Assembly: GCA_947176505.1 (NCBI GenBank)
Contig: CAMWQW010000003.1
Coordinates: forward strand, 173,874-237,873
Direction of reading: 5' to 3'
DNA: 64,000 bases
Origin: an uncultured Lachnospiraceae bacterium
GTDB lineage: Bacteria > Bacillota > Clostridia > Lachnospirales > Lachnospiraceae
Under the pieces are notes generated by a model. It saw only the letters and a program-made list of their open reading frames with translations, was not told the DNA's origin and did not search any database. This document shows, piece after piece, positions 1 through 64,000 of the stretch. The position numbers were made by a program, and so were the translations under genes. Within the stretch, counting starts at the first letter, position 1, and each line of letters opens with the position of its first letter.

Positions 1-248
1 AATCCCGCCATGAGGGCGGCATGCTGCCCGAAATTCTTAGCTAAGTTGATACCGCATATATCTTTACGATCCGCACAGAGTTCACAGATTACTTCGTAAG
101 TATTGTCCGGTGAATTGTCATTCACCAGAACAATCTCATAAGAATATGCTGTCAGACTTTTCATCGTCCTGTCGATTTCTTCTATCACCCCGCTTATCGT
201 CTGCGACGAACGGTAGCAGGGTATTACAAAACTAATCAATTTGCTCAT
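1..248 (-). CDS. Glycosyltransferase family 2, N-terminal part (runs off the window)
   Basis: Only the first 82 codons are inside the window; the gene continues to the left of base 1. The translation begins MSKLISFVIPCYRSSQTI and carries the GT-A nucleotide-sugar fold signatures: a first beta strand followed by PCY, then VNDNSPDNT as the first acidic pair. The NFGQHAALMAG segment is typical of dolichyl-phosphate-mannose-synthase-like or polyisoprenyl-phosphate GT2 enzymes. It would transfer a sugar from a nucleotide donor at the cytoplasmic face of the membrane. It is followed on the same strand by no other gene in view and preceded by the GNAT gene, so it is probably part of the same glycan operon. 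The acceptor and sugar cannot be told from this fragment. Confidence 0.85.
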   Translation of the reverse strand, partial: MSKLISFVIPCYRSSQTISGVIEEIDRTMKSLTAYSYEIVLVNDNSPDNTYEVICELCADRKDICGINLAKNFGQHAALMAG

Positions 249-300
249 ATCTATAGCCATGCCTTTCTTTCAGCCTTTCCTCCGAACACAAGCTCTGTGG

Positions 301-849
301 TCACTGCCTGCCTTCTGCACAATGCGCTTCTTTGTCTGCCGCTTCCCATATGCCGCGGTCTATTTCCATGAAGCAGACTTCCTTCTCCCCATGCAGAGTC
401 TGAACCGTCTCCCGCTTGTTGAGCATCTGAAATCCTACATGCATATAACTGCGCTGTGCACCGATATTATCCGACAAAAAACGCAAAAACACTCTTTGAA
501 GCGCAAGAATATTAAACGCATACGAAAGCGCCTCTTTTGCCGCCGCCGTACCGTATCCGCATCCTATGGCATCCTCCTCACCGATGAAAATTCCATACTC
601 CGCAGTGCCGTTCTCTCTGTCAATATCCCGAAAATAGACGCTCCCTATCTCCCTATTGTCAGACAGGCATATAATAAACTGCACCACTCGCCCGGTCTCT
701 ACCTGATCCCGGATCCACGCAAGATGTCCTTCTCTCGTAAAAAGCTTCTGATAGATAAAGTTTTTCCTCACAAATTCTTTATTACGCCACTCAATAATCT
801 TGTCCGTATCCTCCACCGTCATCTGACGCAAATGTATCGAATGCTCCAT
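301..849 (-). CDS. GNAT N-acetyltransferase, candidate PseH
   Basis: A 182-residue GNAT-fold acetyltransferase of the RimJ/RimL-like branch. The acetyl-CoA pyrophosphate loop is visible as AIGCGYGTAAAKEAL, and a WRN motif lies near the N terminus (IIEWRNKEFV). I prefer the ATG at 849 because GAGG sits six bases upstream; an in-frame ATG at 861 lacks a good ribosome binding site. PseB, PseC, PseG, PseI and PseF are all in this window, so the missing PseH step (N4-acetylation of UDP-4-amino-4,6-dideoxy-L-AltNAc) is the most economical role. The alternative is acetylation of dTDP-4-amino-4,6-dideoxygalactose made by the WecE homologue at 2741-3868 (a WecD-like job). The sequence alone does not decide between these. 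Confidence 0.8.
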   Translation of the reverse strand: MEHSIHLRQMTVEDTDKIIEWRNKEFVRKNFIYQKLFTREGHLAWIRDQVETGRVVQFIICLSDNREIGSVYFRDIDRENGTAEYGIFIGEEDAIGCGYGTAAAKEALSYAFNILALQRVFLRFLSDNIGAQRSYMHVGFQMLNKRETVQTLHGEKEVCFMEIDRGIWEAADKEAHCAEGRQ

Positions 850-889
850 CGTTTTCCTCATTTCTGCGCTGCTTTACACATGTCCGATT

Positions 890-2674
890 TCATTCCACGC
901 ACACCCGATAGACTAAATAGCGTGCCCCAATCCTGTCAGTTTCTTCCACTATAACTTTCACGCCCTGCGATTCATAATATTCTGCAATCCATCCGGTGCC
1001 CCGCTCAGACGCTTCTGCTTCAGACATAATCACATATACATACTCCTGCCCTATCAATGCCTCACTTGCCAAGACAATATCGAACCGCCGCAGTTTTTCC
1101 CTATAAAGAGGACTTTTGCATATCCATCCTCCAAGTATATCATAGTTGGCATAACCGTTATCCGTATGCTCAAATATCTTCTGTGAAAATCCTACCGTAG
1201 AGTACACATCTTCGAAATAGAAATTCTGCGAATGCGCTCTGCAGTATGCATCTATCTCGTACCAATCCACATTAACCCTCTCGCGCAGCGCTTGATCTTC
1301 TTTTACCTCCGGTATGCTGCTCGTCATACTTCCCGCCATAAGCAGAATAAGAAGCACCGTCATACCAAGCGGCACGCTATTCTTCCTCGCATCCGTTCTG
1401 TATAAGCAGAGCATCCTTATCAAAAGCGCAGACAGAAGCGCGAACTCCACAAGGTATAACGAGTGAGTAATCCTCACGGGATCACGTCCCCTCATCAGTA
1501 TAAACATCCAGACTGCGCTGCGCGCCGCAATAAGCAGCATAAGCTGCCACACAAACGCATACCTGTGGCACAGCAAAATCCCTGCTGCCGCTACCGCCAC
1601 ATACGCCCAAATCACAATTATATTGTAGGGAGCATCCTGCTCGTGGAACGTCCGGTATCTATAATAAGATATCTGCTCTCTTGCAATTGCAGTCCAATCC
1701 TTAGCTCCGCCCAATGCATGTGAGGCATAATCCGCCATATCCGTAAGCATCTGCGTATCAATCGCATCGTCTAACCCGAAATTATAATTTTCAAGCAGTG
1801 TCTGCTGTGCCACTGTCACACCAAGCGCTGACAGTTCCTCGCTATACTCCTCATCCGTAATCAATTCCGGATAGAAATCATACACCGTCGTTCTTGCATC
1901 AAAAAATTCCCTGAAGTCTTTCCAGTCTTCTTTGCAGTAGGCAGCGTAATCCGCCGCTGACGACAGCGCCATTCCAGCTAAAATAATCCCCAGCACCCCG
2001 CCGTATTTATACAGGGTCTCTTTATCGAATATTTTCTTTTCCTCTGTTATGCTATATAATCCTGCCAGACAGATAAAAGGAAATGTAAGCAGAAGCATCT
2101 CCGTCCGCAACTGATATGATACAATCACAAGGACAATCGCCGGAATATTTTTTACAACAAATTGTTGTGTGCTTATCTCCTTCGGCGTAGTCAAAAAAAG
2201 AAAAATCGCCGTTGCGGACATGATTGCGCAGGTGATTGTGTATTGTATGTTGATAAGATGTAAGAGACATGCTCCCCATTGAAAAAGTGTCAAAACTGCC
2301 AGAAGCAATATCTTGCCTAACACACCATTTCTTTTGTCTTTTCCCTCTTGACTATCTGCCGCCGCACACAGCCTCACCCCAATCAAATAAAAACATCCGA
2401 ACTGGCACAGACACAGAAACAGACCGTACCATGGTATCCGTCTGCACAGCCTGTAGCATAGCGCAATAAGCGCTCCCAAAGGATATAGCGTCTGCATATT
2501 GTGACCGTCCGGCACGCCGCTGTAGACACCGGACATAACGTCTTTTATCATCGTGTCGTCATTCAAATCATAGTAAAAGTCAAAGCACAGTGCCATCACA
2601 ATGACATTGACCGCCATGACCGCAAACGTCAGTATGCAGTTCTTATATTTTCTTAAGCCCTTATTATATTCCAT
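890..2674 (-). CDS. Polytopic membrane protein of the glycan locus (GT-C-like, unassigned)
   Basis: About 594 residues with roughly a dozen hydrophobic segments and a soluble C-terminal tail of about 110 residues. Near the N terminus, after the first membrane span, there is an acidic loop (DFYYDLNDDTMIKDV) of the kind used by GT-C lipid-linked-sugar glycosyltransferases. I do not recognise a characterised family with certainty; it resembles uncharacterised Firmicutes surface-glycan membrane proteins (DUF6056-like). The start is ambiguous: a TTG at 2707, ATG at 2683 and ATG at 2674 are in frame. The last has GAGGG ten bases upstream and is chosen. It lies 66 bases downstream of the WecE homologue and is probably co-transcribed with it. 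The possible role is sugar transfer to a lipid or polymer on the outer face of the membrane. Confidence 0.75.
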   Translation of the reverse strand: MEYNKGLRKYKNCILTFAVMAVNVIVMALCFDFYYDLNDDTMIKDVMSGVYSGVPDGHNMQTLYPLGALIALCYRLCRRIPWYGLFLCLCQFGCFYLIGVRLCAAADSQEGKDKRNGVLGKILLLAVLTLFQWGACLLHLINIQYTITCAIMSATAIFLFLTTPKEISTQQFVVKNIPAIVLVIVSYQLRTEMLLLTFPFICLAGLYSITEEKKIFDKETLYKYGGVLGIILAGMALSSAADYAAYCKEDWKDFREFFDARTTVYDFYPELITDEEYSEELSALGVTVAQQTLLENYNFGLDDAIDTQMLTDMADYASHALGGAKDWTAIAREQISYYRYRTFHEQDAPYNIIVIWAYVAVAAAGILLCHRYAFVWQLMLLIAARSAVWMFILMRGRDPVRITHSLYLVEFALLSALLIRMLCLYRTDARKNSVPLGMTVLLILLMAGSMTSSIPEVKEDQALRERVNVDWYEIDAYCRAHSQNFYFEDVYSTVGFSQKIFEHTDNGYANYDILGGWICKSPLYREKLRRFDIVLASEALIGQEYVYVIMSEAEASERGTGWIAEYYESQGVKVIVEETDRIGARYLVYRVCVE

Positions 2675-2740
2675 GAACCGCATACCCTCAGATTCACCGT
2701 TAAACAATTGCGCCCCACTCGCAAATATGACCTCTGCTTC

Positions 2741-3868
2741 CTAGCGATAAAAAGCCTTCACCTGCTTTGCAACATACTCCGTCTCATCCGCCGTCAGCTT
2801 ATAGAACATCGGCAGACGCAAGAGTCTTTCGCTCTCTTTGGTCGTATACTTGTCTTCACCGTGCATTCTGCCGAATTTGATTCCGGCAGGCGCAGAGTGA
2901 AGCGGTACATAATGAGACACAGCCATAATATCCCTTTGCTTCAAAAATTCAATCAGTCTGCTTCTTACTTCCAAATCTTTCGTCTTAATATAGAACATGT
3001 GCGCATTGTGGATGCAATATTCCGGAACGTAGGGCAGTTCAATCTTTCCCTCATCTGCAAGCGGCATAAGCAGCTCATAGTATTGGTTCCACCTGTCCAT
3101 TCTCGCCTGCGTAATCTCCTCCGCCAGTTCTAACTGAGCGTACAGATAGGCAGCATTCATGTCGCTCGGAAGATAGGATGAACCGTAGTTCTGCCAACGA
3201 TACTTATCGACTTGTCCGCGATAGTACTTGCTTCTGTCGGTTCCCTTTTCTCGGAGAATTTCCGCATCCTCTATATATTTCTCGTCCCGTATGAGCAGCG
3301 CGCCTCCCTCACCCATACTGAAATTCTTCGTTTCATGGAAACTGAAACAGCCGAAATCTCCAAATGTCCCAAGGGGCTTCCCTTTGTATGATGCCATGAT
3401 TCCCTGCGCGGCGTCTTCAATCACCATCAGATTATGCCGCCCCGCAATATCCATAATCGTGTCCATCTCACAGCCCACACCCGCATAGTGCACCGGTACA
3501 ATCGCTTTTGTCCTCTCTGTGATAGCATCTTCTATCAACGTTTCATCAATATTCATCGTGTCCGGTCTGATATCCACAAAAACAGCCGTCGCACCCCGCA
3601 ACACGAAGGCGTCCGCCGTTGACACGAAAGTGTACGAGGGGAGAATCACCTCATCGCCTTCTTTGATTTCTGTAAGAAGAGCCGCCATCTCCGTAGCATG
3701 CGTGCAGGAAGTGGTCAACAGACACTTCGTCGTCCCCGTCTGCTTCTCAATCCATTCGTTACATTTCAGCGTAAAAGGACCGTCTCCGCATATCTTCTGG
3801 TTTTCAATGGCTTCCTTCATATATTCTATTTCTTTGCCCGTGTAAGGCGGTACATTAAAATTAATCAT
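2741..3868 (-). CDS. rffA: dTDP-4-amino-4,6-dideoxygalactose transaminase
   Basis: A 375-residue fold-type I PLP aminotransferase of the DegT/DnrJ/EryC1 family. It matches enterobacterial WecE/RffA almost end to end: N-terminal FNVPPYTGKE, PSYTFVSTADAFVLRGA, DTMNIDETLIE, VPVHYAGVGCEMD, and the lysine block CFSFHETKNF, where K181 should carry PLP with D152 (EDAAQG) contacting the pyridine nitrogen. The enzyme transfers an amino group from glutamate to dTDP-4-keto-6-deoxy-D-glucose. The ATG at 3868 has GGAGAG nine bases upstream, and an upstream in-frame start adds ten unrelated residues. The dTDP-glucose dehydratase (RmlB) that makes its substrate is not in the window. The product may be Fuc4N for a surface glycan; the GNAT at 301-849 could acetylate it. 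Confidence 0.93.
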   Translation of the reverse strand: MINFNVPPYTGKEIEYMKEAIENQKICGDGPFTLKCNEWIEKQTGTTKCLLTTSCTHATEMAALLTEIKEGDEVILPSYTFVSTADAFVLRGATAVFVDIRPDTMNIDETLIEDAITERTKAIVPVHYAGVGCEMDTIMDIAGRHNLMVIEDAAQGIMASYKGKPLGTFGDFGCFSFHETKNFSMGEGGALLIRDEKYIEDAEILREKGTDRSKYYRGQVDKYRWQNYGSSYLPSDMNAAYLYAQLELAEEITQARMDRWNQYYELLMPLADEGKIELPYVPEYCIHNAHMFYIKTKDLEVRSRLIEFLKQRDIMAVSHYVPLHSAPAGIKFGRMHGEDKYTTKESERLLRLPMFYKLTADETEYVAKQVKAFYR

Positions 3869-3922
3869 CTTTGACTCTCCCCGGTTCCTAAAAAACAATT
3901 TACATCTAAGTGTAACACATTT

Positions 3923-5713
3923 TTATTCTTCTGTCACATATACTACATATCGCCCGTTGCCGAATACTTCCCTGTAAGAATGCTCTTTCATATACACCGC
4001 CAGAATCTGCAGCTTCTCATCAGCATCAAACGCCTCCTTGTCGACGCCGAACCAGTTCATTCCGTCCGCATCTTCCGCCAAATAAGCCGCTATCGGAGAA
4101 GCCGTGATTACTACCGGAGGCAACTCAATCTGTTCCATATCCCGTTCAAACTCCACCATGCGATAGCTGTCTAAATCCGTCCAGAACGTAGACAATGCCG
4201 AAGGCATGTCAAGCAGATACCCAAGTCCCGGAACATCTCCGTATAAGAGCACTTCACGTCCCGTCAGATTCGCGTCTTGCGTATAATGCGCCAGTTCCTC
4301 AAGCCACGCAGCATTGTCCTGATTCGTATAGACTCCTGCCGCTTTCACCGGTGCATTCACTGTCGCATCACGCGCTTCACCGTATATTCCGTCCTGAAAA
4401 GCAAAGTTCATGTGGAATCCCACACTCTGCACAAGAACAAACAATACGAGCACAGCAAACGGCATTCCCCATGCCGAAGCAAACTCTCTCTTGTCGTTCC
4501 TGCCGTATAGAAACCGTTCATAAGCAATCCACAGCATAAACGGCAAGACAATAAACAGATTATTGATAATCGGGTACAACCTATTGTTACTTCCCAGCGG
4601 TGTCACAAAAATCTGCACAAGCACCAATACTGCCAAAACTTTTTGTTCAGCTTTGACGCTCTTTGCAATCAGGCAATAAAACGCAACAATAATCGCCGAA
4701 ACCAAAAGAAGCACCGCCGGATAATAAATACTTCTGTATTCGTAATAGTGGAAATTGAATACACCCTTACCCCAATAAAAACGAAGAAGAACCGCCAACA
4801 CTGCCGCATAGACCACCCTGCACACCCACGCGGCACCACCCTTATCGCCAAACAGCCTGCGCTGCAGCATAAAAAGCAGCCATCCTCCTGCCATACATAT
4901 CACCGCAAAAATCATCCAGTAAAGTCCTGTGATATAATCCCCGAACATACTCGTAATCATCGAAGTTGGTTTATAGTCTTCCGCCTTCTCGGTCATCGCA
5001 AACATTGTCTGCACCATGGCGGGATAAGCTCCCACACCATACCTGATGCAGATGGTCACAAGCGGCGCTCCGAATCCGACAATATATCCCCAAACGCACC
5101 ATAACGTATTCCGAACTGTCTGTTGCAGCGTCCGGCGGTAAATGACCGCAGCATACCAAAGTACAACAATAAACGCCATCTGCACCACATTCGGCATTCT
5201 CACCGCCACATTCATACCAAGACAGATTCCCGCCGCCAGATAGTACCCCTTTTTCTCTTTCACAATGCCGTAGTACAACAGAAGCGCCCCTGCTGCCATA
5301 CACAAATATGTCAGATAGTTATACAGACTCGTAGACGGGCACCAGCACAATCCCAGCGCAATCCACTCACCTGTAAACGCAAAAGGCGCCGGAATCTTCC
5401 TACGCAAAACCGCATATGCTCCCACAGCCGTCACCGACTGTACTAACGCTGTGTAGAAATACATCCCCGTCAAAGTATTGCCGAATGGAAGATGCATCAT
5501 CAGACTGCCTACAACATTTGCCAGATAAGTCGCCACCATCCATGTACCGTTCATCGTCCCAAAGAACTCAAAATTCGCCAGACTGTAAGTAGCATCCGAC
5601 ACATCAATGCCCTGTCGTATGTTTGCTAACGGGTACCAAAACAGTAATGCAGGAAACAGTATCTTCTCTATGAAATTTTGATATTTGCGATACGCCGCTG
5701 CCATTTTGTTCAT
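3923..5713 (-). CDS. Large polytopic membrane protein, GT-C-like, unassigned
   Basis: A 596-residue protein with about eleven to twelve membrane segments and a soluble C-terminal domain of about 140 residues that begins near VNAPVKAAGVY. An acidic first periplasmic loop (IDVSDATYSLANFEFF) follows the first hydrophobic segment, the position of the DxD/ExD metal loop in GT-C enzymes, and the C-terminal domain is as in many GT39/GT83-like proteins. No named family is certain. It starts 17 bases after the acyltransferase ORF on the same strand and belongs to the same operon. It could be a lipid-sugar-dependent glycosyltransferase or a polymerase-like protein; the sequence does not decide. Confidence 0.75.
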   Translation of the reverse strand: MNKMAAAYRKYQNFIEKILFPALLFWYPLANIRQGIDVSDATYSLANFEFFGTMNGTWMVATYLANVVGSLMMHLPFGNTLTGMYFYTALVQSVTAVGAYAVLRRKIPAPFAFTGEWIALGLCWCPSTSLYNYLTYLCMAAGALLLYYGIVKEKKGYYLAAGICLGMNVAVRMPNVVQMAFIVVLWYAAVIYRRTLQQTVRNTLWCVWGYIVGFGAPLVTICIRYGVGAYPAMVQTMFAMTEKAEDYKPTSMITSMFGDYITGLYWMIFAVICMAGGWLLFMLQRRLFGDKGGAAWVCRVVYAAVLAVLLRFYWGKGVFNFHYYEYRSIYYPAVLLLVSAIIVAFYCLIAKSVKAEQKVLAVLVLVQIFVTPLGSNNRLYPIINNLFIVLPFMLWIAYERFLYGRNDKREFASAWGMPFAVLVLFVLVQSVGFHMNFAFQDGIYGEARDATVNAPVKAAGVYTNQDNAAWLEELAHYTQDANLTGREVLLYGDVPGLGYLLDMPSALSTFWTDLDSYRMVEFERDMEQIELPPVVITASPIAAYLAEDADGMNWFGVDKEAFDADEKLQILAVYMKEHSYREVFGNGRYVVYVTEE

Positions 5714-5730
5714 CTGCTCCGCACTCTCTC

Positions 5731-6828
5731 TTAAGCTGCATCACCGTCTGCCCTGTTTCTCATCCCCGCTTTAAACCGTACTGCCATCTTACCGGCTCCC
5801 CTGAATATCCACGCGCGCACGAAATCCACTGCCGTTCCCACCGCATACACAAGCAGAACACTGCCAATCATATGCGGGATGAACATCCAGCTTCCCCACA
5901 CTGAATCTACATGCAGCCATTTCATCCATTGATATCGGACAAGCACATGTTCATGCAAAAGATACACGCCAAATGTGTACGGCGCAAGCCCTCTGATGAC
6001 TTTTGCCGTTGTGCCCTCCCACGGCTTCATGTCCTTAAATACCATAAATAATCCAACCGAGCCGAGAAGACACAGAATATGATTGTAAGTCGTCGGCATA
6101 TCCATATAATAGGTAAAAGGATGCAGCACCTGAGCCACAATACCGGACGCCGCCGCCAGAAGGAATATCCCGAGGCTCATGCCCAGATAGAGCAATACCG
6201 CATTTCGCTTTTTTTCCAAAAACGGACAGCCGTACAGCCTGATATACGCCGCAATCAAAAATAAGCATACAAACCAGCCGTATTCATATCCATATTTATC
6301 CGTGGCAAAAGTTGCCGGAACAATCGACTTCCATACAGAAAAATAGAGCAAAAGGATACCGATTACAATCTGCAAAATCCTCTTATCCACCGCCTTGACG
6401 CCCGCTGCCAAAACCGGCGAAAGCACATACATAATCAAATACGCAGTGGCAAACCAGTAATGTTCCGTCTCAATGGGCAACACGTAATTCAGCCAGTCAT
6501 AAATCGACAAATCACCCGTCGAAATCACGCCCATGCAAATCAGAACAATCGGCGTGAGCAGAGAATAAAAAAGAATCTGCGCCGCCAGAGACATCACTCT
6601 CCCCGGTTTCCATGCAGACTCCACCAAAAAATATCCACTGATAAGCACATAGCAGTTTACGGCAACGATACAGAAAGCCACAATAAAATGCGTGGCGTAA
6701 TTCACCGCCGTATGCTCCTCTGTATACAGCAGCGTTAAATTGCTTTTATTCAAATAATGAAGGACAATAATCATCAACATTGCCACAATACGCAATAGTT
6801 CAAAGTTTGCCTGCCGTTTGGACTGCAT
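5731..6828 (-). CDS. Acyltransferase family 3 membrane protein (sugar O-acyltransferase)
   Basis: A 365-residue integral membrane protein with about ten hydrophobic helices. It opens with the family signature: RQANFELLRIVAMLMIIVLHY contains the conserved arginine and the histidine about ten residues later that are used by the acyltransferase-3 family (OafA/WecH/NodX type). Members move an acetyl or other acyl group across or at the membrane onto a sugar of a lipid-linked or polymeric glycan. The ATG at 6828 has GGAGG eight bases upstream and is preferred over the ATG at 6843, which overlaps that ribosome binding site. It lies 17 bases upstream of the GT-C-like gene. The acceptor sugar is unknown. 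Confidence 0.88.
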   Translation of the reverse strand: MQSKRQANFELLRIVAMLMIIVLHYLNKSNLTLLYTEEHTAVNYATHFIVAFCIVAVNCYVLISGYFLVESAWKPGRVMSLAAQILFYSLLTPIVLICMGVISTGDLSIYDWLNYVLPIETEHYWFATAYLIMYVLSPVLAAGVKAVDKRILQIVIGILLLYFSVWKSIVPATFATDKYGYEYGWFVCLFLIAAYIRLYGCPFLEKKRNAVLLYLGMSLGIFLLAAASGIVAQVLHPFTYYMDMPTTYNHILCLLGSVGLFMVFKDMKPWEGTTAKVIRGLAPYTFGVYLLHEHVLVRYQWMKWLHVDSVWGSWMFIPHMIGSVLLVYAVGTAVDFVRAWIFRGAGKMAVRFKAGMRNRADGDAA

Positions 6829-6906
6829 ATGCTGTTCCTCCATAACTCTTATAGGTTTTTACAATATTTGGTCTCAAATATCTACACATTCCGCTCCGCT
6901 GCCATG

Positions 6907-7335
6907 TCATTCTTTCTCTTTAAAAATCCATAATTTACTTAAGAAATAATTAGCTAAAATTACAATGACCTGACAGACAAATTTGGAAATATATTCATTG
7001 ATGCCTGCCAATGTTACCATGACAAACATAAGCCCCAGCTCAAGAAACTCCGTTGCAACTCTTGCCCCGATAAAAGAGAGAAACTCCCTGCCAAAAGACT
7101 GCACGCTCTTGTTCTTACTCTTAAAGACAAATGTCCTGTTCGTCCAGTACGCAAATACCACCGTCAGAACCCATGAGAGAGCCGTCGCCGCCATATAATG
7201 TATGTGCAGCGCAGAAGAAAACAGAAAGTACAACACATAATTTAATACAAACGCCAGAAATCCGAAAATCAGATAATTGAATCCCTCTTCATGCTCTTTA
7301 TATATTCCCCAGCAAAAGTTCCAAAGTTTCTTCAT
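6907..7335 (-). CDS. GtrA-like four-helix membrane protein
   Basis: A 142-residue protein with four hydrophobic segments and the GtrA family pattern: FNYLIFGFLAFVLNYVLYFLF near the N terminus, the basic loop YWTNRTFVFKSKN in the middle, and FLSKLWIFKE at the C terminus. GtrA proteins are thought to help move polyprenyl-phosphate-linked sugars across the membrane, usually with a GtrB-like GT2. The partner here could be the partial GT2 at the left edge or the GtrB-like enzyme at 38744-39673. It sits between the ABC flippase and the acyltransferase on the same strand. Length is normal for the family. Confidence 0.88.
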   Translation of the reverse strand: MKKLWNFCWGIYKEHEEGFNYLIFGFLAFVLNYVLYFLFSSALHIHYMAATALSWVLTVVFAYWTNRTFVFKSKNKSVQSFGREFLSFIGARVATEFLELGLMFVMVTLAGINEYISKFVCQVIVILANYFLSKLWIFKEKE

Positions 7336-7377
7336 GGACTAACCTCCAGTATATCGTCATCACAGAGAACATATTCT

Positions 7378-9135
7378 TCATGCCTTGCTCTCTGTGACTA
7401 TCTTGCCATTCACCACCCTGTACACCATATCGCACTTTTCAATCGTCTGCAGTCTGTGGGCAATAATAATGAGTGTCTTGCGCCCGTGCAGCCTGTTGAT
7501 AGAGTCCATAATCGCCGCCTCCGTCTCATTGTCAAGCGCTGACGTAGCTTCGTCTAACACCAAGACTTCCGGATCCTCAAAAAGTGCTCTGGCGATACCG
7601 ATACGCTGTCTCTGTCCTCCCGACAGACGGATTCCCCGTTCGCCGATTCCCGTATCCAGTCCGTTCGGAAGCCCTCTGACGAACTCATCAAGCTGCGCTT
7701 CCCTAAGCGCCTCCCACACCCTGTCATCATCTATGTCTTCATCAGGATAACCGAAGGCAACATTTTTGCGAATAGTAGAATCTATCATAAAAATAGTCTG
7801 AGGAATATAACCGATATTTTTGAGCCAAGATGCATAATGCTCCCTGACTTCCACTCCGTCTGCAAGAATGCTCCCGCTCTCAAGCTGTAGTAATCCCAGC
7901 AGAATATCCACAATCGTTGTCTTGCCGGCGCCGGATGTTCCTACGATTCCGACGGCATTGCCAATCGGTATCGTCATATCCGCATGGTCAAAAATCAAAA
8001 CATCTGTATTAGGATATTTGTAGGTTATGTCCCGCAGTACAATCTCTTTTCCCACGGCAAGTTTCTCCACATCTACCTTCTTCTGATAAGTCTCCTCACC
8101 GTAATCAATGTTCTCATCCCGTATCTCTTCCTGAAGATTGTCACTCACTCCCATGAAAAACGGCTCAAAATAAGAAATGGATGTCAAGTGGTTATTGATT
8201 CTATTTGCACAAGGTATCAGTCTCATAGCTGCAACTGCCAGAAGTCCAAGCTGCGGTACGATGTCCGCCGCCTCTGTTCCGTGCAGAAGCTGTATCATCA
8301 AGTACAGAATCATACCCGCGATGGCAAGCGTCTCAATCAGCAGCCTCGGAGTTGAGTTATACAGATTATACCGCTGTACCGCGCCCACATACCCCGCGCC
8401 GCATTTAGAATATTCATTAATAAAATAATTTTCTTTACGGGCAATCTTGATTTCCTTGATGCCCATAACCGACTGGTCAATCCATTTATACAATCCGCTG
8501 TAGAACTCTTGGTTCTCCTCTCCCGCTTTTCTCATAATCGGTTTTAAGATACACTTAATCACTAAAAGCGCAACTACCAAAAGCGCCGTGACCGTTAGAC
8601 TCATCCACACGTCCGTCACCAGACTGACTCCCGCAAGGCATATAAACACGATTCCTTCACTGATCAGCTGCAGCATCGACAGAATCAAACCATACATATT
8701 GTTGACATCCGATGTAATACTCCTCTGTATCACCGCGGTGTCTGCACCTAGATAATACTCGTACGGACGCTGCATGAAATTAATCATCATCCTCCGCGAT
8801 GTTGCAAATTGGTTTGTATAGACAAATTTAAGTTGTACCTTCTGTTGGAAAAACAAGAAAATATTTTTGACCACAAAAACAAGAACCAGCCCGACCATCA
8901 CAAGTATTGTCAGTTGATTACTGTTATCCAGATGAAAAATACCGCATATCACCTGCAAATATTTATGTTTGCCAATAGCGTCTTCCTCAAGCACCACATT
9001 CATGACCGGTACAATCATGGAAACGCCAAGTGTCTCCAATATAGCCCCGATTAACATGAGAAAGACAAGCAGCACCATCTTATTCTTCTGCTGCCTATCT
9101 AAAAGGACCATCAGTTTTCTGTATATCTTCATCAT
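7378..9135 (-). CDS. ABC transporter with fused permease and ATPase, PglK-like lipid-linked glycan flippase
   Basis: A 585-residue half-transporter: six membrane segments in residues ~15-320, then an ABC ATPase with Walker A GTSGAGKT, signature LSGGQRQR and Walker B VLVLDEATSALD. The membrane domain opens with ILETLGVSMIVPVMN and contains a YEYYLGADTA-type coupling region, both characteristic of the PglK/WlaB branch that flips undecaprenyl-diphosphate-linked oligosaccharides, rather than drug exporters. Its place in a glycan locus with no recognised Wzx supports that role by inference. It would work as a homodimer in the cytoplasmic membrane. It diverges from the decarboxylase gene at 9396 across a 260-base gap. 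Confidence 0.88.
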   Translation of the reverse strand: MMKIYRKLMVLLDRQQKNKMVLLVFLMLIGAILETLGVSMIVPVMNVVLEEDAIGKHKYLQVICGIFHLDNSNQLTILVMVGLVLVFVVKNIFLFFQQKVQLKFVYTNQFATSRRMMINFMQRPYEYYLGADTAVIQRSITSDVNNMYGLILSMLQLISEGIVFICLAGVSLVTDVWMSLTVTALLVVALLVIKCILKPIMRKAGEENQEFYSGLYKWIDQSVMGIKEIKIARKENYFINEYSKCGAGYVGAVQRYNLYNSTPRLLIETLAIAGMILYLMIQLLHGTEAADIVPQLGLLAVAAMRLIPCANRINNHLTSISYFEPFFMGVSDNLQEEIRDENIDYGEETYQKKVDVEKLAVGKEIVLRDITYKYPNTDVLIFDHADMTIPIGNAVGIVGTSGAGKTTIVDILLGLLQLESGSILADGVEVREHYASWLKNIGYIPQTIFMIDSTIRKNVAFGYPDEDIDDDRVWEALREAQLDEFVRGLPNGLDTGIGERGIRLSGGQRQRIGIARALFEDPEVLVLDEATSALDNETEAAIMDSINRLHGRKTLIIIAHRLQTIEKCDMVYRVVNGKIVTESKA

Positions 9136-9254
9136 ACCGCAGTATATCCTTTCGCAATATATCCGCCTATTCCCATGACTGCCGCCTAGGGCACCGCTTT
9201 CAAAATGATATCAGACCAAAAATATTCTTACATTTTATCACAGGAGAAGTAAGT

Positions 9255-9356
9255 ATGCAAATTACAAAATTGTTTTCCGCAATAAAATTAAAACTTTTTA
9301 AGGCAAATTACCATTCGCCTTGTATCTCTCCCCAAAATAAGGTAAGATTGCAATAG
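9255..9356 (+). CDS. Possible small ORF (33 codons) upstream of the decarboxylase
   Basis: A short frame beginning MQITKLFSAIKLKLFKANY with AGGAG eight bases before its ATG and ending 39 bases before the next gene. The N-terminal half is basic and amphipathic; the rest contains one cysteine. It is too short to judge by coding statistics, and may be a leader peptide, a small protein or chance. It is noted because the downstream pair encodes a PLP enzyme and an ATP-grasp ligase, and because the ribosome binding site is good. The rest of the 9136-9395 gap is AT-rich and should carry divergent promoters, but I could not assign them. Confidence 0.25.
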   Translation: MQITKLFSAIKLKLFKANYHSPCISPQNKVRLQ

Positions 9357-9395
9357 AATCACGACCTAGGTCATATCAACAGAAAGGCGGACCCA

Positions 9396-10682
9396 ATGAC
9401 AACTGACACAGAACAGTTACAGACACCCTATTTCGTTATAGACGAACCGATTCTACAGCGTTATTACGATATGCTGGTGGAATCGTTGTCCTCCAACTGG
9501 AATAATTATCTGATAGGCTATTCTTTTAAGACTAACTCTCTGCCGTGGCTTGTTTCTTACGTTAAGAAAAGAGGCGCATACGCTGAAGTCGTGTCGGAAG
9601 ACGAATACAGCCTCGCGAAATATATGGGTTACCGCAATGACGAGATTATCTACAACGGTCCTTACAAGGGTCAGCAATCTTTCTGCGACGTGCTCCTTGC
9701 AGGCGGTGTCGTCAATCTCGACTCCATGCAGGAAATCCGTTGGTTGACCAATTTAGTCAATTTGCATCCCGACAAACCTTTTGAAGTCGGCATCCGTGCT
9801 AATTTTAATTTAGAACAAATGTGTCCCGGAGAGACAACTATGGGCGAAGTCAGCGGCCGCTTCGGTTTCTGTTATGAAACAGGTAAATTTGCCGAAGCTC
9901 TTAAGATACTCCGCAGTCTTTCCAATGTATCTGTGACAGGACTGCATCTGCATTCCAGCAGCAAGTCACGGAGCGTCAATATTTTCCGTTCTATTGCCCG
10001 CATGGCATGTCAGTTAAAAACAGAATTTGACTTAAATCTGAAATACGTTGACCTTGGCGGAGGCTACTGCGGCGGCATGGAAGGCAGACCAGAATACCCC
10101 GACTATTTCCCCGTCGTTGCCGAAGAACTTCGCGAATGCTTTACTCCGGAAGAGACGATGTTGATTGTGGAACCGGGCATTTCCCTAATTTCCAAATGTA
10201 CTGCCTTCGTGACAAGCGTTTTTGATACCCGCGACATCAAAGGCACGCGATATGTGATGACTGACGGAAGCCGTTTCAACATTGACCCGACGATGATTAA
10301 ATCATCTCATTTATTCCATGTGGAGTATACAACGAATTATGGTGAGTCTTGCGCCGATAACGATGAGAGCGGCGTCTCCTCCCGTTCCGTCTTTGGTTCG
10401 GCTCAAAACAACTGCGATTCGCGTCCGGATATCAGCCAGCAGATTATCAGCGGATTTACCTGCATGGAAGTGGACAGACTCTTCACTTACAAGGATCAGC
10501 CCGAACTCATTCCCGGCGACCGCATTATCTATGAAAATGTCGGCGGATACACGATGAGTTTAAATCCGCTTTTTATTCAATATTTCCCTGCCGTATATGT
10601 GAAAAACGGCGATGAGATGCGTATGGTGCGTAAAAAGTGGACGCCTGCCGAATATGTGCAGGGAAGCGAGTGGGAAATGTAG
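9396..10682 (+). CDS. LysA-like fold-type III PLP-dependent decarboxylase
   Basis: A 428-residue protein of the diaminopimelate/ornithine decarboxylase group (alanine-racemase-like barrel plus beta domain). The PLP lysine is in GYSFKTN (K45); H184/H186 in TGLHLHSSS, the phosphate-binding VDLGGGYCGG (GGG 221-223) and IVEPG (259-261) are in order. The C-terminal domain has GFTCMEVDRLF, where the catalytic cysteine of the family is expected, and NVGGYTMSLN. All active-site elements look intact. The substrate is unknown: it is not clearly LysA, since it stands in a glycan locus directly before an ATP-grasp ligase (17-base gap). I infer that it makes or modifies an amine or amino acid that the ligase then joins to a sugar or peptide. 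The start is preceded by AAAGGCGG. Confidence 0.85.
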   Translation: MTTDTEQLQTPYFVIDEPILQRYYDMLVESLSSNWNNYLIGYSFKTNSLPWLVSYVKKRGAYAEVVSEDEYSLAKYMGYRNDEIIYNGPYKGQQSFCDVLLAGGVVNLDSMQEIRWLTNLVNLHPDKPFEVGIRANFNLEQMCPGETTMGEVSGRFGFCYETGKFAEALKILRSLSNVSVTGLHLHSSSKSRSVNIFRSIARMACQLKTEFDLNLKYVDLGGGYCGGMEGRPEYPDYFPVVAEELRECFTPEETMLIVEPGISLISKCTAFVTSVFDTRDIKGTRYVMTDGSRFNIDPTMIKSSHLFHVEYTTNYGESCADNDESGVSSRSVFGSAQNNCDSRPDISQQIISGFTCMEVDRLFTYKDQPELIPGDRIIYENVGGYTMSLNPLFIQYFPAVYVKNGDEMRMVRKKWTPAEYVQGSEWEM

Positions 10683-10699
10683 AAAGGCATATCAACATC

Positions 10700-11689
10700 A
10701 TGGAAAACAATATCAATATTCTAATATTAAGCTGTGGCACGAGAAATCTTCTGATTCGATATTTTAAGGAACCGCAAAACGGTATCGGCAGGGTAATCGG
10801 CACAGACTGTAGTGTCTATGCACCTGCACTGTACGAAGCAGACGCACATTACATTGTGCCCCGTATGACCAATCCCGGTTATCTCGACACAATCCTCGAT
10901 ATCTGCCATAAAGAAAAAATACATGCCGTTCTACCTTTGCAGGAAGACGAGTTGTATCTGATTGCCTCCCACCGCAGCCTGTTCGAAGATGCCGGTATCA
11001 CCCCCATTGTTTCGGAGGCAGAAACCGTCAATTTGTGCCGCGATAAATACGCCTTTTATCAATATCTGAAGCAACATGGCTTTCCTGCCATTACGAGCTG
11101 TGACAGCTTCGAGTCATTTATGAAGGAATCCGCATCCGGCAATATGAAGCTTCCGGTCTTTATCAAACCAACTCACGGCTGCGGCAGTATCGGTATACAG
11201 AAAGTGGACCATCCGGGTCTGCTGGAAGCTCTCTGCAAATATCAAGATAATATGGACGATTCCTATATTATTCAGAATTATGCTGACGGCGAAGAATTTG
11301 GCGCAGATATCTATGTTGATTTGCTGACAAAAAAGCCTGTATCTATTTTTGTCAAAAAGAAGCTGCGGATGCGTGCAGGCGAAACGGAGAAGTCCGTTTC
11401 TTACCGGGATGATAAGCTTTTTGAATTGATTGAGAAAACAATAGAACCGCTAAAGTTAGCCGGTCCTGTTGATATGGATATTTTCTGTATTGACGGGCAG
11501 TATTATATTTCCGAGATTAACCCCCGTTTCGGCGGCGGCTACCCTCATGCCTACAACTGCGGCATAAACTTCCCTCACCTGATTGCCGAAAATATTGCCG
11601 GAAGGGCAAACGAAAGGAACATCGGCAATTACGAAGAGGGCGCGTGCATGTTAAAATACACGGATTTGACAATGCGGAAATTATCCTGA
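10700..11689 (+). CDS. ATP-grasp ligase, carbamoyl-phosphate-synthase-like
   Basis: About 329 residues with an N-terminal Rossmann-like preATP domain (INILILSCGTRN) and an ATP-grasp core: KYAFYQYLKQHGFPAI, the nucleotide lysine block PVFIKPTHGCGS, the acidic DGEEFGADIYVD and the metal-binding EINPRFGGGYPHAYN. This is the CarB/PylC-like branch that forms acyl-phosphate intermediates and joins a carboxylate to an amine. The ATG at 10700 falls 17 bases after the decarboxylase stop, with AGAAAGG 12 bases before it; an ATG at 10637 would overlap the upstream gene and adds residues outside the fold. Pairing with a decarboxylase suggests two steps of one pathway, for example amide formation on an amino sugar. 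The substrate cannot be named. Confidence 0.85.
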   Translation: MENNINILILSCGTRNLLIRYFKEPQNGIGRVIGTDCSVYAPALYEADAHYIVPRMTNPGYLDTILDICHKEKIHAVLPLQEDELYLIASHRSLFEDAGITPIVSEAETVNLCRDKYAFYQYLKQHGFPAITSCDSFESFMKESASGNMKLPVFIKPTHGCGSIGIQKVDHPGLLEALCKYQDNMDDSYIIQNYADGEEFGADIYVDLLTKKPVSIFVKKKLRMRAGETEKSVSYRDDKLFELIEKTIEPLKLAGPVDMDIFCIDGQYYISEINPRFGGGYPHAYNCGINFPHLIAENIAGRANERNIGNYEEGACMLKYTDLTMRKLS

Positions 11690-11706
11690 TACAGCCCTTA
11701 CATCCC

Positions 11707-12756
11707 TCACCGTATCATCTCCCATGTCAGCGGAGTACCCATTTCGACATCACATACAATGGTTTTACCCAGAACTTCCTCATAATACATGGTGTGAAGT
11801 CCTTCGTGAGGTCGGATGGATCGCACATTGTCAGGCGTCAGCTTCTCTCCCGCCTTAATATCTTTCACCACAAAAAGCGACCGGGAACCGTGACGCTCTT
11901 TCTCCTGTTTTTCGGTCAGCTTGTATTCCGGTACCCCCAGCGCCTTCTCGACGATACGGATATTCGTAACCATCTCTTTAAATTCCTCCGGTTCCATAGA
12001 AAAGGCTCCATCCGGACCGCCATCCGACCGTCTAAGCGTCAAATGTTTCTCCACCATCTTAATTCCAAGCGCCGCTGCTGCCACCGGTACCACGCTTCCC
12101 ATAGAATGATCGGACAGTCCTACCGGGCAGTCATAAGTCTTTGCCAACGTAGGAATCATTTTCAGGTTAATCTCCTCGTAGGGCGTCGGGTAAGCCGACA
12201 CACATTTAAGGAGCATCACTTCATCGTTGCCTTCTTCCCGGCATACGTCGAGCGCGCGCTCAATATCCTCAACATGCGCCACCCCAGTTGCCAGTATGAT
12301 TGGTCTGTGCGTTCCTGCCGCCCTGCGGATTAAGGGAATATCGTTAATCTCATAAGAAGCAATCTTATATGCCGGCATATTGCATTCCTTCATAAAGTCT
12401 ACCGCCGCAAAATCAAATGGCGAGGAAAAACAATCCATCCCAAGCCCTTCGGCAATTTCTTTTAATTTCGGCTGCCATTCCCACGGGGTGGAAGCTTCCT
12501 GATACAACTGATATTCTGTCATGCCATCCCATAGTCCGCCATGGTTTACGAAACATTCCTTATCACTATTCACTGACAGGCTGTCCGCCGTATAAGTCTG
12601 CAATTTGACGGCGTCTGCTCCCGCTTCCTTCGCCGCGTGAATAATTTCTACCGCCCTGTCGTAGTCTTTGAGATGATTTCCCGACATCTCCGCCACACAG
12701 AAACAAGGCTGGTTTTCACCTACCATTCTGCTACCGATTTTAAACTCTTTCTTCAT
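11707..12756 (-). CDS. pseI: Pseudaminic acid synthase
   Basis: A 349-residue NeuB-family synthase that condenses 6-deoxy-AltdiNAc with phosphoenolpyruvate to give pseudaminic acid. The TIM-barrel part follows Helicobacter PseI closely: CVAEMSGNH, GADAVKLQTYTADSL, GGLWDGM, YQEASTPWEW, FSSPFD, KIASYEINDIPLI and LLKCVSAYP. LSDHSMGS and MVEKHLTL follow. Residues from about 285 form the C-terminal SAF/antifreeze-like domain (SLFVVKDIKAGEKLT, IRPHEGLHT). These matches favour pseudaminate over sialate or legionaminate synthase. The ATG at 12756 is used; a GTG three codons earlier is possible. It follows pseF on the same strand. Confidence 0.93.
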   Translation of the reverse strand: MKKEFKIGSRMVGENQPCFCVAEMSGNHLKDYDRAVEIIHAAKEAGADAVKLQTYTADSLSVNSDKECFVNHGGLWDGMTEYQLYQEASTPWEWQPKLKEIAEGLGMDCFSSPFDFAAVDFMKECNMPAYKIASYEINDIPLIRRAAGTHRPIILATGVAHVEDIERALDVCREEGNDEVMLLKCVSAYPTPYEEINLKMIPTLAKTYDCPVGLSDHSMGSVVPVAAAALGIKMVEKHLTLRRSDGGPDGAFSMEPEEFKEMVTNIRIVEKALGVPEYKLTEKQEKERHGSRSLFVVKDIKAGEKLTPDNVRSIRPHEGLHTMYYEEVLGKTIVCDVEMGTPLTWEMIR

Positions 12757-12833
12757 ATTCTGCACCCGCCTTGCTTATCTCCACGTTTCAAATCATGTAC
12801 CTCTCGCCTTCATTCATGAAACCGTTTCGGTAC

Positions 12834-13523
12834 TCACTTCTCCATCATCTTCCTGTACTTTAACTCCGCAATCTCCCAGTCATCAGGATTATCAATATCC
12901 TGCACTTCCAGTTCGCTCATGATTATCGGTACCATGTGCGGCAGATCCGTTGTCTTATACTCCATAAAAAGATCCGCCTTACAGCAATAAAACTGCCCAC
13001 AGTCATGATAATACGGCTCCAGATCCTGCGAGCGTGTCGTGGCATACTCCTGCCATTTCATGCGCAGTTCACCGTCTTCATTAAGTACCATGCAGCGTTG
13101 CGGCGGAAAAGAAAATGGCACCACCGGCATAACGGAGTCCGCCTGTTCCAGCATCTTCATTGCTCTCTGCAGTTTCTCCGCCGTCACAAACGGCGCCGTA
13201 GGATAGATACAGCACAGTGCATCAAACTCCCTGCCCTGCTTCTTATATGCAGTCATCACTTCCATCAGCACATCATCGGTGGAAGCATAATCTCCCGCAC
13301 TTGCGCTGCTGCGCATAAAAGGCACCTTTGCCCCTGCTTTTCTTGCCACTTCAGCAATTTCTTCGTCGTCCGTAGACACCATCACCTCGTCAAAAATGCC
13401 CGAACCAAGCGCCGCTTCTACGGAATATACTATAATCGGTTTGCCGCAAAACTCTTTTATATTTTTACGCGGTATTCTCTTGCTGCCTCCTCTGGCAGTG
13501 ATGATTGCTATCGCTGAACTCAT
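12834..13523 (-). CDS. pseF: Pseudaminic acid cytidylyltransferase
   Basis: A 229-residue CMP-sugar synthetase of the NeuA/PseF/KdsB family. The CTP-binding motif ARGGSKRIPRKN starts at residue 10. It is followed by GKPIIVYSVEAAL, the VSTDDEEIAEVA strand, CCIYPTAPFV and the metal-binding region near EVQDIDNPDDWEIAE. PseF activates pseudaminic acid as CMP-Pse for a glycosyltransferase. It is the first gene of a two-gene unit with pseI. A candidate promoter (13616-13644) and GGAG ten bases before the ATG support the start. The assignment to pseudaminate rather than sialate rests mainly on the surrounding Pse genes. Confidence 0.92.
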   Translation of the reverse strand: MSSAIAIITARGGSKRIPRKNIKEFCGKPIIVYSVEAALGSGIFDEVMVSTDDEEIAEVARKAGAKVPFMRSSASAGDYASTDDVLMEVMTAYKKQGREFDALCCIYPTAPFVTAEKLQRAMKMLEQADSVMPVVPFSFPPQRCMVLNEDGELRMKWQEYATTRSQDLEPYYHDCGQFYCCKADLFMEYKTTDLPHMVPIIMSELEVQDIDNPDDWEIAELKYRKMMEK

Positions 13524-13615
13524 GTGTTTCTCACTCCTATGTTAGTCTTTACGACCGTTCACATCCAATGTTTGCTTCCCATCCACATGACTTGTTGTAC
13601 GCGGAAATCAACGGT

Positions 13616-13644
13616 ATTATAACACTTTTTCTTTTTAAAGTCTA
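13616..13644 (-). promoter_or_regulatory. Candidate sigma-A promoter for pseF-pseI
   Basis: On the minus strand TAGACT is followed after 17 bases by a perfect TATAAT. Transcription would start near base 13609, leaving an untranslated leader of roughly 85 bases before pseF. The assignment is by sequence match only. Confidence 0.55.
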
Positions 13645-13755
13645 TGAAATGAAACAGCAAAATACCCTTCGCAGCTTATTCTTTTGGAAGTGTATTTCAT
13701 TGAATTGGAACGTGTATACAAATATTTTTATATAATAATACATATAATATAATTG

Positions 13756-13908
13756 CTGAAAGCACCATATAAAATGGCGTTCCCATCAGTAATCAAGTTG
13801 CTTTGCTTGACAAGATAACTTAGCCATGATATAGTGTTTTCAGTGATCGTGTTGCGGATACCTGTGAGGCCCGCGACCTAGAGAAGCTCCTGCGGGAGCT
13901 TTCTTTTT
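13756..13908 (+). ncRNA. Structured RNA upstream of the Abi_2 gene, ending in a terminator (abiF-type RNA candidate)
   Basis: This gene-free stretch folds compactly by eye. A 10-bp closing helix pairs CTGAAAGCAC (13756-13765) with GTGTTTTCAG (13834-13843) with one G-U pair, and may extend through ATAT. Inside it ATGGC (13774-13778) pairs with GCCAT (13823-13827), and TCAAG (13793-13797) with CTTGA (13806-13810). A second domain pairs GTTGCGG (13851-13857) with CCGCGAC (13871-13877). It ends in a terminator hairpin AAGCTCC/GGAGCTT (13884-13901) with a TGCG loop and TCTTTTTT. TATAAT-like boxes lie at 13731-13736 and 13743-13748. Conserved RNAs upstream of abiF genes have been reported from comparative genomics; I infer this is one, or a functional analogue. 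It could be the RNA partner or a regulator of the HEPN-like protein downstream. Confidence 0.6.
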
Positions 13909-13922
13909 TATCGGGAGACTTT

Positions 13923-14882
13923 ATGTGTACTACAAACGACAAACCTTTTTTAACATACGAACAGCAACTCAAGAAATTAAAAAGTAAAGGACTTACAATC
14001 GATAACGATGATGACGCGATAGAGCTCTTAAAAAGACATAGTTATTTTGCGCTTATTTCCGGATACAAAAACCCTTTTAAAGCCAAACAAGGTATTTATA
14101 AGCCTCATACAAGTCTGGCAGACATTTATTCTCTGTATACTTTTGACGACACTCTAAGAACGATTATTTTACGGAATATTCTCAAAGTAGAAAAACATAT
14201 CAAATCACTGATTTCCTATTCTTTTTGTGAAACTTACGGGGAAGACCAGCAATTCTACCTTGATAAAACTAAGTACAACTATTCTCCGGAACATCAGGCA
14301 GATATCAGTGATTTAATTGGTCGTTTATCTAAAATTGCCGATAATCCCAAGGACTATTCTTACATACAACATCAATTAAATCGTCACGGCAACATCCCTT
14401 TGTGGGTTATGATGAAAGCACTCCCCATAGGAACTGTATCAAAACTATATAGTTTTTTACCCCAGAGCATTCAAGCCAAAGTCAGTATGGAATTTGAACA
14501 TATTACAGAAAGCGAACTGGTTCGGATGTTAGACTTACTTGCACGCGTTCGCAATGTATGTGCCCACAACGAACGGCTTTTTAATTATCGCTACAAAAAA
14601 GGTGCTATTAACGACACATACATTCATAAACATTTAAATATTCCAAAACTAAATGTACAATATTCCAAGGGAAAACAAGATTTATTTGCCATCATCATTG
14701 TCCTTAAATATCTTCTCAGTCCGCAAGAATTTTCTTGTTTTGTAGATGACCTAGACGATGCTCTGGATACCCTATTAATTTCTACCCGACGATTAGAACG
14801 AACTCAAATGTATAAATATATGGGCTTTCCAACTAATTGGCTTGAAATAAAAGACGCCCCATATTGTAACATTATCGAATAA
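13923..14882 (+). CDS. Abi_2 (AbiD/AbiF) abortive-infection family protein with HEPN-like motif
   Basis: A 319-residue protein with both hallmarks of the Abi_2 family: the N-terminal block LKRHSYFALISGYKNPF (residues 36-52) and the RX4H motif RNVCAHNERLF (R210, H215), which marks HEPN ribonuclease domains. Family members abort phage infection, usually as RNA-cleaving toxins held in check until infection. There is no protein antitoxin beside it; instead the gene begins 15 bases after the terminator of a structured RNA, with GGGAG eight bases before the ATG. It stands alone between pseF-pseI and the beta-galactosidase genes, both on the other strand, which fits a mobile defence gene. Its AT-rich coding sequence differs from its neighbours. 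Confidence 0.9.
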   Translation: MCTTNDKPFLTYEQQLKKLKSKGLTIDNDDDAIELLKRHSYFALISGYKNPFKAKQGIYKPHTSLADIYSLYTFDDTLRTIILRNILKVEKHIKSLISYSFCETYGEDQQFYLDKTKYNYSPEHQADISDLIGRLSKIADNPKDYSYIQHQLNRHGNIPLWVMMKALPIGTVSKLYSFLPQSIQAKVSMEFEHITESELVRMLDLLARVRNVCAHNERLFNYRYKKGAINDTYIHKHLNIPKLNVQYSKGKQDLFAIIIVLKYLLSPQEFSCFVDDLDDALDTLLISTRRLERTQMYKYMGFPTNWLEIKDAPYCNIIE

Positions 14883-14928
14883 CTACACAAAAATTTTATT
14901 TTCTAAAATTCTGATGACACTACATAAC

Positions 14929-14975
14929 AAGGAGTATTGCAAAATCCCAATTTCACCATTTATGCAATACTCCTT
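14929..14975. terminator. Bidirectional terminator between abi and lacM
   Basis: AAGGAGTATTGCA (14929-14941) pairs perfectly with TGCAATACTCCTT (14963-14975) around a 21-base loop, followed by ATTTTA on the plus strand. It separates the convergent Abi and lacM genes and can serve both. Confidence 0.65.
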
Positions 14976-14983
14976 ATTTTATC

Positions 14984-15949
14984 TTACTTCTTCACTCCGC
15001 CAATCCAAAAACCATAATCAATATCTTCTTCCGCACTGATATGATAAGGCGGTTCCACATCAGCACCCCAGCTATTGATACCGCCAACGCCTCTCACCGC
15101 TCCTAAAACAGTCAGTACCGTTCTTCTGGCAGGCGGTAATTCCTCCTGATGGGTCGCATTCTCCAATTCCATTGCAGTATACGGAATACATGCAAATGCA
15201 AAATCTTTACCGCCTTCCGCCCAAAAGCGGATTCCGCTTTCCTTGCTCTCTTTACAGGAATTGTCGAGCACCGTACTACGGTATACATCCACCCACTTCG
15301 TCTGCATATGCACATTGCAGTCCTGAGGCACAAGATATGGTGTCACCGGCAGTCCCTTGATCTCATAAGTGCCGGGCACTCCGCCAGCCATCCTATCCGG
15401 ATAGGTCTCTCCCGACAAGCCCTCATAGCAATATCTGTCTGCGCAGGTCGGCATGACAAACCTCATACCAAACACCGGAAGCTCCGGTAATCCCTTTTTA
15501 CCCTCGTAATGCACCTGAACATGAATATCGCCGCCCGAAATCACTTCATACTTCACCGTGACCTGCGTTGATGGCTGGGTGATTGTCTCATATACATAAG
15601 TAACCGCCGCCCTGTCAGCAGGGACCGCACCTCCATATACATTGTTTGCCGGCGCCATCGGTACGGTAATCGGCGCATCGTCTATCGAAACCGTGATTCC
15701 GACGCATTTAATAAAACAGTCGGCGCCAATCCACATACCGCTCCTTAATGCCAGTCCGCAGCCTCTGTCGTTATCCGTAAGCGCTCTCCAGAACGTTGGC
15801 ATCGGTGACCTGTACAGCCATTCCTTACCATCTCGCACAAGCGATTCCATACCTGCCCTCGCACCGGAAAAAATATAGGAGAATTCTTCACCACGCACGC
15901 CAATGGTAGCATCGCCTACAATCACCTGTAATTTATTCGTGCAATCCAT
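14984..15949 (-). CDS. lacM: Beta-galactosidase small subunit LacM
   Basis: 321 residues equivalent to domain 5 (beta-galactosidase small chain) of LacZ. It opens like Lactobacillus LacM (TNKLQVIVGDATIGVRGEEF) and contains MPTFWRALTDNDRG, the conserved small-chain block, then LSGETYPDR and YLVPQDCNVHMQTKW. LacM complements LacL to form an active heterodimer for hydrolysis of lactose and other beta-galactosides. Its start overlaps the end of lacL by 17 bases in another frame, the arrangement found in lactobacilli, so this is a true two-subunit enzyme and not a frameshifted lacZ. It is the last gene of the transporter-lacL-lacM unit and is followed by a terminator. Confidence 0.93.
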   Translation of the reverse strand: MDCTNKLQVIVGDATIGVRGEEFSYIFSGARAGMESLVRDGKEWLYRSPMPTFWRALTDNDRGCGLALRSGMWIGADCFIKCVGITVSIDDAPITVPMAPANNVYGGAVPADRAAVTYVYETITQPSTQVTVKYEVISGGDIHVQVHYEGKKGLPELPVFGMRFVMPTCADRYCYEGLSGETYPDRMAGGVPGTYEIKGLPVTPYLVPQDCNVHMQTKWVDVYRSTVLDNSCKESKESGIRFWAEGGKDFAFACIPYTAMELENATHQEELPPARRTVLTVLGAVRGVGGINSWGADVEPPYHISAEEDIDYGFWIGGVKK

Positions 15950-17828
15950 AGTAGTACTTCACCTCCTGTATAGCCGGTTTCTCTGTCCTGTCCGCAAACA
16001 CAATACCATTACCGGAAAATTCATAATTACTCGGTCTGTCATCGAAGTCGCCTCCATAGCACAGCACTTTTTGACCCGTCACTCTATCTTGCGCATAAAC
16101 CGCCTGATCGATATAATCCCATATAAATCCGCCTTGGTACATCTCAAAACGGTCCAGTAAATCAATATAAGATTTCATACCGCCGATAGAATTACCCATA
16201 TCATGCATATATTCACACAGAATAAAAGGTTTCTTCGGATTGTTCTCAAGATACTTTACGATATCATCGGGCGTCGCATACATGCGGCTCTCCACTTCCG
16301 AAACCGTATCCTCATAAGTGCGGTCATAAATCACACCCTCATAATGAACAATCCTGCCATCGTCCTTTTCCTTGAAAAAGGTCTGCATCGCCTCTATGTC
16401 GTCACCCACATAAGACTCGTTACCAAGCGACCAGAAAAGGATGGACGGATGGTTCTTAAATGTCTCAAAATTGCTCCTCGCTCTGTCCACAACCGCCTCT
16501 TTCCACTCCGGAACGCTGCCCGGCACATTCCAAGAAGCCTCCACGGCATCCTTCTGCCATGAGCCGTGGCTTTCCAAATTTGTCTCCGACATTACATAGA
16601 TACCGTTCCGGTCGCACAATTCATACCACGCAAGCTGATCCGGATAGTGGCAGGTACGCACGGCGTTGATGTTGTTACGCTTAAAGCATTCGATATCCCA
16701 TTCCATATCCTCCATGGTGATGCATCTTCCGCCTTCCGCGCTCCATTCATGCCGGTTAACGCCGTTTATGATCAGTCTTTTACCGTTAAACATAATGACT
16801 TTATTACAAATCTCGATATGGCGGAACCCTATCTCGCACGATATAACTTCTGCCACACTGCCTTGTTCATCGCGCAGCGTGATAATCAGCTTGTACAAAT
16901 ACGGATCACTATTGCTCCACGGGTTGACTTTCTCCAATGTCTGAGGTGGCAGTTCTGTTTCCGTTCCTGCCGGAAGTTCACCTTTCAGGCACACACCACC
17001 CTCTCTGTCAACCATAACATACTCCGCAACAGCTTTCTCCACGCCCGTGTCTTTCTGCCCCGAAACTTTCAACTCGAAAGACACCGTACCTGCCTGCGTA
17101 TCCGGTGAAAATACAGGTTTCACCCATACGTCTTCCACATGCAGCGCCGGTTTAGCATAAAGAATTACATCCCTGTAGATTCCAGAGAAACGGAAAAAAT
17201 CCTGATCCTCTAAATATGCCGCCGTACTGTTCTTATACACCTCCACCGCAAGCAGATTGCCGCTCTCCTTAATATAAGGTGTCAAATCAAATTCCGACGG
17301 TGTAAAGCTGTCTTCCGCATAACCCACAAACTCTCCGTTCAGCCATACATAAATCGCCTGTTCCGCACCTTCAAAACGAATACAGACTCTTTTGCCCCGA
17401 AGTCCTTCCTCCAGATCAAAGCTCTTACGATAAGAACCAACCGGATTGTATTCCGCTTCACTGAATGACCCTTCTTCCGTCTTGTCTTTTCCTAAAGCAT
17501 ACGCCGGACGGCGATATACCTTGCCTTCCCACGGATACAACGTATTGATATAATGTATCTTGTCATATCCTGCCATCTCTATATGACAAGGCACTTGTAT
17601 TTCTCCGAATCCGTCCGCATTATAATCCGTCTGATAGAAATCCGCCGGGCGGCTCATAGGATTCTTGGAATACGCAAACTGCCACGTCCCGTTCAAAGAT
17701 TGGCAAAGAGAACTTTCCTGCCGCTCCATTTCCTCGGCAGATGCATAGAATTTATGATCGCTGTGCGCCGGAATCTGACCCACGCGAAATGTCTGCGGAT
17801 CATCCAGCCACTTGATATCAGGCTGCAT
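15933..17828 (-). CDS. lacL: Beta-galactosidase large subunit LacL (GH2)
   Basis: 631 residues covering the sugar-binding jelly roll, the immunoglobulin-like domain and the GH2 TIM barrel. The acid/base glutamate is in SLGNESY (E471) and the nucleophile in ILCEYMHDMGN (E539); GVNRHEW and RTCHYPD are the substrate-pocket blocks. The protein starts MQPDIKWLDDPQTFRVGQIPAH, matching LacL starts, and the ATG at 17828 has GAGGAGGG a few bases upstream; in-frame codons up to 17945 are not part of the protein. It needs LacM, encoded immediately downstream, for domain 5. No signal peptide is present, so it acts in the cytoplasm on sugar brought in by the ABC permeases upstream. Confidence 0.95.
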   Translation of the reverse strand: MQPDIKWLDDPQTFRVGQIPAHSDHKFYASAEEMERQESSLCQSLNGTWQFAYSKNPMSRPADFYQTDYNADGFGEIQVPCHIEMAGYDKIHYINTLYPWEGKVYRRPAYALGKDKTEEGSFSEAEYNPVGSYRKSFDLEEGLRGKRVCIRFEGAEQAIYVWLNGEFVGYAEDSFTPSEFDLTPYIKESGNLLAVEVYKNSTAAYLEDQDFFRFSGIYRDVILYAKPALHVEDVWVKPVFSPDTQAGTVSFELKVSGQKDTGVEKAVAEYVMVDREGGVCLKGELPAGTETELPPQTLEKVNPWSNSDPYLYKLIITLRDEQGSVAEVISCEIGFRHIEICNKVIMFNGKRLIINGVNRHEWSAEGGRCITMEDMEWDIECFKRNNINAVRTCHYPDQLAWYELCDRNGIYVMSETNLESHGSWQKDAVEASWNVPGSVPEWKEAVVDRARSNFETFKNHPSILFWSLGNESYVGDDIEAMQTFFKEKDDGRIVHYEGVIYDRTYEDTVSEVESRMYATPDDIVKYLENNPKKPFILCEYMHDMGNSIGGMKSYIDLLDRFEMYQGGFIWDYIDQAVYAQDRVTGQKVLCYGGDFDDRPSNYEFSGNGIVFADRTEKPAIQEVKYYYGLHE

Positions 17829-17965
17829 AATATAGCCCTCCTCTCCTAATTTACAATGAAAAACTTTATTTGTTGCCCTTTCATACATATCTATAATCAG
17901 AGGGCGCCTGCGCCACATGCAATCCGCCCTCTTATTACACTCCAATAGCTATCGTTTTTCTCAAC

Positions 17966-18001
17966 CCGGAAGAATGCTCGCTGTCAGCGGCATTCTTCCG
18001 G
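17966..18001. repeat. Intercistronic 36-base palindrome between permease and lacL
   Basis: CCGGAAGAATG at the left pairs with CATTCTTCCGG at the right, and the centre adds CGCTG/CAGCG. In mRNA this forms one long hairpin without a following U-run, so it is more likely an mRNA-stability element or REP-like palindrome than a terminator. The rest of the 17829-18061 gap shows no further gene. Confidence 0.5.
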
Positions 18002-18061
18002 ACATGACTTAGTTGTTCTTAGACTGCGTTCTTTACAATCTTAGCGTAACTTCATGTCTTA

Positions 18062-18877
18062 TTACTTAACCGCACCCGTAATACCTTCTGCAAATGCATT
18101 CTGTAAGCAGAAGAATACGATTGCCGTAGGCAATGTACAGATCAATACCGCTAACATCAGCATACCGTAATCAGTCACATATCCTTCTGTCAGATTGGCA
18201 ACAACCATCGGCATTGTCTGGCTGGTCGTATCAGTCATGATTACCTTCGGCCATAAGTAACTATTCCACGCATTCATGAAAGTAATCGTCATAGCTGCTG
18301 CATAGGTTGATCTCATAGTCGGCATAAACATCTGGAAGAAAATGCGAAGCTCAGAGAGCCCGTCAATTCTCGCCGCTTCCATAATGTCATGCGGGAACGA
18401 TCTCGCACTCTGCCTGAACATCATAATAAGAAATGGCGTAGACACCGTCGGAAGAATAAATCCGATTGTCGTATTCAACCATCCGGCTTTAGAAACCATC
18501 TGGAACAGCGGAATCATCGTAGCTACAAAAGGCACCATCATCGCCAGAAGGATAATGCTCATAACGGTATCTTTTGCCTTATCGTGATAAATCTCAAAGC
18601 CATAACCCGCAAGTGAACAGACAACAAGTGACACTAACGTCAGAATAATCGAATATTTAAAAGAATTTCCAAGCGCTCTTCCTATATTCTGAGTTGCCAG
18701 TAAGTTCTTCAGATTCTCGATAAAATACGTACCCGGAACCAGACGTCCGGAAATTACCTCCGCGCTCTTATTCGTCGCTGCACTTACCATCCAATATAAC
18801 GGAAAAACAGAGATGAATGACACAATACATAAAAACAGATACATACCAAATTTTTTAGCTTTAGTCACGTTTATCAC
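18062..18877 (-). CDS. ABC sugar permease, MalG-like (CUT1)
   Basis: 271 residues with six membrane segments and the EAA loop EAARIDGLSELRIFFQMFMP that docks on the ATPase, typical of the second (MalG/LacG) permease of carbohydrate-uptake family 1. Its start overlaps the end of the MalF-like gene by 17 bases. No ATPase gene is in the operon, so a shared MsmX-type ATPase elsewhere probably powers it. The substrate is most likely a beta-galactoside, inferred from lacLM immediately downstream. Confidence 0.92.
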   Translation of the reverse strand: MINVTKAKKFGMYLFLCIVSFISVFPLYWMVSAATNKSAEVISGRLVPGTYFIENLKNLLATQNIGRALGNSFKYSIILTLVSLVVCSLAGYGFEIYHDKAKDTVMSIILLAMMVPFVATMIPLFQMVSKAGWLNTTIGFILPTVSTPFLIMMFRQSARSFPHDIMEAARIDGLSELRIFFQMFMPTMRSTYAAAMTITFMNAWNSYLWPKVIMTDTTSQTMPMVVANLTEGYVTDYGMLMLAVLICTLPTAIVFFCLQNAFAEGITGAVK

Positions 18878-19754
18878 CTACTTTCATCTGCAGGAATGCC
18901 AAGATAGCAACCAAAATCAAAATTAAGAAGGACATTGCTGCCGAATAGCCGAAGTTCGGCACATACTTGAATGACATATCATATATGTAATGCGACATGG
19001 TAATCGATGTATTCGCCGGACCGCCGTTTGTTAAGTTGACCGACTCGTCGAATAACTGCAGTGTTCCGTTCGTTGACATAATGGCTGTCAACAGGATTGT
19101 CGGCTTTAGGAGCGGTACTGTAATTCGGAAGAAAGACTGCACTGCTGACGCGCCGTCAATCTTCGCCGCCTCATAAATCGAGTACTCAATATTTTGTAGT
19201 CCGGACAGATAAAATACCATGTTATATCCGGTCCATCTCCACAAAAGTGCAATGATGATAACGATTCTTGCACTTGTCGTATTGGTCAGGAAAGAATATG
19301 GCTGGTCCAGTATCCCGAGATTGACCAGCACCAGATTAACGAGTCCGTTGTTGGCAAACAAGGAACGAAAGATAATTGCATATGCTACAAGCGAAGTCGC
19401 GCACGGCAGGAAAATCATCGTGCGGAAAAGACCTTTAAACTTCAAATCCTTATTGTTCAATATAGATGCCAGAATCAAAGCAAATATCAACATAACAGGC
19501 ACCTGAATAATCAGATAGAAAAATGTATTTTTAATGGATTGGATAAACACCGTATCCTTAAACATTCGTGTATAGTTCATGATACCGCACGGTTTCATCT
19601 GTGCACCGACACCGCTTTGAAAAGATAAAAGCAACGCCCGTATCATCGGTATAAAACTCATAATAAGTATTAAAATCGCGCCGGGCGCCAGAAACGCCCA
19701 CCCCGTCAGATTATGTTTTTTGCTAAGTGTTAATTTTTTAGATGACTTGCTCAA
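18861..19754 (-). CDS. ABC sugar permease, MalF-like (CUT1)
   Basis: 297 residues: a short basic cytoplasmic N terminus (SKSSKKLTLSKKHN), six membrane segments and the EAA loop YEAAKIDGASAVQSFFRITVP. This is the first permease of a CUT1 importer (MalF/LacF type). It lies downstream of the binding-protein gene, past a terminator-like hairpin at 19790-19813 that should reduce its transcription relative to the binding protein. It is translationally coupled to the MalG-like gene by overlap. Confidence 0.92.
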   Translation of the reverse strand: MSKSSKKLTLSKKHNLTGWAFLAPGAILILIMSFIPMIRALLLSFQSGVGAQMKPCGIMNYTRMFKDTVFIQSIKNTFFYLIIQVPVMLIFALILASILNNKDLKFKGLFRTMIFLPCATSLVAYAIIFRSLFANNGLVNLVLVNLGILDQPYSFLTNTTSARIVIIIALLWRWTGYNMVFYLSGLQNIEYSIYEAAKIDGASAVQSFFRITVPLLKPTILLTAIMSTNGTLQLFDESVNLTNGGPANTSITMSHYIYDMSFKYVPNFGYSAAMSFLILILVAILAFLQMKVGDKRD

Positions 19755-19782
19755 AAAACTCCCTCCTTCTCTGTCTTTGGAG

Positions 19783-19813
19783 AAAAAAAGGGGAACAGTC
19801 TAAACCATTCCCC
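19783..19813 (-). terminator. Attenuating terminator after the binding-protein gene
   Basis: On the minus strand GGGGAA pairs with TTCCCC around a 12-base loop and is followed by seven T residues. It lies between the binding-protein and permease genes of one operon, where partial termination commonly gives excess binding protein. Confidence 0.65.
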
Positions 19814-19859
19814 TATATCTTATCTGTACTTCCGCTGTGCCCATTCGCAAAACGCCGCT

Positions 19860-19962
19860 TCGCGTCTTTTTTGCTCATGTCGGGCTTGCGCCCGCGGTTT
19901 CACAACGTTTATCGAGTTCGCAAAGCGAATCTCGTGATTGAGCGTAGCTCAATCTGCTACTG
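19860..19962. repeat. Cluster of short palindromes with three- to four-base loops (copy A)
   Basis: Read on the minus strand, hairpins follow one another: GATTGAGC-TAC-GCTCAATC (19945-19963 region), CGAGATTCGC-TTT-GCGAACTCG, CGGGC-GCAA-GCCCG, and a shorter GC-rich one ending in GAAGCG. They lie just after the binding-protein stop. The same design (stems capped by TNN between G and C) recurs at 22707-22772 and 63799-63914, so I treat these as one repeat family. Confidence 0.5.
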
Positions 19963-21342
19963 TCCCATATTGAAGTTTACTGTGTCTGCTGCTGTCTGCA
20001 TTTCTGCGTCGATATCGGCGCCGTTGATGTAGTTCGTGATTGCAGTAGCGACTGCATTACGTGCCTCATAGTAGTAAACGCCTGTGATGTTGGACGGTAC
20101 CTTAGTAGAGAAGTCAACAATCTTAGCGGATACTGCGTCGCCGCCGAAGAAGTCGCTCGGAGCGCCGTATGCATCGGAATCACCTGCCGGAGCCCATGTA
20201 GCTAAAGCACCGCTGGGAAGAATGTTGTCATACAATTCCGTGCTGCCTGCAAATGTACTTGCAAGGAAATCAGCTGCCAGAGCCTGATCTTTACAGTTTG
20301 TTGTAACTGCCCATGAAGAACCGCCGTTGTTAGAATAATTGGTTGCACCCGATACGCCTACCAAGCTCGGCATATTGGTAATCGCCCAATTACCGGACTG
20401 ATCTTCTGCTGTCTGGATGGAAGCCATAATCCAGCATCCGTTGATTGTGCCTGCTACATCACCGCTTACGATAGAGCCTACATACTCATCCCAGCTGTTA
20501 ACTTCAACAAGTACGCCTGCATCTTTCAGACTCTTATATGTCTCCATAACAGTCTTTAATGTATCATTGCCGACAATGTTAGCCGTTCCGTCTTCATTGA
20601 ACAGAGAAGAACCTGCGGACTGCATCATCATCATGATCAAGTCACACTCGCCTGCCTGCATGGAGATGAGGGGCTTGCCTGTCGCTTCCAAAACCTTTTT
20701 GCCGTTCTCAAGGTACTGGTCAAATGTAATATCTGTGAAATCGTCAACTGTCAGACCAGCCTGCTCAAGATAATCTGTACGATAACATGCTACAACGGCA
20801 CCGTTATCAAAAGGAACACCATAGTTCTTACCATCGATTACAGAGTAAGCCGTCTTACCTGCTGCAAACTGTGAAAAATCAATTCCACTGTTTGTCAAAT
20901 CCGCACATACATCAGGGAAACTGATAACGTTCTTTTGGAACGCATTATCCTGCATCAGGAAAATGTCAGGAAGTGTGCTCAAATCACCGGAAGTAGCCGC
21001 TGTGGTAATTTTGGTCTGAATGTCATCCCAAGGTGTCTCAACCACGTTCAGTTTGAAGTCCGGGTGGTCTTTCTGATAAACCTTCTCTGCCTCATACATT
21101 GCATTTAAGTTGAATGCCGGATCCCAGCACCATACCGTCAACTCTCCTGCGCCACTCGTGGAAGCTGCCGCATCATCTGCCGGTGCTGCTGCATCGTCTG
21201 CCGGTGCTGCGTCCTCTGCTGGCGCTGCATCCTCTGTAGGTGCCGCGCTGTCTGTGGATGCTGCGCCACCATTACCGCCGCATCCTACCAATGAAAGAAT
21301 CATTGTGGACGCTAATAAAGCTGCCAAAATCTTTCTTTTCAT
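19957..21342 (-). CDS. Extracellular sugar-binding lipoprotein of the beta-galactoside ABC importer
   Basis: 461 residues with a lipoprotein signal (KRKILAALLASTMILSLVGC, cysteine 21), then a low-complexity linker of Ala, Pro and Asp in near repeats (APAEDAAPADDAA), then a type 1 periplasmic-binding fold (ELTVWCWDPAFN at the start, VVETPWDDIQTKI, DIFLMQDNAF). It would capture a galactoside outside the membrane and deliver it to the permeases downstream. The ATG at 21342 has GGAGG eight bases upstream; the in-frame start at 21381 sits within a palindrome and is not used. It is the first gene of the importer-lacL-lacM operon. Confidence 0.93.
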   Translation of the reverse strand: MKRKILAALLASTMILSLVGCGGNGGAASTDSAAPTEDAAPAEDAAPADDAAAPADDAAASTSGAGELTVWCWDPAFNLNAMYEAEKVYQKDHPDFKLNVVETPWDDIQTKITTAATSGDLSTLPDIFLMQDNAFQKNVISFPDVCADLTNSGIDFSQFAAGKTAYSVIDGKNYGVPFDNGAVVACYRTDYLEQAGLTVDDFTDITFDQYLENGKKVLEATGKPLISMQAGECDLIMMMMQSAGSSLFNEDGTANIVGNDTLKTVMETYKSLKDAGVLVEVNSWDEYVGSIVSGDVAGTINGCWIMASIQTAEDQSGNWAITNMPSLVGVSGATNYSNNGGSSWAVTTNCKDQALAADFLASTFAGSTELYDNILPSGALATWAPAGDSDAYGAPSDFFGGDAVSAKIVDFSTKVPSNITGVYYYEARNAVATAITNYINGADIDAEMQTAADTVNFNMGQ

Positions 21343-21366
21343 TTCTGTTTCCTCCCATTCGCTTTT

Positions 21367-21381
21367 GTGTACATTGTACAC
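21367..21381. promoter_or_regulatory. Perfect 15-base palindrome upstream of the importer operon, operator candidate
   Basis: GTGTAC-ATT-GTACAC lies 25 bases before the binding-protein start, just downstream of a possible promoter. This is a normal place for a repressor operator. The regulator is unknown; the AraC protein upstream would more likely bind direct repeats. Confidence 0.4.
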
Positions 21382-21396
21382 TTTTTTGTTTTTTGT

Positions 21397-21425
21397 CTAA
21401 TCAATCCGCAAAAGCATTTCGTCAA
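21397..21425 (-). promoter_or_regulatory. Possible promoter of the importer operon
   Basis: On the minus strand TTGACG is followed after 17 bases by GATTAG, a good -35 with a weak -10, as expected for a promoter that needs an activator such as the AraC protein upstream. The match is weak and the assignment tentative. Confidence 0.35.
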
Positions 21426-21543
21426 TTTGCATAACCTTATGCCTCTTTTTGATTGATTATGTATGCATTATAACTCTATGAAACATTAGTGTGTTGCTAT
21501 CAAAAATCAAAAAAGATGCAAATTCGACCATGAATTTACATCT

Positions 21544-21553
21544 TAAACGTTTA
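21544..21553. promoter_or_regulatory. TAAACGTTTA palindrome, LacI/CcpA-like operator candidate
   Basis: A ten-base palindrome with central CG, flanked as TTAAACGTTTACG, resembles cre and other LacI-family sites. It lies in the 335-base gene-free gap between the AraC gene and the importer operon, where catabolite control would be expected. The sequence match is partial. Confidence 0.3.
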
Positions 21554-21637
21554 CGTTATTGTATTCATCATACTTCTTTGAAACACGCATTTTCAGCCAT
21601 AAAAAGACTCTTTCAATTTTTTTATACACATTTCTAT

Positions 21638-21655
21638 GTCGACAAAATCGACAAA
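21638..21655 (-). promoter_or_regulatory. Two tandem 0A-box-like repeats
   Basis: On the minus strand TTTGTCGAT and TTTGTCGAC stand head to tail, each an eight-of-nine match to the Spo0A box TTTGTCGAA. They lie in the gap between the AraC gene and the importer operon. A receiver-less Spo0A-type protein is encoded at 39763-40143 and the cell presumably also has Spo0A. The nine-base spacing is slightly tighter than usual, so this may be chance. Confidence 0.3.
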
Positions 21656-21677
21656 TTGATACAACAATATGCAAAAA

Positions 21678-22616
21678 CTACCATCCTTTATAGGCTGATA
21701 TCTTAAAATTGAGCAATTTGCCTTCATAGTTCTCCGGATGTATTTTCCATTGATAGGGTGTCATACCCAGAATTTTCTTAAAATTTCTGTTGAAAGTGGA
21801 AACTGATTGAAACCCACACTTCTCCGCTACCAGTTCCATGCTGTCAGTATGTTTCTTCATATATTCACATGACATCTGCACACGAACAAGATTCAAATAA
21901 TCTGACGGAGTCATATTCATGGCTTTCTGGAACACCCTTCTGAAATGTGTCTCCGACATATGACTGACTCCTGCAAGATCTCCAATCGTCAGGTTTTCTG
22001 CGTAATGCTTCCCGATGTAATGCAGTGCAACCGTCATCTGTGATACGCCGCTGCTCTGCTTTCTGACTTTGCTTGTGACTTTATGGTTCATCCGTCCGAT
22101 ATTCATGAGCAGCGACAATATCATCCCTCGTACGCTCTCCTCATAGAACTCCTTCTTGTACCGCATTTCTTCCATAATACCACGAATCAATGCCGCCGTC
22201 TCAGGATACTTGGCTGATTGTACCGTCCACGCGCGATTATTGATGATTGTGATAAGGTCCTCCGCAAATATCTGATTATCTCTATATATCTCTTTTAAAA
22301 AAGCCTCTGCATCTATAAAAACGTACTCCCAACGGCTCAGGGCATAGTTCGTACTATTCGTATTATGCGGATAGTTCTTCGGAATAATCGTAAGCGTACC
22401 CGCCTCATACGGTATACTCTCCTCATCCAATATCATCTCCCCGTCACCGCCATAACAGAAACCTATCTCCATATAATTGTGAAAGTGCAGGCAGTCTATC
22501 CCATCACCGTACGGACGCACCCACGCCTCGCCAAGCAACGCCAGACATGGTTCATCCTGCGGGATTTCATAATACCTAAACTGTATTTCCTTCTTTCGCT
22601 TGGCACCAATATTCAT
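21678..22616 (-). CDS. AraC-family transcriptional regulator
   Basis: 312 residues: an N-terminal cupin-like sugar-sensing domain (HFHNYMEIGFCYGGDGEM, then IPYEAGTLTIIPKNYPH) and a C-terminal pair of helix-turn-helix motifs (IGDLAGVSHMSETHFRRVFQ and LVAEKCGFQSVSTFNRNFKK), ending with the family block LGMTPYQW. It lies upstream of, and on the same strand as, the beta-galactoside importer and lacLM genes and is the obvious candidate for their activator. The 335-base gap that follows holds the operator candidates listed separately. Confidence 0.92.
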   Translation of the reverse strand: MNIGAKRKKEIQFRYYEIPQDEPCLALLGEAWVRPYGDGIDCLHFHNYMEIGFCYGGDGEMILDEESIPYEAGTLTIIPKNYPHNTNSTNYALSRWEYVFIDAEAFLKEIYRDNQIFAEDLITIINNRAWTVQSAKYPETAALIRGIMEEMRYKKEFYEESVRGMILSLLMNIGRMNHKVTSKVRKQSSGVSQMTVALHYIGKHYAENLTIGDLAGVSHMSETHFRRVFQKAMNMTPSDYLNLVRVQMSCEYMKKHTDSMELVAEKCGFQSVSTFNRNFKKILGMTPYQWKIHPENYEGKLLNFKISAYKGW

Positions 22617-22706
22617 AACAGATTTTCCTCCGTTTTTTATTGTAACAAAATATACCTTTCCCGTAAATCATATTTGCGTTTTACCGCCTAGAAATATATA
22701 CTAATA

Positions 22707-22772
22707 GTAAAATTACTGCGTAATTTAACTATGTAAAATCACTGCGTAATTTAACTATCTAAAATTACTTCG
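22707..22772 (+). repeat. Tandem 26-base palindromic repeat, 2.5 copies (copy B)
   Basis: Units at 22707-22732 and 22733-22758 share the core ATYACTGCGTAATTTAACTAT; a third at 22759-22772 is partial and ends in TTCG. Each full unit contains an AAATTAC-TGC-GTAATTT type hairpin. The same core, ATTACTGCGTAAT, recurs at 63897-63909. They sit directly before the pseG ribosome binding site. Confidence 0.6.
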
Positions 22773-22795
22773 ACATACGCAAAACGGAGGAGATT

Positions 22796-23929
22796 ATGAC
22801 CGACATATATTTCAGAACAGACGGAAACAGCGAGATTGCAACAGGGCATTTAATGCGCTGTCTTTCCATCGCGCGCGCCTGCGTCAAGAAATCCGCCAAG
22901 GTGAAGTTTATCGTATCTGACGAGCAGAGTCTGGCACTCCTGCAGGAGAGATTCTCCTTTCCGCTGGAATTTGGAATACGCTGTCTGCACAGCGACTACA
23001 CAAACATGATGCCGGAACTCCCCGCGCTGTCCGCACTCGCCGCACAGGATAACGCCTCACCGGCAAACCTTAATTCTTACAAGCCTTGGATTTTCGTGGA
23101 CTCCTATTACGTCACACCGGCTTATCTTCTGTCCCTTCGGGAATCATTCCGGGTAGCTTATCTGGATGATCTCAGGAGCTTCGATTGCCCCGTAGACCTT
23201 GTCATCAACTACGATACCGACCAAGACTGCGCTTACTATGCCAAGGCGGAGCGCCGGCTGCTGGGAATGCAGTATACCCCTCTGCGGGAACAGTTTAACG
23301 GCACAGCTTACACCGTACGCCCCACGGTTGAACACATACTGCTCTCCACAGGAGGCACCGATCCTTACGCCGTCGCAGAGCACCTGCTTAACGCCGTCTA
23401 TCGCGGGCTGACGGCTGATATGCCTCGGCTGCAATCCCTGCACTATCACATCCTTACCAGCAGTGCCAATGCCCGGTATGATGCTTTAGCTGGCTATGCA
23501 CGAATGTATCCGAACGTGCACGTTCACGAAGGCGTCTTAGATGTCGCATCATTAATGGCATCCTGCGATCTCGCAGTCTGCGCCGGAGGTACGACTCTAT
23601 GCGAATTATGTGCGGTAGGCGTCCCCACCGTCAGCTATTTGATGGCAGACAATCAACGTACCGCCGTAGAGACTTATGCTGCACTGGAATTGATCCCCTA
23701 TGCCGGAGACATTCGCCCCGGAGCCGCAGCCGGATATTCCGTGAATACAACTGTGTCTTCAGATTCCACCTCCCTCCCTCCGATTAACGATGCCGTCATA
23801 TCTTCCGCCCTCTCATTTGTGACATATATGTCACAAAATTGGTCTGCTCGACAAAAAAGCTCCCAATCAATGAGAGCTTTCTTAAGCGGAACCGGAGCCA
23901 ATCAAATTGCCTGCGCACTACTTTCCTGA
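22796..23929 (+). CDS. pseG: UDP-2,4-diacetamido-2,4,6-trideoxy-beta-L-altropyranose hydrolase
   Basis: 377 residues of the PseG family, a GT-B-fold nucleotide-sugar hydrolase that removes UDP in the pseudaminic acid pathway. The N-terminal motif FRTDGNSEIATGHLMRCLSIA holds the conserved G-x-GH-x-xRC, with VDSYYVTPAYL and VAYLDDLRSFDCPVDLVINYD further on. The C-terminal nucleotide site is CAGGTTLCELCAVGVPTVSYL. It is longer than Campylobacter PseG because of an inserted serine-rich segment around residues 310-330. GGAGGAG precedes the ATG. Unlike the other pse genes it is on the plus strand, and its 3' end overlaps the convergent membrane-protein gene by 28 bases. Confidence 0.93.
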   Translation: MTDIYFRTDGNSEIATGHLMRCLSIARACVKKSAKVKFIVSDEQSLALLQERFSFPLEFGIRCLHSDYTNMMPELPALSALAAQDNASPANLNSYKPWIFVDSYYVTPAYLLSLRESFRVAYLDDLRSFDCPVDLVINYDTDQDCAYYAKAERRLLGMQYTPLREQFNGTAYTVRPTVEHILLSTGGTDPYAVAEHLLNAVYRGLTADMPRLQSLHYHILTSSANARYDALAGYARMYPNVHVHEGVLDVASLMASCDLAVCAGGTTLCELCAVGVPTVSYLMADNQRTAVETYAALELIPYAGDIRPGAAAGYSVNTTVSSDSTSLPPINDAVISSALSFVTYMSQNWSARQKSSQSMRAFLSGTGANQIACALLS

Positions 23930-26139
23930 CTGCCCCGTCTGCGTTTATATATCTGCCATACGATATAAGCTATCGCCAAAGCAGAGATAAGATTTGCTAT
24001 GATAAATACCGGATTCGGTCCGTACCGCACATGAATCGTATGTTCCTGTCCGTCACCTTGAACCGTAAAACGCATTCTCGCGCCGGTACCCCTTTCTATT
24101 GTAAGCCGATTGCCCTCTTCATCATAAGCACGGTAACCGAAATAGCTTTGTATCGGCAGTTCGATATAGCACTCCTTATCGGCTGTATACACCACCACCG
24201 CTTTCGTTCCCTTCTTTTGATATTGCCGGATTGACGCACTATTCTGTTCGGACACAATGACACTGAACGTCAATTTATCGTCCGATGCACCCTCAATTCT
24301 CCATTCATGAGGATAGAATAAACCGATATTTGCCGCCAGCTTGCTCTCATGTCCCTTGGACGCCTCCGCCTCTGCATTCTCGTAAGGCATATGACTGTTG
24401 TCCGACGGCACCGATACGATAATCAAAAGGTTCAGTCCTATAAGCAAAGTAAAAATCATATTCCGGTACGGTTTCAGTATATGCGAATCAGACAGCCCGA
24501 TTGCGCCGACAAATACAAAACAAGCCGATGCCGGTCCCAAAAAACGCCACGGAAACTGAATCATTGTAAGAATATTTTCAAACAGTTCATTTGAAAGAAG
24601 CGCCTTACTCGGAAAATATCCCGTAATCATATAAGTGAGTACACAGCCCATCACAAGCAGGTAAAGGAGATAGCCGTCTTTATCCGTCCTTTTTTTATCC
24701 CTCTCGCACAAAAACCGTATGATACCGATGCCCACGCACCCCAGCAATGCCAATCCCAGTGCAAAATACTGTTTATTATATGGGCTGAAGCTCTGGGTCA
24801 GATTGGAAGGATTGATAGACTGTTCAAAATAACCGCTCCATCTGAGTGTTTCGGTATTCAGGCTCTCTCCGAAATAGTAGTACATAAACGGCACCAGATA
24901 CCACATATTAAGAATCACCGATATTCCTGCCGCCTTGCCGATTTCTATATAACGTTTCTCCCTCACAATACGCACACACCACACAAGTGCAGTAACCAGA
25001 CAAATAGCCAGCACAAACACCGCGCTCAAAATATGACTATGCAAAATACCGCTGAATCCAATGACCAGATAGTACCATTTCTTCCGTTCACCCATAACGA
25101 TATGATACATGCCCGCAATCACAAACGGCCAGAAGATAAGCGCTAACGTTTCTCCCAAATCGCCTCTCGAAAAAATATTGGTAAAACGGTAAGGCATAAG
25201 TGTGTACAACACTACCGCTAAAATCACACTTCTTCGGGATTTGCACATAGATTTCACCGCTACGTAAGCACAGACCGCCGAACCTAAATTTGCCAGAAAT
25301 ATCAGCACCTTATAAGACAGTGCGATGGACACGCGGCATATTCTTAAGAAAGCGCCTATATATAAAAACAAATAAGGGTACATGGCATTCAGATATCCGT
25401 TTTCCGAAAGTCCGTCAGGCTGGATATTGACCGGAATCTGACCGTCCAAAATACCATCTTTAAGCCCTTCCAATCGCGCAAGATGATAGCACAAATCATC
25501 CCCGTTATATAAGTATGTCTGCATCAGCGGAGTGGTAGCAAGAAGCGCAACCCCCAGAATAATACCGTAATCGACAAGCTGCTCCTGTGTCAGCCGGATG
25601 CTTCTTTCCACAAAAAGTTTCCACCCAAGCAGACTGCACACCAAGAATACCGCGATAACGAAAAAGGTATCTGAATAGAACATCGTACTCGGTGTCAAAG
25701 ATAATTTTTTAAGCGTCAGCATACCTTTTCCGCTATAGTTAATCTGCATTTGAAGCTGCTTCGCGTCTTTCGACAACGTAAAATCTGCGACAAGCCGGGG
25801 CTGCAACGGGTCAATCTCCCACGCTGCCACTTTTCTCCCCTGTTCCCATAACTCCAGAACGGAGCCTTCTTCCTCCGCAGTATAGTCAAGCTGTGCGGTA
25901 TAGCTCCCTTTGTTCATGACATACCGCGGCGTGCTGGCAACCACGCCGTTCACAGCCACAGAGTCACTCAGCACAAGACTGCTCTCCGAATCAATCAATC
26001 CTACCGAATGCTGTAACTTCGTTCCTGTATATACAAGTGGACGAGCGCCCTCATTACTCAGCCAAAGAAGCAGCGTAATGAAACACACCGCTACAATATA
26101 CACTATTTTATTTTTTATCGGTATCTCTCTTACCTGCAT
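23902..26139 (-). CDS. Large membrane protein with extracellular domains, PTPS-related/GT-C-like family
   Basis: 745 residues: an N-terminal membrane anchor (IVYIVAVCFITLLLWL), a beta-rich extracellular domain to about residue 160, about eleven membrane segments, a second extracellular domain, and a last membrane helix with a basic tail (YKRRRG). The segment YNGDDLCYHLARLEGLKDGI in the first loop of the polytopic part, together with MPYRFTNIFSRGDLGE, resembles the uncharacterised membrane family annotated as 6-pyruvoyl-tetrahydropterin synthase-related (PF10131), whose members look like GT-C enzymes. It follows pseC by 47 bases and is probably in the pseB-pseC operon. I infer a role in transferring or exporting the glycan; pseudaminate as substrate is only a possibility. 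Confidence 0.75.
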   Translation of the reverse strand: MQVREIPIKNKIVYIVAVCFITLLLWLSNEGARPLVYTGTKLQHSVGLIDSESSLVLSDSVAVNGVVASTPRYVMNKGSYTAQLDYTAEEEGSVLELWEQGRKVAAWEIDPLQPRLVADFTLSKDAKQLQMQINYSGKGMLTLKKLSLTPSTMFYSDTFFVIAVFLVCSLLGWKLFVERSIRLTQEQLVDYGIILGVALLATTPLMQTYLYNGDDLCYHLARLEGLKDGILDGQIPVNIQPDGLSENGYLNAMYPYLFLYIGAFLRICRVSIALSYKVLIFLANLGSAVCAYVAVKSMCKSRRSVILAVVLYTLMPYRFTNIFSRGDLGETLALIFWPFVIAGMYHIVMGERKKWYYLVIGFSGILHSHILSAVFVLAICLVTALVWCVRIVREKRYIEIGKAAGISVILNMWYLVPFMYYYFGESLNTETLRWSGYFEQSINPSNLTQSFSPYNKQYFALGLALLGCVGIGIIRFLCERDKKRTDKDGYLLYLLVMGCVLTYMITGYFPSKALLSNELFENILTMIQFPWRFLGPASACFVFVGAIGLSDSHILKPYRNMIFTLLIGLNLLIIVSVPSDNSHMPYENAEAEASKGHESKLAANIGLFYPHEWRIEGASDDKLTFSVIVSEQNSASIRQYQKKGTKAVVVYTADKECYIELPIQSYFGYRAYDEEGNRLTIERGTGARMRFTVQGDGQEHTIHVRYGPNPVFIIANLISALAIAYIVWQIYKRRRGSQESSAQAI

Positions 26140-26186
26140 AATCTTCCCAATCTCTTCTGCAAACCAAAGTATTTTCCCCAGCCCCT

Positions 26187-27398
26187 TTATTCTGCCGCAT
26201 AATAGGCTGCAATTTTAGTGACCGCCTCAATCACACTCTCCACATCCTCATCGGTCATGGCATAGTAGAGCGGCAATGACATCATCTCCTCATACAGCTT
26301 CTCAGCATTCGGACACAACCCTCTCCGATACCCCAATTTCTCATAATACGGAAAATAATAGGTCGGTATATAATGCACATTACAGCACACATTTTCAGCC
26401 GCCATCGCATCGAAAAATTTTTTTCTGTCTATCGAAAGCTTCTCCGGCACGATACGGAGAATATATAAATGTCTTGTCGTATCAGATTCCGGTATCTCTT
26501 TTTGTACGATCAGAGACGGAATCTTTGCGAACGCCTCATTATATCTTGCCACAATTTCTTTTCTTCTCCTGCTGAACATCGGAAGCTTGTCAAGCTGGCT
26601 GATAATAAGCGCCGCCTGAATATCCGTCATACGATAATTATATCCGAGAGCCACCTGCTCATAATACCATGTACCGTCCGCTTCATGCTCCATCAAACTC
26701 GTGTCACGAGTAATTCCGTGAGCACGATAAAGTAATAGCTTACGATAAAGCGTCTCATCATTGGTGAGTACCGCGCCGCCTTCTCCGCCGGTGACAGTTT
26801 TCACCGGATGGAAACTGAACGTCGTCATATCCGCGATGGAACCGTTGGCTTTTCCTTTATATTTTGTCCCGATAACGTGAGCGCCGTCTTCAATCAACGT
26901 CAGGTTATGTTCTTCACAAATCTTCCGAATCGGCTCTAGGTCTACGGACTGTCCCGTATAATCTACCGCAACCACGGCTTTGGTCCTCTCCGTGACAGCC
27001 TCTTCTATTTTCTTCGGATCGATGTTGTATGTCTCCGGGTCGATATCCGCAAATACCGGTCTTGCGCCGCAGTACAAAGCACAATTGGCTGACGCGGCAA
27101 AGGTAATCGGCGTCGTGATCACCTCATCGCCTTCTCCCACTCCTGCCGCCATTGCTGCCATATGGAGCGCCGCCGTGCCGTTACTGCACACTACCGCATA
27201 TTTCGCACCGGTCACCGTACACAGCTTGTCTTCCAGCTCTTTAATCTTGGGACCGCATGTCAGATCGGCATACTTTAACACTTCTACCACTGCCTGAACA
27301 TCGGCGTCGTCTATATATTGATGCCCGTAGTATATCTTTGTCGCCCTCACAGGGGTGCCGCCTTCGATAGCCGGTTTATTTACCGCAGATTGATTCAT
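26187..27398 (-). CDS. pseC: UDP-4-amino-4,6-dideoxy-N-acetyl-beta-L-altrosamine transaminase
   Basis: A 403-residue DegT/DnrJ/EryC1 PLP aminotransferase. The PLP lysine is in TFSFHPVKTVTGGEGG (K200) and the cofactor aspartate in LIEDGAHVIG (D171). The HPVKTVTGGEGG block, the N-terminal IEGGTPVRATKIYYGHQYIDDADV and VVAVDYTGQSVDLEPI are typical of PseC. The enzyme aminates C4 of the 4-keto sugar made by PseB. The ATG at 27398 has AGGAG upstream; an earlier in-frame start adds 20 residues unlike the family. It follows pseB on the same strand, the usual order. Confidence 0.95.
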   Translation of the reverse strand: MNQSAVNKPAIEGGTPVRATKIYYGHQYIDDADVQAVVEVLKYADLTCGPKIKELEDKLCTVTGAKYAVVCSNGTAALHMAAMAAGVGEGDEVITTPITFAASANCALYCGARPVFADIDPETYNIDPKKIEEAVTERTKAVVAVDYTGQSVDLEPIRKICEEHNLTLIEDGAHVIGTKYKGKANGSIADMTTFSFHPVKTVTGGEGGAVLTNDETLYRKLLLYRAHGITRDTSLMEHEADGTWYYEQVALGYNYRMTDIQAALIISQLDKLPMFSRRRKEIVARYNEAFAKIPSLIVQKEIPESDTTRHLYILRIVPEKLSIDRKKFFDAMAAENVCCNVHYIPTYYFPYYEKLGYRRGLCPNAEKLYEEMMSLPLYYAMTDEDVESVIEAVTKIAAYYAAE

Positions 27399-27510
27399 CT
27401 TTTCTTCTCCTATACAAATCCTTATGCAATTCCCATACAATCCATAAAGGACATGCACTCGACATACATGTCCTTTATCGTTATCTTCTCTGTCAGGTTG
27501 ACGCAGACAA

Positions 27511-28506
27511 CTATTTCATCGGTTCAACGTCTTTCAACAATGTCCTGATATCCTCCACTGACAGCCACTCGGTATTCGTACCTGAACTGTATGAAAAACC
27601 TTCCTCCACCTTCTTGCCGCTCAAATCCGGCTGCTGTCTGTCATTCCACGTCATCTGCGGATATACGATAAAATGTTTATCATATTCATAGGTTGTGTGG
27701 GAATCCTCGGGAGTCACCATAATCTCATGCAGCTTCTCGCCCGGTCTGATACCCGTCTCTTTAATCTTACAGCCCGGCAGCATCGCCTCCGCCAGATCGG
27801 TAACCTTAAAGGATGGAATCTTGCTGATAAAGGTCTCTCCGCCCTTCGCTTCCGCAAGTGCCTTAATCACCAGCTCCACGCCCTGCGTCAGACTGATCCA
27901 GAAACGAGTCATTCTGACATCCGTCACCGGCATTTCAGTTCCTCCATCTTCAATCACCTTGCGGAATACCGGAATAACCGAACCACGGCTGCCTGCCACA
28001 TTTCCGTAGCGCACGATTGAGAAATTGATATCCTTCGCTCCCGCGTAGGCATTTGCCGCCACAAACAGCTTGTCCGATACAAGCTTCGTGCCGCCGTAAA
28101 GATTCACCGGGTTAACTGCCTTATCGGTAGACAATGCCACCACCCTGCTCACACCACAGTCAAGCGCCGCGTCAATAACGTTCATTGCGCCATGAATGTT
28201 TGTCTTGATTGCCTCATTAGGGTTGTATTCACATGCCGGCACCTGCTTTAACGCCGCCGCATGGATAATATAATCGACACCTTCGCATGCTCTTTTAAGA
28301 CGTTCTACATCTCTTACATCTCCGATAAAGAACCGCAGCTTATCTGCATATTCTTTAAACTCGTCTGCCATCATCCACTGTTTAAATTCATCTCTGGAAT
28401 AGATGATGATTTTCTTAGGTTCATAATGTGTCAGTACATATCTGGAAAAACATTTTCCGAAAGAACCTGTTCCTCCTGTCACCAGAATCGTTTTATTATT
28501 TAACAT
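27511..28506 (-). CDS. pseB: UDP-N-acetylglucosamine 4,6-dehydratase (inverting)
   Basis: 331 residues of the extended SDR family. The NAD(P) motif TGGTGSFGK begins at residue 10, STDKAVNPVNLYG holds the active-site S-T-D-K, and Y137/K141 form the YxxxK pair in LYGGTKLVSDKL. HAAALKQVPACEYNP and NVAGSRGSVIPVF are PseB hallmarks. It performs the first pathway step, UDP-GlcNAc to UDP-2-acetamido-2,6-dideoxy-beta-L-arabino-4-hexulose. A well-formed promoter lies 45-72 bases upstream. It heads an operon with pseC and the membrane protein that follows. Confidence 0.96.
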   Translation of the reverse strand: MLNNKTILVTGGTGSFGKCFSRYVLTHYEPKKIIIYSRDEFKQWMMADEFKEYADKLRFFIGDVRDVERLKRACEGVDYIIHAAALKQVPACEYNPNEAIKTNIHGAMNVIDAALDCGVSRVVALSTDKAVNPVNLYGGTKLVSDKLFVAANAYAGAKDINFSIVRYGNVAGSRGSVIPVFRKVIEDGGTEMPVTDVRMTRFWISLTQGVELVIKALAEAKGGETFISKIPSFKVTDLAEAMLPGCKIKETGIRPGEKLHEIMVTPEDSHTTYEYDKHFIVYPQMTWNDRQQPDLSGKKVEEGFSYSSGTNTEWLSVEDIRTLLKDVEPMK

Positions 28507-28550
28507 GAGTTTTCCTCCGCATCAAAATAAAGTCTCATACATCGTTCACT

Positions 28551-28578
28551 AGTATATCATAGGGAAAATCTGTTTGCA
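28551..28578 (-). promoter_or_regulatory. Extended -10 sigma-A promoter for pseB-pseC
   Basis: On the minus strand TTGCAA is followed after 16 bases by TATACT, preceded by TGA to make an extended -10 (TGATATACT). The same core, TATGATATACTAG, stands before the DUF3048 gene at 45205-45217. Confidence 0.6.
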
Positions 28579-28604
28579 ATCTTCCTTGTTTATTGACATC
28601 TTCC

Positions 28605-30233
28605 TTAGTTACAGAAAAAATACACGTTGCAATACTTTTCGGAAAACATAAGCTGACCGTTATTCGTCTCCCACTGTTCACCGACTGCATCTCTTACTGC
28701 CTGCTCATCCGTATCCGCTGCATTTGCCAAGTACACGACCAGCGCGTCAGCGTTCTGTATTCTCTCGGCATTGGCATACAGCTCATCCTGCGCTCCCCGC
28801 TGCACATCCACAAAATATACCTCCGGATAGGCAAACAATTCATTCGCCACATCCCAGATACACCATTCCTCGCCCTTTTTGTACAGATAAACCACCGGAA
28901 TATCTTTCGCCGCGCATTCTTCGGCAAACGCCACCTGCTCCGCATCCTCAGGGTAGAGGAATTCCACCCCGTCAAGCCGATGTCCCCAAGCAAGCATGAC
29001 CAGACAAAATACGACTCCTAATATCCCGATGTACTTCTTATCCCCGATGGCAAAAGCAATTCCCGCAAAGACTAACAGCACGACAATACCGTAGATTGGA
29101 AGCTGATAGCGGACGGATGTGCCGCCGAGAAGGAGCGCCGTCTTAGAGACCGCAAGAAAATATCCTACCGCCGTAAACACAAGCATCATATATCCAGTCC
29201 CAAGGCTGCCGCCTTTGTTTCTTCGGCGCACCGTTACAGCAAGCATCGTCACGACGAGTAAGACGATAAAAAGCAAAAGAATCCATAACAAATGTCCGAA
29301 CACATATCTGTTCATCAAATCCAAGAAAAAACCGATTCTCTGAAACGTGTTGGAAAGGTTGAAGAAGTTCTCCGTCGCCTGCGCTCCCCGCTGTCCTCGA
29401 AACATCTGCCCCAAACAGGACGGATAAGTCAGATAAGCGAGTACCAATGCGATACCTTGCGCTGCGCCGTATCTGATACAGTTCCACAGATTCCTGTCTC
29501 TCCACAGAAGCCACACGCCAAAAGCAATCGCCAGAAAAAACAAAAAGATGAAATAGTAATACTGCGTCAAAAAACCGATATACGTCGCCACTGCCATCGG
29601 TATGAGACACTTTCCGACAGACAGCTTCTTCTCATCAGCCTCCACCGCACGCACATGCAGAATCGCACAAAGCAGTACCAAAACCGTCAGCATCTCATAC
29701 ATTCTGATAAACACAACGCCGCTCAGTGCAGCAGGTGTCAGACCATAGAAGCCCGTTACAAACAGCGGTATTTTCTTATCCCGTCCGCAGACCAAATACG
29801 ACAAATATGTCAGTAAAATAAGATTGACGCCGTGTAAAAGAAGATTCACCGACAGCCCAATCCACTTCGAGAATACATTCGGCACCAAAGACGCCACCGT
29901 GTGGAATAACCAATAATACATCGGCGGATGCACATCCCACGATTGAACCAGCTTCACCAGTCCATATTGAAAACGCTGATCGGGAAGGACCACAAACTCA
30001 TTCCGATAAGTTTCTCCGTCCATCCACTGTCCGTCCTCCACGTAGAAACCGTTCGTGCGCGCCGTGGCATAATAGGTATAGTACTCGTCTTCGTGGAATC
30101 CTTGTTTCTGTGTACAGAAATAAAAGGCGGCTGCCATCTGCACCACCCAGATTATCAACAATGCTATGAGGTATTTCCAGTTCTCTTTTTTTAAACACCT
30201 TTTTAACCTACCGCTGTTATGCTGCTGTCTCAT
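28605..30233 (-). CDS. GT39-like (GT-C) membrane glycosyltransferase
   Basis: 542 residues with about eleven membrane segments and a C-terminal soluble domain. The first periplasmic loop carries HEDEYYTYY (residues 47-55) and further on WDVHPPMYYWLFH; an acidic pair followed by a HPP motif in the next loop is the mark of PMT/ArnT-like GT39 and GT83 enzymes, which use a polyprenyl-phosphate-linked sugar. It would glycosylate a lipid, protein or polymer at the outer face of the membrane. It is the last gene of the long minus-strand glycosyltransferase operon. The acceptor is unknown. Confidence 0.85.
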   Translation of the reverse strand: MRQQHNSGRLKRCLKKENWKYLIALLIIWVVQMAAAFYFCTQKQGFHEDEYYTYYATARTNGFYVEDGQWMDGETYRNEFVVLPDQRFQYGLVKLVQSWDVHPPMYYWLFHTVASLVPNVFSKWIGLSVNLLLHGVNLILLTYLSYLVCGRDKKIPLFVTGFYGLTPAALSGVVFIRMYEMLTVLVLLCAILHVRAVEADEKKLSVGKCLIPMAVATYIGFLTQYYYFIFLFFLAIAFGVWLLWRDRNLWNCIRYGAAQGIALVLAYLTYPSCLGQMFRGQRGAQATENFFNLSNTFQRIGFFLDLMNRYVFGHLLWILLLFIVLLVVTMLAVTVRRRNKGGSLGTGYMMLVFTAVGYFLAVSKTALLLGGTSVRYQLPIYGIVVLLVFAGIAFAIGDKKYIGILGVVFCLVMLAWGHRLDGVEFLYPEDAEQVAFAEECAAKDIPVVYLYKKGEEWCIWDVANELFAYPEVYFVDVQRGAQDELYANAERIQNADALVVYLANAADTDEQAVRDAVGEQWETNNGQLMFSEKYCNVYFFCN

Positions 30234-30258
30234 TCCTGTTGTCTGCTATCTCCTGTTC

Positions 30259-31254
30259 TTATCCTTGCCGTGCAGCTTTCATTTTCTTCGCATGAACTTT
30301 TCTGACGGTCCTTGGTGCAATCGTCAAAAGCAGCAGATATACCTTATTTTTCCCCGTCAGATAAGGATTTATGACACTGTCGCACAGATGTCTTCGCAAA
30401 TATCTTTTGACACGGCAATAGAAATCGTTATCCTTTGTCATCTGGGAAATCGGTACATGAAGCAAGTAATCCAGTCTCTGATACAAATTAAAGCGTACCG
30501 CATAAGAATGCAGTCCGGGATACTTCCGGTCAACAAGCTCCTGCATCTTATCGGCATTATCCACGATATCCAGAAACACCCGCGAAAAACTGTCCTGCGT
30601 CCTGCTTCGGGTAGTGCTCTGTTTACGGCACACCACATGATAACACTGCTTCGGCAGAATCATAATACCGTCTATTTCCTGAAGCAGCTCTGCTAACAGG
30701 CTGAAATCCTCGTTCAAAACTCCCTCCGGGAATCTGTGTTTCTCCAACAGACCGCGCTTTACCAGCTTCGTGCAGAAAGAGCAGTCTCCCTTGTGCAGCA
30801 GCAAATCTTTCAGAAAATCCTGTGCCGTGCAGAACACTTCCCCGGCAGGCGGTGTACACACATCCGGCAGGCGTGTGCCGTCCTCGTCCACCTCATCTCT
30901 GGATATCTGGACAATCGGCGCCCGATCCATATGCATGGCAGCAATCATCAGTTCATACATATCCGGTTCAATATAATCATCGCTGTCCACAAAACCAAGA
31001 TATTCCCCCTTTGCCAGCTTGATTCCTATATTGCGCGCAGACGAAGCGCCACCGTTCTTCTTATGATATGTCCTGATGCGGTAGTCCTCCAAAGCAAGCC
31101 GCTCACACAGCCGATCCGTACCGTCTGTGGATCCGTCGTCTATGAGAAGAATTTCTAAATCCGCATATGTCTGTGCGCAGATAGATTTCACACACTTTTC
31201 CAGACAGTCTATGGAATTATATACCGGTACAATCACACTGATCTTCTCAGCCAT
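30259..31254 (-). CDS. Glycosyltransferase family 2
   Basis: 331 residues with a GT-A domain: ISVIVPVYNSIDCLEKC, LIDDGSTDGTD and the metal-binding VDSDDYIEPDM. The second half is helical and basic and may lie on the membrane. The ATG at 31254 comes two bases after the upstream stop, and a longer in-frame reading overlaps the previous gene with unrelated sequence, so the short form is chosen. It resembles the EpsJ/CpsI type of exopolysaccharide transferase. Donor and acceptor are not predictable. Confidence 0.9.
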   Translation of the reverse strand: MAEKISVIVPVYNSIDCLEKCVKSICAQTYADLEILLIDDGSTDGTDRLCERLALEDYRIRTYHKKNGGASSARNIGIKLAKGEYLGFVDSDDYIEPDMYELMIAAMHMDRAPIVQISRDEVDEDGTRLPDVCTPPAGEVFCTAQDFLKDLLLHKGDCSFCTKLVKRGLLEKHRFPEGVLNEDFSLLAELLQEIDGIMILPKQCYHVVCRKQSTTRSRTQDSFSRVFLDIVDNADKMQELVDRKYPGLHSYAVRFNLYQRLDYLLHVPISQMTKDNDFYCRVKRYLRRHLCDSVINPYLTGKNKVYLLLLTIAPRTVRKVHAKKMKAARQG

Positions 31255-31256
31255 GT

Positions 31257-32441
31257 CTATATCGTCCCTTCCGTCATTGCCCGGTACATTTTGCCCGGTC
31301 TTACTGGCTCCGCCACGCTCAAAGGACCAGTCTTTGCCGACGCGATTTCTCCATGCAATAGACTTTCCGAGAACCTCAGAAGCTCTTTTGCCGCATGCTC
31401 CGCATTCCACGTATCACGTATCGTTTCATACGCAGCATATCCCATCTTCTGAAATTTCTGCCAATCCGCAAAAAGCTCCAGAACCAGCTCTTCCATTTTC
31501 TCATACTGATCTTTCGGATAAACAAGACCGTTTACTCCATGCCGTATCAGATAAGGAGCCGCACCTACCTGCGCGTTGACTACTTCCACGCATCCGCTGT
31601 TCATTCCTTCATTGACAACAGCGCCCCATCCCTCCAGATAATTGCTTGTAAAAAGATGTATGTGGCACTTCTCCATCACATCGCGCACCTGTTCCGGCGC
31701 CGTATAACCGTACAACTGAAAATGCTGCGACAATCCTAAGCTTTCCACATCATGTCTGATTGCCGGCTCCATCTCTCCGTCTCCCAGCATATGAATATAA
31801 AAATCATATCCTCTGTCACGCAGCGTTTTCGCAAGTCTCACCACATATTCCGGATGCTTCAAAGGGATAAATCTGCCCGCCCACACAATATGGAGTGCGC
31901 CATCCTGCGGTTTCATAGACGTAAGCTGCTCTTCATTGTACGTACGCAGGGGTGTAAAATATCCCCACTTAAACATCTTACCGGGATATGCGCCAATCAG
32001 ATGAAAATCAGATGCCGTATATGCGCCGGCACACAGCATACACACATTACGTTTACGGTATTTGATATGTTCACCGTACTTAGCAGCCAATCCCCGGGGC
32101 GAGACCGCCTTCCACTGTCCTTCCCTGTACAGACGCTCACTAACGCGAAGAGTCGTCTTACCGGTCGCAAGTCTGGATGCCGCAATATCCTCTCTGCCTG
32201 TCCACCCAAGCAATACCACATCACTCTCTGCTATCTTCTTAAGGCAGTCATATTCCGCTTCGTACAAACACTGCACATAGGGAAGCTTATTTAAATCCAC
32301 TCCCCACCCCATGGCAACCCGCTCTTTCTCCATCGGCATCGTCTGGATAAATGTATAATCTTCACCCAGCTCTTGATAAAGCGCTTCACATAACGGAATC
32401 TGATGATGATTGATATAGTTGGACACAAATGTAAATGTCAT
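31257..32441 (-). CDS. Glycosyltransferase family 4
   Basis: 394 residues with two Rossmann-like domains (GT-B). The C-terminal domain shows LHIVWAGRFIPLKHPEYVVRLA, LHMLGDGEMEPAI-like IHMLGDGEMEP, LYGYTAPEQVRDVM and the donor-binding E-x7-E block SNYLEGWGAVVNEGMNSG. The N terminus FTFVSNYINHHQIPLCEAL is typical of exopolysaccharide GT4 enzymes. Its ATG overlaps the upstream stop by four bases (ATGA), which shows translational coupling. The sugar specificity is unknown. Confidence 0.9.
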   Translation of the reverse strand: MTFTFVSNYINHHQIPLCEALYQELGEDYTFIQTMPMEKERVAMGWGVDLNKLPYVQCLYEAEYDCLKKIAESDVVLLGWTGREDIAASRLATGKTTLRVSERLYREGQWKAVSPRGLAAKYGEHIKYRKRNVCMLCAGAYTASDFHLIGAYPGKMFKWGYFTPLRTYNEEQLTSMKPQDGALHIVWAGRFIPLKHPEYVVRLAKTLRDRGYDFYIHMLGDGEMEPAIRHDVESLGLSQHFQLYGYTAPEQVRDVMEKCHIHLFTSNYLEGWGAVVNEGMNSGCVEVVNAQVGAAPYLIRHGVNGLVYPKDQYEKMEELVLELFADWQKFQKMGYAAYETIRDTWNAEHAAKELLRFSESLLHGEIASAKTGPLSVAEPVRPGKMYRAMTEGTI

Positions 32442-33724
32442 GATAAAATCTCCCGATAGATATGTATCAGTCGGTAATAATTTTGATCCGCATCGTGGTT
32501 TACCCGCGCATGTTTTCTGGCATTATCCGAAAAGCGCTCCACGATAGCTTCCTTCGTAAAGATTTCAATAATCCTGTCTGCCAGTGCCTCCACATCTCCA
32601 GCGGGATAGAGCATACCATCTCCGCCGTCTGTCAGCAGATTATGTACTCCTCCCACATCGGCAGCCACACAAGGCACGCCAAGCAGCATCGCCTCTCCGA
32701 GTGAATTGGGAGAATTCTCTAACGCGGACGGAAGCACGAAAAGATGGCTCTGCAAATACTGCTCTTTCATCTCCTCCGCCGTCAGCTTACCCAGCATAGT
32801 AATCTTATCGTCAAGATGATTCTCCTTAATCAATTTTCTAAGATATTTACCATACGCAGATAATTTCAGTCTGTCCTGCAAAGTACCGCTTTCGATAATA
32901 TTATTACCTGCCACATAGACATGTGCATCGGGAAATTGTTCCAACACCCTCGGCATCGCCCTAAGAAGATAATGAAATCCCTTGAGCGGGTAATCACCCT
33001 GACTTAAGAAGATACTGTACGGTCTGCAGGTTGTTCTTTTCCACCGGTCATGGTAGAAAATCCCCCGTAGCGTTTCATTCAGATAATAATATTTTGCCTC
33101 CGGATTCATCTTCTGTGCCTGCGTAATGTCAAAGTCTGTTCTGCCCGCAACATTACCCGTTAAAAGCAGTGCCTTTTTCTCATTCTCACCGCGTTTCTTA
33201 AACTTCTTCTGCTGCTGTCTGATACTGTCATGTCTGATTCGGTCACGCAGCGTTACCTGCCTTTGCACCTTTGACGGCAAATCAGCCATATACTCTTCCG
33301 CAATGGCACTGCATACTCCCTGTATAGCCACCAACGTCCTCTCAGGGCGTCCGTATGTCTTGATACACGCCAAAGTATGCGGAAACTCCGTGCCGAACAC
33401 ATGCAGAATATCCGGTTTAAATTCCTCCAGTATCTCGCCAAAACGCTTCTCTAATCCGTCGTCATATATTTCGGGAGCATCCAAATTTTCCAGAAATCCG
33501 TAGCAGTGGCATGTGGTATTCTCTCCAAGCTGCAACAGACGGTGAAAGTTTCCCATCTCCTCGTCCGCCGGAAAGGCAATTCCCAATTCAATGCGGTTCC
33601 AGCCTTGTTCCTGTACAACCCTCTCCAACAATCCACTCAGCCAGCCTTCCCTGCTGCTGTAGGAAACTCCGAGCTGTCTTGCGATTGTAGGAAGCATAAT
33701 GTTACATACCCATAGTACTTTCAT
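32438..33724 (-). CDS. Glycosyltransferase family 4
   Basis: 428 residues, GT-B fold, starting MKVLWVCNIMLPTIARQLG. The C-terminal nucleotide-sugar domain has FLSQGDYPLKGFHYLLRAMP, VYVAGNNI, ITMLGKLTAEEMKEQYL and the donor block PSALENSPNSLGEAMLLG. The ATG at 33724 has GGAGGG seven bases upstream; an in-frame ATG at 33757 would overlap the previous gene and lies before the ribosome binding site. It probably adds one sugar of the exopolysaccharide repeat unit in the cytoplasm. Confidence 0.9.
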   Translation of the reverse strand: MKVLWVCNIMLPTIARQLGVSYSSREGWLSGLLERVVQEQGWNRIELGIAFPADEEMGNFHRLLQLGENTTCHCYGFLENLDAPEIYDDGLEKRFGEILEEFKPDILHVFGTEFPHTLACIKTYGRPERTLVAIQGVCSAIAEEYMADLPSKVQRQVTLRDRIRHDSIRQQQKKFKKRGENEKKALLLTGNVAGRTDFDITQAQKMNPEAKYYYLNETLRGIFYHDRWKRTTCRPYSIFLSQGDYPLKGFHYLLRAMPRVLEQFPDAHVYVAGNNIIESGTLQDRLKLSAYGKYLRKLIKENHLDDKITMLGKLTAEEMKEQYLQSHLFVLPSALENSPNSLGEAMLLGVPCVAADVGGVHNLLTDGGDGMLYPAGDVEALADRIIEIFTKEAIVERFSDNARKHARVNHDADQNYYRLIHIYREILS

Positions 33725-33753
33725 GTCTCTTCCCTCCGAAGTATTGTCAATTG

Positions 33754-34623
33754 TCATCTGGATTTATTTCTATAGATCAGTTTCCTCTTGATGGTCTGAT
33801 ATATTCCTGCCGTCACAGGATTTTTGGCAATCCACGTTCTTACAGGTGCAAGCGTCAACGCCATAATCAGGCGGTATCTGCGCACTTTCGAGGCAGGCAT
33901 ATACTTACGCACAATCTCTCTGTGTTCTCGGCGCGAGCGCTTCTCATTCTCCCGTGACTCGGAAAAACCGCCTCCCTCATAGCGTGCCACTGTTATCGGC
34001 ATATACACCGTCTTTGCACAAGCTGTATAATAGCACCACAGAAAATGTTCATAGTCAGCCCGCACCGCGTAAGCAGTGTCAAAACCTCTTGCGTGAAGCA
34101 GCCCGGCGTCATAGAAACATGCCTGATGGCAGGGCAGATTGCGGTAACATGCAAAATCGTCAATCGAAGGATTAGACTTCACCAATGTATTCGTCAACCG
34201 CTCATAAATATCCCCATAGAAAATACACTGACGCACTTTTGATGAACCGTATGCACTCTGTTCCCCCAGCTTTATACCAAGCTTCTCAATTCGCTCCCGA
34301 ACCCTGCTAAGCACTTCCTTGTCATAGAAGGTATCACCACAGTTCAAGAAGAAAACATAGTCTCCCTGTACATGCTTAAGCGCCTGATTCATGGCATCAT
34401 ATATGCCCTCATCCTTCTCCCTTATAAGACAGAACTGATGGGAATGATACAGAATCAGACCCTTTAAATCATCATCCAAATATTTTACCGTGGCTTCATC
34501 GACAGAACCGCCGTCTTTGATAATCACCTCATAATCCTGCTCCGTCTGACTGCGGATACTGTCAATCGTCTCCCGCAGTTTTTCTCCCGCGTTTAAGCAC
34601 ACTACAATAATGCTGAAGGTCAT
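33754..34623 (-). CDS. Glycosyltransferase family 2 (WcaA/WcaE-like)
   Basis: 289 residues: FSIIVVCLNAGEKLRETIDS, VIIKDGGSVDEAT, REKDEGIYDAMNQALKH and FLNCGDTFYD. The combination of DGGS, the EKDxGIYDAMN block and NxGD in place of the usual DxD is typical of the colanic-acid WcaE/Alg-like branch of GT2. It begins 30 bases after the stop of the next gene upstream and sits in the same operon. The C-terminal quarter is basic (TIKRKLIYRNKSR). Confidence 0.9.
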   Translation of the reverse strand: MTFSIIVVCLNAGEKLRETIDSIRSQTEQDYEVIIKDGGSVDEATVKYLDDDLKGLILYHSHQFCLIREKDEGIYDAMNQALKHVQGDYVFFLNCGDTFYDKEVLSRVRERIEKLGIKLGEQSAYGSSKVRQCIFYGDIYERLTNTLVKSNPSIDDFACYRNLPCHQACFYDAGLLHARGFDTAYAVRADYEHFLWCYYTACAKTVYMPITVARYEGGGFSESRENEKRSRREHREIVRKYMPASKVRRYRLIMALTLAPVRTWIAKNPVTAGIYQTIKRKLIYRNKSR

Positions 34624-34656
34624 ACTCTCTTCTCCCGTTTCACATTGTCTGCACTG

Positions 34657-35436
34657 TTATCCCTTAGCTTCCCGCACCCCGTCCTTCATCCATAAATACG
34701 CCTGCTTCATCGAAATATCCCTGCACATTTCTTTCCTGTGTACCCACAGAAAGCGAAACGACAGTGGCAGCGCCAGCCAGCCGTACAGATAATGGTATAA
34801 AACGCCTCTATCTTTAAAGAATTTCTCATGATACCCGCTAAACCACGTGGATTCTCTCTCAACTTCCTCCCCGATACAGATTGTATGGGAATATATCTTC
34901 AAACCGGCTTTCAGGCAATCTTTTAGAAAAAGGCTGTCTTCCCCGTTGCTGTATTTTGCGCCACCGCCAAAAAGCAGTGAATAATGCACATTGGCACGCA
35001 GCAGGGCATCATGCTTTGCAGTAATGCTGTATGCCGGGTATCTGCCGTAATTACGGTAAGTTATCCGATGAATATCATCATTCCAGTATGTTCGTCTGGA
35101 AGGCGCCACTTTCACATTGACAAGAATCATATCTGCGTCGGGAAGCTCCTCATACGCTCCGCGGATCTTCGCTTCATAATCTTTAGACAGCACGATATCT
35201 TCATCCGAGAAAACACAGACATCCGCATTTGCATGCAATAATGCAGTATTGCGGCTCAGTCCCACGCCTCTCTCCGGCATGGAAAAAACCTGCATTTTAT
35301 GTCCGGAATCTATGATTTCCTCATAGCCGTATCGCCCGCATTGGTTTACAATTACGGAGTCGGTACTTATATGCATTTGTCTGATCAATGCGCCGGCATC
35401 TTTATCCACCGCCGACACCAAAAGCTGTATTCTCAT
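34657..35436 (-). CDS. Glycosyltransferase family 2-like protein
   Basis: 259 residues. The N terminus MRIQLLVSAVDKDAGALI is followed by VIVNQCGRYGYEEI, RGVGLSRNTALLHA and CVFSDEDIVLSKDYEAKI, the last giving the acidic triad of a GT-A fold. The usual DDGS motif is replaced, so this belongs to a divergent GT2 branch (GlycoTran_2-like, seen in Firmicutes capsule loci). The ATG at 35436 has GAAGG directly before it; the longer reading to 35493 overlaps the upstream gene. It would act at the cytoplasmic face of the membrane on the growing repeat unit. Confidence 0.82.
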   Translation of the reverse strand: MRIQLLVSAVDKDAGALIRQMHISTDSVIVNQCGRYGYEEIIDSGHKMQVFSMPERGVGLSRNTALLHANADVCVFSDEDIVLSKDYEAKIRGAYEELPDADMILVNVKVAPSRRTYWNDDIHRITYRNYGRYPAYSITAKHDALLRANVHYSLLFGGGAKYSNGEDSLFLKDCLKAGLKIYSHTICIGEEVERESTWFSGYHEKFFKDRGVLYHYLYGWLALPLSFRFLWVHRKEMCRDISMKQAYLWMKDGVREAKG

Positions 35437-35473
35437 AACCTTCACCCGTTGCGTCCTGTCATGGAAAAGCACT

Positions 35474-36466
35474 CTATTGCCTGCCAAACGCACGTCCGTA
35501 ATATCTGCTTAAAAACTTCTCATCCGCGCCGCTTATCGCAATTCCAATCACCCTGCGCTCTCTGAGCTTCAACTGTTCTAGCACATAAGCAAAATATGCC
35601 GCATGTACTTTACCATACTCGACCACAACTATAACACTGTCTGCATGATCCTCTCCGCCTGTCTTGTGTTTCTCCGCCACCATATCTCTGTTTTCTGCTG
35701 CCGGCTGGATAACCGGTAAAAGATTGATTTCCCCAAACTTTCCTCTCAGATATGACAGGTTGTCATCATAATCGCTGCCAAATACTCCTGCCGCACCGGC
35801 ATAACCGACAAATTCCGCGTCCGTCACAAGCTTCAAATCACCCGCTATAAGAATACGGTCGTCAAGAACATAATAAAACATCATGCCAAACAATGTCAGC
35901 ACAGTCATGGCTGCTAATCCTATGAGTACAGCCTGCGCCGTCCGTGAATCTGCCGTCACGAGCTTCGCCTGCTCGGACCGTATCACTGTAATACTCTTAA
36001 ATTCCTTGGCTGTCTCACCTTGTTTTATAAGAGACTTCTCCGACGCCTCCATAATTGCATTGCACCGTTCTTCATCGTGGGTTGTAATTGTGAGTGTCAA
36101 CAGCCTTAAATCAGACAGTATTTCCGCCGTTGTCGAGGCTGCGACTTCTTCCCGCGTATAATCTGTCGGAAGGTATTCCATCGTCACATCAAGAATCGGA
36201 TCCGTCACCATCAAATCGTTCCACGTATAACCGTTATATGCCTGATAGGCCTCTCCTGTCTCGTCCGCCGCAAAGTCCAGATAAATCTTGGATACCGCCT
36301 GATATTCGCGTTCTGATTCCGGCACCGTACGGGCAATCGTATAGATTACACCTCCAAGAGCGGCACCAATCACTGCCGCCGCAAACAGCATCCAGCTTTT
36401 TCGTATGAAACAAAGTCCTAATTTTTTCATATCCATGCCGGCGTCGGCATACTTAATTTCCTGCAT
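35474..36466 (-). CDS. Wzz/CpsC-like polysaccharide chain-length determinant
   Basis: 330 residues: a short cytoplasmic N terminus, membrane segment WMLFAAAVIGAALGGVIYTI, an extracellular domain of about 150 residues (YQAVSKIYLDFA, VTDPILDVTMEYL) and a second membrane segment LIGLAAMTVLTLFGMMFYYV. This is the topology of CpsC/YveK/Wzz proteins that set polymer length. The C-terminal tail (SVIVVVEYGKVHAAYFAYVLEQL) looks like a degenerate tyrosine-kinase-type (BY-kinase) domain without a Walker A motif, so it cannot bind ATP in the normal way. The ATG at 36466 has GGAGAG four bases upstream. Confidence 0.8.
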   Translation of the reverse strand: MQEIKYADAGMDMKKLGLCFIRKSWMLFAAAVIGAALGGVIYTIARTVPESEREYQAVSKIYLDFAADETGEAYQAYNGYTWNDLMVTDPILDVTMEYLPTDYTREEVAASTTAEILSDLRLLTLTITTHDEERCNAIMEASEKSLIKQGETAKEFKSITVIRSEQAKLVTADSRTAQAVLIGLAAMTVLTLFGMMFYYVLDDRILIAGDLKLVTDAEFVGYAGAAGVFGSDYDDNLSYLRGKFGEINLLPVIQPAAENRDMVAEKHKTGGEDHADSVIVVVEYGKVHAAYFAYVLEQLKLRERRVIGIAISGADEKFLSRYYGRAFGRQ

Positions 36467-36486
36467 AATTCTCTCCAATGCGGTCT

Positions 36487-37860
36487 TTACTTCTTCATGG
36501 CTGTAGTCTGTGTACTGTCCACTCCCTCGGTACTCTCCGGCTTGATCAGTATTTTCAATGTCAAAAGCATCAGCTTCAAATCCAGCCATACCGAATACTG
36601 CTCGATGTAAGTCAGATCCAGTTTCAACTTATCATAGGGCGTCGTGTTGTACTTGCCGTACACCTGCGCATACCCTGCAAGTCCTGCTTTCACCTTCATA
36701 CGAAAAGCAAATTCCGGCATCTCCTCCATATACTGGTCAATAATCTCCGGTCTTTCCGGTCGCGGTCCGATAAAGGACATGTCGCCTCTTAATATATTGA
36801 ATAGCTGCGGTAGCTCGTCAATCCTTGTCGTACGGATAAACTTTCCGACAGGCGTAATGCGCGAATCGTTCTTTGATGCCAGTCTTGCCACACCGTCCTT
36901 CTCCGCGTCCACTTTCATGCTTCGGAATTTCAATATATAAAATTCTTTCTGACCTATCGTACATCTGACTTGTTTATACAGAACAGGTCCCCCGTCGTAT
37001 GCCTTAATTGCAATCGCCGTAATCAGCATAAAAGGCGATGCAATAATCAAAAGCAAAATCGAGCAGATCAAATCGATCGTTCTTTTGGCTAAACGCTGTT
37101 CGATCTTAAGCGCGTATTCTCTCGTCAGGTAAATGGGTGTGTCAAACAAATGCAGTTGGTCCGCACCCTTAACTAACACATCGGATATCTTGGGCATCAT
37201 ATAGACCCGCACGGAACGGCTGTAACAGTATTTCAACAGATAATTCCGGTCGGCAACAGGAATATCCCACAGAACAACCGCCCCATAATCACCAGCAATC
37301 TCCTCTTTGATGCGTTCTATCCCTTCCTTAATATTCATCGTCCTGCCTATTTCATATTTTTCCTTACGGGACTCAAATTTCGCCACAATGTCATCAATTG
37401 GTCTCTCCCCGTGGATAATCAATATTGCTCTCGGCGGAAACGCTCTGAAATAGCATGTGTTACACACAAACACCCACACAATCGAGAAAAGTGTCTGTAT
37501 AAACATCACTTTCGCAATGGGTCTGATCTGAACAACCCAGTTCGCCATCAGCGATATCTGGAAATAAGAAATAACGTTCACAAATAATAAAGAAAAAAAC
37601 TCCGATATAAATACATCAATAGGCTTCAAATAACCTATTTTTAACACGCCGTAAGTACTTGCAAAGAAAAACAACAATACAAAATAAATCAGGATAATAA
37701 GAATGTGGCCTTTAAAGAAGAAATTGGCTTTGCGGTGGTACAGCAGATACGGATAGTATTCTTCAAACCAGAAATACGCATAAACTGCCGTATGAACAAG
37801 CAGTCCGATAAAAGATAACTGTAATATGATAAGCCTTTTTAAAGATTCTATCCGTTTCAT
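36487..37860 (-). CDS. Undecaprenyl-phosphate sugar-1-phosphate transferase (initiating enzyme)
   Basis: 457 residues: four N-terminal membrane helices, a central CoA-binding-like domain, a fifth helix (LICSILLLIIASPFMLITA), and the catalytic bacterial sugar transferase domain with KFRSMKVDAE, TRIDELPQLFNILRGDMS, IGPRPERPEI and KAGLAGYAQVYG. This is the WbaP/WcaJ-type polyprenol-phosphate hexose-1-phosphate transferase that starts each repeat unit at the inner face of the membrane. It is the first committed enzyme of this exopolysaccharide, and the Wzz-like gene follows by 20 bases. The sugar could be glucose, galactose or a derivative. Confidence 0.94.
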   Translation of the reverse strand: MKRIESLKRLIILQLSFIGLLVHTAVYAYFWFEEYYPYLLYHRKANFFFKGHILIILIYFVLLFFFASTYGVLKIGYLKPIDVFISEFFSLLFVNVISYFQISLMANWVVQIRPIAKVMFIQTLFSIVWVFVCNTCYFRAFPPRAILIIHGERPIDDIVAKFESRKEKYEIGRTMNIKEGIERIKEEIAGDYGAVVLWDIPVADRNYLLKYCYSRSVRVYMMPKISDVLVKGADQLHLFDTPIYLTREYALKIEQRLAKRTIDLICSILLLIIASPFMLITAIAIKAYDGGPVLYKQVRCTIGQKEFYILKFRSMKVDAEKDGVARLASKNDSRITPVGKFIRTTRIDELPQLFNILRGDMSFIGPRPERPEIIDQYMEEMPEFAFRMKVKAGLAGYAQVYGKYNTTPYDKLKLDLTYIEQYSVWLDLKLMLLTLKILIKPESTEGVDSTQTTAMKK

Positions 37861-37881
37861 AGCCTTCTAACACCTCTTTGG

Positions 37882-38703
37882 TCACAACCGTCTGGCAGTA
37901 GCCCGATACGCCCATAAAATGAAATAACGCGCACTGACAATCACAGATAATTTTTCCCGTCTGCGATACAGATTCCAGATACGCCTGACTGCCGCAAATT
38001 TGTTCGACGACAGGGACTTCGCCGGTCTGCGATAAACAGCGAGCACCTCGTCCAAGCCGTAAGCCTTGTATCCGGCTCGCAGTATCTGCCACCATGTAGC
38101 CGTATCCTCGCTCGCCACATCAGGCATCTTCATCACATCCTCCGGAATAATATTCCGATCGAACATAACCGTCGTTGTAAAGATAACTGTCCGGGACAAA
38201 GCCTGCCTGTAGGTAAGTTCCGCCGGAACATGTACCACTTTGCCGGTGGGATTTGCCTGCTCATCTCCGAATTCATAAGCCGTAAACACAAAGCCTGCCT
38301 GCTTGTCCTTCATAAAACGTAATTCTTTCTCTAACTTCGTCGGATACCAGACGTCATCCGCATCCAGAAACGCAATGTATCTGCCCTGTGCCGCAAGAAG
38401 TCCCGTATTACGCGCCGCGGCGGCTCCCTCATTCTTCTGTTTACAAACCAGCACAACCCGCCGCATCAAAGCATCTGTATATTCCTCTACAAGCCGCATA
38501 TCCTGCTGCTTGGCAGAAGATTTACCGAAACCATTCTTCATGAGAGTATTCTTGATGCGAGCAGCGCTCTCATCAGGCGAACAATCCTCCACAAGCAAAA
38601 GTTCCCAGTCCGAATATGTCTGCCGCATTACCATTGCAATCGTCTCGTCAATATACGGCGCGGCATTATAAACCGGCACGATGATGCTGACCGTTTCACT
38701 CAT
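37882..38703 (-). CDS. Glycosyltransferase family 2
   Basis: 273 residues: VSIIVPVYNAAPYIDETI, VEDCSPDES and FLDADDVWYPTKLEKEL give a complete GT-A active site. An insertion with NGFGKSSAKQQDMR follows the first acidic motif. The ATG at 38703 (MSETVSI) is used; a GTG four codons earlier is possible. The gene lies 21 bases upstream of the sugar-transferase gene and 40 bases downstream of the GtrB-like gene, all in one operon. It probably adds a sugar to the lipid-linked repeat unit. Confidence 0.9.
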   Translation of the reverse strand: MSETVSIIVPVYNAAPYIDETIAMVMRQTYSDWELLLVEDCSPDESAARIKNTLMKNGFGKSSAKQQDMRLVEEYTDALMRRVVLVCKQKNEGAAAARNTGLLAAQGRYIAFLDADDVWYPTKLEKELRFMKDKQAGFVFTAYEFGDEQANPTGKVVHVPAELTYRQALSRTVIFTTTVMFDRNIIPEDVMKMPDVASEDTATWWQILRAGYKAYGLDEVLAVYRRPAKSLSSNKFAAVRRIWNLYRRREKLSVIVSARYFILWAYRATARRL

Positions 38704-38743
38704 AGTAATATCCACTTAATCCGATAACCTCTTTCCAAATATC

Positions 38744-39673
38744 TCAAATATCTTCTTTTACAAGGTAAATGGGACGCTTCTTAACTTCCATATAAGTCTT
38801 GGATAAATATTGTCCCACTATACCAAGGCAGAACAGTTGCACACCACTGACTAACAGAACGATACATACCATCGACGGCCATCCGGAAGTCGGATCACCG
38901 AATATAAGCGTCTTCACGATGATCACCACAATCAAAATAAACGCCATTATGCAAAACAGCGCGCCCATCACTGCCGCAACCGTAAGCGGCATTGTGGAAA
39001 ACGCTGTAATTCCTTCTAATGAATAGGCAAACAGTTTCCAGAAAGACCATTTTGTCTCGCCTTTCTTCCGTTCGATATTCTCGTACTCCAGCCACTTTGT
39101 CTCATATCCGACCCAGCCGAAAATGCCCTTCGTAAACCGATTGTATTCCGACATCGCAAGAATCGCATCCACCACTTGTCTGGTCATCAGCCTATAGTCC
39201 CTTGCGCCATCCACAATCTCTGTTTTAGATATCTTATTCATAATCCGATAAAACATCCTTGCAAAAAAGGATCTGACAACCGGTTCCCCTTTTCGGGTAA
39301 CGCGTCTCGTCGCCACAGAGTCATACCCCTGTTCAATGTAGGCGTACATATCAGGCAGAAGAGACGGCGGATCCTGCAAATCCGCATCCATCAGCACGGC
39401 TAAGTCTCCCCTCGCCTTCTGCAGACCGGCATAGATTGCCGCTTCCTTGCCGAAATTTCTGGAAAAAGAAACCATATGCACTCTCTTATCTTCTTCGTGC
39501 AGTTTCTTGATTTCTTCCACCGTACGATCCTTGGAGCCGTCATCAATATAGATTAATTCCACTTCTATTTCTTTTTCGACAAAAAAGGGAGTATTCTTAA
39601 AAAGCTCATCATAAAAATCCCTGATATTTTCTTCTTCATTATAACAAGGTACTATCACGCTGAGTAATTTCAT
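38744..39673 (-). CDS. GtrB/DPM1-like GT2 with two C-terminal membrane helices
   Basis: 309 residues: LLSVIVPCYNEEENI, YIDDGSKDRT, the metal-binding LMDADLQDPP, and a C-terminal pair of membrane helices (GALFCIMAFILIVVIIVK and VCIVLLVSGVQLFCLGIVG) ending in KRPIYLVKE. This is the polyprenyl-phosphate glycosyltransferase type that loads glucose or another hexose on undecaprenyl phosphate for GT-C enzymes such as the GT39-like protein at 28605-30233. The GtrA protein at 6907-7335 may be its partner. The ATG at 39673 is chosen over one at 39706 because the family alignment begins there. Confidence 0.92.
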   Translation of the reverse strand: MKLLSVIVPCYNEEENIRDFYDELFKNTPFFVEKEIEVELIYIDDGSKDRTVEEIKKLHEEDKRVHMVSFSRNFGKEAAIYAGLQKARGDLAVLMDADLQDPPSLLPDMYAYIEQGYDSVATRRVTRKGEPVVRSFFARMFYRIMNKISKTEIVDGARDYRLMTRQVVDAILAMSEYNRFTKGIFGWVGYETKWLEYENIERKKGETKWSFWKLFAYSLEGITAFSTMPLTVAAVMGALFCIMAFILIVVIIVKTLIFGDPTSGWPSMVCIVLLVSGVQLFCLGIVGQYLSKTYMEVKKRPIYLVKEDI

Positions 39674-39728
39674 TCCGCTTACCGTGCCTTTCACATATAT
39701 GCTCATATTTTAGCATAAACAAATAAAA

Positions 39729-39754
39729 AAAGGAAGAGACGTCTCTCTTCCTTT
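39729..39754. terminator. Terminator after the Spo0A-like gene
   Basis: AAAGGAAGAGA pairs perfectly with TCTCTTCCTTT around CGTC; on the minus strand the stem is followed by seven T residues. It ends the Spo0A-like transcript just before the glycosyltransferase operon. A further inverted repeat, TATGCT/AGCATA, lies at 39698-39717. Confidence 0.8.
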
Positions 39755-39762
39755 CCCGGCGG

Positions 39763-40143
39763 CTACACCAATCCGTATTTCAAACGAATATAATCTGCCA
39801 CCGTTGCAATATACTCACTATTTGTAGGTCTGCTGTACTCCTGCGAATTACAGTAGCCAAATAACTGTTCAAAAAGCTCACCGTTTCCCCGCTCCCACGA
39901 TACTTCAATCGCATTTCTGATCGCGCGTTCAATCTTTTGGTCTGTCGTGTGATATAACTTTGCCAGATCCGGATAGAGGAGTTTTGTGACGCTGCCGACT
40001 AGTTCCATATTTTCCGTACACATCTCCACCGCGCTTCTTAAGTACTGATACCCTCGCAAATGCGCAGGTATGCCCAGCTCTAACATGAATTCGGAAATCT
40101 CCTGCTCCAGCTTTCTGCCGGACAATATATTATCATGTATCAT
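39763..40143 (-). CDS. Stand-alone Spo0A C-terminal (sigma-like DNA-binding) domain protein
   Basis: 126 residues that match the effector domain of the sporulation master regulator Spo0A over its whole length: FMLELGIPAHLRGYQYLRSA, VGSVTKLLYPDLAKLYHTT, KIERAIRNAIEVSWERGN and YSRPTNSEYIATVADYIRL. There is no receiver domain, so it cannot be switched by phosphorylation in the Spo0A way. The ATG at 40143 has AAGGAG ten bases upstream. It stands alone between fcl and the glycosyltransferase operon and ends at a strong terminator. I infer that it regulates this cluster or competes with Spo0A for 0A boxes. Small Spo0A_C proteins are known in Clostridia, but their roles are mostly unstudied. Confidence 0.92.
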   Translation of the reverse strand: MIHDNILSGRKLEQEISEFMLELGIPAHLRGYQYLRSAVEMCTENMELVGSVTKLLYPDLAKLYHTTDQKIERAIRNAIEVSWERGNGELFEQLFGYCNSQEYSRPTNSEYIATVADYIRLKYGLV

Positions 40144-40244
40144 TCCCTTTTTACTCCTTTTCGCGCATTGCATTATTCGTGTAGTTGTATTGCATATATA
40201 CATAATAACAAACAATTCGCATTATGTATATTGTAAGTTATCGC

Positions 40245-41192
40245 CTACATTCTTGCCGATTCTACGTTTTCTTTGAACCATTTATAGGCAAGCTCTACCC
40301 CCTCTTCCAGTTCGATCCTGTGTTCCCAGCCCAAATTGTGGAGTTTTGTCACGTCCGTCAGTTTACGGGGCGTACCGTCGGGCATATCCCGATTCCAAAC
40401 GACTTCGCCCTGATATCCCACTACTTTTTGTACCGTCTCGGCAAGCTCCTTAATCGTAACTTCCTTGCCTGTTCCGACGTTCACATGCTGCTCTCCGCTA
40501 TAATTTTCCAGCAGAAATACACAGGCGTCCGCCATATCATCGACATACAGAAATTCCCTAAGAGGCGTACCTGTTCCCCACAATTCGACCGTAGGAGCGC
40601 CGTTCACCTTCGCCTCATGGAATTTACGGATCATTGCCGGCATTACATGGGAACCCTGCAGATCATAATTATCATACGGACCATAGAGATTGGTCGGCAT
40701 ACAACTGATGAAATCATCTCCGTATTGTCTCTTGAAAAATTTACACATTTCCAATCCTGCAATCTTAGCAATCGCATACGCTTCATTTGTCTCCTCAAGC
40801 GATCCCGTCAAAAGCGCATCTTCCGGTATCGGCTGTGGAGCCATCCTCGGATATATACATGTACTTCCCAGAAACAGCAGCTTCTTCACTTTATAATCAT
40901 GGCAGCATTTGACCACGTTACACTGAATCTGCATATTCTCATAAGCAAATTCCGCTGGTGTCGTGTTATTGGCATTAATACCACCCACCTTGGCAGCCGC
41001 CAGCACCACTACGTCCGGTTTCTCCGCCTCAAAGAAATCCCTGACTGCCTGCTGGTTTGTAAGATCCAGTTCTCTGTGTGTCCTGCCAATGATATTGTGA
41101 TATCCCTTTGCTTCCAGATTTCTTACAATAGCGCTTCCTACCAGTCCTCTGTGACCTGCCACATAGATTTTGTCTGTTTTGTTCATTCCCAT
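40245..41192 (-). CDS. fcl: GDP-L-fucose synthase
   Basis: 315 residues of the extended SDR family (WcaG/Fcl). [19 protein letters not shown] binds NADP(H); [18 protein letters not shown], the [12 protein letters not shown] YxxxK pair, and [15 protein letters not shown] are family signatures, as are [16 protein letters not shown] and NVGTG. The enzyme epimerises and reduces GDP-4-keto-6-deoxymannose to GDP-L-fucose. GGAG stands five bases before the ATG at 41192. Its partner gmd lies at 43090-44157 on the same strand with one membrane-protein gene between. Confidence 0.96.
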
Positions 41193-41238
41193 GTCATCTC
41201 CATTTCCAAGGCCTCTGTGCCTTCTTTGATTTATATAT

Positions 41239-43044
41239 TTAATTCCCGGCTGCGAATCCTTCTCCGATATTCTGTCCCAGAAATCTCACTTCTGTTTTGA
41301 CCGGCGCAGACGGGAAACTGTCATATCCTACCTGATCTCCCTGTACCGGATAATAAAAGTCTACTCCCTGTATCTGATATGATTTCGTATCATAATTTTC
41401 GTAATCTTTCTGCACAATCCAGTAATCATTCTGATGCGAAACGACAATCTCTCTTCCCAATGCAGCGCATTTGTATAATAACAATAGCAATACTGCTGCC
41501 GTACCGCACCACTCAAACGCTTTGATGCCCATCATGGTTTTACATGCTGCACGGTTTCTTTCGTTTTCTCTCCGTTCGCTGTCTGACATCTGTGCTCCAT
41601 CTGGCTTCTTTCGCTTCTCTAACACAGATAACAGTTCGTCATACGCTCCGCCCAGAATAATTGCCGGCGTCAGATATACATAAACACAGCCGTAACGGAT
41701 TAAGGGAGAGGTACATAACCAGAAACCAAAAGATGCCGCCACGGTAATCTGCACCAGCAAGACGTCCCTGCGTCCCTTCCATAGTCTGCACAACATACCC
41801 ACAGCATATACAAGCAGAATACACACCGACATCACGGCAGCAAGCACAAATAATTTGTCACTACCTGCCAGAGATTTAAACCATTCCGGCATCCATTCGC
41901 TTACAGAAATGTCATAACGGTTGACATCCGAATATCCTCTGCCCCAGACTTGAATTTCTTTGGCATCATACTCTGCTACACCCTTTGGTATCTTCCATGC
42001 TGCATCAAACAAATCAATCTGCGTAAAAGGATACACCAGCCAGCCGGACAGCAGTACATTTCTTACAAAATACGGCAGTGCCGTGACCATTCCTAAGATA
42101 AGGTACTTCACAATCTCTTTCCACCGTTTACTCCGCAGCAAATAATATGCCGGATGGATAACCAGCAGAAGAATGAACGCTGCCGACAGTTTTACAGTCA
42201 TCAGAAATACACCCAGAACGCAGAGCATTGCATAGGGTAATATCTCTGCAACGCTTTCCTCCAAAAGCTCAAGCCATCGAATAACAATATAAAGGGCAAT
42301 AAGTACCATGAAGTAATCAGATGCAGGCGAAACCATTTCGTCAAAAATGTTGACCAGATAATAGATTCCCATCGCCCTCGCAAAGTCACTTGTCCGCAGT
42401 CTTTTAAGCTGCAATCCGCCAAACCGTATTTTTCTCTGATACGGCAAAGCAATTATTTCGGCGCATACCTTGGCAATCAGAAACGCAAGCCAGCCGGCGG
42501 CGCAGTGATAAGACTGCCCACCCAGAAATGCCATACTGTACAGCGCCGACAGTGCAAAAGATGAACTATTATATGCCAGCCGGCAGTGTAGGTTGCCCAA
42601 CCCTTTCACTACACCGTATTCTTCCAGCCACCTAATGCTCTGAGCGTGATACAAGCTTGTATCATAATGAATGATGCCTCTCGAAGTGCCGTACGCAAAT
42701 AGTAAAAAGAGGAAGAGTATGATAAACATCCTCCCTCTTTCCCCTGATTGGTTTTCCCATATATTATTCCACACTTCCCGCAGCGCACTGACGAACGCCC
42801 GCCTGCATACCCATACGATGATTAAGTCAATCACGCATAGGATCAGATTGGCAGTAAGACCGACCGGACCGATCAGACTGGCAAACTGTGCATATACCGT
42901 GACACCCGCAAGCCCGCATATCAGATAGGTATCCATGTGCTTCACGCGGTATTGTGTTCCCCGCATAGCCACACACATTATCCCGTATCCGATAGGGAAA
43001 GTTGTGAAAAACATGTAAATCCATATGACGATTACTGACAGCAT
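41239..43044 (-). CDS. Polytopic membrane protein, LIC_10190-like, unassigned
   Basis: 601 residues with about twelve membrane segments. An acidic loop after the fourth helix reads [20 protein letters not shown], followed by [20 protein letters not shown]. This pair of blocks recurs in a family of uncharacterised membrane proteins from polysaccharide loci (LIC_10190 family), and its position recalls GT-C catalytic loops. A soluble C-terminal tail ends the protein. Being flanked by gmd and fcl on the same strand suggests a role with fucose-containing glycan, by inference. It could be a polymerase or a GT-C transferase. Confidence 0.75.
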
Positions 43045-43089
43045 AGATGTCCATGCCTTTCTCTTGTCTGCTTGTCCGCCTGTTTCTCT

Positions 43090-44157
43090 TTAACGGTTCT
43101 TCTGCTTATATTCCTCACAGCTCATACCTGCGATTTCCTTCAAGTCGGAATCCATCATCATGGCAACCAGCCCTTTGAAGTCAACATCTCTCTTCCATCC
43201 AAGTTCCTTCTCAGCCTTCTCACAATTGCCCCATAAAAACTCGACTTCTGCCGGACGATAGAACTCCGGATTCACATCAACCAATAATCTACCGTCAGCC
43301 GCATCGTATCCTTTCTCGTCAACGCCGCTTCCCTCCCAGCGAATCTTAATGCCCAGTTCGTCAAATGCCGCTTCCACAAATTCTCTGACCGTATGCGTCT
43401 CATTCGTGGCAAGTACATAGTCGCTGGGAGCATCCTGCTGAAGCATCAACCACATTCCCTTAATGTAGTCTCCTGCAAATCCCCAGTCTCTCTTTGCATT
43501 CATATTGCCCAGAGACAGCTTGTCCTGTCTACCTGCTATGATATTCGCAATCGCCAAAGTAATCTTTCTTGTGACAAAGTTCTCACCCCGTCTCGGCGAT
43601 TCATGGTTAAATAAAATACCGTTACATGCAAACATATTATAGGATTCTCTGTAATTTACGGTAATCCAATAGGAATACAGCTTTGCCGCACCATAAGGGC
43701 TCTTAGGATAAAACGGCGTCTTCTCACTCTGTGGCGCCGTCTCAGGAATGCCGCCGAACAGTTCAGAAGTAGATGCCTGATAGAATCTGCATGTTCCGCC
43801 GTTAACTCGGATTGCTTCGAGCAGTTTCAAAGTACTTACTCCGGTTGCCTCCGCCGTATATTCCGGCACTTCAAAGGACACGCCGACATGGGACTGTGCC
43901 GCCAGATTATATACCTCGGTAGGTCGAATCTCCGCAATCAGTCTCATCAGATTGCTGGAATCCGTCGTATCCGCATAGTGTAAAAAGAATTTTACCTTAT
44001 GATAATCGGAATGAATCAGATGATCTATTCTGGCAGTGTTGGAAATACTGAGTCTGCGTATCAGACCATGTACTTCATACCCTTTTTCCAATAAAAACTC
44101 AGCCAGATATGAACCGTCCTGACCTGTAATTCCTGTAATCAACGCTATTTTCTGCAT
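43090..44157 (-). CDS. gmd: GDP-mannose 4,6-dehydratase
   Basis: 355 residues: [20 protein letters not shown] for NADP binding, [38 protein letters not shown], the active-site [20 protein letters not shown], and [12 protein letters not shown] with the YxxxK pair. [14 protein letters not shown] and [14 protein letters not shown] complete the Gmd signature. It converts GDP-mannose to the 4-keto-6-deoxy sugar used by Fcl. The enzymes that make GDP-mannose (ManA/B/C) are not in the window. The gene stands 67 bases downstream of rfbD. Confidence 0.97.
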
Positions 44158-44224
44158 ATTGAATGATATTCCTTTCCTACTGTTATATGGGTTATTTTCT
44201 CATAAAAATAAGTTCATGTAAAGT

Positions 44225-45070
44225 TTATTGTAACGTCTTTATATATTCGGCAATGGCGTCATGCCAATCAGAAAACATGAAGTCTGTCGTCATCTTCAAC
44301 ATATAATTCTCCAAAATAGAATACGCGGGACGTTTCACCGCTGCACCGTATTCTTCTGATGTAATCGGCTCCACTACCGTGCTTTTGCCTGCCAGACGGA
44401 AAATCTCTTCCGTAAACTGCGCCCAGCTGCAGTCACCCTCACAGGTTCCGTGAAAAAGACCATAATTCTCGGTAGGAAGCAGATAAGCGATAGCCTTTGC
44501 CAGCTCGGCTGCGCTTGTCGGAGAGCCCACCTGATCTTTTACCACTCTTACCTTGTCATTTGTCTCTGACAAACGTAACATCGTCTTAACGAAGTTCTTG
44601 CCGTCACCGTACAGCCATGCAGTACGCACAATATAATGCTTATAGCTAAATTCCTTCACAAAATTCTCTCCTGCAAGCTTCGTTCTGCCATATGCTCCCT
44701 GCGGACCTACCGGATCAGTCTCCAGATAAGGTCTATGTCCATTGCCGTCAAACACATAATCCGTGGAAACATGCATCAGCTTGGCTCCCGTCTCCGTAGC
44801 TGCAATACTTAGATTGCGCGGACCGATAGCATTAATGCGAAATGCAAGATTCTCCTCATTCTCACACGCCTCTACTGCCGTATATGCCGCACAGTTGATA
44901 ATCGCGTATGGACGTATCTCCCGCACAAATTCCATGACTTTATCTACGTCCGTAATATCCAGTTCTCCCACATCCGTGTTGATCAATTCATATTCCGTAT
45001 TTCCTGCATATAATTGATTGATGGCGCGTCCTAACTGCCCATTCGCGCCGGTCACTATCACTTTCTTCAT
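44225..45070 (-). CDS. rfbD: dTDP-4-dehydrorhamnose reductase
   Basis: 281 residues of the RmlD/RfbD SDR family: VIVTGANGQLGRAINQLY, the INCAAYTAVEACENEENLAF block, STDYVFDGNGHRPYLETDP, YGRTKLAGENFVKEF with the YxxxK pair, and VRTAWLYGDGKNFV. It reduces dTDP-4-keto-L-rhamnose to dTDP-L-rhamnose. RmlA, RmlB and RmlC are absent from the window and must be encoded elsewhere. It is the first gene of the minus-strand rfbD-gmd-fcl group, with GGAGGG just before its ATG. Confidence 0.94.
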   Translation of the reverse strand: MKKVIVTGANGQLGRAINQLYAGNTEYELINTDVGELDITDVDKVMEFVREIRPYAIINCAAYTAVEACENEENLAFRINAIGPRNLSIAATETGAKLMHVSTDYVFDGNGHRPYLETDPVGPQGAYGRTKLAGENFVKEFSYKHYIVRTAWLYGDGKNFVKTMLRLSETNDKVRVVKDQVGSPTSAAELAKAIAYLLPTENYGLFHGTCEGDCSWAQFTEEIFRLAGKSTVVEPITSEEYGAAVKRPAYSILENYMLKMTTDFMFSDWHDAIAEYIKTLQ

Positions 45071-45204
45071 ACTACCCTCCAGACTTCTTTTCTTATGTTG
45101 ATTTATATTCTACAACCTATGGCAAAATTATGCAATTGTAAACCCAAATGCAGTCTAAGTTTGTGGATTTTTTCAAGTTTTTTCTAGTGACTCTACCTTT
45201 TAGT

Positions 45205-45217
45205 TATGATATACTAG
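45205..45217 (+). promoter_or_regulatory. Extended -10 promoter of the DUF3048 gene
   Basis: TGATATACT gives an extended -10 (TGA-TATACT at 45210-45215). No good -35 is visible 16-18 bases upstream, as is common with extended -10 promoters. The core is shared with the pseB promoter. Confidence 0.5.
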
Positions 45218-45264
45218 CATTTGGATGTTTCTAAATTTTAGAAAGAAAAAGGAGAAGATGAAAG

Positions 45265-46428
45265 ATGAAAAGAATGCAAGTACTCTTTCTTGTAGCTTTG
45301 TCTTCTACTCTTTTATTATTTGGTTGTGGAAAAGAAGACGCAGAGCCCGTCACAGAACCTGTTGTTGAACAAGTTATTGATGACGTGGATGAACCGCAAG
45401 TTATAGAAGAGCCAGAAGAGACAGAACCGGAAACCGACGAAGACCTTCCTCCGGAAGCGGGAATGGTCCGCAGTCGAATTACAAACGAGTGGGTTACAGA
45501 GGAGGTCAATAACACAAGACCGATTACCGTCATGATTCCTAATACAAAGACGGCATCGCAGTATGGTATTTCTCAAGCTGATGTCTTATATGAATGTAAC
45601 GTAGAAGGAAGTATTACCCGACTGATGGCGCTGTTCCAAGACTGGACTAATTTCGACAGACTCGGTAACGTAAGAAGCTGCCGCGATTACTATGTTTACT
45701 GGTCCTTCGAATGGGATGCGTTCTACATTCACTTTGGCGGTCCTTTCTACATAGACGAAGTTATCAACCGTCCTGACACGGAAGATATTGACGGCTTGTC
45801 CAGCAGTAACTTCTGGCGCGCAAACGACACAAACAATTCTACCGATAATGCATATGTGGATACAAAAGGCATTCTGTCAGATATAAACAAACTTGGCTAC
45901 GACTTAGAGTACCGTAACGGTTATTCTGATGAACAGCATTATCAATTCGCACCTGCGGACGCTCCTAATACTCTGGCTCAATACGGCAATGCAATCACCG
46001 CCAACAAAGTGGACATGTCACCCACTTATCCGGTGACAAACTGTTACTTTGTATACAATGAAGAAACCGGATTATATGACCGATTCCAGCACCTGTCCGG
46101 CGAAGCCGACGGTCCTCATGTAGACAGGGCTAACGGTAAACAGCTTGCCTTCAAAAATATTCTGATTCAGAATACTTATTATGAAGTTCGTGACCAGAAA
46201 GGATACCTTGCTTTCCAGTGTCATGACACTACCAGAGACGGATGGTTCTTTACAAACGGCAGAGGCATACATGTAACATGGAAGAAGACTTCCGATTACG
46301 GTGCAACAAGATACTATGACGATGCAGGCAACGAGATTGAGTTAAATACCGGTAAGACAATGGTATGTATTGTTGAAGACGGCGACTCTTTCTTAGTAGA
46401 TGATGTAAAGATTGGTTCTACAAATTAA
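45265..46428 (+). CDS. DUF3048 (YerB-like) lipoprotein
   Basis: 387 residues: a lipoprotein signal with LLLFGC (cysteine 21), an acidic Glu/Pro/Val-rich linker to about residue 70, then the DUF3048 region: RPITVMIPNTKTASQYGISQADVLYE, GSITRLMALFQDW, NVRSCRDYYVYWSFEWDAFYIHFGG. The second half contains ANGKQLAFKNILIQNTYYEV and DGWFFTNGRGIHVTWKK of the C-terminal DUF3048 domain. It would be anchored outside the membrane. The function of this family is not established. AAAGGAG ten bases before the ATG supports the start, and a strong terminator follows. Confidence 0.92.
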   Translation: MKRMQVLFLVALSSTLLLFGCGKEDAEPVTEPVVEQVIDDVDEPQVIEEPEETEPETDEDLPPEAGMVRSRITNEWVTEEVNNTRPITVMIPNTKTASQYGISQADVLYECNVEGSITRLMALFQDWTNFDRLGNVRSCRDYYVYWSFEWDAFYIHFGGPFYIDEVINRPDTEDIDGLSSSNFWRANDTNNSTDNAYVDTKGILSDINKLGYDLEYRNGYSDEQHYQFAPADAPNTLAQYGNAITANKVDMSPTYPVTNCYFVYNEETGLYDRFQHLSGEADGPHVDRANGKQLAFKNILIQNTYYEVRDQKGYLAFQCHDTTRDGWFFTNGRGIHVTWKKTSDYGATRYYDDAGNEIELNTGKTMVCIVEDGDSFLVDDVKIGSTN

Positions 46429-46442
46429 TTTATAATTAATGC

Positions 46443-46470
46443 AACGGGGCTGCTATAGAGCAGCCCCGTT
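46443..46470. terminator. Bidirectional terminator after the DUF3048 gene
   Basis: AACGGGGCTGCT pairs perfectly with AGCAGCCCCGTT around ATAG and is followed by TTTT on the plus strand. It separates the convergent DUF3048 and FtsX-type genes. Confidence 0.9.
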
Positions 46471-46473
46471 TTA

Positions 46474-48960
46474 CTATTCCACCGCCTCGATGGAATCCAC
46501 AATACTTAACTTTCCGATTCCGCGAAGCGGAATGGCAGTGGCAATCAGACATGCCGCCACGGACACGACCGCCGCCTCCACGATAGACACTATCGGAACT
46601 GCGCTAAACTGTAATCCGTCGTTTGCCGCCGCTTCTACGAACACAGTACAGATATAGCCGCAAACTGCACCAATGACGGAAGCAATGATTCCATAATATG
46701 CTCCTTCCCAAAGAAACGTTCTGTATAGACTTCCCCCACTCATTCCGATCGCTCTCTGCATACCAATCTCATTCACCCGTGTATGAATATTCGTATAGAC
46801 CGTATTGATGATGTTCAAAATACCTATCAACCCTATAAACAGAATTAATCCCCAGCATAACAGTCTGATCTGCTCAAAGCTCTCCGCCATCTGCGCGTCC
46901 GACTGCCGATATGACAACCAGTGCGTTCCCGGGCTGCCCATACTCCATTCATTCATCCACTCCTCGAATACTTCCGGTTCAACATTTTCCGTAAGCGTCG
47001 GATAAACTTCAGAATACCTGTCATCTCCTGTCAACTCATGATAAAGTTCATTCGTTCCGATAATCTGCACTCCGTTCATGAATCCTGCATTATTGATACT
47101 AACCGGCTGCTGTGTAATGCCTGCTACCCGCAGTCTCCTGCCGTTGACCGTAATCATATCCCCCTTCTCAAACTGCGTACATTCTACCGCTTCTCCTTGG
47201 AAAGAGAACGGAATAGGGTTCACCACAAGACACGCTTCTCCGCTTCTGAGCGCCTCCCTATCCTCTTTCGTCAGCTCGGTCTGTGTTTTGTATTCGTACA
47301 GACTTTCTTCATCCACTGCTGCAATCTGGAAACTCTCCCATGACTGCAAAGCAAAATCCAAATCAACATTGATATTTCCGTTTTCATCCTTTGTATAAAC
47401 AGTAAGCTTGGCTGTTGCCAGTTTGGAAACCGACTCATTTTCTTCTAATTTTGCAATTTCTTCCGGTGCAATTCCCACCGTTTCATTGGTTATACTGTAA
47501 TCGCCTGTATGCATTTCCTGCACATTCCGGCTCGCATCCAGCAGACCGCTGAAACTTTGTAACGCCACATAAACCGTAATGCTCATCACGATGGAAAGAA
47601 TCGTAATGACCGTCCTGCCGCGGTTTCTCTTTAAATTCAGCCTCGCATAGAAAGCCTCAAAGTTCCGAATCTTCTTAACCTTACGTTTGTGTCTTACCAC
47701 CTTCACCGCCTGTCCGCTCATAGCAACCGTGGGTGAAACGCGGGATGCATATACTGCCGACGGATACGCCGCCAGCACGGCAAACAGCAATGTCACCGCT
47801 GCGCTTACGACTAACGGCAATATTCCTCCCGTACCGCTTCCTTCAATCATATCATTCAACTGCTGTGTAGTATCTGCCATAAATAGTTGCGGACTGATAA
47901 GACCGGTTGCCGCCATGAGAATCCATTTTGCCGACAGCGTACCAAGGAGCATCCCGAATGGCAATCCAAGCACACTGAGTATCACAATCTGTATGGTGAC
48001 CAGCACATAGAGCTGTCTGCTCTCACCTCCGATTGCCCGCAGTGTGCCGTATTCCTTGATTCGTTTCGTGACAGCCACTTTAAGAATATTATAGATTACC
48101 AGCCCTGCTGCCAGAAGAATCAATACACCCACCATCACGCAGGCTACCATCATATACGGAAAACCTGAATCCTGAATGACGCCCTCTTTATCAGGATAAT
48201 CTATTCCCAATGCATCCAACAGAACCCAGTTGTACTGCACTTGTCTGTCCACAATGTTAAGTTTTTGCATTAATTCATTTATGATATCTTGAAGCTCTCC
48301 GGAAGACACCGTCTTAAAGTCTGTTGAATACCGCATATAGCGCTCCGGCAAAATCGACTGTGCCGTGCCCTCTCCCACAATACCGTCTATAATCCCTGTC
48401 GCATAGCCAAGATAACTGTCTTCGAGAATACCTGTCAGAGTAAAATCAGCCGTATATTCATATTGCGGCTGGTCGTCCATCAACAGACTTGCTCTAAGAG
48501 AAAGCGTAATGGTATCTCCAATCTTTCCCTCGATTCCCATATATTTAAGCGTATCCTCGGAAAGCGCAATCTCTCCGGCGGATGCCGGAAGACGTCCCTC
48601 TTTTATGCGTCCCAAATCCGGATACGCCTTCAGCGCATCTCCGTGATATTCCCGCAGGAAAAGAGTCAGAGCGCTATTCTCTAGTTCCTTTACGCCCACT
48701 GTGATAAGGCTGCCTACATCCTTTAGGCGCGAATCTTCATGTAATATTTCACTCTGCTCTTTGGTCAGTTGGTGAAATGTAGCATAACGGTCACCATTTA
48801 AACCAGCCGCCTGCTCCACGCGCATAGATTGTAAAATTCCGACAGACTGTCCCACCACGGTAGTCGCAATTGTTGATAATATAATGGCAAGTAATATTAA
48901 AAACGAAGTCACCTTCTGTGCTTTTATTTCTCTCCATGCCAGTGATAAATAAGATTTCAT
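46474..48960 (-). CDS. FtsX-family ABC transporter permease (MacB/BceB-like)
   Basis: 828 residues: an N-terminal membrane helix (SFLILLAIILSTIATTVVG), an extracellular MacB-like domain (~45-260), three helices of a first FtsX domain (YNILKVAVTKRIKEYGTLRAIGG), a second helix and extracellular domain (~440-690), and a last FtsX domain (NIHTRVNEIGMQRAIGMSGG). It would form a mechanotransmission-type transporter with the ATPase encoded upstream. Together with the HK/RR pair further upstream this looks like an antimicrobial-peptide or envelope-stress module. AGGAGGAAATC precedes the ATG. The substrate is unknown. Confidence 0.92.
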   Translation of the reverse strand: MKSYLSLAWREIKAQKVTSFLILLAIILSTIATTVVGQSVGILQSMRVEQAAGLNGDRYATFHQLTKEQSEILHEDSRLKDVGSLITVGVKELENSALTLFLREYHGDALKAYPDLGRIKEGRLPASAGEIALSEDTLKYMGIEGKIGDTITLSLRASLLMDDQPQYEYTADFTLTGILEDSYLGYATGIIDGIVGEGTAQSILPERYMRYSTDFKTVSSGELQDIINELMQKLNIVDRQVQYNWVLLDALGIDYPDKEGVIQDSGFPYMMVACVMVGVLILLAAGLVIYNILKVAVTKRIKEYGTLRAIGGESRQLYVLVTIQIVILSVLGLPFGMLLGTLSAKWILMAATGLISPQLFMADTTQQLNDMIEGSGTGGILPLVVSAAVTLLFAVLAAYPSAVYASRVSPTVAMSGQAVKVVRHKRKVKKIRNFEAFYARLNLKRNRGRTVITILSIVMSITVYVALQSFSGLLDASRNVQEMHTGDYSITNETVGIAPEEIAKLEENESVSKLATAKLTVYTKDENGNINVDLDFALQSWESFQIAAVDEESLYEYKTQTELTKEDREALRSGEACLVVNPIPFSFQGEAVECTQFEKGDMITVNGRRLRVAGITQQPVSINNAGFMNGVQIIGTNELYHELTGDDRYSEVYPTLTENVEPEVFEEWMNEWSMGSPGTHWLSYRQSDAQMAESFEQIRLLCWGLILFIGLIGILNIINTVYTNIHTRVNEIGMQRAIGMSGGSLYRTFLWEGAYYGIIASVIGAVCGYICTVFVEAAANDGLQFSAVPIVSIVEAAVVSVAACLIATAIPLRGIGKLSIVDSIEAVE

Positions 48961-49027
48961 GATTTCCTCCTCCTTTCTACACTCTCGTCGTGTATACGCC
49001 TTTCATCGTCTGACTGTCATCACACGC

Positions 49028-49705
49028 TTAGCTCCTCACGGGATTCTCCGTAACCACACCGTCCATAATCACAAACTGCCTGTCTGCCATACGTGCAATC
49101 CGGACATCATGCGTAATAATAACAAGCGTCTTACCCATCTTTCCACGGATATTTTGAAGCATCTCCATGACCTCGCCGCCACTCTTGCTGTCCAGATTTC
49201 CCGTCGGCTCATCTGCAAAAATAATATCCGGTTTTGCAATAAGTGCCCTTGCAATTGCCACTCTCTGCTGCTGTCCGCCGGACAACTCATGGGGCAGGTG
49301 CGTCAAACGTTTACTAATTCCGAGCAGATCTGCAAGTTCATTCAGATAGGCTATATCAGGCTGTTTTTTGTCCAATAACATTGGCATGGCAATATTTTCC
49401 TGCGCTGTCAAAACAGGCAGCAAATTAAATTGCTGGAAAATAAATCCGATACGCTGACGTCGAAACGCCGATAGCTCCTTATCGCTCATGCCGTATATAT
49501 CTTTACCGTCATAAGTCAGACTGCCGGATGTCGGATGGTCCAATCCCGACAGCAGATGCAGCAATGTGCTCTTGCCGCTTCCCGACGGACCCATTATGGA
49601 AATAAAGTCTCCCGAGCGGATTTCCATATCCGCCTTGTTAAGAGCAATAATCCTATTCTCGCCGCTGCCGTAGATTTTAGATAACTCTTTTGCTCTGATA
49701 TTCAT
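49028..49705 (-). CDS. ABC transporter ATPase, LolD/MacB-like
   Basis: 225 residues with Walker [13 protein letters not shown]-loop [18 protein letters not shown], signature LSGGQQQR and Walker [13 protein letters not shown] followed by the switch histidine in IITHD. This is the ATPase partner of the FtsX-type permease 67 bases downstream. A pair of CTCAAGA direct repeats lies 49-66 bases upstream and overlaps the presumed -35 box; the same repeats stand before the response-regulator gene, which indicates shared control. Confidence 0.95.
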
Positions 49706-49729
49706 AAAAACACTCTCCTTACCTTTAAG

Positions 49730-49771
49730 ATAAGAAGAGTGTACTGTGTAAGTCTCAAGAAACGCTCAAGA
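49730..49771 (-). promoter_or_regulatory. Response-regulator direct repeats overlapping the ABC operon promoter
   Basis: CTCAAGA occurs at 49754-49760 and again at 49765-49771, exactly 11 bases (one helical turn) apart. On the minus strand the nearer repeat supplies TTGAGA as a -35, followed after 17 bases by TCTTAT at 49730-49735. OmpR-type regulators bind such direct repeats; a matching site lies at 51694-51711. Confidence 0.6.
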
Positions 49772-49793
49772 TTCTGTGTAAATATTTTGTTCT

Positions 49794-50930
49794 TTAAAAA
49801 ATAGCCGTCGCCTTTGCACCTCCATTGACCCCGTTTTCCAGTAAAAGCTGTCCTCCATGCTTGATGCAAAGCATTTGGCTGGTATAAAGTCCCATTCCGA
49901 AATGTGCCGCATCCTCCTCTATCTTACCAAAAGGCTTTGCTCCTTCCCGAATCAATTTAGACGGATATCCGTTTCCGTCATCTGTAATTGTCATTGCAAA
50001 GTGCTGTCTGTCATCATAAAAATATTCACTGCTTGTACAAACTGACAAACCGATACTAATTTTACTTTTCGCGTATCTTGCCGCATTTCCGATCAAGTTC
50101 TCCGCTACCGTTAAGAATAATCCATGATCCACCATCAGACTCTGCGTATCATTGTCTGCACTGTCCTCGCCGGCATAGACATGAATATTCTTTGATGATG
50201 CAAGCAGCCTTGCTGTCTCCTCCAGCTCCTCACACAATAACGACAGCTTCACTTCCTTCTTCTGAACGGGCATCTGCTCCAGCCGCTGTATACTGCTCAT
50301 CGCTTCCACATACCGCTCTAAACGCAGCACATAAGTCTCCAGCCGCTCCAGCGCATGTTCATCTGCCGTTCCCTGCCGCAATAGCTTCACCGTACCTTTT
50401 AACACCGTAACAGGGTTGCGTAAATCGTGAGAAAATGCTGCATTTAAGCGCTTACGCTCCTCCGCCTGCCGCCAAAGCTCCTGATTTGTCTGCAGCAGCT
50501 CAGCCCGCATCATCTCAAAGGTTGCACACACTTGTCCCAATTCATCCCCCGAAACATCCGGAAGTGAAAAAGTAAGGTCCTGTTCCCTGATTTTTTCCAT
50601 TCCCATCTGTAAAGCGGCAATCGGTTTCCTTAATTTGTATTGGTAAAATAAAAGACTGGCAATGACTAAACTCCCCACGGGAACCAAAATACAAGCTAAG
50701 ATCTCAACCCATTCTGTCACCCGCAAAATAAACTTCTGATTCCCAATCGGACCTTCCAGTTCTCTGACCACACCATCGCTAGTAATCATCATACCGCCCC
50801 TCGGATACTCCGCCGTAATCTTTCCGCAGACAAGAAATACCGCACTGATTATAAGCAGCGCTGTAATCATGCCGAACACCGACAGCATCACAAAGGATTT
50901 CTTTAAGCCCATATTCTTCATCCATTCCAT
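49794..50930 (-). CDS. Sensor histidine kinase with HAMP domain
   Basis: 378 residues: two membrane segments (residues ~13-36 and ~73-97) enclosing a short extracellular loop of about 37 residues, a HAMP domain (IAALQMGMEKIREQDLTFSL), the phospho-acceptor NAAFSHDLRNPVTVLKG (H168), and a HATPase domain with ENLIGNAARYAKS, ITDDGNGYP and GMGLYTSQMLC. The very short sensor loop is like that of intramembrane-sensing kinases that watch an ABC transporter. Its start overlaps the end of the regulator gene by 13 bases. It probably controls the FtsX/LolD transporter downstream. Confidence 0.93.
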   Translation of the reverse strand: MEWMKNMGLKKSFVMLSVFGMITALLIISAVFLVCGKITAEYPRGGMMITSDGVVRELEGPIGNQKFILRVTEWVEILACILVPVGSLVIASLLFYQYKLRKPIAALQMGMEKIREQDLTFSLPDVSGDELGQVCATFEMMRAELLQTNQELWRQAEERKRLNAAFSHDLRNPVTVLKGTVKLLRQGTADEHALERLETYVLRLERYVEAMSSIQRLEQMPVQKKEVKLSLLCEELEETARLLASSKNIHVYAGEDSADNDTQSLMVDHGLFLTVAENLIGNAARYAKSKISIGLSVCTSSEYFYDDRQHFAMTITDDGNGYPSKLIREGAKPFGKIEEDAAHFGMGLYTSQMLCIKHGGQLLLENGVNGGAKATAIF

Positions 50931-51589
50931 TTATACCCGCACCCCCAAACCGTATCAATATAGCTGTGCATTGTATACCTTGCCATTTTGGCGCGGATCT
51001 TACGAATATGTTCCATGACCGTATCGCTGTTCCCGTCTCCGTCGATTCCCCACACACGTTCATATATCCGTTCTCTGTCAAAAATCTGTCCTGCATTCAA
51101 AGAAAGCAATTCTACAATATCAAATTCTTTTCTGGACAAAGAAACCTCCTGCCCGCCGATTGTAAGTAAATGTCCGGAATAATCAATTGCCAATTCCCCG
51201 AAAAACCTGACATTCCCATTCTCCTGCCGCCGTTGCTCCCGTCGCAGATGAGCCGCCACCCGCGCTGCCAGCTCGTCTAAATCAAAAGGTTTCACAATAT
51301 AATCATCCGCTCCTGCCTGAAAGCCGATAATCTTATCAAAAGATTCCACCCTCGCCGTCAAGAATAAAATCGGACAAGTGATATGTTCCCTGATACTCTG
51401 GCAGACTGCAAGTCCGTCCATCCCCGGCATATTAATATCAAGCAGAATCAAATCCGGATTCTGTGATGCCTTGTTCAGAGCCTCCTCGCCATTATACGCT
51501 GTCATTACCTCATACTGCCTCTCGAAAAATTTTTTCATCATATCGACAATACCCGGTTCATCATCTACAATCAGTAACTTCTGTCTCAT
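50918..51589 (-). CDS. OmpR-family response regulator
   Basis: 223 residues: receiver domain with DDE at 9-11 (LLIVDDEPG), phospho-acceptor D51 in LILLDINMPGMDG, and the threonine/lysine of FLTARVE and YIVKPFD. A winged-helix DNA-binding domain follows (EVSLSRKEFDIVELLSLNAG, ERVWGIDGDGNSDTVMEHI). The ATG at 51589 is preferred by alignment of the receiver start; ATG at 51595 is also possible. It is coupled to the kinase gene by overlap and preceded by its own copy of the CTCAAGA repeats. Confidence 0.94.
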   Translation of the reverse strand: MRQKLLIVDDEPGIVDMMKKFFERQYEVMTAYNGEEALNKASQNPDLILLDINMPGMDGLAVCQSIREHITCPILFLTARVESFDKIIGFQAGADDYIVKPFDLDELAARVAAHLRREQRRQENGNVRFFGELAIDYSGHLLTIGGQEVSLSRKEFDIVELLSLNAGQIFDRERIYERVWGIDGDGNSDTVMEHIRKIRAKMARYTMHSYIDTVWGCGYKWNG

Positions 51590-51670
51590 AAGCATCCATC
51601 CCTCAATAATACCATCCATGTCTGCACAAATTTCGCATAAATCTGGTATCTGCCATTTTACATTCTATCC

Positions 51671-51711
51671 TAAATATATTTTACCGTATAAATCTCAAGA
51701 AATTCTCAAAT
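51671..51711 (-). promoter_or_regulatory. Second CTCAAGA direct-repeat site, upstream of the response-regulator gene
   Basis: CTCAAGA at 51694-51700 and CTCAAAT at 51705-51711 are again 11 bases apart. On the minus strand TTGAGA could serve as -35 with TATTTA 16 bases on as -10. The likeness to the site at 49754-49771 points to autoregulation. The rest of the 51590-51871 gap holds the divergent promoter of the LytTR system (TATACT at 51845-51850 is a possible -10). Confidence 0.55.
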
Positions 51712-51871
51712 ACTTCTTAAGCCCTCACTTTTACCGTTCACTCCATCAAAGCCGCCTCTCAGAGCATGACCCAAAGTTTTTGTGTAATTTATCCGATATA
51801 GTAAACGCAAAGAAAAAAATTTAAATACAGCCATGCCGTAACACTATACTCATACAATGCAGGTGACTTAT

Positions 51872-52594
51872 ATGCTCATGATTGCAGTCTGCGACGATGA
51901 AGTGCGTGAATGTCTCCATCTTAGCAAACAAATTCAAACTGTACTGGAAGAACTAAACATTCCACACATAATAAAACAATATAACAGCGGTCAACAGCTA
52001 TTGCAAGCATCGGAAGAATTTGACATTGTTTTTCTGGATATTATCATGAGCGATGTAGATGGCTTACAAACAGCGAAAACATTCCGCCGAAATTTTTTTG
52101 ATAAAATCTTGATTTTTGTATCTTCAAGCAGACAATATGTCTTTGATGTCTTTGAATTAGAAGCATTCGAATATCTCGTAAAACCGATAGATACAGGAAA
52201 ACTTCGCCGGACGCTTTTAAGATGTGTCTCCAAAACAAATCAGTCATCTGAAGACTATATCATCATTTCCAAAGACCGGCAGACAAGAAAACTTTTTTTG
52301 GATGAAATAAGATATTTTGAAATTCACGGACGACTAATCGAAGCCCATGGCAAAAATCCGGTTTTTTCATGGTATGAGCAAATCGGGACACTGGAAACTA
52401 TGCTGTTGAAGAAAGATTTTTTCCGATGCCATAAAAGTTATTTAATCAATCTGAAATATGTGGATGTCTATAATAAGACAGAAGCTACTCTCGACAACGG
52501 TGAAAAAATTCTGATTGCCAAGCGCAGATATGAATCATTCTGTACGGCAATGCTGGAATATATGCGTAAAAGCGGAGGTATTACAACATTATGA
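51872..52594 (+). CDS. LytTR-family response regulator (AgrA-like)
   Basis: 240 residues: receiver domain starting MLMIAVCDDEVREC with D56 in FDIVFLDIIMSDVDG, then a LytTR DNA-binding domain from about residue 140 (IISKDRQTRKLFLDEIRYFEIHGR, FFRCHKSYLINLKYVD, LIAKRRYESF). It is AgrA-like and is paired with the AgrC-type kinase whose ATG overlaps its stop codon. The start is at 51872, where AGGTGA lies five bases upstream; ATG at 51857 precedes that site. No AgrD-like peptide or AgrB gene is visible beside it. Confidence 0.93.
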   Translation: MLMIAVCDDEVRECLHLSKQIQTVLEELNIPHIIKQYNSGQQLLQASEEFDIVFLDIIMSDVDGLQTAKTFRRNFFDKILIFVSSSRQYVFDVFELEAFEYLVKPIDTGKLRRTLLRCVSKTNQSSEDYIIISKDRQTRKLFLDEIRYFEIHGRLIEAHGKNPVFSWYEQIGTLETMLLKKDFFRCHKSYLINLKYVDVYNKTEATLDNGEKILIAKRRYESFCTAMLEYMRKSGGITTL

Positions 52595-53973
52595 ATCAGA
52601 CTTGGTTATTTGGGATGCAATCGGCTCTTTTTCTATTATACAGTATCAGTTACACTTGGGCTGTACATAAGTTCTGCACGGATCATTTTACTTGCATAAA
52701 CAAGCGGAAATATTTTTTCCTTGTTTTGTTCTCCGTCCTTTATGCTGCCAGTAATATAATCGGTCTATCCGGTTTACTTCCCTACCCTATGGGTCTTTTG
52801 CTTCCGTTACTGTGGCAAATTTTGTTCTTTTTCTGGGTTATTCTGCTGTACCACGGAGTCACTGCGCAGAAAGTATTGGCAGCCGCCCTTCTTCTCGCAG
52901 TGCGCTTACTGCTGCAACACTTTACGGAATCATTTCTTCATATCCTCACCCTCATTCTTCTACACACAATACACATAGAAATCTCTCCTTTTATCGAGCA
53001 TAGTATAGATTGTTTAACCTATTGCCTCATATTTTTCTCCACCGTGTGGGGCACAATTCGTTTAAAGACACACATGACCGGTTTCTTGGCAAACCGCCTG
53101 CCCCGCTGGTATACTATGTTATCTGTTCCATTAATTGTTATCATACTTTTATGGGATTTTATCTATATCGGCGCCAGCCACGGTATATTATTGCGTGGCA
53201 GTGACCATCTTAATCTATACTATAATCAGCTTTTCAGTCATGTCGGGATCTTTGTGATGGCTTTACTTTGTATGTGCGGCATGGCTTTCTATCTGTTCGG
53301 TATGGATAGAATCGACATAGAGCAGAGACAAAAGGAGCAGTATCGCGCTCAAGTCTCCTTCTATCAAATGCTGGAAGAACAGTATTGCAGCTTAGAGCGC
53401 CTCCGCCATGATCTAAAAAATCATATCATCGGGCTACAGAGACTTATCGCCAACCAAGAATGGGATAAGATGTCGGATTATCTTCATAAAATGGCAGATT
53501 CAGGCGACATAGAATGCGCTGACGACCTAACCGGCAAGAGCATTGTGGATGCACTGCTTTACTATAAAAAATCAAACTTCTCCAGGTTGCGGGATTCGCT
53601 TGGCAGCCCCGATTTCCTATGGGAATGTGACGTGCATATTCCGCCCGAATGTCCGATTGCCGATTTTGATCTGTGTGTTATCTTTGGCAACCTTCTTGAC
53701 AATGCACTGGAAGCCTGTCAGAAACTGCCTGCAAAAGCCGACCACTTTATTAAAATACATGCGCATATGGTCAAGAAATGTCTGTTGATAGAGATCACCA
53801 ATAGCGCAAAAATTACACCTGACTGCCAAAAAGGTATTGGACTAAGAAATGTCAAAGATACTTTGGATAAATATAACGGTACTCTAAATATTTACACCGA
53901 TAATAGCACTTTTCGCATTTCGATTCTCCTGCCATGCCTTCCTGCCGCATATGACATTAACCGGTCTGTATAA
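52591..53973 (+). CDS. AgrC-like histidine kinase with GHKL ATPase
   Basis: 460 residues: six or seven N-terminal membrane segments (residues ~8-240), a dimerisation helix with the phospho-acceptor region LERLRHDLKNHIIGLQRL (H273), and a C-terminal GHKL ATPase domain (VIFGNLLDNALEACQKL, KGIGLRNVKDTLDKYNG). This is the AgrC/ComD type of peptide- or metabolite-sensing kinase that phosphorylates a LytTR regulator. The ATG overlaps the stop of the regulator gene by four bases. The ligand is unknown. Confidence 0.93.
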   Translation: MNQTWLFGMQSALFLLYSISYTWAVHKFCTDHFTCINKRKYFFLVLFSVLYAASNIIGLSGLLPYPMGLLLPLLWQILFFFWVILLYHGVTAQKVLAAALLLAVRLLLQHFTESFLHILTLILLHTIHIEISPFIEHSIDCLTYCLIFFSTVWGTIRLKTHMTGFLANRLPRWYTMLSVPLIVIILLWDFIYIGASHGILLRGSDHLNLYYNQLFSHVGIFVMALLCMCGMAFYLFGMDRIDIEQRQKEQYRAQVSFYQMLEEQYCSLERLRHDLKNHIIGLQRLIANQEWDKMSDYLHKMADSGDIECADDLTGKSIVDALLYYKKSNFSRLRDSLGSPDFLWECDVHIPPECPIADFDLCVIFGNLLDNALEACQKLPAKADHFIKIHAHMVKKCLLIEITNSAKITPDCQKGIGLRNVKDTLDKYNGTLNIYTDNSTFRISILLPCLPAAYDINRSV

Positions 53974-54062
53974 TACATGATACTAATATTGTCCTTTCTC
54001 CCTGTCGAAAGAACAGATAGCTATACAGTTGCTTCTCATAAATCAGAAGGAGGGAAAATATT

Positions 54063-54596
54063 ATGCATGCAAAAACAATGGAGGGTCTGATTGGAGCACG
54101 TACCAATATGAACATGACAAACGTTCCGATGAGAGTATACAAAGAAGCACGCCGCAAAGGCGATACCGCTACTATGGAACGGGCAATGGGCTATGTCAAT
54201 GATTTTGAAGATAAAGCCTACCAGTATAAGGATAAAGCCGACGAAGGCATGAAGGATGAGGCGGAAGAGGCTAGAGAGAAAGAAAAGCTTGAACTTGAAG
54301 AAGCAATCGCGGAACGCCGTGAGGAACGCAAAAAAGCCGAAGAACAAAAAGAAGCTGAAATCATCTCCAATCTGTCCACATCGGAAAATCCGTCAGGCAA
54401 TACCGACACAGTACCACAGACGCCCAAAACAGACAGCGTAGAAATCAGTCCTGAAGGAAGCGCTCTGTTAAATCAATCTGCCGACGCCATAGCCGCAAAT
54501 CTGCCCGACGCTCCGGTCTTCTATTCCTCTGCCGGTGTCGCCGACAGAAACAGCACTACACAGGACGGAGGAGCTAAACTGGATGTCTCGGTATGA
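54063..54596 (+). CDS. Unknown protein with charged coiled coil
   Basis: 177 residues that I do not recognise. The N-terminal 60 residues (MEGLIGARTNMNMTNVPMRVYKEARRKGD) look globular or helical. Residues ~60-105 form a strongly charged Glu/Lys/Arg coiled coil, and the rest is a polar, probably disordered tail with Thr, Ser, Pro and Asn, including SVEISPEGSALL. No signal peptide or membrane segment is present, so it should be cytoplasmic. AGAAGGAGGG before the ATG is a strong ribosome binding site, so it is surely expressed. It follows the AgrC-like kinase by 89 bases and could be a member or target of that system. Confidence 0.7.
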   Translation: MHAKTMEGLIGARTNMNMTNVPMRVYKEARRKGDTATMERAMGYVNDFEDKAYQYKDKADEGMKDEAEEAREKEKLELEEAIAERREERKKAEEQKEAEIISNLSTSENPSGNTDTVPQTPKTDSVEISPEGSALLNQSADAIAANLPDAPVFYSSAGVADRNSTTQDGGAKLDVSV

Positions 54597-54601
54597 CATG
54601 C

Positions 54602-54684
54602 CAGTACATTGAATGGTTTTGAGAAGGCTATTTTTCTCGAGTCTTCTCAAAGCTCATCAATGATGACATAATAGCAGTGTACTG
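54602..54684. other. Nested inverted repeats in the gap before the TetR gene
   Basis: TTTTGAGAAG (54617-54626) pairs with CTTCTCAAA (54643-54651); outside it CATTGA (54607-54612) pairs with TCAATG (54657-54662) and CAGTA with TACTG (54680-54684). No U-run follows. It may be a terminator-like 3' structure of the upstream gene or a small RNA fold. The significance is uncertain. Confidence 0.3.
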
Positions 54685-54732
54685 ATACCAAATGCTGACG
54701 TCTTTTTATATAATGCTTGAGATTTGAGCGTA

Positions 54733-54761
54733 TTGACAAATTTCTCAATATGGCATATTAT
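54733..54761 (+). promoter_or_regulatory. Strong sigma-A promoter of the TetR-ABC operon
   Basis: TTGACA (54733-54738) is followed after exactly 17 bases by TATTAT (54756-54761). It is a near-consensus promoter and would be very active unless repressed; the operator listed next lies on its start site. Confidence 0.75.
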
Positions 54762-54787
54762 ATAACAGTGATATATAACACCGTTAT
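54762..54787. promoter_or_regulatory. TetR-type operator candidate
   Basis: ATAACAGTG and CACCGTTAT form an inverted repeat (eight of nine positions complementary) around an eight-base AT-rich centre, immediately downstream of the -10 box and 17 bases before the TetR start. Size, symmetry and place fit autorepression by the TetR protein. Confidence 0.6.
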
Positions 54788-54803
54788 AGATGAGAGGGGA
54801 TTA

Positions 54804-55430
54804 ATGAGCGAAGCAGAACAGACAACACTACATTTAATTCTTTCAGCCGCTATGCAGGAATTTCTTGAAAAAGGTTACCAGTCCGCTTCTTTGCGGAACA
54901 TTGTCAAAACGGCGGGCGTGACAACGGGCGCGTTCTATGGCTACTATGACAGCAAAGAAGATTTATTTGAAGCACTGGTAGGCGAACACTACAACTTTTT
55001 ATTGAAACGCTTTTGCAAGGCGCAGAAAGAATTTGCAGAAATCCCGCCAGAAAAACAGCCCGACAATCTCACTTCTACATCCGGCGAATGTATGTATGAA
55101 ATGCTCTTGTACGCCTATGAACACTTGAATGAATTTAAGCTCATACTTTGCTGTTCGGAGGGAACACGTTTTTCTAAGCTGATTGATGAAATGGTGGAAA
55201 TAGAAACAAAAGGTACGCATGACTATTTAGCGGTTCTAGAAAAAATAGGCAGACCTGCGCCGCCCATTGATGAACGATTAGAGCATATCTTAATTACAGG
55301 AATGTTTAATACTTTTTTTGAACTGATTATACATGAAATGCCACTTGAAGAGGCAAAGCATTATCTGAAGGAAATGAGAGCTTTTTATACCGCCGGGTGG
55401 CTGAAAATTATGGGGCAGATTGCCCTATAA
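54804..55430 (+). CDS. TetR-family transcriptional regulator
   Basis: 208 residues: a TetR_N helix-turn-helix (LILSAAMQEFLEKGYQSASL, IVKTAGVTTGAFYGYYDSKEDLFEAL) followed by an all-helical ligand-binding domain (MYEMLLYAYEHLNEFKLILC). The ATG at 54804 has GAGGGG five bases upstream; the longer in-frame reading from 54717 crosses the promoter and operator and is not used. It most likely represses itself and the ABC exporter pair downstream, and is released by an exported compound. Confidence 0.93.
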   Translation: MSEAEQTTLHLILSAAMQEFLEKGYQSASLRNIVKTAGVTTGAFYGYYDSKEDLFEALVGEHYNFLLKRFCKAQKEFAEIPPEKQPDNLTSTSGECMYEMLLYAYEHLNEFKLILCCSEGTRFSKLIDEMVEIETKGTHDYLAVLEKIGRPAPPIDERLEHILITGMFNTFFELIIHEMPLEEAKHYLKEMRAFYTAGWLKIMGQIAL

Positions 55431-55585
55431 TTCTTGATAATGGAAAGTGTAAACTTTCCATTATATTTGGCACGCGGGTTAGTTATTACTAACTTCGCCA
55501 AAACACTACTACCCCTAATACGGATATGCGAAGACGGTTATTTTGTCCTCATATCATAAAAATTTTTAAGAAGGAGGTTTTTTCA

Positions 55586-57415
55586 ATGAAAAAACAGTCT
55601 AATCTATCAAGATTGATGGGTTATGCCGGATCCAAAAGGATATTGACCTATCTTTCTTGGGTATTGTCCGTAATGAGTGCGCTTTTAGCTCTTGTGCCTT
55701 TTTGGTATATATGGCGTATCATTCACGACATATTGGAAGTTTCCCCGGACTTTTCACAGGCGGGGAATGTCACAGGCTACGGTTGGTCCGCGGTATTGTT
55801 TGCAGTTATCTCTATTGTCATCTATATAGCCGCTTTGATGTGTTCGCACATAAGCGCGTTCCGGGTTGCCGCCAATATCCGCAAGGAGCTTCTGCGTCAT
55901 ATTACAGCCCTGCCGCTTGGGGTAACAGAACGGTATGGAAGCGGAAGGCTGCGGAGGATAGTAAACAGTTCCAGTGCCGCTACGGAAACATATCTTGCAC
56001 ACAGGCTGCCCGACAAAGCTGGGGCAATTGCCACCCCCATAGGGCTGCTTTTCCTGCTGCTTGTCTTTGACTGGCGATTAGGGCTTTTAAGCCTTGTTCC
56101 CGTTGTGCTTGGTTTTCTGATTATGATAAAAATGACAGGGAAAGACATGGAAAAGAGAATGGAACAATATCAAAATGCGCTTGCTGATATGTCAAATGAA
56201 GCCGTCGAATATGTAAGAGGCGTACCCGTAGTAAAAACTTTCGGACAGACGATCTTTTCTTTCAAGCGCTTCAAAGATGCGATAGACAATTACGAAACAT
56301 GGGTAATTGCGTACACAAAGGGGCTGCGCCTTCCTATGATGTTCTATACAACGGCAATCAACGGCGTATTCGCGTTTTTGATTGCCGGAGGTATCTTTTT
56401 TACAAGGGGCGGCATAACAAATGAACTGCTGTTAAACCTTATCTTCTATATTGTAATTACACCTGTTATCGGTACAACACTCACAAAAATCTTGTTTATG
56501 AGTGAGGACGCAATGATTGTAGGCGACGCTATTAACAGGATTGATGAAGTGCTGAACGAAAAGCTATTGCCTGAAATTAAGAGCGAATACGCTCTGGTAA
56601 ATAATGCACCGTCTGATAATTCCATTATATTAGAACACGTTAGTTACGCTTATGACAAGGAATCGCCAGCGATTTCTAAGAAAAATGCACTCAATGATGT
56701 ATCTCTGCGGGTAAAACCGGGACAGGTGGTCGCATTAGTAGGAGCATCCGGCGGTGGCAAGACGACACTTGCAAATATCGTCACAAGATTTTTTGACCCA
56801 CAAAAAGGACGCATATTGATAGGAAATGTTGACATACGCGACATTCCGAAAGAAACATTGATGAATAAAGTATCTTTTGTATTCCAGAACAGCCACCTTA
56901 TCAATGCGTCCATATTGGAAAATGTGTGTATGGCAAAGCCTAACGCTACACGCGAAGAAATCGCCCATGCTCTGGAAGCTGCACAATGTTTGGATATTAT
57001 CGAAAAATTACCGAATGGCATAGATACGATTGTCGGTACAAAAGGCGTGTACTTGTCCGGCGGCGAACAGCAAAGAATAGCGATTGCCCGCGCGATTTTA
57101 AAAAATGCGCCTATCCTAATTCTCGATGAAGCCACTGCGTTTGCCGATCCCGACAATGAAGTGCGCGTACAGCAGGCTTTATCTGCTCTTTCAAAAGGTG
57201 CATCTAAAGATTCCCCTAAAAAAACGGTTCTTATGATTGCACACAGGCTGTCGTCAATCATAGATGTGGATTGCATTTATGTATTGCAAGACGGTGAGAT
57301 TGTCGAAAGCGGCACACATAGCGGGCTGATAGAGAAAAACGGCATATTTGCAAAAATGTGGAAGAACTATTCTGAAGCGGCAGAATGGAAAATTGCAAAG
57401 GAGGTAAACGCATGA
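55586..57415 (+). CDS. ABC exporter half-transporter 1 (permease-ATPase fusion)
   Basis: 609 residues: six membrane segments in residues ~20-320, then an ATPase with Walker A GASGGGKT, Q-loop VFQNSHLIN, signature YLSGGEQQR and Walker B ILILDEATAFAD. The substitution ATAFAD for the usual ATSALD is characteristic of the branch that forms heterodimers with a second half-transporter (YbtP/YbtQ-like pairs). AAGGAGG precedes the ATG at 55586; the reading from 55526 is longer without family support. The next gene overlaps by four bases, so the two subunits are made together. The substrate is unknown. Confidence 0.93.
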   Translation: MKKQSNLSRLMGYAGSKRILTYLSWVLSVMSALLALVPFWYIWRIIHDILEVSPDFSQAGNVTGYGWSAVLFAVISIVIYIAALMCSHISAFRVAANIRKELLRHITALPLGVTERYGSGRLRRIVNSSSAATETYLAHRLPDKAGAIATPIGLLFLLLVFDWRLGLLSLVPVVLGFLIMIKMTGKDMEKRMEQYQNALADMSNEAVEYVRGVPVVKTFGQTIFSFKRFKDAIDNYETWVIAYTKGLRLPMMFYTTAINGVFAFLIAGGIFFTRGGITNELLLNLIFYIVITPVIGTTLTKILFMSEDAMIVGDAINRIDEVLNEKLLPEIKSEYALVNNAPSDNSIILEHVSYAYDKESPAISKKNALNDVSLRVKPGQVVALVGASGGGKTTLANIVTRFFDPQKGRILIGNVDIRDIPKETLMNKVSFVFQNSHLINASILENVCMAKPNATREEIAHALEAAQCLDIIEKLPNGIDTIVGTKGVYLSGGEQQRIAIARAILKNAPILILDEATAFADPDNEVRVQQALSALSKGASKDSPKKTVLMIAHRLSSIIDVDCIYVLQDGEIVESGTHSGLIEKNGIFAKMWKNYSEAAEWKIAKEVNA

Positions 57416-59142
57416 TTAAGATATTGCAAAGACGCTTTGCGTTATCAAGACAGGGGGCTGTTGATTTGATAAAAGGCTGTATTGCCTGCGTTGCACAGGA
57501 TATATCCTTTATGCTTCCCGTTGGGCTGCTCTATTACTTTGTCATTGATACCATGAATGGAAACGTAAATGGAAGCCGTGTTGCTTTCTATGCGGTTGGT
57601 GCTTTAGTATGCTTATGTCTTATATTTATTGTGACTTGGTTTCAATATAATGCCACTTACTTAGCGACTTATGTGGAAAGCGGTGTAAGGCGTATATCCT
57701 TAGCAGAACAGCTTCGTAAAATCCCATTGTCCTTTTTTGGCAAAAAAGACCTTGCCGATTTGACAAATTCGATTATGGGCGATTGTGCCACACTGGAAAC
57801 AGCGTTCTCTCATTATGTACCCGCTTTGGCAGGCTCCCTTATTTCCACAACACTAATCGCAATCTGCCTTTTTGCCATAGACTTTCGCATGGCTCTTGCG
57901 GCTGTCTGGGTTTTACCGATAGCATTTACAATCACATTCTTTTCAGCCCGCATACAGGAATACTTCAACCGTAAATCCGTAGCGGCAAATGTCGCGCTTG
58001 AAAGCGGCGTACAGGAGTGTATCGAAAGTTTGCAGGACTTAAAGGCGAACAATGCGGAAGAAAGCTATTTGAAAGGGCTTGGCAAAAAAATTGATTATGT
58101 GGAGAAACGGCACATTATAACGGAACTCGTGACTGCCCTTTTTGTTGTTTCTTCAACACTCATATTAAAGTTTGGAATTGCTACGGTTGCTCTTGTGGGT
58201 TCTGCGCTGCTCGTTCGTGGGGAAATTGATATTCCTCTATTCTTTATGTTTTTACTTGTGGCTTCAAGGCTATATACCCCTCTTGAGGGTGCATTGCAAA
58301 ATCTTGCTGCGGTAATCTCCACCAAAACAAACATAAACCGCATGAATGAGATCCTTGATCAGCCTATTCAGACAGGCAGCAACAGGATAACAAATAAAGG
58401 CTATGATATTGTGTTCGACCATGTAGGATTTGCTTATAATACTGGGGAAGCTGTATTGAAAGACGTGTCCTTTACGGCAAAACAGGGAGAAGTTACCGCC
58501 TTAGTCGGACCCTCTGGCGGCGGCAAAACTACGGTGTCACGTCTTGCCGCGCGGTTTTGGGATATAAACAAAGGAAAAATCACTGTCGGCGGTATGGATA
58601 TATCGAAAATAGAGCCGGAAACGTTGCTGTCGCTGTACTCTATTGTATTTCAAGATGTGACGCTGTTTAACAACACAATCATGGAGAATATCAGAATAGG
58701 CAAAAAAGACGCGACTGACGAAGAAGTAATTGCAGCGGCAAGACTGGCAAATTGCGAAGAATTTGCGGCAAAGCTCCCGGAAGGGTATAACAGTATGATT
58801 GGTGAAAATGGCTGCGAGTTGTCCGGCGGTGAAAGGCAGCGCATTTCAATCGCCCGCGCTTTCCTCAAAAATTCTCCTATCATTTTACTTGATGAAGCAA
58901 CAGCAAGCCTTGATGTAGAAAATGAAACATTGATACAGGCTGCTTTGTCAAGGCTGATAAAGGATAAGACTGTACTTGTTATTGCTCATCGTATGCGTAC
59001 CGTAAGCGGTGCAGATAAAGTGATTGTGCTTTCAGACGGTACGGTTGCAGAACAGGGAACGCCAGAAAAACTGATGAACACAGGCAAGATTTACCCACAT
59101 ATGGTAAAGCTGCAAATGATTAGTAATGATTGGGGCATTTAG
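57412..59142 (+). CDS. ABC exporter half-transporter 2 (permease-ATPase fusion)
   Basis: 576 residues: six membrane segments followed by an ATPase with Walker A GPSGGGKT, Q-loop VFQDVTLFN, signature ELSGGERQR, Walker B IILLDEATASLD and switch histidine in IAHRMRT. The start ATGA overlaps the stop of the first half-transporter, with AAAGGAGG upstream, so the ATG at 57412 is clear. This subunit keeps fully canonical motifs, while the partner has ATAFAD. Together they are probably an exporter of a toxic or signalling compound under TetR control, although YbtPQ-like pairs can also import siderophores. Confidence 0.93.
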   Translation: MIKILQRRFALSRQGAVDLIKGCIACVAQDISFMLPVGLLYYFVIDTMNGNVNGSRVAFYAVGALVCLCLIFIVTWFQYNATYLATYVESGVRRISLAEQLRKIPLSFFGKKDLADLTNSIMGDCATLETAFSHYVPALAGSLISTTLIAICLFAIDFRMALAAVWVLPIAFTITFFSARIQEYFNRKSVAANVALESGVQECIESLQDLKANNAEESYLKGLGKKIDYVEKRHIITELVTALFVVSSTLILKFGIATVALVGSALLVRGEIDIPLFFMFLLVASRLYTPLEGALQNLAAVISTKTNINRMNEILDQPIQTGSNRITNKGYDIVFDHVGFAYNTGEAVLKDVSFTAKQGEVTALVGPSGGGKTTVSRLAARFWDINKGKITVGGMDISKIEPETLLSLYSIVFQDVTLFNNTIMENIRIGKKDATDEEVIAAARLANCEEFAAKLPEGYNSMIGENGCELSGGERQRISIARAFLKNSPIILLDEATASLDVENETLIQAALSRLIKDKTVLVIAHRMRTVSGADKVIVLSDGTVAEQGTPEKLMNTGKIYPHMVKLQMISNDWGI

Positions 59143-59230
59143 CATGAATGCCGAATAGAAACTATGCCCCAGATGTCTTATCGGACTTTCGGTTTGGTGA
59201 TGAGCTAAGCTGAAACTACGAGAACAAAAT

Positions 59231-59264
59231 ATGGTTCGGGGAATAACATTCCTCGAACCATTTT
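59231..59264 (+). terminator. Terminator of the TetR-ABC operon
   Basis: ATGGTTCGGGGAAT pairs with ATTCCTCGAACCAT (one G-U pair) around AAC and is followed by TTTT. A second hairpin, AGATTCCGAA/TTCGGAATCT with a run of five T, follows at 59277-59305. Confidence 0.8.
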
Positions 59265-59276
59265 GACTACAATCCA

Positions 59277-59305
59277 AGATTCCGAAATACTTCGGAATCT
59301 TTTTA
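59277..59305 (+). terminator. Second tandem terminator
   Basis: AGATTCCGAA pairs perfectly with TTCGGAATCT around a four-base loop and is followed by TTTTT on the plus strand. It shields the tRNA genes from plus-strand transcription. Confidence 0.7.
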
Positions 59306-59307
59306 TA

Positions 59308-59378
59308 AGGTGACTGCCGGATTTGAACCGGCGATAACGGTGTTGCAGACCGGGGCCTTACCACTTGGCTAAGTCACC
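59308..59378 (-). tRNA. tRNA-Cys (GCA)
   Basis: A 71-base cloverleaf on the minus strand: acceptor GGTGACT/AGTCACC, anticodon loop CTGCAAC with GCA at 59344-59346, and T loop GGTTCAAATCC. The discriminator base is U, as expected for cysteine tRNA. CCA is not encoded. Confidence 0.95.
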
Positions 59379-59403
59379 ACAAATATAAAATTGTACAGCT
59401 TAA

Positions 59404-59475
59404 TGACTCCAACGGGAATCGAACCCGTGTTACCGCCGTGAAAGGGCGATGTCTTAACCGCTTGACCATGGAGCC
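59404..59475 (-). tRNA. tRNA-Glu (TTC)
   Basis: A 72-base cloverleaf on the minus strand: acceptor GGCTCC paired with GGAGTC, anticodon loop CTTTCAC (TTC), T loop GGTTCGATTCC. It stands 25 bases upstream of tRNA-Cys and is probably co-transcribed with it. Confidence 0.95.
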
Positions 59476-59499
59476 TTGTCATTTCTTTCCGGCGCTTCT

Positions 59500-59527
59500 G
59501 TTATATACTATGCCGCACCCGTGTAAA
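59500..59527 (-). promoter_or_regulatory. Candidate promoter of the tRNA-Glu/tRNA-Cys unit
   Basis: On the minus strand TTTACA is followed after 16 bases by TATAAC, 25 bases before the tRNA-Glu 5' end. Confidence 0.45.
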
Positions 59528-59604
59528 TGATAACCTAACGGAGATTATATTACCATACCCGGCTGCATTTGGCAAGGGGAATTTATATTTTTTGATGTAA
59601 TCTG

Positions 59605-60924
59605 TTATTTATTTAGTGCTTCTTCCTGCAATTGGTCAAATTTTGCCATACATTCATCCACTGTAGCGCCACTTAACAAATCCCTCACGATCAAGCACGT
59701 ATTTCCCCACTGTTCTACATCCATTCCCGCGTTAGAACCAAGGACATATACATTCTCTTGTATTCTGTCATTGAGCGGTTTCAACGCCGGAATACACTCC
59801 ACTTCAACGTTTTTGGAGGGAGAAATCACTCTATTAGTCTCCGCATAGATTTGAAGTGCTTCATCTGAAAGCATAACATCCAATGCCGCCATTGCATCCT
59901 CCGCATGCTCAGCATTTATGCCAACTCCGAATCCTGTCATAGGCATAACCGGCATCTGCCCGCGACTGCTGGGAAATCCAATGACCAGCATCTCAAAATC
60001 TGTATTGCCGTATGCAGTCTCTGTATTGGCAGCACCCCAATACGCCATGACAATCGGCGTCTTCTGTGCCAGAAAATCTTCTCCCTCTCCCTCAATTGCC
60101 TCGCTCACATAAGCTTTCTCGGCATCAATGTAGCCCTTATCTATCATCTCCTGTAGAAATTCAAACCCCGGACGCATATAGTCGCTGTATTTGCTCTCTC
60201 CGTTGTTCAATGCCGCAATTTCTGCTTCCGTATTGCCGCCATTATATAAATCCGCATATGCCTGTGCCAAAACAAAGGTTTCCAACCACCATCTATTGGC
60301 TCCCACAGGAGTCTCGATTCCGTTCTCCTTAAATACTCTGCAGCACTCCAGAAATTCCTCCGGTGTTTCCGGCAGCTCAAGATTGTATTGATCAAACATA
60401 TCCTTATTGATAAATAAACCGTAAGCTACAACTTCCTGCGGAATTGCAACTAATTTTCCATCTACTATATTTGCCGCTTTCACCACGTCTCTCAAATTTG
60501 CAGCGCAGTCAAGCTCTGATAAGTCACGCAGTTTGCCCTCCTCAGCCAGCGTACGTATCGTATCCGGATTGAGCAGATATAAGTCGTCCATATCGTTACG
60601 CGCCCTGTCAAGCGTCACATCATCATAGGTTTTGTCCTGATAGTCTTCCGCGGTGTATGTAACATATCCTACTTTCACACCGAGCTTCTCTTCCGCAAGC
60701 AAAACCGTCTTATCCGTTGCACTTCTCGCAACGTTTTCAACATCGGCTTCCGTCTTCTCCATAGGACTGAATAAATTGACGATTCTGTCAGTACTTTCCT
60801 CTGTTGTGACCAAATTTATATTTGATTTCTCTTCTCCTCCACATGCTGTCATTGTAAAAACTGCCATTCCTACTAAACACATTGCTGAGAACTTTCTAAT
60901 ACTTTTTTTGCCGTTGCTTCCCAT
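59605..60924 (-). CDS. Extracellular solute-binding lipoprotein coupled to a hybrid kinase
   Basis: 439 residues with a lipoprotein signal (FSAMCLVGMAVFTMTACGG, cysteine 28) and a type 1 solute-binding fold of the sugar-binding kind (DMDDLYLLNPDTIRTLAEEG, GLFINKDMFDQYNLELPETP, VGANRWWLETFVLAQAYADL, MPMTGFGVGINAEH). The ATG at 60924 has GGAG six bases upstream. No permease gene is nearby; instead the gene follows the hybrid kinase by 14 bases. I infer that it serves as the ligand-sensing partner of that kinase rather than as part of an importer, or that it feeds permeases encoded elsewhere. Confidence 0.9.
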   Translation of the reverse strand: MGSNGKKSIRKFSAMCLVGMAVFTMTACGGEEKSNINLVTTEESTDRIVNLFSPMEKTEADVENVARSATDKTVLLAEEKLGVKVGYVTYTAEDYQDKTYDDVTLDRARNDMDDLYLLNPDTIRTLAEEGKLRDLSELDCAANLRDVVKAANIVDGKLVAIPQEVVAYGLFINKDMFDQYNLELPETPEEFLECCRVFKENGIETPVGANRWWLETFVLAQAYADLYNGGNTEAEIAALNNGESKYSDYMRPGFEFLQEMIDKGYIDAEKAYVSEAIEGEGEDFLAQKTPIVMAYWGAANTETAYGNTDFEMLVIGFPSSRGQMPVMPMTGFGVGINAEHAEDAMAALDVMLSDEALQIYAETNRVISPSKNVEVECIPALKPLNDRIQENVYVLGSNAGMDVEQWGNTCLIVRDLLSGATVDECMAKFDQLQEEALNK

Positions 60925-60938
60925 AATTATCTCCATTT

Positions 60939-63503
60939 TTACTTTTTGGTGTACTGCTTGATTACTTGCTTTAATAATTCCACATTAATTGGCTTTGCCA
61001 AATGGACATTCATTCCTGCATTCAATGCTTCTTTCTCATCTTCCGCAAACGCATTGGCTGTCATCGCTATAATCGGTATTTCCCTTGCGTCCTCGCGCTC
61101 CAATGCTCTTATTGCCCTTGTAGCATCATATCCGTTCATAACCGGCATTTGCACATCCATTAAAATCGCATCAAACTCATTTTCTCCCGCGTTCATAAAC
61201 CGCTCCACTGCCAGTTTTCCATTTTCGACAATCTCAACGTCTGCATTCTCTATTGATAAAATCTCACGAAGAATTTCCGCATTGATTTCATTATCTTCTG
61301 CCGCAAGGAAGTTCATGCCTTCGAGATTACTGTCTTCCCCTGCCTCTACTTTGTCTTCTTCTGTCTCCGCCTGCATTTCCAATATTTTTTCTTTAAATGC
61401 AGATACAAAAAACGGCTTCGACAATATCCCTGTATTCTCGGTCTGAGGTATTTTATTCGTCTCATCTGTATCATAATCCGTAAGGAATAGTATCAACGTC
61501 GTATCCGGAACAATCTCTCTGATGCTTTGCAAGGTCTGCCCCACTTCTGAATTTAATAAATTCAAATCAACCAAAACTACCTGATAGCTCTGTTCTGGAT
61601 TGTCCCGTATTAAGGTTATGGCTCCTTCCAAAGTTTGCACTTTGTCCGCCACGATGCCTACTTCACTCATCAACATTTGTATATTATTACATGCCTCATC
61701 GTCTGCATCTGCCACCAAAATCCGAGATATACCCTTTTCCATCAAAAACTGCTTATCCGCTTGTCCTTCCGGTATACGGAACTCCACATCGACCCTGAAG
61801 AGGCTTCCTTTATCTACCTCGCTGAAAACTTCTATCGTGCCGCCCATCAATTCTATAATATTCTTGGTAATTGCCATTCCAAGCCCTGTACCCTGAACTT
61901 TGTTCGTCGTACTGTTTTCAGCACGGGTAAATGCGTCAAAAATTGTCTTCAAATATTCCTGAGTCATACCATAGCCATCATCTTGCACCTCAATTCGAAT
62001 GTGCTCATACTGGCTGGAACGCTGTTTCAACCCGATAATTCGAAACCAGATATTGCCCCCTTTCGGCGTATATTTTACTGCATTAGAAAGAAGATTAATC
62101 AAAATCTGATTCACTCTCGTCTCGTCGCCTAATAAATGTTCATGCCTTATACCTGTTACCTCGACAAAAAATTTCTGTTCCCTCGCTTGTGCCATTGGAC
62201 GAATGATTGCATCTACAGAAGATACCAAGTCATTCAGGGTAAATTCTTCGACGGTCAGTACAACCTTGCCACTCTCAATTTTGGATACATCTAAAATATC
62301 ATTGATCAAGCTGAGCAAATGCTGTCCGGACGCCATAATCTTCTTTGTATACTCTCGTACCTTATCAGGATTCTCTGCATCCTTGGCAAGCAGCGTCGTA
62401 AATCCGAGAACTGCATTCATCGGAGTACGGATATCATGTGACATATTCGATAAGAAGGTTGTTTTGGAATTACTTGCAATCTGTGCCGCCTGCAGCGCCT
62501 CTGCTAATTGGTGATTGTGAAGTTCCCTTTCTTTCTCTCGTTCTTCTCTAATCTTATTCTGCTGTCGATGATTAAGATAATACAGAATACAACACAAGAA
62601 AAATGCAATCAGCATAACAGCAACAACTATAAAAATATTCTGATTAACAGTGGTTCCTTCCTGCTGAATCGCCTCAATCGGTACATAACCAATCAGGTAA
62701 ATCGTTCCGCCATTAACTGACCACATATAATTCAGAGAATTTTTACCTCTAATATCGTGGTAAAACATAATATTTCGTCCGTTTTTCAAGCACTCAGTAA
62801 CTTCTGTCCTAAGCTCATCCTCCTGAATATCATTTGCCCTGTAAAAATCCGACAAATTCAAATGTCCTGCACTGCGTTCACCCATTCCCTTAGGCTTCAA
62901 CACAAATCTCTCAGTTTCTGCATCCATAATATAGAGCATTGCCCTTTTATTATAAAACCCCTCCGGAAGCGATTTGTCGAACGAATCGTATATATATTCA
63001 ACATATAATGATGCAATATCCTGCCCATCTTTTATAACAGGGCATTTCATAGTGTACGCCCATGTTCCCATATAATTCACATATGATTTGGAAACTTGTA
63101 CTCCATCTATTGTCCCTCCAGCCGTAAAATCCAAATCCTCTTCCGTGAATGCTTCTCCTGTGCTGGAAACGCCCTCTGTCTCACCCGTAGGAATCAAAGA
63201 GATCTTTACCATTGTCTCACTTCCGGCATAATAAGTAATATGCTCTTCCGGATTTTCTGATGCTGCAATCTGCTGTGCCATAAGTTTCTGATATTCTGCT
63301 TCCTTATTTAAGATTGCCTCTATAGTACTCTTAATTAAATCCAGACTTTCACTCAAATTCTGAACTGCTGATGCAGACATTTCCTTAGAAATCTTATGTG
63401 ATACAGAAAATACAATAATACCTAGAATACCAAAAACCAATATAATAGAGAAAAATAAGGAAACTCCTTTATTCTTCTTTCTTATAACCTTCTTTTTCCC
63501 CAT
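60939..63503 (-). CDS. Hybrid sensor histidine kinase with extracellular sensor and two receiver domains
   Basis: 854 residues: membrane helix ~14-36, an extracellular sensor of about 250 residues (Cache-like), membrane helix ~288-310, a short coiled coil, HisKA with TFLSNMSHDIRTPMNAVLGF (H356), HATPase (NLLSNAVKYTPKGG, DDGYGMTQ, GTGLGMAI), receiver 1 (VVLVDLNLL, D646) and receiver 2 (ILMDVQMPVMNGYDA, D783). Receiver 1 has ADADDE and FLTDYD and looks weaker than receiver 2. There is no output domain or Hpt, so the signal must pass to another protein. The ATG at 63503 has GGAG upstream. It forms an operon with the binding lipoprotein. Confidence 0.94.
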   Translation of the reverse strand: MGKKKVIRKKNKGVSLFFSIILVFGILGIIVFSVSHKISKEMSASAVQNLSESLDLIKSTIEAILNKEAEYQKLMAQQIAASENPEEHITYYAGSETMVKISLIPTGETEGVSSTGEAFTEEDLDFTAGGTIDGVQVSKSYVNYMGTWAYTMKCPVIKDGQDIASLYVEYIYDSFDKSLPEGFYNKRAMLYIMDAETERFVLKPKGMGERSAGHLNLSDFYRANDIQEDELRTEVTECLKNGRNIMFYHDIRGKNSLNYMWSVNGGTIYLIGYVPIEAIQQEGTTVNQNIFIVVAVMLIAFFLCCILYYLNHRQQNKIREEREKERELHNHQLAEALQAAQIASNSKTTFLSNMSHDIRTPMNAVLGFTTLLAKDAENPDKVREYTKKIMASGQHLLSLINDILDVSKIESGKVVLTVEEFTLNDLVSSVDAIIRPMAQAREQKFFVEVTGIRHEHLLGDETRVNQILINLLSNAVKYTPKGGNIWFRIIGLKQRSSQYEHIRIEVQDDGYGMTQEYLKTIFDAFTRAENSTTNKVQGTGLGMAITKNIIELMGGTIEVFSEVDKGSLFRVDVEFRIPEGQADKQFLMEKGISRILVADADDEACNNIQMLMSEVGIVADKVQTLEGAITLIRDNPEQSYQVVLVDLNLLNSEVGQTLQSIREIVPDTTLILFLTDYDTDETNKIPQTENTGILSKPFFVSAFKEKILEMQAETEEDKVEAGEDSNLEGMNFLAAEDNEINAEILREILSIENADVEIVENGKLAVERFMNAGENEFDAILMDVQMPVMNGYDATRAIRALEREDAREIPIIAMTANAFAEDEKEALNAGMNVHLAKPINVELLKQVIKQYTKK

Positions 63504-63690
63504 TTTAATCTCCGTTCCCCTCTGACTACTGCCAATCACTAAAACAATATTCTATTTTATATTGCAAAATAATTATATCTTCCCATTAGTTTTTATGTCA
63601 ATATTATATGCAAGTGAAACAATAATGAATCATCAATGTCAATCAACACCCAGCTCACCTCGTCACTAATTATATCCAAAAAATGTAAAA

Positions 63691-63716
63691 GTCCGCAGAC
63701 ATTAATGTCTACGGAC
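63691..63716 (-). terminator. Terminator of tRNA-Asn
   Basis: GTCCGTAGACAT and ATGTCTGCGGAC (minus strand) form a 12-bp stem with one mismatch-tolerant position, followed by TTTTACATTTTTT. It begins eight bases after the tRNA 3' end. Confidence 0.8.
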
Positions 63717-63724
63717 CCTTATAA

Positions 63725-63796
63725 CTCCCCGAGTAGGGCTCGAACCTACAACCCCGCGGTTAACAGCCGCGTGCTCTACCATTGAGCTATCGAGGA
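63725..63796 (-). tRNA. tRNA-Asn (GTT)
   Basis: A 72-base cloverleaf on the minus strand: acceptor TCCTCGA/TCGGGGA with one G-U pair, anticodon loop CTGTTAA (GTT), T loop GGTTCGAGCCC, discriminator G. CCA is not encoded. Confidence 0.95.
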
Positions 63797-63798
63797 TT

Positions 63799-63914
63799 AC
63801 AGTATTGCTTCGCAAAACTGTTGAAGAATTGCTCTGCAATTCTTCCCATCGGCTTTACGGAAGCTTTTGTCTGCTCCGCAGATTAACTATACGAGAATTA
63901 CTGCGTAATTCTCG
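63799..63914 (+). repeat. Cluster of four short palindromes with three-base loops (copy C)
   Basis: Four hairpins in series: 63799-63821 (ACAGT-TTGC-TTC-GCAA-ACTGT with one mismatch), 63823-63845 (GAAGAATTGC-TCT-GCAATTCTTC), 63870-63882 (TCTGC-TCC-GCAGA) and 63892-63914 (CGAGAATTAC-TGC-GTAATTCTCG). They are unrelated in stem sequence but alike in design, and the last shares ATTACTGCGTAAT with the repeat before pseG. They lie upstream of tRNA-Asn. Bases 63915-64000 show no gene. Confidence 0.6.
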
Positions 63915-64000
63915 ACATCGACTAACCTGTTTTGCATATGAGGACATACCCTCAAAACCGAACCTGAATCTCCTTATACAATGTCTTTCCTATCCTATGA

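What the first reader, a model, noticed from the sequence alone, without database searches (positions are those of the whole stretch)
13741..14882. Abi_2/HEPN gene headed by a multi-stem RNA with its own terminator: a likely RNA-controlled defence unit
Seen: at least five helices in 150 bases (long closing helix, two nested stems, a GC-rich hairpin, a terminator) with TATAAT-like boxes just before them, and the abi ATG 15 bases after the T-run. The protein keeps both the Abi_2 N-terminal block and the RX4H motif, and no protein antitoxin gene is adjacent. Known: Abi_2 proteins are abortive-infection factors, HEPN domains cleave RNA, and structured RNAs upstream of abiF genes have been reported. 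Inference: the RNA neutralises or guides the protein, or controls read-through into the gene during infection. This is the best candidate for an incompletely described system in the window.
Basis: partly seen in the sequence, partly recalled or inferred. Interest (0 to 1): 0.78.

Follow-up and report, generated by a model that had tools for sequence, protein, structure and literature searches.

The report
Toxin gene with unlisted antitoxin RNA
A bacterial RNA-cutting toxin gene is headed by a small structured RNA, absent from the RNA database searched, that probably keeps the toxin harmless, and a second promoter that looks like a spore-formation switch may tie the pair to sporulation.

Summary
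The gene at 13923-14882 is a HEPN ribonuclease of the Abi_2/AbiD/AbiF group and a homologue of the solved AbiF toxin 8VZ6. A small RNA precedes it, at 13842 to about 13909, with its own sigmaA-type promoter and terminator. In 35 aligned loci its 7-bp stem is paired in every cell and five of seven pairs change on both sides. It matches no Rfam family at the gathering score and is not the known abiF RNA RF03085. The model built here (R1) finds it before 37 of 38 assessable homologues at >=38% identity and 0 of 27 more distant ones. The likeliest role is an RNA antitoxin, as shown elsewhere for AbiF. Two features were not expected. First, many loci carry a distal promoter like the sigmaE promoters of spoIIID, more often in spore-formers (significant by two of three criteria). 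Second, the predicted leader of that transcript pairs with the antitoxin start region and covaries with it. Its nested stems are not conserved and cross the antitoxin promoter. Nothing here was tested at the bench.

The parts
13720..13748 (+). distal promoter P1, sigmaE-like: -35 AAATATT 13720-13726, -10 CATATAAT 13741-13748
   Evidence: RCATAWAHT in 20 of 40 non-redundant loci (shuffles mean 1.2, max 5 of 300 rounds; motif defined on these loci); spoIIID-derived matrix 17 of 43 loci p<0.05 forward, 0 of 43 reverse; this window's own site is best in its region but p=0.12
13752..13769 (+). left arm at the predicted 5' end of the P1 transcript
   Evidence: pairs with 13830-13847; left/right covariation by permutation
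13807..13835 (+). proximal sigmaA-type promoter P2 of the RNA: TTGACA 13807-13812, TATAGT 13830-13835, 17-bp spacer
   Evidence: TTGAC-N16-20-TANNNW in 40 of 43 linked loci, shuffled mean 0.2; 13 of 18 further loci, shuffled mean 0.2
13830..13847 (+). right arm of the long-range helix (P2 -10, discriminator and first bases of the RNA)
13842..13909 (+). small RNA, proposed antitoxin (R1 match 13842-13917, 81.2 bits; the window's own copy was one of the 35 rows of the model)
13851..13877 (+). core hairpin: stem 13851-13857/13871-13877, inner stem 13861-13863/13867-13869
   Evidence: outer stem 100% of cells paired, 5 of 7 pairs changed on both sides; inner stem weaker, 86.7% of cells
13882..13909 (+). 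intrinsic-terminator hairpin (UGCG loop) and T-run
   Evidence: sequence; paired columns; run of 3 or more T in 41 of 43 linked loci
13913..13917 (+). ribosome-binding site GGGAG
   Evidence: sequence
13923..14882 (+). AbiD/AbiF-group HEPN toxin, 319 aa; R210 to H215 at 14550-14567

Best explanation
This is a two-part RNA-antitoxin/HEPN-ribonuclease unit of the AbiF/AbiD group. P2 (sigmaA-type) makes a roughly 68-nt hairpin RNA that ends at the terminator and binds and inactivates AbiD. A minority of transcripts read through the terminator and make the toxin mRNA. Phage infection, or anything that stops fresh RNA synthesis, would free the ribonuclease. In this Lachnospiraceae lineage a second, distal promoter of sigmaE (mother-cell sporulation) type makes a longer version of the RNA. 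Its leader folds back on the bases just before the antitoxin start, keeping the hairpin intact, and so would supply antitoxin in the mother cell when sigmaA transcription falls. Shown here, from sequence only: protein homology, RNA conservation and covariation, linkage, P2, the sigmaE-like element and the covarying leader helix. Inferred: RNase activity, neutralisation, promoter use, mother-cell role and phage defence.
For: Protein: Abi_2 E 1.3e-44, AbiD E 1.6e-65, 8vz6 E 1.2e-13 single / 1.5e-28 profile with the R-x4-H aligned; R210 and H215 invariant in the 32 rows aligned. RNA. Linkage: 37 of 38 assessable homologues at >=38% identity, plus 9 of 9 such viral contigs and the two phage records fetched. 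P2 and terminator. P1. Spore link. Leader helix. Function by homology: RCd22 neutralises AbiF in cis and trans and has a terminator before the toxin gene (PMC12373285: abstract, sections 6, 7, 11, part 1 of section 13, and passages).
Against: No toxicity, binding or expression data. The RNA is not RF03085, so inhibition is inferred from protein homology and arrangement. In this window P1 scores only p=0.12. By the broad criterion 9 of 38 loci in spore-formers lack P1 and 3 of 10 loci in genomes without the spore marker have it; by the matrix alone the spore link is p=0.14. A loose P1 pattern is not enriched genome-wide in the host (90 hits against 76 of the reversed control). In the test set the helix signal is weaker (18 loci p=0.006; its 7 motif-positive members p=0.035), and in the 8 closest loci 26 to 29 of 500 shuffles (66 for pair types) do as well. 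One of the five covariation measures of the RNA stem, number of pair types, is not above shuffles (138 of 500). The leader helix also hides part of the RNA's 5' tail (unpaired 0.92 to 0.51), which could mean the opposite: an antitoxin disabled in the long transcript. Many RNA copies have no toxin nearby.
Confidence: 0.6

Rival explanations
1. The sigmaE transcript switches the toxin on: its leader masks the antitoxin's 5' tail (AGUGAUC), so the mother cell makes toxin mRNA without active antitoxin.
For: The tail is well conserved (A1 and G4 invariant, G2 and T3 at least 90%) and its unpaired probability falls by more than 0.1 in the long RNA in 23 of 28 loci folded (mean 0.92 to 0.51); the helix covaries.
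Against: The hairpin itself is not disrupted (mean probability 0.85 to 0.95) and in five loci the tail stays free (L020, L155, L156, L273, L310). The terminator still precedes the toxin gene.
Confidence: 0.2
2. A cis-only leader: the structure just attenuates transcription of abiD and no RNA acts in trans.
For: Terminator directly before the gene; RCd22 also represses in cis (PMC12373285).
Against: Conserved loop and stem well before the terminator with strong covariation; copies lie after the gene (L134, L140, L300) and away from any toxin found, which a cis leader does not explain; the RNA of the homologous system acts in trans.
Confidence: 0.1
3. P1 is not sigmaE: an AT-rich sigmaA-like box or a protein-binding site, and the inverted repeat is a DNA operator.
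For: CATATAAT contains TATAAT; the motif was first spotted by eye; loose genome-wide pattern not enriched; the spore link is not significant by the matrix alone.
Against: A matrix from spoIIID promoters finds it on one strand only, again on 18 other loci; -35 ATA at the right spacing at 19 of 35 sites chosen by the -10 motif alone (other offsets mean 1.2, max 4); arm spacing varies (loops 30-80) and non-Watson-Crick pairs are G-U 25, A-C 6, other 4, as for RNA.
Confidence: 0.3
4. The RNA guides AbiD to targets, an ancestor-like crRNA.
For: AbiD/F proteins are relatives of Cas13 (PMC12165695, abstract and passages; PMC12737573, passages).
Against: No variable unpaired segment that could be a spacer is apparent: the loop and tail are conserved parts.
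Confidence: 0.03

Closest known systems
AbiF-RCd22 of Clostridioides difficile phi027 (PMC12373285)
   Same: Abi_2 HEPN toxin, upstream RNA with sigmaA promoter and terminator, read-through to the toxin gene
   Different: RCd22 carries two RF03085 motifs; here one hairpin of another sequence and layout; no sigmaE-like promoter came up there (no occurrence of sigE and one of sporulation, in a reference title)
PbAbiF-AbiFr (PDB 8VZ6; seen in passages of PMC12737573 and PMC12373285; the original paper did not appear in the library, and was not read)
   Same: homologous protein (E 1.5e-28) with aligned R-x4-H; RNA antitoxin
   Different: AbiFr sequence could not be compared here
Rfam RF03085 abiF RNA
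   Same: short hairpin RNA before Abi_2 genes
   Different: 6-bp stem, 1-nt 5' bulge, 3-bp inner stem, 11-nt loop and a 6-nt 3' gap; R1 is a 7-bp stem with the larger gap on the 5' side; RF03085 misses the R1 loci given and R1 misses the RF03085 loci given
Type III toxin-antitoxin systems (ToxIN, CptIN, TenpIN; recalled)
   Same: RNA antitoxin with terminator before the toxin gene
   Different: toxin fold (HEPN, not ToxN) and a single RNA copy in the window

Membership tests
Abi_2/AbiD/AbiF HEPN toxins | Abi_2 domain over the curated cut-off | tested here: met
   153.2 bits against 25.6
Abi_2/AbiD/AbiF HEPN toxins | catalytic R-x4-H | tested here: met
   R210 and H215, invariant in the 32 rows, aligned to 8vz6
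Abi_2/AbiD/AbiF HEPN toxins | toxic RNase / phage exclusion | not testable with these tools
   needs the bench
RF03085 abiF RNA | match at the gathering score | tested here: not met
   no hit at gathering or E<=10 in the window; none at gathering in 20 loci, one of them the window's own, and 16 more
Type III-like toxin-antitoxin | RNA gene directly upstream with promoter and terminator | tested here: met
Type III-like toxin-antitoxin | RNA neutralises the toxin by direct binding | not testable with these tools
   inferred from RCd22/AbiF
Type III-like toxin-antitoxin | tandem RNA repeats (recalled as typical of ToxIN, not of every member) | tested here: not met
   one R1 match in the window; L014 has two copies
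sigmaE-dependent promoter | -35 ATA and -10 CATAnnnT at sigmaE spacing, over the group of loci | tested here: met
   consensus checked in passages of PMC3789822
sigmaE-dependent promoter | the same in this window | tested here: inconclusive
   both boxes present at the right spacing, but p=0.12 against shuffles
sigmaE-dependent promoter | dependence on sigE | not testable with these tools
   host has sigE, SpoIIID and Spore_III_AE

The most novel reading that the evidence does not exclude
A lineage-specific RNA antitoxin of an AbiF-type ribonuclease is wired into sporulation. A mother-cell sigmaE promoter makes an alternative long antitoxin RNA whose 5' leader coevolves as a clamp on the antitoxin start, deciding whether the mother cell is protected from, or killed by, its own ribonuclease. 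Solitary copies of the RNA serve as anti-addiction modules.
Probability: 0.4. Interest if true: 0.82.

Novelty: new variant of a known kind. Interest (0 to 1): 0.62.

Why it matters
AbiD/F-type toxins are proposed ancestors of Cas13 (PMC12165695, PMC12373285), and how their RNA partners diversify is open. This gives an RNA family without an Rfam match, cleanly partitioned from more distant Abi_2 genes by toxin clade, and a testable link between a phage-defence toxin and sporulation. In 10 paper searches (listings, and passages of the papers named) I saw no report of this RNA or of a sporulation promoter on an AbiF/AbiD system. Most subscription papers are not in that library, and the PbAbiF paper did not appear in it.

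Tried and rejected
Rfam abiF match: rejected. One five-helix RNA: rejected, promoter P2 runs through it. Invertible promoter (repeats flanking P2): rejected, as a P2 pattern points towards the RNA in 43 of 43 linked loci in its relaxed form. Rigid DNA operator: arm spacing varies and G-U exceeds A-C. A first, unfocused search for the arms over the whole upstream region gave only a weak signal (own 14.1 against cross 13.0, p 0.0025). The strong result came after restricting the left side to the bases after P1, in loci judged to have P1, so it was re-tested on other loci. An exact P1 pattern in the host genome gave 0 hits and a one-mismatch pattern 90 against 76 for its reverse: not informative. 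The second spore marker was meant to be spoIVA, but PF09546 proved to be Spore_III_AE and served only as a spore marker. A first count of the -35 used a hand-picked list of loci (20 of 36 sites); the report uses the count repeated without that choice (19 of 35). An insertion origin for the orphan in L126 was not pursued.

Full report
What is there. The ORF 13923-14882 (+, 319 aa) is an Abi_2 protein (Pfam 153.2 bits, cut-off 25.6; PADLOC AbiD E 1.6e-65; no NCBIfam match at E<=1). One PDB sequence matches it, 8vz6, an Abi family protein (E 1.2e-13; 1.5e-28 with a 32-row profile), which is the PbAbiF toxin (passage of PMC12737573). The R-x4-H of HEPN nucleases aligns and is invariant in all 32 rows (R210, H215). 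It is the only Abi_2 match in its genome at E<=0.001. The ORFs around it (transporter, NeuB/NeuA-like, sugar genes; named by eye, recalled) include no candidate protein antitoxin.

The RNA. Upstream sequences of 36 loci, the window's own included, were extracted and 35 carry the same element; L025 does not. It begins AGUGA(U), forms a 7-bp stem around a conserved AnRCYYGnGAnGMC loop, and runs into a terminator. On the 35-row alignment the outer stem is paired in 245 of 245 cells and 5 of its 7 pairs change on both sides. Over the 10 pairs tested 96.0% of cells pair, against 83.8% in shuffles (0 of 500 as high); three further measures also exceed every shuffle and one, the number of pair types, does not (138 of 500). 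Slid versions fall to 22-49%. The 3-bp inner stem is weaker (86.7% of cells). The sigmaA-type promoter TTGAC-N16-20-TANNNW lies immediately in front in 40 of 43 linked loci (0.2 expected in shuffles) and 13 of 18 further loci.

Distribution. A covariance model (R1) was run on 299 family genomes; I took the 73 matches of at least 29.5 bits. Of these, 38 lie within 800 bases upstream of a protein match on the same strand, which makes 37 distinct genes because one gene has two copies. Among the 67 protein matches (E<=1e-20), 38 at >=38% identity could be assessed and 37 have the RNA in front; the exception (G190, L025/L140) has it behind the gene. One more was cut by a contig end and one was a second piece of the same gene. 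None of the 27 matches at <=35% identity has such a match. In 398 genomes of the phylum it is nearly confined to the family (one outside match below 1e-6, G947). Of 28 relatives in viral contigs, the 9 at >=38% identity all carry it; the other 19 give one weak match (L298, 18.9 bits). The two phage records fetched, the best of 76 with a protein match, carry it too. None of these contigs was used to build R1, though some are near copies of loci that were.

Relation to the known abiF RNA. RF03085 is not found in the window at E<=10, nor at gathering in 20 loci, one the window's own, and 16 more. R1 finds nothing at E<=10 in seven loci that RF03085 had found and in 12 distant Abi_2 loci. The two differ in layout. 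Of those 12, 2 match RF03085 at E<0.1 (one over its gathering score), several others resemble it by eye, and two share a third RNA type. So toxin clades have swapped RNA partners, by sequence at least.

The distal promoter. Upstream of P2 many loci share RCATAWAHT: 20 of 40 non-redundant loci, shuffled mean 1.2, maximum 5 in 300. This motif was seen by eye first, so it is post hoc. To avoid circularity I made a matrix from 25 promoters of spoIIID in the same family. spoIIID is a sigmaE target in B. subtilis (recalled). In C. difficile the sigmaE consensus has -35 ATA and a -10 shared with sigmaK (passages of PMC3789822). The matrix finds a site with p<0.05 in 17 of 43 linked loci on the RNA strand and 0 of 43 on the other (Fisher 2.5e-15 against 0.72), in 8 of 35 unlinked copies against 3 of 35, and in 0 of 12 distant Abi_2 loci. 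On 18 further loci the counts are 6 against 0 (Fisher 3.7e-5 against 0.30), and the motif is in 7 of 18 (shuffled mean 0.6, max 4). At the 35 sites picked by the -10 motif alone in 93 loci, ATA stands at -19 or -18 at 19, while other offsets average 1.2 (max 4). The window's own site has both boxes but p=0.12.

Sporulation. Spore_III_AE is present in 33 of 41 host genomes. I tabulated 48 loci in 40 of them. P1 by motif: 22 of 38 loci in spore-formers against 1 of 10 in the others (one-sided p 0.008). By matrix: 17 of 38 against 2 of 10 (p 0.14). By either, with a looser matrix cut: 29 of 38 against 3 of 10 (p 0.010). Per genome the values are 0.03, 0.15 and 0.04. Related loci are not independent. 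The host of this window has sigE, SpoIIID and Spore_III_AE.

The leader helix. The bases after the P1 -10 are complementary to the same locus's P2 -10/discriminator/start. In 23 non-redundant loci judged to have P1 (four of them unlinked copies) the summed score is 286 against 212.9 (sd 9.9) when right arms are permuted, 0 of 20000 as high. In the 18-locus test set it is 182.0 against 162.8 (sd 7.0), p=0.006, and in its 7 motif-positive members p=0.035. Non-Watson-Crick pairs inside the helices are G-U 25, A-C 6, other 4 over 34 loci, near copies included, as expected for RNA of this strand. In the 8 closest loci the helix is 95% paired with 3 pairs changed on both sides; 26 to 29 of 500 shuffles reach this, and 66 for pair types. 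Folding 28 loci chosen for having P1, the bases -8 to -1 are mostly paired in the long RNA (unpaired 0.22), the hairpin is kept (0.85 to 0.95), and the 5' tail is half hidden (unpaired 0.92 to 0.51).

How it most likely works. By homology the RNA binds the AbiD dimer and blocks its RNase site; the terminator keeps toxin mRNA low; loss of fresh RNA frees the toxin. RCd22 neutralises AbiF in cis and trans in C. difficile (PMC12373285: abstract, sections 6, 7, 11, part 1 of the discussion, and passages). My addition is that sigmaE transcription would make a longer antitoxin RNA in the mother cell. I lean to protection, since the helix leaves the hairpin intact, but masking of the tail (toxin ON) is not excluded.

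Unlinked copies. One search examined 35 copies (34 of the 35 unlinked ones, plus L152 from another family). Two follow an Abi gene (L134, L140). Five give a tblastn match downstream or overlapping the end of the RNA (L120, L122, L128, L138, L139; that of L120 is weak), L123 starts with a short remnant by eye, and two lie at contig ends (L150, L151). The other 25 show no toxin by tblastn in the 1.6 to 3.2 kb held downstream. Neighbours include proteins that look like a zeta toxin (L130, L136) and a HEPN/MNT pair (L135), named by eye.

Verdict. A well-supported RNA-toxin unit of a known kind with an RNA not in Rfam and an unexpected, testable tie to sporulation; function unproven.

Noticed in passing
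L118-L152: 25 of 35 unlinked copies of the RNA have no AbiD toxin found downstream, several with an intact stem and P2 promoter; possible solitary antitoxins. Two sit before a zeta-toxin-like operon and one before a HEPN/MNT-like pair (named by eye).
   Followed up: partly
L161 and L162 (G060, G098): Two ~30%-identity Abi_2 genes share a third RNA type with a GC-rich terminator-like hairpin; no Rfam match at E<=0.1.
   Followed up: partly
L014 (G084:C44:248-390): Two tandem copies of the RNA motif before one toxin gene, as in RCd22.
   Followed up: no
L134, L140, L300: A copy of the RNA lies after the toxin gene; L300 and G171 (L134) have one on each side.
   Followed up: no
L028 (upstream of P1): A sequence like a Gram-positive LexA box (recalled consensus) overlaps the distal promoter region; L027 is similar.
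   Followed up: no
L126: An orphan RNA appears inserted in other sequence with a possible 6-bp flanking repeat (by eye).
   Followed up: no
L033: This homologue's reading frame contains a stop; the RNA before it is intact.
   Followed up: no
phages H3-H20: Streptococcus phages and satellite phages (52 of 76 phage records with a match) carry Abi genes of below 30% identity in the rows shown; their RNAs were not examined.
   Followed up: no
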